From a virus: a stretch of 20,363 nucleotides of DNA. Positions within the stretch are counted from its first letter, which is position 1; the number at the start of each line of letters is the position of its first letter. The position numbers and the translations under genes were made by a program. Where the stretch lies: positions 1 through 20,363 of IMG/VR virus record IMGVR_UViG_3300047300_000390; one strand, given 5' to 3'. Positions 1 to 20,363 of the stretch are shown here, in pieces. Under the pieces are notes generated by a model. The model was not told the origin of the DNA and did not search any database. It saw nothing but the letters and a program-made list of their open reading frames with translations.

Positions 1-2
1 AC

Positions 3-512
3 AATTTACAATCAATTCAGTCTTATCTAAATAACTTTAGAAATGGTGTTTTAAGTATTGAAAATAAGTTTATTCTTAAGACTCCTCCAAATGTAAACAT
101 TCTTGTAACTCAGCCACCTAATCATTATATAGATGGCCTACATTTTATGAATGGTGTTGTTGAGTCAGATAACCTAAGAAGATCTTTTACCTTTAATATC
201 AGGGTTACAACCCCAAACAAAGTCATCAAGATTAAAAAGGGTGACTGGCTTTCTGGATTTATTCCAATTCCAAGATTCTATGTAGAAAATTTTGAACTTG
301 TTCCAGCTAAAAAGCTTTTTTCTGAAGAGTTATTGTATAATGAAAGAATGAGTGCTGAAAACCTTCAGTGGGAAAGACAAAACCCAGAAAAAGAAGGTGG
401 GGATATTGGAAAAGTAAATGATTCAGGCAGAAGATATTTCAAGGGCATTCATGTAAACCATAAGCCATACAGAAATCATCAAAAGAGAATAAAGGATAAG
501 CCAAATGAGTGA
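3..512 (+). CDS. DUF6065-like protein, 5' end cut by the window
   Basis: The reading frame is open from base 3, so the gene begins upstream; the ATG at 147 is internal. About 169 residues are visible. The first half carries a pattern I associate with DUF6065 proteins of phages and bacteria: NILVTQPPN, then a GVVESD segment, then a basic stretch KKGDWLSGFIPIPR. The second half is charged and probably helical, ending in a Lys/Asn-rich tail. The function of that family is not known to me, and the assignment rests on remembered motif similarity only. The gene ends in an 8-base overlap (ATGAGTGA) with the next gene, so the two are probably translated together. It sits just before the nucleotide-metabolism cassette and the head genes. 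It could equally be an unrelated accessory protein. Confidence 0.5.
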   Translation, partial: NLQSIQSYLNNFRNGVLSIENKFILKTPPNVNILVTQPPNHYIDGLHFMNGVVESDNLRRSFTFNIRVTTPNKVIKIKKGDWLSGFIPIPRFYVENFELVPAKKLFSEELLYNERMSAENLQWERQNPEKEGGDIGKVNDSGRRYFKGIHVNHKPYRNHQKRIKDKPNE

Positions 513-771
513 TCAGAATAGACCAGCAAGACCTTGGGATCTTTTAAATAAAAGCATTGGTCGTGTAGAGGGTGAAATTGCTGAAAAGAGATTAGATATC
601 TGCAAGCAATGTCCAAAGTATATTTCTACTACTCACCAGTGTAAGGAGTGTGGGTGCATTATGAATCTAAAGGTTAAGCTTCCTAATGCCTCTTGTCCCC
701 TACACAAATGGGAGCAGGTACAGTCAAACCTTAAAGATGGCATTACCGATGATGGGCTGCCAAAGTCTTAA
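505..771 (+). CDS. Small four-cysteine zinc-ribbon-like phage protein
   Basis: An 88-residue protein with a compact cysteine cluster: C33-x2-C36-P, then C46-x2-C49-G-C51, and later C64-P-x2-KW. The two CxxC pairs with the following CP knuckle suggest one structural zinc site of the ribbon type. Residues 7-30 form a short N-terminal helix-like segment with a W11-D-L-L motif and several acidic and basic residues. Small proteins of this design recur next to structural or nucleotide genes in phages, but no role is known to me; DNA, RNA or protein binding are all possible. The ATG at 505 has an upstream AAAGGA (491-496) at good spacing and overlaps the preceding stop by 8 bases. A terminator hairpin lies about 30 bases after the stop, so this is the last gene of the upstream transcription unit. 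Confidence 0.75.
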   Translation: MSDQNRPARPWDLLNKSIGRVEGEIAEKRLDICKQCPKYISTTHQCKECGCIMNLKVKLPNASCPLHKWEQVQSNLKDGITDDGLPKS

Positions 772-801
772 TAGGTGAGACTACTATCTATATATAAAAG
801 T

Positions 802-832
802 GCTATACCTAAAGATAAGGTATAGCCTTTTT
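802..832 (+). terminator. Rho-independent terminator before the reductase cassette
   Basis: A perfect 9-bp stem, GCTATACCT (802-810) with AGGTATAGC (818-826), encloses a 7-base loop and is followed by C and five T residues. It closes the upstream unit. The left arm repeats, with one change, the TGCTATACTTAA of the promoter about 60 bases downstream. Confidence 0.8.
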
Positions 833-840
833 ATTTACGC

Positions 841-869
841 TTGTTTTTGATTGAGAATAGTGCTATACT
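841..869 (+). promoter_or_regulatory. Sigma-70-type promoter of the ribonucleotide reductase
   Basis: A TTGTTT -35-like hexamer (841-846), a 17-base spacer, and an extended -10 TGCTATACT (861-869). This is the only one of the promoter candidates in the window with both hexamers at ideal spacing. Predicted transcription start is about 876, leaving a leader of roughly 53 bases before the ATG at 929. Confidence 0.7.
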
Positions 870-876
870 TAAGGAC

Positions 877-897
877 TACTTCGGAAATTGCGAAGTA
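877..897 (+). promoter_or_regulatory. Stem-loop at the 5' end of the reductase leader
   Basis: TACTTCG (877-883) pairs with CGAAGTA (891-897) around a 7-base loop, starting about at the predicted transcript 5' end. There is no T tract, so it is not a terminator. A 5' hairpin of this kind could protect the mRNA from decay or affect initiation; the role is inference. Confidence 0.45.
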
Positions 898-928
898 CTC
901 ATCTAAAATTACTTTGAAAGGTATATAA

Positions 929-2962
929 ATGTCAGAAAGCGTTTTTTCGTTTCGTCTATCAGAGGACTTTATTCAAAAGTACTCAACAATAACAGCACCC
1001 TTTGGTTTCTCGGATGCTGGGTCTAATTCCCTTGGAGAGATTACCTTTATTCGTACTTACTCTCGTGTTAAGGAGGATGGAACAAAGGAACGCTGGTATG
1101 AAGTATGCCGTCGTGTAATTGAGGGTATGTATTCAGTACAGAAAAACCATGCCAAGGATAATCGTTTGCCATGGAATGATAATAAGGCTCAGAAGTCTGC
1201 ACAAGAAGCATTCCAGAGAATGTTTGAATTAAAATGGACACCACCAGGTCGTGGCCTTTGGGCATTTGGTACACCTATGACTATGGAGAAGCGTAACTCT
1301 GCTTCACTTCAAAACTGTGCAATGGTTTCAACAAGAGACCTTGATCGTAATGATCCAGGTGCATTATTTGCTTGGGTAATGGATGCATTAATGCTTGGTA
1401 TTGGTGTTGGTTTTGATACTCTTGGACAAGATAAGCAGATGCCTATATTTGCTCCATCAGAGCCAGAATTAATTTATGATATTCCAGATACTCGTGAGGG
1501 TTGGGTAGAATCAGTACGACTTTTGATTAACTCATTCCTTCGTCAGAATCAGCCAATTCAGGCATTTAACTATGACCTTATCCGTCCTCTAGGAGCACCA
1601 ATTAAGGGCTTTGGTGGCGTTGCTAGCGGTCCGCAGCCATTGATTGATCTACATACACGTATTCGCAATGTAATTGGCTCTAGAGTAGGAGAGACACTTG
1701 ATAGCCGTGCAATTGTAGATATTATTAATCTTATTGGAACATGTGTTGTTTCTGGAAACGTTCGTCGTTCAGCAACACTAGCTCTTGGAACTCCAGAAGA
1801 TGATGGATTTATTAATCTTAAGAATCCAGAAGTTTTTCCTGAGCGTAACTCATATGATCCAGAAAATCCAGGATGGGCATGGATGAGTAATAACTCAATC
1901 GCTGCTCAGGTTGGAACTAAGTATGAAGACTATGTAGATCTAATTGCAGATAACGGAGAGCCAGGATTTATTTGGCTTGATGTTGCTCGCAACTATGGTC
2001 GTCTTGCAGATGCTCCAGATTACAAGGATACTCGTATTATGGGATTCAATCCTTGTGCAGAACAGCCACTAGAGTCATACGAGCTTTGTACCCTTGTAGA
2101 AGTTCACCTAAACAGACATGAGTCAAAGGAAGACTTCCTTAAAACATTAAAGTTCGCATACCTTTATGGAAAGACTGTAACTCTTATGCCAACACATTGG
2201 CAGCAGACAAACGGTATCATGCAGAGAAACCGTCGTATCGGTACATCTTTGACAGGTATTGCTGCATTTGCTGACGAGCATGGTCTTCCAACAACTCGTG
2301 AGTGGATGGATCATGGATATGAAAAGATTCGTCACTATGACCACAAATACTCAGAGTGGCTCTGTGTTCGTGAATCAGTTCGTGTAACAACAGTTAAGCC
2401 ATCAGGTTCTGTATCACTGCTTTCTGGTGCAACTCCTGGAGTTCACTGGGGACCTGGTGGAGAGTTCTACCTTCGTGCAATTCGTTTTGGTAATCAGGAT
2501 CCTATGCTTCACCTTTTCAAAGCAGCGGGGTATAAAGTTGAAGCAGACTTAGTATCAGCAAATACATCAGTAGTCTACTTCCCTGTAGCATCAGGGCATA
2601 AACGTTCTGAAAAGCAGGTAAGCCTATTTGAGAAGATTGGTTTAGCAGCAACTGCTCAGAAGTACTGGTCAGATAACGGTGTATCTGTAACTCTATCATT
2701 TGACAAGGACACAGAAAAGCAGTTTGTTGCTCCAGCTCTTAATATGTATGAAGGACAGCTAAAGGCAGTCTCATTCCTTCCAATGGGAAATAAGACTTAC
2801 CCACAGCAACCTTATACAGAAATCACACGAGAAGAATACAATGCATATGTGGGCAAGATTGGCAAGATTGACTGGTCTGCTATTTATGATGGCATTGAAA
2901 ACCTTGAAGCAGAGGGTGAAGCTTATTGCTCAACCGATGCATGTGAGATTAAGTTCTACTAA
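929..2962 (+). CDS. nrdJ: Class II (adenosylcobalamin-dependent) ribonucleotide reductase, monomeric type
   Basis: Reduces ribonucleotides, in this monomeric class usually the triphosphates, to deoxyribonucleotides for phage DNA synthesis, using a radical made from coenzyme B12 and needing no oxygen or second subunit. It is a 677-residue cytosolic enzyme, somewhat shorter than the 739-residue Lactobacillus leichmannii enzyme. The catalytic set is intact: C130 in QNCAMVS as first redox cysteine, C376 and E378 in FNPCAE, C387 in ELCTL (11 residues after C376, the same spacing as C408/C419 of L. leichmannii), and a C-terminal C667-x4-C672 pair for re-reduction. The PSGSVSLLSG segment followed by PGVHWGPGG is the conserved phosphate-binding region. 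ATG 929 has GAAAGG upstream (916-921). The gene has its own promoter and flanking hairpins, and uses mostly CGT for arginine, like the capsid gene. Regulation by B12 is not visible: the leader is too short for a cobalamin riboswitch. Confidence 0.95.
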   Translation: MSESVFSFRLSEDFIQKYSTITAPFGFSDAGSNSLGEITFIRTYSRVKEDGTKERWYEVCRRVIEGMYSVQKNHAKDNRLPWNDNKAQKSAQEAFQRMFELKWTPPGRGLWAFGTPMTMEKRNSASLQNCAMVSTRDLDRNDPGALFAWVMDALMLGIGVGFDTLGQDKQMPIFAPSEPELIYDIPDTREGWVESVRLLINSFLRQNQPIQAFNYDLIRPLGAPIKGFGGVASGPQPLIDLHTRIRNVIGSRVGETLDSRAIVDIINLIGTCVVSGNVRRSATLALGTPEDDGFINLKNPEVFPERNSYDPENPGWAWMSNNSIAAQVGTKYEDYVDLIADNGEPGFIWLDVARNYGRLADAPDYKDTRIMGFNPCAEQPLESYELCTLVEVHLNRHESKEDFLKTLKFAYLYGKTVTLMPTHWQQTNGIMQRNRRIGTSLTGIAAFADEHGLPTTREWMDHGYEKIRHYDHKYSEWLCVRESVRVTTVKPSGSVSLLSGATPGVHWGPGGEFYLRAIRFGNQDPMLHLFKAAGYKVEADLVSANTSVVYFPVASGHKRSEKQVSLFEKIGLAATAQKYWSDNGVSVTLSFDKDTEKQFVAPALNMYEGQLKAVSFLPMGNKTYPQQPYTEITREEYNAYVGKIGKIDWSAIYDGIENLEAEGEAYCSTDACEIKFY

Positions 2963-2970
2963 AACACAGG

Positions 2971-3020
2971 ATGTACAATATCAGGCCCTACTGGACAAAA
3001 TCTGGTAGGGCTTGGTACAT
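2971..3020 (+). terminator. Two-part hairpin after the reductase, probable terminator
   Basis: The inner stem is GCCCTAC (2985-2991) with GTAGGGC (3005-3011). An outer stem, ATGTAC (2971-2976) with GTACAT (3015-3020), encloses it across an internal loop. The T tract is weak (TCTTTA follows), so efficiency is uncertain. It lies between the reductase and the next promoter and isolates the cassette from the portal block. Confidence 0.6.
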
Positions 3021-3034
3021 TCTTTATCTAGATA

Positions 3035-3043
3035 TGGTATACT
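3035..3043 (+). promoter_or_regulatory. Extended -10 promoter giving a near-leaderless mRNA
   Basis: TGGTATACT ends 7 bases before the ATG at 3051. No convincing -35 hexamer is present at 17 bases. The expected start of transcription falls at or next to the A of the ATG, and no Shine-Dalgarno sequence is present, which together indicate a leaderless transcript. Confidence 0.6.
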
Positions 3044-3050
3044 AATAACT

Positions 3051-3446
3051 ATGGATTCCTTAATTAACCCAGAAACTGGCGAACCAATCGTCAAGAATGT
3101 ACGTAGACAAGTTATTGAAAAGAAATATAACTGGGGACTATACGTGTACAAGAAGTCAAACGGTAAGTGGTTTACTGATGGAGAAGGTAATGTCCTTAAC
3201 ATTGAGTCAATGCGTAATGACATAACAAAAATAGCAGAATTAAAAGCAGCTGCAAAGCATTATGGAGATGAAGGCGACGGAGAAGCAGTATTTGTTCCTG
3301 GTCTAACACGAATCACTGATGAAGAGTACACAGAGCAAATGGATCGTATGAAGTCTGGACTTATCCCATCTATGAATGATCTTGGTGCATGGCATGCAGC
3401 CCAACAAACGCTAAACAAGGCGGGTAAGGATATGTTTGATGAGTAA
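3051..3446 (+). CDS. Unknown 131-residue protein encoded before the portal
   Basis: I do not recognise this family. The protein is soluble, mixed-charge and without membrane segments. Its N-terminal half holds a basic patch (VRRQVIEKKYNWG) and a YKKSNGKWFTDGEGN segment that looks like a beta-hairpin. A helix rich in Lys and Ala follows, then an acidic stretch, a short VFVPGLTRI strand and a C-terminal helical part ending DMFDE. The ATG at 3051 is preferred over an in-frame TTG at 3012, because the TTG lies inside the terminator hairpin and upstream of the -10 element. The gene overlaps the portal start by 8 bases (ATGAGTAA), so it is coupled to the portal. Position next to the portal suggests a head-assembly or packaging role, but nothing in the sequence proves it. 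Confidence 0.75.
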   Translation: MDSLINPETGEPIVKNVRRQVIEKKYNWGLYVYKKSNGKWFTDGEGNVLNIESMRNDITKIAELKAAAKHYGDEGDGEAVFVPGLTRITDEEYTEQMDRMKSGLIPSMNDLGAWHAAQQTLNKAGKDMFDE

Positions 3447-5073
3447 TAGCGACTACCTAGAGGCAAGACTCAGTACGGCAGAAAAACAAGAGAGTCAGTT
3501 TAAGAATAGTGACCCTTTTAATAAGTCTTGGGATGAACTAAAGGCTCTTGGCGGTATTGAAGAAAACTTTAAGCGTCGTGTTACAAGACAGGTAAATAAG
3601 GCAATGACTCAAGAAGGTTATCTTGCTACTAATGCAAACATTAATCTTCTTAGTCCACAATATCTTGATTCTGCAAATGCTGATCCAAAAGGACTTAAAG
3701 ACTCTGGTTCAAAAGCAATTAATCCTGGCTTAGTCTATCGCAATGGATATGGACTCTTTGATGTTATTACACCTCCATACAACCTATATGAATTAGCAAA
3801 CTTTTACGATACATCTTTTGCAAACCATGCTGCTATTGATGCAAAGGTAGAGAACGTTGTAGGTCTTGGATACCGTTTTGATGTAACAGATAGAACAATG
3901 CTAAGTCTTGAAACTAATACAGATAAGGCAGCAACAGATCGTGCTCGTAAAAGAATTGAAAAAGCAAAGCTTGAACTACGTGACTGGCTAGAATCATTAA
4001 ATGATGATGATAGCTTTACACGTACAATGGAAAAAATTTATACAGACTTACAGGCAACTGGAAATGGATACATGGAAGTTGGTAGAACTGTTGCTGGTGA
4101 GATTGGGTATGTTGGACATATTCCGTCTACTACAGTTCGTGTTCGTCGTATTCGTGATGGATTTGTTCAAATCATTGGTCCAAAGGTTGTTTACTTCCGT
4201 AATTTTGGTGCTACAAACCAGAACCCTTTAACAGCAGATGCTCGTCCAAATGAGATTATTCATTTTAAGGATTACTCACCACTAAATACTTATTATGGTG
4301 TGCCCGATATCGTTGCGGCATTGCCATCTTTAATTGGTGACCAGCTTGCTTCACAATACAACATTGACTACTTTGAAAATAAAGCGGTACCAAGATATGT
4401 GATCACTCTAAAGGGTGCAAAGCTATCTGCAGATGCAGAAGACAAGATGTTTAGATTCTTGCAGACTGGTCTTAAGTCTCAGTCCCATAGAACCCTCTAC
4501 ATCCCACTTCCTGGAGATAATGATCATTCTAAGGTTGAGTTTGACATGAAGCCAATTGAGAATGGAATTCAAGATGGTTCATTTAAAGAATATCGCAAGC
4601 AAAATCGTGATGATATTTTAATTGCACATCAGGTCCCAATCTCAAAGCTTGGAGGAGCAGACTCTGGAGCAATCGCAGCAGCTCTTTCACAAGACCGTAC
4701 ATTTAAAGAGCAGGTTTCTCGTCCAGAGCAACAACATCTTGAAAAGGTTATTGGAAAACTTATTAAAGAAAAAACAGATATTCTGCAGTTTAAGTTCAAT
4801 GAGCTTACGCTAACAGATGAAATTGCTCAATCACAGATTCTTGAGCGTTATGTTAAGAATCAGATTATGCTTCCTAACGAAGCTCGTGAGATCCTTGATC
4901 TGCCACAAGCAGAGCACGGAGATGAGCCTCTTGAGCTAAGTCCAAGGCAGGCAGCAGATGCCAGGGCAAACGGAAATCGTTCTCGTGATGGAGAAAGACT
5001 TAATAATCAGTCAGACGGTTCTGCAACCGTATCTGGAAGAAATCCCAAGGGCGAAGGCAGAGCGTCTCAATAA
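3439..5073 (+). CDS. Phage portal protein
   Basis: Forms the dodecameric ring at one capsid vertex through which DNA enters and leaves, and to which terminase and then the head-tail adaptor bind. The 544-residue length is normal. Supporting features: a variable N-terminal region to about residue 90, then the TPPYNLYELANFYDTS segment and KVENVVGLGYRF typical of PBSX/HK97-type portals, a helical clip region, EIIHFKDYSP followed by YYGVPDIVAALPSLIGDQLA (the hallmark of the family), the NKAVPRYVI strand, and a C-terminal stem ending in MLPNEAREILDLP. The tail is Asn/Gly/Arg-rich and probably disordered. ATG 3439 is chosen over TTG 3436 because TAAGGA (3425-3430) is at the right distance. It starts within the end of the preceding gene and is followed by the protease, in the standard order. 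Confidence 0.93.
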   Translation: MSNSDYLEARLSTAEKQESQFKNSDPFNKSWDELKALGGIEENFKRRVTRQVNKAMTQEGYLATNANINLLSPQYLDSANADPKGLKDSGSKAINPGLVYRNGYGLFDVITPPYNLYELANFYDTSFANHAAIDAKVENVVGLGYRFDVTDRTMLSLETNTDKAATDRARKRIEKAKLELRDWLESLNDDDSFTRTMEKIYTDLQATGNGYMEVGRTVAGEIGYVGHIPSTTVRVRRIRDGFVQIIGPKVVYFRNFGATNQNPLTADARPNEIIHFKDYSPLNTYYGVPDIVAALPSLIGDQLASQYNIDYFENKAVPRYVITLKGAKLSADAEDKMFRFLQTGLKSQSHRTLYIPLPGDNDHSKVEFDMKPIENGIQDGSFKEYRKQNRDDILIAHQVPISKLGGADSGAIAAALSQDRTFKEQVSRPEQQHLEKVIGKLIKEKTDILQFKFNELTLTDEIAQSQILERYVKNQIMLPNEAREILDLPQAEHGDEPLELSPRQAADARANGNRSRDGERLNNQSDGSATVSGRNPKGEGRASQ

Positions 5074-5095
5074 TTAAGAAACGTTATAAAAGGTT

Positions 5096-5104
5096 TGGTA
5101 TAAT
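5096..5104 (+). promoter_or_regulatory. Extended -10 promoter ahead of the protease gene
   Basis: TGGTATAAT, a perfect extended -10, ends 9 bases before the ATG at 5114. The start of transcription would be about 5110-5112, leaving 2 to 4 bases of leader. The gene has no Shine-Dalgarno sequence, so leaderless translation is likely. No clear -35 hexamer is visible. Confidence 0.65.
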
Positions 5105-5113
5105 AGATACGAT

Positions 5114-6427
5114 ATGAACATAAATAAGGCTTTTTGGACCACTGATGGCGACAATGTTCGCCTCTCAATGCCTTTCGGCAAAGTAGACACAGAGAAGAGA
5201 ATTGTCTCTGGGTTTGCTTCACTTGATAATGTTGATAAGCAATATGACATTGTTACAACAGAAGCGTCTATGAATGCTTTTGCAAAGTTCCGTGGGAACA
5301 TTAGAGAAATGCATCAACCATCAGCAGTTGGTAAGATGCTTAACTTTAAAGAAGAAAAGTATTTTGATCCAGCAACAAAGAAGTTCTATAAGGGTGTTTA
5401 CGTATCTACATATATTTCCAAGGGTGCACAGGATGCATGGGAAAAAGTTTTAGATGGAACATACACTGGTTTTTCTATCGGCGGTAGAATGAATAAGTGG
5501 GATGACGCATATAATGAAGAACTTGATAAGACAATCCGCATCATTAAAGACTATGATCTGGTAGAATTGTCTTTAGTAGATTCTCCAGCAAATCAGTTTG
5601 CTAGCATCATGTCAGTTGAAAAAGTTGATGGTGTTGATGTAATTAAGGGAGAGTTTACAGATGTTGTTGTAGAGAATGTTTTCTATGACGAAGAGACAGG
5701 CATCGTTCTAACCTCTGATGAAGAAACATATGTTAGCCCAGTAAGTGGCAACGAAATGAAGAACATTGGTTTTGTAGAAAAGAATGACTCAGATAAAGCA
5801 AATATGATAAAGTTCTTAGTTGATAGTGCTAAAGGCATTAATACATCTAAGATTACAAAGGAGGTAAACCCTATGTCAGAAGATACAACAGCAGTAGTTG
5901 AAGCACCAGTTGCAGAAGCAGAAGCAGTATCTGTAGAGGTCACTCCAGAGGCACAACCAACAGAAGCACCTGAAGCAGTAGTTGAAGCAGAAGCACCAGT
6001 TGCTGAAGCTGAAAAGTCTGATGCAGTTGCAGAAGATAGTGCTACATCTTCACCAGAAGATGCGATTCAGGCTCCAGAAGCACCAGCAGCAGAAGAAGCT
6101 GCAAAGGCTGATGAAGTAATTGCAAGTGCAATTGCAGAAATCAAGGAGTCTGTTACTAATGCCTTTGGCGATCTAACAGCAACAATTAAGTCACTTAGTG
6201 ATGAAGTTGCTAATATGAAGAAGTCTCTTGATGCCACAACAACTGATGTAAATCAGATCAAGGGTACTTTTAATGAAATTGGAAAGCGAGTTGATTCCGT
6301 AGAAAAGGACACAGCTTTCCGCAAGTCTGGCGATCTAGGCGAGATCGTGCAGGAATTGGACTCAACCCCAGTTCAAAAATCCCTATGGGGCGGACGTTTC
6401 CTCAAATTCTCCGACCTATACAACTAA
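5114..6427 (+). CDS. XkdF-like prohead maturation protease fused to a scaffold-like domain
   Basis: Cleaves capsid and scaffold proteins inside the procapsid so that the shell can mature. The N-terminal 190 or so residues match the XkdF/S78-type phage serine protease: GFASLDNVDKQYDIV near residue 35, catalytic H67 in NIREMH, nucleophile S121 in GFSIGG, and DLVELSLVDSPAN. Residues 191-253 link to a second half that looks like a scaffold: an Ala/Glu/Pro-rich acidic low-complexity stretch (about 258-335), a coiled-coil-like helix (about 340-400) and a conserved-looking C-terminus with KSLWGGRFL. At 437 residues it is longer than a protease alone. Start at ATG 5114 fits the promoter spacing. An internal in-frame ATG (codon 254) has a near-perfect ribosome binding site, so a separate scaffold is probably made too. 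The capsid gene follows after 27 bases. Confidence 0.88.
   Translation: MNINKAFWTTDGDNVRLSMPFGKVDTEKRIVSGFASLDNVDKQYDIVTTEASMNAFAKFRGNIREMHQPSAVGKMLNFKEEKYFDPATKKFYKGVYVSTYISKGAQDAWEKVLDGTYTGFSIGGRMNKWDDAYNEELDKTIRIIKDYDLVELSLVDSPANQFASIMSVEKVDGVDVIKGEFTDVVVENVFYDEETGIVLTSDEETYVSPVSGNEMKNIGFVEKNDSDKANMIKFLVDSAKGINTSKITKEVNPMSEDTTAVVEAPVAEAEAVSVEVTPEAQPTEAPEAVVEAEAPVAEAEKSDAVAEDSATSSPEDAIQAPEAPAAEEAAKADEVIASAIAEIKESVTNAFGDLTATIKSLSDEVANMKKSLDATTTDVNQIKGTFNEIGKRVDSVEKDTAFRKSGDLGEIVQELDSTPVQKSLWGGRFLKFSDLYN
5873..6427 (+). CDS. Putative nested scaffolding protein, in-frame internal start within the protease gene
   Basis: Codon 254 of the protease gene is an ATG preceded by AAAGGAGGT (5857-5865) with a 7-base spacer, the strongest ribosome binding site of that gene, whose own start has none. 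Translation from here gives 184 residues: an acidic Ala/Glu/Pro-rich N-terminus, a long helix likely to form a coiled coil, and a C-terminal KSLWGGRFL segment, all typical of phage scaffolds. The initiation region matches that of the capsid gene at 24 of 27 bases, with the same spacing and the same MSED start, so both proteins may be made from similar signals. Lambda Nu3 inside gene C is the known precedent. The start is inferred from sequence, not shown. Confidence 0.65.
   Translation: MSEDTTAVVEAPVAEAEAVSVEVTPEAQPTEAPEAVVEAEAPVAEAEKSDAVAEDSATSSPEDAIQAPEAPAAEEAAKADEVIASAIAEIKESVTNAFGDLTATIKSLSDEVANMKKSLDATTTDVNQIKGTFNEIGKRVDSVEKDTAFRKSGDLGEIVQELDSTPVQKSLWGGRFLKFSDLYN
5888..6110 (+). repeat. 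Ala/Glu/Pro low-complexity repeat region in the scaffold part
   Basis: GCAGAAGCA-type units recur, and a longer imperfect copy beginning GCAGTAGTTGAAGCA occurs at 5891 and, with a GAAGCA insertion, at 5975. The encoded segment is strongly acidic and disordered, with VVEAPVAEAEAV echoed as VVEAEAPVAEAEK. Length variation between related phages is likely here. Confidence 0.7.
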
Positions 6428-6440
6428 CATAAAAATCACT

Positions 6441-6467
6441 AGGAGGTGAACAATATGTCAGAAGATA
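6441..6467 (+). repeat. Capsid translation start region, copy of the one at 5859-5885
   Basis: AGGAGGT, a 7-base spacer and ATGTCAGAAGATA match the internal scaffold start at 24 of 27 positions. The Shine-Dalgarno is nearly ideal and decides the capsid start at ATG 6455 rather than the in-frame GTG at 6446, which lies inside the Shine-Dalgarno itself. Confidence 0.8.
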
Positions 6468-7564
6468 TCGTAAAAAACTATCCAGGTACAACACAAGGCC
6501 ACACCCATACAGGTGAGGGCGCAGTAGCATCTGGTTCTACCGCAGACGCAGCAGCCATTGTTAATGGTCGTGTTGGTGTCATGGGTAACATTGATGGTGC
6601 AAACTACGGTGATGCACAACTCGGAGTAAATCCAGTTGGTACACCTGGTGGTATCCTATTGCCTGAACAAGCTCGTCGCTTCATTGATTATGTGTGGGAT
6701 GCTACAGTTCTCGCTAAGGATGGACGTAGAGTTACAATGCGAGCTAACACAATGGAACTTGAAAAGGTTAACGTTGGTGAGCGTGTAATTCGTGCAGCAG
6801 CACAGGCAGACCCTACATTTACAAATGCAGGCGCAACTTTCTCTAAGGTTGAATTGACTACTAAGAAGATTCGTCTTGACTGGGAAGTTTCAACAGAAGC
6901 TCTTGAAGATAACGTAGAAGGTGGAGCTCTTGAAGACCATCTCGTACGTTTGATGACAACAGCTTTTGCTAACGACATTGAAGATCTTGCGATCAACGGT
7001 GACGGTTCAACAGGCGACTTCCTTTCAATCATGGAAGGATTCGTTTCAAAGGTACAGGGTGGAGATTCACACGAGTCTCTCGTAACAGTTGAGAATAACA
7101 ACTGGACAACACCAGTACTTCAGGATATCATCCTTGCTATGCCACGTAAGTACCGTGCAATCAAGAACAACCTTAAGTTCTATGCTGGTACAGATGCATT
7201 CCAGGGTATTGTCAAGAACAACGGAACACTTGCAGATGCAATTGCAGAAGCATTTACTCCACGTCTTGGTGGTACAGAGGCTATGCGTCAGTCATACTAT
7301 GATGGAAACGCTCAGACATTCGGTGGAGCACGTACAACACGTGTTCTCGGTGTTGAGGTTCAGGAAGTTCCTTACTACCCTGCAGGATATGTAGATCTTA
7401 CATTCCCACAGAACCGTGTATGGGGATTCCAGCGTGATATCACTGTAAACCGTTTCTACCAGCCAAAGAAGGACACAATTGAGTACACAGTATTCGTCCG
7501 CTTTGGTATCCAATGGGAAGAGCTTGATGCAGTCGCATTCGCAACAGCAGCAAACAACTCATAA
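6455..7564 (+). CDS. Major capsid protein, HK97 fold
   Basis: Builds the icosahedral shell. The 369 residues show the order expected of HK97-like capsid proteins: an N-terminal arm (about 1-75) with HTH and VNPVGTPGGILLPEQ, then RRFIDYVWDATVLAKDG, an E-loop-like region around residues 85-130, a spine helix near LEDHLVRLMTTAFANDIEDLAINGDG (the capsid signature) and axial and peripheral domains, ending FVRFGIQWEELDAVAFATA. Of 20 arginine codons 18 are CGT or CGC, pointing to selection for strong expression. The start has a near-ideal ribosome binding site, and a terminator lies 20 bases after the stop. The Gly/Ala-rich N-arm is odd because the next gene encodes a diverged free copy of it. Whether the protease removes this arm cannot be read from the sequence. 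Confidence 0.93.
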   Translation: MSEDIVKNYPGTTQGHTHTGEGAVASGSTADAAAIVNGRVGVMGNIDGANYGDAQLGVNPVGTPGGILLPEQARRFIDYVWDATVLAKDGRRVTMRANTMELEKVNVGERVIRAAAQADPTFTNAGATFSKVELTTKKIRLDWEVSTEALEDNVEGGALEDHLVRLMTTAFANDIEDLAINGDGSTGDFLSIMEGFVSKVQGGDSHESLVTVENNNWTTPVLQDIILAMPRKYRAIKNNLKFYAGTDAFQGIVKNNGTLADAIAEAFTPRLGGTEAMRQSYYDGNAQTFGGARTTRVLGVEVQEVPYYPAGYVDLTFPQNRVWGFQRDITVNRFYQPKKDTIEYTVFVRFGIQWEELDAVAFATAANNS

Positions 7565-7584
7565 TCGCTAAAACGATTGACTTG

Positions 7585-7617
7585 GGGAACGGTGTAAAAG
7601 CCGTTCCCTTCAGTCTT
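7585..7617 (+). terminator. Terminator after the major capsid gene
   Basis: GGGAACGG (7585-7592) pairs perfectly with CCGTTCCC (7601-7608) around an 8-base loop, followed by TTCAGTCTTTTA. The T tract is interrupted, so partial read-through into the following genes is likely. This would let capsid mRNA exceed that of the connectors. Confidence 0.65.
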
Positions 7618-7632
7618 TTATAAGGAGAAAAT

Positions 7633-7872
7633 ATGTCATATCCAGGAACACCAGAAAGCCACACACACGTTGCTGAAGGGGCTATCGTGACACTGGGTAA
7701 CCCAGGAGTCATAGTAATGGGTCCAGGGGGCTTACAGGTCAATACAATGGGTACTATGGGGCAAGCAAACATGGGTGATACATCTGGGCCAAATGCTGTT
7801 AACCCATCTGGAACACCAAATGGTATTAGACTTCCTTCTCAAAATAATTTTGGCAGAGGAAGACGACGCTAA
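7633..7872 (+). CDS. Stand-alone paralog of the capsid protein N-terminal arm
   Basis: A 79-residue protein that aligns with residues 9-72 of the major capsid protein: YPGT is shared, then HTH, EGA, an AN-x-GD block, and VNPSGTPNGIRLPSQ against VNPVGTPGGILLPEQ (11 of 15 identical). The middle is rich in Gly, Met and Val. It lacks the capsid fold itself and ends instead in a basic FGRGRRR tail. No named family comes to mind. ATG 7633 has AAGGAGA (7622-7628) at good spacing, so it is a translated gene and not a remnant. It lies directly behind the capsid terminator. Possible roles: a decoration or cement protein that binds where the arm binds, an assembly regulator that competes with the arm, or a head-tail adapter. 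The similarity is seen in the sequence; the roles are inference. Confidence 0.8.
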   Translation: MSYPGTPESHTHVAEGAIVTLGNPGVIVMGPGGLQVNTMGTMGQANMGDTSGPNAVNPSGTPNGIRLPSQNNFGRGRRR

Positions 7873-7875
7873 TTC

Positions 7876-7884
7876 TGGTATAAT
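7876..7884 (+). promoter_or_regulatory. Extended -10 promoter candidate before the connector genes
   Basis: TGGTATAAT, a perfect extended -10, ends 16 bases before ATG 7901. The predicted transcript would begin around 7891, inside or just before the AGGAGGA ribosome binding site (7890-7896), so the promoter may serve an unusually short leader. No -35 hexamer is evident. Confidence 0.5.
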
Positions 7885-7900
7885 GACTTAGGAGGAATTA

Positions 7901-8239
7901 ATGTTTATTGATGATGATTTATCAAAAAAGACAGTTATGGAAATAAAGTCTTTTGCTAAAAAGAATAACATTGATTTAATGGGGGCAACAAAAAAGGCTG
8001 AAATGCTTAGTGTTATTGAAGGTTGGACACCACCAGAGCCAACAACTATAGCACAAGAGGAAAAGCTAAAGGTAGAAAAAGTAGCACTATTCTCAGAGCG
8101 TAATATATTCTGGAACGGTGTTGGAGAAGTCGTAAAAGGCTATAACATAGTAACCAAGGAGGTTTCCGAAAAGTGGCTTACCCACAGCAAGGTTCGCATA
8201 GCGACACCACAAGAAGTGGCAAAACACTACGGTAAATAA
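7901..8239 (+). CDS. Small protein with SAP/HeH-like N-terminal domain
   Basis: A 112-residue protein. Residues 8-42 (KKTVMEIKSFAKKNNIDL, then MGATKKAEMLSVIEGW) have the two-helix pattern of SAP, LEM/HeH or Rho N-terminal domains, which bind nucleic acid: a helix, a turn with Asp-Leu-x-Gly and a second basic helix. A Pro/Thr-rich linker leads to a C-terminal region with SERNIFWNGVGEV and KGYNIVTKEVSEKWL that is beta-rich and of unknown type. Small proteins with this domain are common between capsid and adaptor genes in siphoviruses, where they may contact DNA or the head-tail joint. The ribosome binding site is AGGAGGA. The next gene starts 2 bases after its stop. Confidence 0.7.
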   Translation: MFIDDDLSKKTVMEIKSFAKKNNIDLMGATKKAEMLSVIEGWTPPEPTTIAQEEKLKVEKVALFSERNIFWNGVGEVVKGYNIVTKEVSEKWLTHSKVRIATPQEVAKHYGK

Positions 8240-8241
8240 TT

Positions 8242-9222
8242 ATGATCATTCTTAGACTCCCACCATTTCCAATTGAAGTAAAATATGATGTTCCAATGCC
8301 AAATACAGAGTATCTATTTACAATTGAGAATGCTCCAAAGACAATTGAGGCATCTGAAATATTAATGTCTGATGAAAACTCTCAGATTACATTTTTGCTA
8401 ACAGGTGATTTTGTTACATACGACCATGATTATTCTGTCGCTATCTATGAGATTACTAATGAAGCAGAAGAGCATATTTTAGTTCAAGATATTCTTAGTA
8501 TTATTAGACCATATGTTGACCCACGAACACTTGGAACTACAGCAACAGAAATTGCACAGGCACAATATAACGAAAGAATTGCAAGAGCAATTATTGACTC
8601 TTTGATTAGTCGTGGTTTTACATTTGAGAAAAAGGTTCTTGAGGTAGTAGGTCAAGGCACTGACTATATGCCAGTATGGGAAACAATCTATAAGATTGAT
8701 GAAGTATATGAAAATGGAGTTTTAGTTTTTGACTCAAAACAATCACCATCAGCACTTGCAGGTTTTAACTATGTAATCACAAAAGATAGAACTGCATTAG
8801 TAAAGGTACCAGCAGACTCATCACAGTATGAGCCAAAAAATAGATCAGAGAGAAAGCCTCTAAAGTATAGAGATGCTGGATCAGATTCATTTTATGCATA
8901 TGCCCCATATGAAAATTTTGATAATATGTGGACAAACACAAGAAATCCAGCAGTAGCATTTCCAGAGGGATTTGACTATGTATTTGTATATGAGGCAGGG
9001 TATAAGGTTATACCAAGCGATGTTCGTGATGCAATGAACATGCTTATTGATGACTTAAAGTGTGGAAAGATGGATCACTATAAGGCATACATCACTGAAT
9101 ATCAAACAGATCATTTTAGACTAAAGTATGATTCTTCAAAGTTCTTTGGAACAGGAAATATTTTAGTTGACATTATTCTTGATAAATATATGACAAACTT
9201 ACGTACACCTGGGATGTTGTAA
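8242..9222 (+). CDS. Probable head-tail adaptor (HK97 gp6-like) with an N-terminal extension
   Basis: Would form the ring that binds under the portal. The 326 residues fall into a beta-rich N-terminal extension of about 95 residues, a helix (near 108-125, RIARAIIDSLISRGF), a beta-hairpin with the connector-like wording WETIYKIDEVYENGVLVF (about 150-167), and C-terminal helices starting IPSDVRDAMNMLIDDL and ending in GNILVDIILDKYM. That helix, hairpin, helix order is what adaptors show, but the protein is much longer than usual, so the extension may be a separate Ig-like domain. Position after the capsid gene and before the stopper fits. No clear Shine-Dalgarno precedes the ATG at 8242; it lies 2 bases after the previous stop, so coupled translation is likely. 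Its stop overlaps the next start (TAATG). Confidence 0.6.
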   Translation: MIILRLPPFPIEVKYDVPMPNTEYLFTIENAPKTIEASEILMSDENSQITFLLTGDFVTYDHDYSVAIYEITNEAEEHILVQDILSIIRPYVDPRTLGTTATEIAQAQYNERIARAIIDSLISRGFTFEKKVLEVVGQGTDYMPVWETIYKIDEVYENGVLVFDSKQSPSALAGFNYVITKDRTALVKVPADSSQYEPKNRSERKPLKYRDAGSDSFYAYAPYENFDNMWTNTRNPAVAFPEGFDYVFVYEAGYKVIPSDVRDAMNMLIDDLKCGKMDHYKAYITEYQTDHFRLKYDSSKFFGTGNILVDIILDKYMTNLRTPGML

Positions 9223-9671
9223 TGGTTACTTGTGGGTCTACAGATTTTATGAATCCGTTGTTAGCTGATGTGTATTATGCAATTATTACACAAAACGACT
9301 ATGGTAAGCCTACAAAAGAGTGGATCTTTGATAGAACAATAGCATGTAATGCTCAGCCATTGGGAAAGAAAACACAAGAAGAAATTAGTCCAGCTGTATT
9401 TTTACAACAAGATGGAAAGCTAATTGCTAGATCTAGAGAAGATATTAGAACATCTTCAAAAAATGAAAACCATGCATTAACAAATATACTTGTGACGAAC
9501 ATAAGATTTCCAGGGGATAACTTAGTTTATAGGGAAACCGCTGGTCCAAGAAGCGGTAGAGGTACAATGTTTGAGGTTGCTAGTCTTGAGCCATTTATTG
9601 GTGGTCTTCAGTCTATTGAATACTACTCAATGATGTGGCGTAGATCTGAAAACCAGACAGTTGGTGATTAA
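9222..9671 (+). CDS. Probable head-closure (stopper) protein
   Basis: A 149-residue, mostly beta protein that would close the portal channel after packaging and offer the tail docking face. The pattern of strands (DVYYAIITQND, KEWIFDRTIACNAQPL, ALTNILVTNIRF, GTMFEVASLEPFI) fits the small beta-barrel of SPP1 gp16 or HK97 gp7-type connectors, and there is a segment of charged residues (IARSREDIRTSSKNEN) that may form the loop. Support is mainly gene order: adaptor, this gene, neck, tail terminator. It starts at a TAATG junction with the gene before and ends at another with the gene after. Ten of 11 arginine codons are AGA or AGG, against the CGT preference of the capsid gene. Confidence 0.5.
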   Translation: MVTCGSTDFMNPLLADVYYAIITQNDYGKPTKEWIFDRTIACNAQPLGKKTQEEISPAVFLQQDGKLIARSREDIRTSSKNENHALTNILVTNIRFPGDNLVYRETAGPRSGRGTMFEVASLEPFIGGLQSIEYYSMMWRRSENQTVGD

Positions 9672-10348
9672 TGAAAGTCACAGTAGACGTAAAAGATCTT
9701 CAGAAAAAGCTTAACAATATAGCTAATTATTCTATTGGGTTTTTAGATGGTGCTCAAAAAGGAAAATCTGTTATGCTTAAAAACTTAGGAGCAAGCACTA
9801 TTACAGTTTTAAAAGAATACATAGATGCAGAAGCAAGATCAAACCCAAAAGCACTACACCATATCTACGAATGGTATCAAACAGGAAGTCCATCAGCAAG
9901 ATTGTATGACTTTAACTATACTGTCAGCGGAATAGGTTTATCATTTAAGTCAAGCTTTAAGCAGTCATCTAGCCTTGCCAATGGATCAAATGTTCCATTT
10001 TACAATAAGGCAAAAATAATGGAAGAAGGAATTCCAGTTAGAATTTCTCCAAAGAAGTCTGATGTTCTTGCATTTGAGATAGATGGGCAGACAGTATTTA
10101 CAAAGAACTCAGTAGAGGTTGATACACCAGGAGGACAGTTTGTCCAAGGATCTTTTGAAAAAATTGCAGATGAGTTTTTTAATATTTATTTCAGGCAGTC
10201 ATTCTTAAGAGCTTCTGGACTATATGAGCATATCAAGAAGCCAAAACTTTATAAGAGCAACTTCTATGCTGGATCTAAGTCAGGGGCTTCAGCAGGAGTT
10301 TCAGCAGGATTTAAGTGGATAGCAAATGCACAAATAGGAGTAGAGTAA
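9671..10348 (+). CDS. Probable neck / tail completion protein (HK97 gp10-like)
   Basis: A 225-residue protein opening with MKVTVDVKDLQKKLNN, the usual start of gp10-like neck or minor tail proteins, in which an N-terminal strand is followed by a long helix. The middle includes PVRISPKKSDVLAFEIDGQTVFTK, matching the beta-sheet of that family in which a Pro-rich turn is followed by paired strands. The C-terminal part has basic helices and a Gly/Ser/Ala-rich stretch (AGSKSGASAGVSAGF). All five arginines use AGA or AGG. It begins at a TAATG junction and lies just before the tail terminator, which supports the role. It could alternatively be a general minor tail protein. Confidence 0.55.
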   Translation: MKVTVDVKDLQKKLNNIANYSIGFLDGAQKGKSVMLKNLGASTITVLKEYIDAEARSNPKALHHIYEWYQTGSPSARLYDFNYTVSGIGLSFKSSFKQSSSLANGSNVPFYNKAKIMEEGIPVRISPKKSDVLAFEIDGQTVFTKNSVEVDTPGGQFVQGSFEKIADEFFNIYFRQSFLRASGLYEHIKKPKLYKSNFYAGSKSGASAGVSAGFKWIANAQIGVE

Positions 10349-10349
10349 T

Positions 10350-10898
10350 ATGGCAGATGTAAAACAAACGACAGGGTTTCCACCATTACTTTTAAATAAG
10401 TATGTCTTAGCACAGCTAGAGCTTCATGGCCTATATACCCCAAACCTAAATAGTGGCATGAGCTCTCCAATAGTAACTATTCAGTCAACCAATATTGATG
10501 ACCTATTTAAAGAGATTTCTATCCCAGAAGGTGGGACCTTTTTAATTGCTTATGATAGGCTAGTTCGCTATAAGCCAAGTACATTCTATAGGCACAAGAG
10601 AGAGCAACTGATTTATACTATTCATGCTTTGGATGAGGCAGTTGGACTAGACATATCAAGGGTTATTATTGAAGCCCTTGACCGCCAAGACTCATCTGGA
10701 CAGGACATTAACCAGTGGCTTATAGAGAATAAAGCCTCTTTGGGCAACCTAAACAATAACGTATTTTTCCATAGCTCCAGAGTATTCCAGGTTGATGAGA
10801 CCAGAGATCTGGTTGAGCTTGGCTCAATTAAGTTCAATTACCGTGGAAAGCTTATCATTGAGTATGACTACCACACCACTGGCACATTATACACTTAA
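10350..10898 (+). CDS. Probable tail terminator protein
   Basis: A 182-residue protein of mixed alpha/beta type, the usual size for tail terminators (lambda gpU-like), which stop tube growth and join the tail to the head. It shows a helix (PPLLLNKYVLAQLELHG), strands (FLIAYDRLVRYKPS, REQLIYTIHALDEAV), a helix (DISRVIIEALDR), and a C-terminal pair of strands ending GKLIIEYDYHT. Location between the neck protein and tail tube gene is the main evidence. ATG 10350 has AGGAG (10336-10340) and lies 1 base beyond the previous stop. Confidence 0.6.
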   Translation: MADVKQTTGFPPLLLNKYVLAQLELHGLYTPNLNSGMSSPIVTIQSTNIDDLFKEISIPEGGTFLIAYDRLVRYKPSTFYRHKREQLIYTIHALDEAVGLDISRVIIEALDRQDSSGQDINQWLIENKASLGNLNNNVFFHSSRVFQVDETRDLVELGSIKFNYRGKLIIEYDYHTTGTLYT

Positions 10899-10904
10899 AA
10901 AAGC

Positions 10905-10913
10905 TGATATACT
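10905..10913 (+). promoter_or_regulatory. Extended -10 promoter candidate for the tail tube gene
   Basis: TGATATACT lies in the 80-base gap before the tail tube gene. No good -35 hexamer is seen. A transcript from about 10920 would carry a leader of some 60 bases with AAAGAGGTGA (10965-10974) as ribosome binding site. Confidence 0.45.
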
Positions 10914-10978
10914 GTACTTTGAGGAAACACAACGCCAATACAATTTAATAACCCTATTTAGGAAAAAGAGGTGAAAAT

Positions 10979-11617
10979 ATGGCTAATTACAGTCGTGGTA
11001 CATCAACCAACATTATCGTTGGTGCAGCAGCAGTATTCGTTGCAGATACAACACTAGACGCATCTTCAGTTACAGCTTTTGAGTCTTCAAAGACTTTCAG
11101 AGACACACTTACTAATGATGTTGACTACACAAACGTTGGTTACACAATGAATGGTCTTGAACTGCAGTTCCAGCCTGACTTCGGTGAAGTTAAGGTTGAC
11201 CAGATTCTTGACGTTGCAAAGCTTTACAAGCAGGGAATGCAGGTCTCACTTAAGACAGCATTTGCTGAAGCAACACTAGAAAACCTTCTTCTTTCTTTGG
11301 CTTACAGCGATTCAAAGCTTACAGGAACAAAGTCAACTTCAGCAGGACAGGCACTTGACCTTTCTGCAGGAGACATTGGCGAGTGCCCAGTTGAGCGTGG
11401 TATCGTAGCAGTAGGTCCAGGAACAGGAGATTGCGTAGATTCAGCTTATGTAGAGCGTGTTTACACAGCGTACCGTGCACTCTCAATTGAGAATGTTACA
11501 GTATCTGCTAAGCGTGACGAAGCTTCAATGTTTGAAGTTTCATTCCGTCTCCTCCCAGAGGATACATCTGGTTCATATGGTAAGATCGTAGATCGTACTT
11601 GGACACCAGCATCATAA
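10979..11617 (+). CDS. Major tail tube protein
   Basis: A 212-residue protein that would stack as hexameric rings around the tape measure to form the tail tube. The first 60 residues have the N-arm of tube proteins: a short start, AAAVFVADTTLDASSVTAF, and then a beta-hairpin VGYTMNGLELQFQPDFGEVKVDQI, which is the most typical segment for this family. A helix-like stretch (ATLENLLLSLAY) and a C-terminal strand set with VERVYTAYRALSIENVTVSAKRDEASMFEVSFRLLPED complete the fold. The ribosome binding site is strong. Arginine codons are CGT in seven of eight cases, as in the capsid gene, fitting high expression. A strong terminator lies about 20 bases after the stop. Next come the two chaperones and the tape measure, in the expected order. 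Confidence 0.82.
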   Translation: MANYSRGTSTNIIVGAAAVFVADTTLDASSVTAFESSKTFRDTLTNDVDYTNVGYTMNGLELQFQPDFGEVKVDQILDVAKLYKQGMQVSLKTAFAEATLENLLLSLAYSDSKLTGTKSTSAGQALDLSAGDIGECPVERGIVAVGPGTGDCVDSAYVERVYTAYRALSIENVTVSAKRDEASMFEVSFRLLPEDTSGSYGKIVDRTWTPAS

Positions 11618-11638
11618 TTTAATAAATTATACGGCTTA

Positions 11639-11671
11639 GCCCACTTCTTCGGAGGTGGGCTTTGTTGTTTT
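11639..11671 (+). terminator. Strong terminator after the tail tube gene
   Basis: GCCCACTTC (11639-11647) pairs with GAGGTGGGC (11652-11660), one G-U pair, closed by a TTCG tetraloop in the very stable C(UUCG)G context. TTTGTTGTTTT follows. This should separate the abundant tube mRNA from the tail chaperone and tape measure genes. Confidence 0.88.
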
Positions 11672-11672
11672 G

Positions 11673-11681
11673 TGCTAGAAT
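11673..11681 (+). promoter_or_regulatory. Extended -10 promoter for the long chaperone, near-leaderless
   Basis: TGCTAGAAT ends 9 bases before ATG 11691 and directly follows the terminator T tract. No -35 hexamer and no Shine-Dalgarno are visible, as at the protease gene, where the spacing is the same. Confidence 0.55.
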
Positions 11682-11690
11682 AGATAGACT

Positions 11691-12398
11691 ATGGCAACAA
11701 CAATATATCCAATAAATAAAGTTATTTTATTTGGCGGAGAAGAACTAGAAATCATTCCTTTGAAGATTAAATATCTTCGTGAGTTTATGACCAATTTTGA
11801 CAAGATTAAACTAACAAAAAATGATGATGAAGCCATAGATGTTTTGGTTGAGTGCGTCAGAATATGTATGAAGCAGTATTATCCAGCAATATCAAGGTCA
11901 GTATCAGACATAGAGGACAACTTTGATCTGCCAGGAATATATCAAGTCCTTGATTTTGCTGCAGGAATTAAGGTCAACAGTGGCTCAGAACAACCAGTAA
12001 AAACACAAGCATTGCAAAGTAACACAACCTGGGAAGATTTTGATCTTGCTAAGCTAGAGTCAGAAGTATTTTTGCTGGGTATATGGAAAGATTATCAAGA
12101 ACTAGAACTATCCTTGTCTATGCCAGAATTAATAGCAACTCTGGAAATAGGTAGAGAGATGGATTATACAGAAAAGAAATTTCTTGCTGCTATCCAAGGT
12201 GTTGACCTAGATGCCGAAACTGGCAAGGGTGGACAGAAAGAATGGGAAGACCTTAAGGCTAGAGTATTTAGTAAGGGTGCAACATCTGATGCAGATGATG
12301 TTCTTGCCTTACAGGGAGTAAATGCTCAAAAATTAGGGTTTGGTATTGGGATGGGACTGGACTATGAAGACGGAAGAGACCCATCTCTTATGCTATAA
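11691..12398 (+). CDS. Long tail assembly chaperone (G-plus-T type, unbroken frame)
   Basis: Helps the tape measure and tube proteins assemble; not expected in the finished virion. The 235 residues have an N-terminal domain (1-96) with IIPLKIKYLREFMTNF, VECVRICMKQYYP and FDLPGIYQVLDFAAGIK, followed by a linker and a C-terminal domain starting TTWEDFDLAKLESEV and including MPELIATLEIGREMDYTEKKF and AAIQGVDLD. The second domain matches the downstream part that in most long-tailed phages is reached only by a programmed frameshift. Here it is in the same frame, so no frameshift is needed. The N-terminal domain is paralogous to the following gene. The start has no Shine-Dalgarno but follows a -10 element at 9 bases, so it may be translated weakly from a leaderless mRNA. 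Identification rests on domain pattern and position before the tape measure. Confidence 0.75.
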   Translation: MATTIYPINKVILFGGEELEIIPLKIKYLREFMTNFDKIKLTKNDDEAIDVLVECVRICMKQYYPAISRSVSDIEDNFDLPGIYQVLDFAAGIKVNSGSEQPVKTQALQSNTTWEDFDLAKLESEVFLLGIWKDYQELELSLSMPELIATLEIGREMDYTEKKFLAAIQGVDLDAETGKGGQKEWEDLKARVFSKGATSDADDVLALQGVNAQKLGFGIGMGLDYEDGRDPSLML

Positions 12399-12399
12399 T
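12391..12399 (+). promoter_or_regulatory. Extended -10 promoter for the short chaperone
   Basis: TGCTATAAT overlaps the stop codon of the long chaperone. Transcription would start near 12406, giving a leader of about 19 bases containing AGGAGG (12415-12420). No -35 hexamer is evident because the upstream bases are coding. Confidence 0.55.
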
Positions 12400-12424
12400 T
12401 AGTGTAGCCTATATAGGAGGAAAA

Positions 12425-12757
12425 ATGGCAACAACAGTACATGAGAGTAAAGAACTTACACTCATGGATGGAACAGTAATCAAAGTGAGACCTCTCAAGA
12501 TTTCATTACTACGCCCATTCATGACTAAGTTTGAAAAGGTGGCAGAGGTGGCAGAAGATAATGAGAAGTCAATGGCTCTCCTTATGGAATGCGTACAAAT
12601 TGCTATGGAGCAGTACAATCCAGATCTAGCTAAAGATATCAATGCTTTGGAAGACATTCTTGATCTTCCAACAGTCTATGACATTATTGAGGCAGCATCA
12701 GGAGTTAAGTTAACAGACGCAAATGCACTACTTAACACAGTGCTTGCAAATAACTAA
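12425..12757 (+). CDS. Short tail assembly chaperone, paralog of the long one
   Basis: The 110-residue protein aligns along almost its whole length with residues 1-96 of the preceding protein. Shared elements are MATT at the start, PLKI with LR-x-FMT-x-F-x-K, EC-V-x-I-x-M-x-QY-x-P, ED with DLP, and a final Ala-Ala/Gly-x-Lys region; roughly a third or more of positions are identical. It lacks the C-terminal T domain. It therefore corresponds to the short (lambda gpG-like) partner that other phages make by not frameshifting. It has its own promoter candidate and a good AGGAGG ribosome binding site, so it is probably made in excess over the long form. No second reading frame follows it before the tape measure. 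Confidence 0.8.
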   Translation: MATTVHESKELTLMDGTVIKVRPLKISLLRPFMTKFEKVAEVAEDNEKSMALLMECVQIAMEQYNPDLAKDINALEDILDLPTVYDIIEAASGVKLTDANALLNTVLANN

Positions 12758-12789
12758 AAAAACAATTAAAAAAAGGGAGGTGCTAGTTT

Positions 12790-15700
12790 GTGGCTGACGT
12801 AAATGCTAATATAGGCGTACATATTGATACGACCCAAGCACTTGCGGGACTTAAAAACTTACAGCGACAACTAGCTACCTTTCACTCTTCAGTTGCACAA
12901 GGAAGTGCACAAACAGCAGCAGCTCAAAGAAGCCTGCAAACTAATCTATTAAATTCAATTAATGCAACAGGTATGTTCACGGCCAAGATGGGCCTTGTTA
13001 GAACATCCACAGAGTCTTTTACTCATGCCCTTGAAAACAATAAGCTTTCAATGGGTCAATACTTTAGATACGCTGGAGCATCAACAAAGACATTCGGAAG
13101 AATGTTTAAGTCAGAGTTTGACACAATTGGCAAGGTAGCTCAAGACCGTGTAAAGAAGATGCAGACCCAGTATATTAAGATGGGTCGTGATGCAGCAGGA
13201 GCAACCAAGGCAATGTCAGTTACACCTCTGACATTAAACATGAAAGACTTTGGAACTCAAGCAGCAATTGCAGCACAGAAGCAAGCATTATTTAATCAGC
13301 TCGTAAAGCAAGGATCTACAAACTTACTTAACTTTGGTAAGAATACTCAGTGGGCTGGTCGTCAGCTTATGGTTGGTTTTTCTATTCCTCTTGCATATTT
13401 TGGAGCTGCAGCAGCTAAAACATTTATGGCATTAGAGGCACAGGCTATCAGATTTAAACGTGTCTATGGTGAAATGTTTACAACATCAGATCAAACTAAT
13501 AAGGCACTCAAGGATATAGAAGGCTTAGCAAAGAGCTTTATTCAATATGGTGTCAAGATGGAAGATACCATGAAGATGGCAGCAGATGCTGCTGCAATGG
13601 GTAAAATGGGTGCAGACCTTACTGCTCAAGTTGCACAAGCAACAAAGCTTGCAGTACTTGGTAGCGTTGAACAAGAGAAGGCATTAGAAACAACAATTTC
13701 CTTAACTAATGCATTTGGTATTTCTGCAGACCAGCTTGCAAATAAAATTAACTTTCTTAACGCAGTTGAAAACCAGACTGTAGTAAATATTGAAGATCTT
13801 ACAACAGCTATTCCAAAGGCTGGACCAGTTGTTAAGCAGCTCGGCGGTAGCGTAGAAGACTTAGCCTTCTTCCTTACAGCAATGAAGGAAGGCGGAATCA
13901 ATGCCTCAGAGGGAGCTAACGCACTCAAGTCTGGTTTGGCCTCTCTTATTAATCCAAGCAAAAAAGCAGCAGAAATGCTCTCTGGTCTTGGTATTAATAT
14001 TAACGGAATTGTTGAGGGCAATGCAGGAAACCTTAAAGCAACAGTAGTAGGGTTTGCACAGGCACTAGATAAGTTAGCACCACTTGATCGTGCTAGAGCA
14101 ATTGAGCAACTATTTGGTAAGTTCCAGTTTGCTAGACTATCAACATTGTTCCAGAACATCACTAAGGATGGAACACAGGCAAATCGTGTTCTTGGACTAA
14201 CAAATGCTAGCGTTGAAGAACTTGCTATCTTGTCCGAACGAGAAATGGCAAAAGTCAAAGATGCTGTTGGAACAAACTTCAAGGCATCCCTAGAAAGCCT
14301 CAAGGTTTCTATGGTTCCAGTTGGAAAAGCTTTCCTTGAAGCTGTAACCCCAATTGTAAAGTTTGTTGGAAAAGTTTTAGAAAAATTTAATGGTTTAGAT
14401 GACGGCGTTAAGAAATTTATTGTTACAGCTGGAGCCCTTGTAGGAATTATTGGTCCAATTCTATTGATGACATTTGGTTTGGTCGCAAACGGTGTTGCAA
14501 ATATTATTAAGCTTTTCTTGGCAATGCGTATGGGCTTTAGCAAAATTGGTGGAAGTAGTAAGATTCTTGCAGAACAAACTACATATTTAAATGCAGCACA
14601 ACTTGAGTCAGCAACTGTAGCAGCATCACTTAATCAGGCACACTCACAGTTAACACAAAAATTTGAATTTGAAGCAGCAGCAGTTAGAGCACTAAGAAAT
14701 GCATATGTTGAGGCAACCATTGCAGCAGGAAAGTTTGCAAGAACAAATCCAGGAGCAATGCTTCCTCCTCGTGCAGGTGGAGCTGGACCAAGAAAGTTTG
14801 CAACAGGAACAACAAGTGTACCAGGCCCAAGAGGTGCTGGTGATGTTGTCCCATCATTGCTATCTCCAGGAGAGGCTGTTATTCCTGCTCCAGTTGCTCA
14901 AGATCCTAACTTTAAACCAATTATTGAGGGTATGGTAAACGGTAGAATTGGAATGCATGAGTCTGGTATTACCTATGCAGGAAAGCCTCAAACAGCTGGT
15001 AACGGCAAGTCTGCTCTAGTAACAAGAAAACAACAGGCTATTCAGAGATACTTTGATCTTAAGTATGGGCCAAAGTCTACTGCAACTCCAGAAATGAAGG
15101 CAGCATACGAGTCAAACAGAAATGGCTTTAAGGATTTATCCTCTAGACTTGTTTATGATAACAAGACAAAGATGTACACATATCTTGGCAAAGATGGTAA
15201 GCCACTATCTGTAATGACCTCAAAGCAACTTGAACAACAGATTAAGTACACCTTTAAAGAAACACAAAGCAAGATGGGTGGTACTTCAAATAGACCAACA
15301 ACTCCATCAACACTTGACAGATACCTTGGTAGACTTGGCAAGCCTGGAACAGGAGCTCCTTCTGCTGTAAGAGCACTTAGAGCAAAGCTTAACGCTCAGT
15401 TCCCAGATAAAGAAGGAGCTAATCTCCATGCTGAGTTAAAAAAGGCTGGACTCAATGATCAAGAAGTCAAAAAATTTATGGGGTCAAAAGAAGAGTCTCA
15501 TATTCTTAAGCCAAAGGATTCAGCTAAAAAGTGGCAAAGCGGACACACTATATCTGATCATGCAGGACTTAATAACTATCTAAATCGTGCAGGTGGATCT
15601 TCTGTTGGTAAACTTATAAATAATCCAAAGATTGGTCTTCCAAAATCTCAAGGTGGTTTAGGATTAAGCCAACAAGAAATTAAGCAACTAAAGAATGATT

Positions 15701-18700
15701 ATAGATTTGCTCAGTCTCAAAAGCATCCAACTAACCCAGCCGAGCTTGCAAAGATAGCAAGAATTGCTGGTCTTGAGGTTGCTGCAAATAATGCTGGAAT
15801 TGCTAAGATAGATAAGGTTTTCCAGGCTAAGGGTGTTCTTGCATTAGCAAAGGTCAGAACTCCAGAATTCTATAAGGATATTGCAAAGACAATCGTTAAG
15901 CTTGGTCCAACACCAAAACCACTCTCTGAAGTTGTAGCTGTTGCTAAGGGAGAAAAGGTTGTTGCTAAGGGTAAACGACCAGTAACCTTAACAGGACAAA
16001 ATACAGAGCCAAAGCCTGCGGGAATGCAAACAACAAGCAGAAACGTAGCAGACAATAGAGTTGCAAATATTCCAAGAGGTGCATCTATTATTCCAAGAGG
16101 AGTAAGAGTTAGAGGTGCTATTAGTGGACTAGATGGAACTCCTCCATCAGCTGCAGTTTCAAGCATGGATAGACAGTTTAGAGCAGAACAAAATTCTTTG
16201 CGTCGTCAGATTGAACTACAAGAAAAAAGAAGACTTTCAGCACTTAGAGCAGAAGCAAGACTAAAACAACAAGAGCAGATGAGAGCTAAGCAAGCAGAGG
16301 CAAACCGACTTAGAATGGCTAGAGAAGATGCCAAGGTTTCAGCAAAAGCAAGAGCTGGACTAACTAAGTTTAGCGAAAAGGCAACTGCTGGTATGGGTGC
16401 ACTTAGCAGCTTAACCATTGCTGCATCATTTGCTGGTGGATCTGTTGGAGATATGGCACAAAAGATGATGCCATTTATTTTTGGTTTGCAAGGTGTGGCA
16501 ATGTTACTTCCAGCATTAGTTAAGTGGCAAGGAATGCTTGGACTTACAGTTGCTGCGTTTGTTGGTGCACAGATGTGGATTAATGCTTCTGCAAGTAAAG
16601 CAAGAGACAAGATGTTAGATTTAGCAGATGCAACTGGTGCTACTTCAGAAAACATGAAAAAGCTTTCTGAATTTGCTGGAACTGTAAGTGCAGCAGAATT
16701 ACTAAACTACAAGAAGAGCAAGATGTTTAGTCCTCTTACTGTAGCACAAGGTAAGAGTAGCTTTGGAGAAATGTTTGCTCAGTCAGAACAAGGAAAGTCA
16801 ACTGCAGCTGGATTACGTGAAATCATAAGCAAGCAAGGAACAAAAGAAGGAATAGAAACATTAAAGACACAATTATCTGCAGCTGTAGCATCTGGAGTAT
16901 TTTCAACAGCACAAGCTAGAAGTATTGCTCTTAGCATTGGAAGAGAAGTTGGAAATCTTCAAGTAGGACTGCAGGTCAATGCAGAACTTGCAAACCTATT
17001 TGGTCCAGATGGCAAAAATATTTTGGGTACAAATGGAATTAATCTTCGTGTTAATCTAGTAGAAGATCAACTTACAAAAGCACAAAACCTAGCAAAAATG
17101 GCAACAGGAGATGCTGGACTTATGGGAGGAAAACTTCCTATAGGAGATAACAGAGTCCTTGGTGGAGGAATGGACAAGGGACTGTTTACTGGTTTGTCAA
17201 TTTTAGGTACAGCGTCAACTGGAGTTCAATTAGGAGCTGCAGCAGGTGCAGGAGTAGGAGCCCTATTTGGAGGCGTTGGAGCAGCCCCAGGAGCCGCTAT
17301 TGGGTCTGTTGTAGGAGGAATCATAGGTATTGGTGCAGGAGCTGTTATGGCAGCCAAGTACATGGGGCAAGCCTCAGCAAGAGTAGCAGGGTTTGCTGCA
17401 CAAACAACAACTGCCTATAAATCAGCAAGTGATTTAAGCAATCAAATGCAGGCAGCACTACAGCTATCATATGCTGATGCAATTAAAAGAGCTAAGCTTG
17501 ATGGAGATATTGAAAAGGTTAGAAGGCTTGAATTAGAGCTTGCAGAAAAAAGCTTAAGATTACAGCAACAAGGTCAAAGAACAAGACAGTCTGCTGTTGA
17601 TTTTTATGCAAACTCTAAGGGCTTGACCAGAAGAGAAACAAGAAAAGCTCTTGAAGAAACAACAAAGCGTAAATATAAAGATGATGCAATTCAGTCTCAG
17701 TATGTAAGTTCAGCAACAGGTGTGGCAAAGGAAATGAGCGGTACACTTGAGGGTAAGATTCAGATGATGATGAATTATGGATCAATGACACCATCACAAA
17801 TTGTTGCCTTTGATCAAATGTTTGCTGATAAAGGAACAAAGACTAAGATGTTCAATATTGTTGCACAAATTGATACTAAATTTGGTGGAATAGTAGGCGG
17901 ACAAGCAACAGATATTGCTGGTGGATTTACTGATCTTTTGGGAAATCCAAATGAAGAAGTTACAACAAAGTTCTATGTTGATATTAGAACAGCAAAAACA
18001 CAAGGTGAAGTTGATAAGCTACTCAATCTTTATGGAACAATATCTGCTGGTAGTGGTTTCCTTGATGTTGGAATGCTTGTTTCTTACTACCAGAAGAATC
18101 CAAAAGCTGCAGCAGAGCTAGAAAAGCAAATTGAAGCAGTTCAGGCTAATAGTGGAAAGCTTGACATTCAAGTTCTTCAAACATTCTTACCTCCAAAGAT
18201 TCTTGGAGCATTTAACCAAGACTACTTTAAGGGGCTTGACCAAAATGCTCGTCACGTGTACACTACAACAATTGCACAAATTCTAGATGTTAAGGACCCA
18301 AAGATCATTACAGAAAGTGATGACTTTGAGCTATGGATGGGCGAAACAGGCAAGTACGGTGGAGCACAGTATAAGGGGCAAAAGCACTCAAGACAGTGGT
18401 GGGCAAATACTTATGCTGAAGGAAAAGCTCAAAAGATTACTACAGAAAGCCCAAGCCTAACTCCTGTAATGGGGCCAAATGGTGGTGGTAATGGTGGAGG
18501 TAAAGAACGAGATACTACATATGATGAAATTCTTAATGACTTAAAACGCACTAGAGATGGAACCATTGATGTAACAAAGGGAGCAAAAGAGCTTCTTCGT
18601 GTTCTTGGTGGAAAGAAAGATATAACAATCTTTAAGGGGCTTGATCAGCAGTTAGCTAAGCTTGGTGCAAATACAGCATTTATTGACTGGGTAGGAAGCC

Positions 18701-19596
18701 TAGAGAAGAACGTACAAAATAAGCTAATAAGAGTTGCAAAGAATGGCGCAGTAGCCCTTACAACACTTGGAAATGCTGCAAAGAAGGCTTTTGATGAAAG
18801 AGCTCTTGGTAGATTTAGCGCAGAGTCACAAAATGCAATTACAGCTGCAAAGGCTCAAAGAACAGCATTCTTAAAGCTCAAGATTGCAGGAGTTGAAACT
18901 ACAGAAGCAATTGACTTAGTTGCAGATTCTGAGTTTGCAATCGCAGTATCTTCACAAAAGAGCTCTGGCGAAATAAAGAAGATGGTTGATGAGTGGAAGA
19001 CCTCAAAGCAACAAGCTGAATTAACTCTTGCTATGACTGATCCAAAGAAGTACTTTGCTGATATTAACGATGAGTTAAAGAGACAGTACGACTATCAGCA
19101 AAAGATTATGGCACTACAAAAGAGTGCAACAGAGTCAAAGATTGCTGGAGATTATATCGGATCAGCAATGATTGGTCAACAAAAGATTCAAGAAGTTTCA
19201 GACTTTAACGCTGAGTCAAAGAATATTGATTTTAATAGCAAGCTTGCTACAATGAAGGAAGCTCTTAAGGTTATTAGCAGCTCAAAGTTTAAGGACCCTA
19301 AGCAACAAGCGTTAATCCAGTCAACATTAAGCCAAGGAATGCTAGGAATAGAGCAGTTAAGAGCATTTAGTCCAGACCTAACAAAGGCAGCAGCATTACA
19401 AACAGGTGCTCCTGGAGTTTCAAATACATTTAATAGCACACCATCTTCAACTACACCAACTGCTGGAACAGTGTATAATGTTACTATGACAGTAAATGGG
19501 GCTAATGCAAATGCAGCGGATATTGCTAATCAGGTAATTAAGAAGCTTGGTGTAAAAAATACACAAAACAATAAGACAAATGCGGTGACACCATAA
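12790..19596 (+). CDS. Tail tape measure protein
   Basis: Sets tail length and is ejected ahead of the DNA. At 2268 residues it predicts a tail near 340 nm. Start is GTG 12790 with GGGAGGTG (12775-12782). N-terminal helices (1-200) are followed by the tape-measure core (about 200-480) with VKMEDTMKMAADAAAMGKMG near 255 and AMKEGGINASEGANAL. Hydrophobic segments lie at about 543-579, 1227-1264 and a glycine-zipper-like stretch at 1469-1526, all candidates for membrane insertion. FATGTTSVPGPRGAGD with SPGEAVIP (670-700) is a common tape-measure motif. Residues 720-1090 form an unrecognised insert. A basic Arg/Gln/Glu coiled coil spans 1126-1198. The C-terminus (TVYNVTMTVNGANANAADIA) is typical. 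Arginine codons shift strongly to AGA after about residue 630. No lytic or peptidase domain was recognised. The stop overlaps the next start (TAATG). Confidence 0.95.
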   Translation: MADVNANIGVHIDTTQALAGLKNLQRQLATFHSSVAQGSAQTAAAQRSLQTNLLNSINATGMFTAKMGLVRTSTESFTHALENNKLSMGQYFRYAGASTKTFGRMFKSEFDTIGKVAQDRVKKMQTQYIKMGRDAAGATKAMSVTPLTLNMKDFGTQAAIAAQKQALFNQLVKQGSTNLLNFGKNTQWAGRQLMVGFSIPLAYFGAAAAKTFMALEAQAIRFKRVYGEMFTTSDQTNKALKDIEGLAKSFIQYGVKMEDTMKMAADAAAMGKMGADLTAQVAQATKLAVLGSVEQEKALETTISLTNAFGISADQLANKINFLNAVENQTVVNIEDLTTAIPKAGPVVKQLGGSVEDLAFFLTAMKEGGINASEGANALKSGLASLINPSKKAAEMLSGLGININGIVEGNAGNLKATVVGFAQALDKLAPLDRARAIEQLFGKFQFARLSTLFQNITKDGTQANRVLGLTNASVEELAILSEREMAKVKDAVGTNFKASLESLKVSMVPVGKAFLEAVTPIVKFVGKVLEKFNGLDDGVKKFIVTAGALVGIIGPILLMTFGLVANGVANIIKLFLAMRMGFSKIGGSSKILAEQTTYLNAAQLESATVAASLNQAHSQLTQKFEFEAAAVRALRNAYVEATIAAGKFARTNPGAMLPPRAGGAGPRKFATGTTSVPGPRGAGDVVPSLLSPGEAVIPAPVAQDPNFKPIIEGMVNGRIGMHESGITYAGKPQTAGNGKSALVTRKQQAIQRYFDLKYGPKSTATPEMKAAYESNRNGFKDLSSRLVYDNKTKMYTYLGKDGKPLSVMTSKQLEQQIKYTFKETQSKMGGTSNRPTTPSTLDRYLGRLGKPGTGAPSAVRALRAKLNAQFPDKEGANLHAELKKAGLNDQEVKKFMGSKEESHILKPKDSAKKWQSGHTISDHAGLNNYLNRAGGSSVGKLINNPKIGLPKSQGGLGLSQQEIKQLKNDYRFAQSQKHPTNPAELAKIARIAGLEVAANNAGIAKIDKVFQAKGVLALAKVRTPEFYKDIAKTIVKLGPTPKPLSEVVAVAKGEKVVAKGKRPVTLTGQNTEPKPAGMQTTSRNVADNRVANIPRGASIIPRGVRVRGAISGLDGTPPSAAVSSMDRQFRAEQNSLRRQIELQEKRRLSALRAEARLKQQEQMRAKQAEANRLRMAREDAKVSAKARAGLTKFSEKATAGMGALSSLTIAASFAGGSVGDMAQKMMPFIFGLQGVAMLLPALVKWQGMLGLTVAAFVGAQMWINASASKARDKMLDLADATGATSENMKKLSEFAGTVSAAELLNYKKSKMFSPLTVAQGKSSFGEMFAQSEQGKSTAAGLREIISKQGTKEGIETLKTQLSAAVASGVFSTAQARSIALSIGREVGNLQVGLQVNAELANLFGPDGKNILGTNGINLRVNLVEDQLTKAQNLAKMATGDAGLMGGKLPIGDNRVLGGGMDKGLFTGLSILGTASTGVQLGAAAGAGVGALFGGVGAAPGAAIGSVVGGIIGIGAGAVMAAKYMGQASARVAGFAAQTTTAYKSASDLSNQMQAALQLSYADAIKRAKLDGDIEKVRRLELELAEKSLRLQQQGQRTRQSAVDFYANSKGLTRRETRKALEETTKRKYKDDAIQSQYVSSATGVAKEMSGTLEGKIQMMMNYGSMTPSQIVAFDQMFADKGTKTKMFNIVAQIDTKFGGIVGGQATDIAGGFTDLLGNPNEEVTTKFYVDIRTAKTQGEVDKLLNLYGTISAGSGFLDVGMLVSYYQKNPKAAAELEKQIEAVQANSGKLDIQVLQTFLPPKILGAFNQDYFKGLDQNARHVYTTTIAQILDVKDPKIITESDDFELWMGETGKYGGAQYKGQKHSRQWWANTYAEGKAQKITTESPSLTPVMGPNGGGNGGGKERDTTYDEILNDLKRTRDGTIDVTKGAKELLRVLGGKKDITIFKGLDQQLAKLGANTAFIDWVGSLEKNVQNKLIRVAKNGAVALTTLGNAAKKAFDERALGRFSAESQNAITAAKAQRTAFLKLKIAGVETTEAIDLVADSEFAIAVSSQKSSGEIKKMVDEWKTSKQQAELTLAMTDPKKYFADINDELKRQYDYQQKIMALQKSATESKIAGDYIGSAMIGQQKIQEVSDFNAESKNIDFNSKLATMKEALKVISSSKFKDPKQQALIQSTLSQGMLGIEQLRAFSPDLTKAAALQTGAPGVSNTFNSTPSSTTPTAGTVYNVTMTVNGANANAADIANQVIKKLGVKNTQNNKTNAVTP

Positions 19597-20102
19597 TGGC
19601 ATATGCAATTCAATCAGGGTTACAAATTTCATTAAATGGTACTACTTGGTATAAGCTTACAGACCATAATCGTGATCCTATTGACATTGAACCAGAGCTT
19701 ATTGAAAACCAATCAAGAATGGCTAATGGAAGTTTAAGAAAATATATTGTTGCAAAAAAGCATAAAATTTCAACAAGGTGGAATTTTCTTCCAACCAAGA
19801 CTGCAGAAACTGCTGACGGCAATTATGGAGCAGCATGGCTTGAATCATTTTATAATGCTAATGCTGGAATCCCTATTTATCTAAAGGTAGTAGAGTCAGT
19901 TCTTGAGGCAGACCCAGCAACTGGATCAGTACCTGATGAATCGGGGAATAAGTTTAAGACAGCTGCTACAGAATCATCTGTAACAAATGCAACAGGATCA
20001 AAAACATACAGCGTATACATAACAAACTTTTCTAAGACAATCTCTAAAAGAAGCAGAATTGCTGACTATGTTGATATAGATATTGAATTTACGGAGATTT
20101 AA
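19596..20102 (+). CDS. Tail-tip / minor tail protein following the tape measure
   Basis: A 168-residue, largely beta protein. The early segment LQISLNGTTWYKLTDHNRDP, the KKHKISTRWNFLPTK strand pair and the C-terminal KTYSVYITNFSKTISKRSRIADYVDIDIEFTEI resemble the tube-like beta-sandwich fold shared by tail tube and distal tail proteins, with a long strand pair at the end. The gene after the tape measure in siphoviruses commonly encodes the distal tail protein, so that is the leading idea, though 168 residues is short for it. It begins at a TAATG junction with the tape measure gene and ends at another with the next gene, so these three are coupled in translation. Confidence 0.65.
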   Translation: MAYAIQSGLQISLNGTTWYKLTDHNRDPIDIEPELIENQSRMANGSLRKYIVAKKHKISTRWNFLPTKTAETADGNYGAAWLESFYNANAGIPIYLKVVESVLEADPATGSVPDESGNKFKTAATESSVTNATGSKTYSVYITNFSKTISKRSRIADYVDIDIEFTEI

Positions 20103-20363
20103 TGCTAACAGGAATTAATTCATCTGTATTTTCTAATTCAGACTCAATTGGTATGTTGCCAATAGTATCTGCTGAGTGGAACCATAACCTCTTTAATCCA
20201 CCATACATTACTGTTGCAGGACCAGGAACAGCAATGTCTTTGTCTCTATCATCTTCTAGCGGAACCGTTTCCTCTGTAACCTCTGAGGCAAAACCAAATT
20301 TTACCACAAAGAGTATGCCTATGTTGGCGGGTAAGGGGTTTATAGAGTATACCGTTACAGCTA
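20102..20363 (+). CDS. Start of a further tail-tip protein, cut by the window edge
   Basis: The frame opens with ATG 20102, sharing one base with the previous stop (TAATG), with GGAG at 20093-20096, and stays open to the end of the window for 87 residues. The visible part begins MLTGINSSVFSNSDSIGM, is rich in Ser and Thr, has no charged clusters, and reads like beta-sandwich strands (PPYITVAGPGTAMSLSLS, GKGFIEYTVTA). No family is recognised. Position suggests a tail-tip or receptor-binding component. Confidence 0.75.
   Translation, partial: MLTGINSSVFSNSDSIGMLPIVSAEWNHNLFNPPYITVAGPGTAMSLSLSSSSGTVSSVTSEAKPNFTTKSMPMLAGKGFIEYTVTA

Follow-up and report, generated by a model that had tools for sequence, protein, structure and literature searches.

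Separate genes with asymmetric start signals for the long and short tail assembly chaperones in a group of uncultured actinobacterial viruses

Introduction

The frameshift that produces tail assembly chaperones is among the most conserved recoding events known. To our knowledge, nearly all known long-tailed viruses obtain both chaperone forms from one gene by means of a ribosomal slip. This conserved frameshift of the long-tailed phages has been reviewed (PMC5009743). In phage lambda, a short protein consisting of the N domain only (gpG) and a long N-T protein (gpGT) are encoded before the tape measure gene, and both are made from one gene by a -1 frameshift at a ratio of about 30:1 (PMC5009743).

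Among isolated phages, chaperones with homologous N and T domains are found in the Stanwilliamsviridae, where the Streptomyces phages Coruscant, Gilson and Stanimal share about 34–38% identity over the long protein with the locus described here. As in this locus, their chaperone genes lie between the major tail protein and the tape measure protein genes. They differ in having one gene with a T open reading frame in the -1 frame, and neither a second G nor a fused GT.

The locus analyzed here lies in a window of 20,363 bases, taken from IMG/VR virus record IMGVR_UViG_3300047300_000390. A preliminary description of this DNA held that the long chaperone (GT) is one unbroken frame, that the short chaperone (G) is a separate downstream gene which arose by duplication, and that differing start signals could provide the excess of short over long protein. 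In the following, the domain composition of the pair, its distribution among relatives, its start signals and its origin are described and compared with known systems.

Materials and Methods

Relatives were collected by scans of IMG/VR, yielding about 480 loci which represent the best matches of each scan and not a census. Domain models built from alignments were run over all forward frames, and identical sequences were removed. Start signals were counted in 70-base upstreams, 181 distinct ones for GT and as many for G; because the upstreams share common descent, the counts are not independent of one another.

Results

Gene Order and Domain Composition

The window exhibits the gene order portal, protease, capsid, connector genes, major tail protein, GT, G and tape measure protein (Table 1). 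GT and G thus sit between the major tail protein and tape measure genes, which is the position of a chaperone pair. The position of the major tail protein gene matches that annotated in Coruscant, and the tape measure protein is the expected client. Just 5' of the structural genes lies a ribonucleotide reductase gene (929-2962; phrog_367, 3.9e-143). Elsewhere in the window, a 79-residue open reading frame with its own Shine-Dalgarno sequence (7633-7872) follows closely on the major capsid gene. It is paralogous to capsid protein residues 12-75 (44% identity, 4e-12), and the window thus contains two cases in which a short downstream frame resembles an N-terminal segment; a survey for this capsid paralog in 13 long relatives gave one match each only, mostly in frames of capsid-gene length.

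Table 1. Features of the chaperone locus, given as positions in the window.
Feature	Position	Strand	Remarks
Major tail protein gene	10979..11617	+	Directly 5' of GT; phrog_2175 1.5e-35, phrog_885 major tail protein 5.7e-05
Intrinsic terminator-like hairpin with T tail	11638..11661	+	Predicted to end the major tail protein transcript
Extended -10 of GT, TGC TAGAAT (TGCTAGAAT)	11673..11681	+	9 nt before ATG; predicted leaderless start
GT, long tail assembly chaperone	11691..12398	+	One unbroken frame, ATG 11691 to TAA 12398, 235 aa
G-like N domain of GT	11691..11990	+	Residues 1-100; aligned with G, phrog_10504
T domain of GT	12024..12371	+	About residues 112-227; phrog_10474
Extended -10 of G, TGC TATAAT (TGCTATAAT)	12391..12399	+	Overlaps GT stop codon 12396-12398
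Shine-Dalgarno AGGAGG of G	12415..12420	+	4 nt before G ATG
G, short tail assembly chaperone	12425..12757	+	110 aa, paralog of GT N domain
Tape measure protein	12790..19596	+	Directly 3' of G; phrog_10030 tail length tape measure protein 1.9e-99

The unbroken frame of GT stands as first described, and an in-frame TAG two codons 5' of its ATG makes this ATG the first possible start. The paralogy of G and the N-terminal part of GT is borne out by direct alignment (GT residues 1-99 against G residues 1-100, 37% identity and 67% positives, E 1e-25) as well as by profile-profile comparison of the two families (98 columns, probability 99.9, 1.3e-35). HMM searches against protein families, suggested in the preliminary description as a check, revealed that both GT and G match phrog_10504 (1.7e-17 and 1.9e-19, respectively) and that residues 131-224 of GT match phrog_10474 (1.4e-13). 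Furthermore, the T half of GT shares 41% identity with the T open reading frame which Streptomyces phages carry in the -1 frame, and GT therefore corresponds to the frameshift product, encoded in one frame, and G to the unshifted product. Neither of the two outcomes named as refuting in the preliminary description was observed, since the C-terminal half of GT does match T-domain proteins and the two N domains are homologous by profile. The two proteins share the N domain while the T domain is confined to the long one, as in a chaperone pair. Homologs occur in 130 isolated-phage records, 127 of them Streptomyces phages, where the features under the matches are mostly annotated as tail assembly chaperones; the window proteins are thus homologous to accepted members of this class. 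All isolated-phage records with a G match (127/127) contain exactly one N-domain place, so that none holds a second N copy detectable by a G search.

Searches of Pfam and NCBIfam returned nothing above cut-off for GT or G, and no relative turned up when profiles were run against PDB sequences. The lack of a Pfam family for G would suit a reading in which the short frame encodes an unrelated regulator whose pairing with GT is a coincidence of annotation. Such a regulator is close to untenable, being contradicted by the profile homology of G to the GT N domain and to the single-gene relatives described below (profile E 3.2e-56), by the invariant place of G before the tape measure gene, and by purifying selection, which acts on both copies (median dN/dS over the first 40 codons of 0.35 for the GT N domain and 0.17 for G).

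AlphaFold models of G and GT (mean pLDDT 75.5 and 71.7) give G and the GT N domain the same layout of two strands plus helices. Foldseek found no match below E 0.001 in the PDB for either model, and the fold link therefore rests on a second look at the G model with VIA-align, where the HK97 tail chaperone 2OB9 came out on top (a weak Z of 4.4 over 89 residues, with unrelated rows within 1 Z), and on matches of the GT model to named tail assembly chaperones in a viral library. As evidence for chaperone identity, the modeled folds are weak.

Distribution of the Two-Gene Layout

Among the distinct loci free of contig-edge cuts, a fused GT with a separate G is present in 217 and a single gene whose T lies in the -1 frame in 52; no other layout occurs. 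Within this set, an unbroken GT never occurs without a separate G, nor does a frameshifted gene occur with a second N domain. Two loci with T and N (L110 and L138) and eight with N-T only were considered as further layouts and rejected as contig-edge fragments. The survey of related phages called for by the preliminary description hence recovered the two-gene form in 217 distinct relatives, a recurrence which argues against a chance arrangement. The two-gene layout is fixed throughout a large group of uncultured actinobacterial viruses.

The actinobacterial host type is suggested by WhiB, an actinophage marker (PMC10202952), which is present in all 13 long relatives. A search of bacterial genome contigs retrieved only L485 (CAINGU010000031.1), a distant single-gene relative in a metagenome-assembled genome labelled as a cyanobacterium, which names no host. 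In this 110-kb contig, which is probably of phage origin, the overlap contains CCCAAAC and T lies in the -1 frame.

Frameshift Sites

In-phase canonical slippery heptamers are present within the overlap in 44 out of 44 metagenomic single-gene loci, with GGGAAAC in 40, GGGAAAT in one, CCCAAAC in two and CCCAAAT in one. The twelve Streptomyces-type loci carry CCCAAAT in two cases and C CCG GAA at the matching place in ten. A shifted T frame reached through a slippery site is thus found in the 52 single-gene relatives but not in GT or G. In fact, 203 of 236 GT linkers lack an in-phase canonical heptamer, and those of the remaining 33 differ from each other, none being conserved. A search of the G ends gave no slippery heptamer in 208 of 234 and no conserved one in the others. 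The claim that this locus does without a frameshift is thus upheld by the open frame of GT and by its linker, where no slippery heptamer is conserved.

It is nevertheless conceivable that frameshifting persists at a non-canonical site in GT or G, the second gene being a redundant paralog. The A-rich heptamers found in phase in 33 of the 236 linkers could be taken in this sense, and the Streptomyces relatives themselves use a non-canonical site of the CCCGGAA type. A hidden frameshift was, however, sought in both genes and not found: no heptamer is conserved in the linkers or the G ends, G ends 32 nt short of the tape measure start and has no T-like frame behind it, and the full-length product already exists in the form of GT. 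We therefore regard a persisting frameshift as highly improbable.

Start Signals of GT and G

A terminator-like hairpin precedes GT in 115 of the 181 distinct upstreams, as opposed to 0.2 in shuffled sequences. It is followed by a conserved element: TGNTANNNT ends 4-12 nt before the GT ATG in 171/181 upstreams (shuffled mean 4.8), with a spacing of 5-9 nt, mostly 6-9 nt, in 168 of the 171 loci that contain it. A Shine-Dalgarno sequence of at least 3 bases is missing from 168 of the 181 upstreams, and the start codon is ATG in all 233 cases. In Mycobacterium tuberculosis, the -10 motif is centred 7-12 bp 5' of the start site, promoters with a TGN-extended -10 are stronger, and about a quarter of the transcripts are leaderless; leaderless mRNAs are common in actinobacteria (PMC3898074). 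Applied to the GT spacing, this geometry predicts a transcript that begins on the ATG or no more than about 3 nt away from it. Judged by sequence criteria, i.e., a -10 placed for a transcript start no more than 5 nt from the start codon, the missing Shine-Dalgarno and the ATG start, the GT mRNA is predicted to be leaderless, which would also account for the missing Shine-Dalgarno. Two further genes, at window positions 3051 and 5114, are likewise preceded by an extended -10 (TGGTATACT and TGGTATAAT) that ends 7-9 nt before their ATG, and leaderless starts may therefore be common in this phage. In a subgroup of relatives (L194, L196, L198, L199, L215 and L218), the extended -10 and the GT ATG are 13-15 nt apart and enclose a G-rich stretch, a pattern resembling the addition of a short leader that carries a weak Shine-Dalgarno.

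In the case of G, TGNTANNNT is located 23-38 nt before the ATG in 179/181 upstreams (shuffled mean 7.6). The hexamer is TATAAT in 177 of these 179 elements, giving a near-invariant TGnTATAAT followed by a leader of ~25 nt, and the full AGGAGG precedes G in 139/181. None of the 181 G upstreams contains a terminator-like hairpin. Comparing both genes in the same locus (n=143), the consensus -10 occurs before G only in 112 loci, before both genes in 29 and before GT only in none; among the GT elements, 39/171 have this consensus. Across the upstreams, spacing and flanks vary and the elements are kept. Moreover, the G element stays beside G where 172 nt (L033) or a whole gene (L279) separate GT and G; in the latter locus (L279:3694-4450), a foreign gene is inserted between the two, and the putative promoter and Shine-Dalgarno of G remain beside G. 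The single-gene relatives show the G-type start geometry in 38/39 cases and a terminator-like hairpin before the gene in 22/39.

No -35 element was seen 5' of GT or G, and neither site yielded a sigma-70 pair above chance in a scan for consensus promoters, so that the assignment of promoters rests on the conservation of the extended -10. A search for a phage-encoded sigma factor gave none over cut-off in the 13 long relatives. A palindrome over the G leader (CCTATATAGG) was considered as an operator or as a hairpin masking the Shine-Dalgarno and was dropped, as it is not kept in all relatives. On the basis of these elements, we infer a promoter for each gene and a leaderless start for GT. Of the start signals given in the preliminary description, the -10 without Shine-Dalgarno at GT and the AGGAGG of G stand, but the extended -10 of G and the terminator before GT had been overlooked.

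Origin of the Pair

Both the Streptomyces outgroup and the metagenomic single-gene relatives use frameshifting, which is therefore the likely ancestral state and was likely replaced by way of duplication; both N domains would then descend from a single-copy ancestor. In N-domain trees, G is grouped with the metagenomic single-gene relatives (100/98; 100/97). A larger sequence set places it beside L383 and L389, within these relatives (96/76), and a smaller set did not resolve the nesting. In a tree of the major tail protein, the metagenomic single-gene phages form one clade (96/90) inside a group that includes the two-gene phages (100/100); this tree requires no more than the minimum number of changes and does not fix their direction.

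In the best N-domain trees, the GT N domain falls outside the clade of single-gene relatives and G (moderate support of 74/85, 93/88 and 95/94), and as drawn it lies beyond the Streptomyces sequences. Such a placement would suit a history without tandem duplication, in which the fused GT came from a different phage lineage and the frameshifting gene already present lost its T part to become G. However, a clade uniting G and GT is not rejected (p-AU 0.275), and between GT and the metagenomic single-gene relatives the T domains are equally close (about 75% identity, 70 residues). In addition, the GT N domain changes at about twice the rate of G (mean dN of 0.18 vs 0.10 for identical pairs of loci), and a higher substitution rate can itself cause an outer placement. 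Taken together, acquisition appears somewhat unlikely. The earlier claim that the pair was made by gene duplication thus remains the simplest reading, although the N-domain trees do not prove a single tandem duplication.

Discussion

In this group of phages, the long and short tail chaperones are encoded by two genes without a frameshift, and the asymmetry of their start signals is conserved. We consider it quite probable that two genes have here replaced the frameshift and that an excess of G arises from nested transcripts with unequal start signals. An ancestral frameshifting gene would have been duplicated, with one copy becoming fixed in the G-T frame and the other losing T. GT would be transcribed from the extended -10 just after the terminator and translated as a leaderless mRNA, and G from its own TGnTATAAT promoter with a short leader carrying AGGAGG. 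As no terminator was found between the two genes, the transcript from the GT promoter may run on into G, and a second, stronger transcript would start at the G promoter. Such nested transcripts would lead one to expect more mRNA for G than for GT, an excess to which AGGAGG would add; since G has a strong promoter-like element of its own, the difference is predicted at the level of transcription as well as translation. It is plausible that the start signals thereby yield more short than long protein, in place of the ratio formerly set by frameshifting. By analogy to the lambda model, G would coat the tape measure protein, and a few GT molecules would recruit the major tail protein (PMC5009743).

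Observations from mycobacteria bear on the expected level of GT. In Mycobacterium smegmatis, both protein and mRNA were lower from leaderless reporter constructs than from leadered constructs, but across the M. tuberculosis genome the protein-per-mRNA slopes of leaderless and leadered genes do not differ, i.e., there is no general difference in translation efficiency (PMC7148126). A low level of GT is thus not guaranteed by a leaderless start as such. The pair offers a plain example in which leaderless translation plausibly keeps one member low.

The two genes could also have been retained for a different purpose, with the N domain of GT specialised for a tail-tip or initiator complex, promoter differences reflecting timing, and the ratio of the proteins not being set by the start signals; stoichiometry would then be less important than it is in lambda. 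The faster evolution of this domain and its own branch in the N-domain trees agree with such a role; yet faster evolution alone is no proof of a new role, and the start-signal asymmetry is kept in nearly every locus and always favors G. Specialisation of GT is, in our assessment, decidedly unlikely to be the explanation.

Returning to the replacement of the frameshift by two genes with unequal start signals, we lean towards a broader interpretation. A major actinophage lineage would have lost a near-universal frameshift and hard-wired the chaperone stoichiometry by nested promoters, with a leaderless minor and a Shine-Dalgarno-led major mRNA, and its sister group would have kept the old mechanism. 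If true, control of one and the same ratio would have passed, in nature, from recoding to transcription and initiation. Since close relatives differ in using either the slip or two genes, it becomes testable whether tail assembly needs the ratio and not the frameshift as such. In practical terms, a large group of environmental phages would be misannotated by pipelines designed to find a joined frameshift gene.

Among other systems, the closest relatives of the two-gene phages are the metagenomic single-gene loci (e.g., L188, L214, L244, L383 and L392), which share about 75% identity with GT in the T domain and have an N domain that aligns with G, and, as in the window, a terminator and an extended -10 upstream. 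They differ by a slippery GGGAAAC or CCCAAAC/T with T in the -1 frame, and by a leader which carries a Shine-Dalgarno. For T4-like phages, an article by Vladimirov, Gautam and Davidson of 2022 (Virology 566:9-15) reports a non-frameshift chaperone mechanism in its title; it is cited elsewhere for polyT slippage signals, and the mechanism may thus not consist of two genes. A partial search of the literature found no duplicated tail chaperone replacing a frameshift, no fused GT with a paralogous G under separate promoters, and no switch of this kind within a lineage. Chaperone pairs without an evident frameshift are mentioned for some subclusters of the Microbacterium phages of cluster EA (PMC7302621), where the passage, compared here by description only, speaks neither of a long fusion gene accompanied by a short paralog nor of promoters for each. 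As far as the literature searched goes, chaperone pairs without an evident frameshift are therefore known from some Microbacterium phages, and the combination of a fused GT with a paralogous G under separate, predicted promoters appears to be new.
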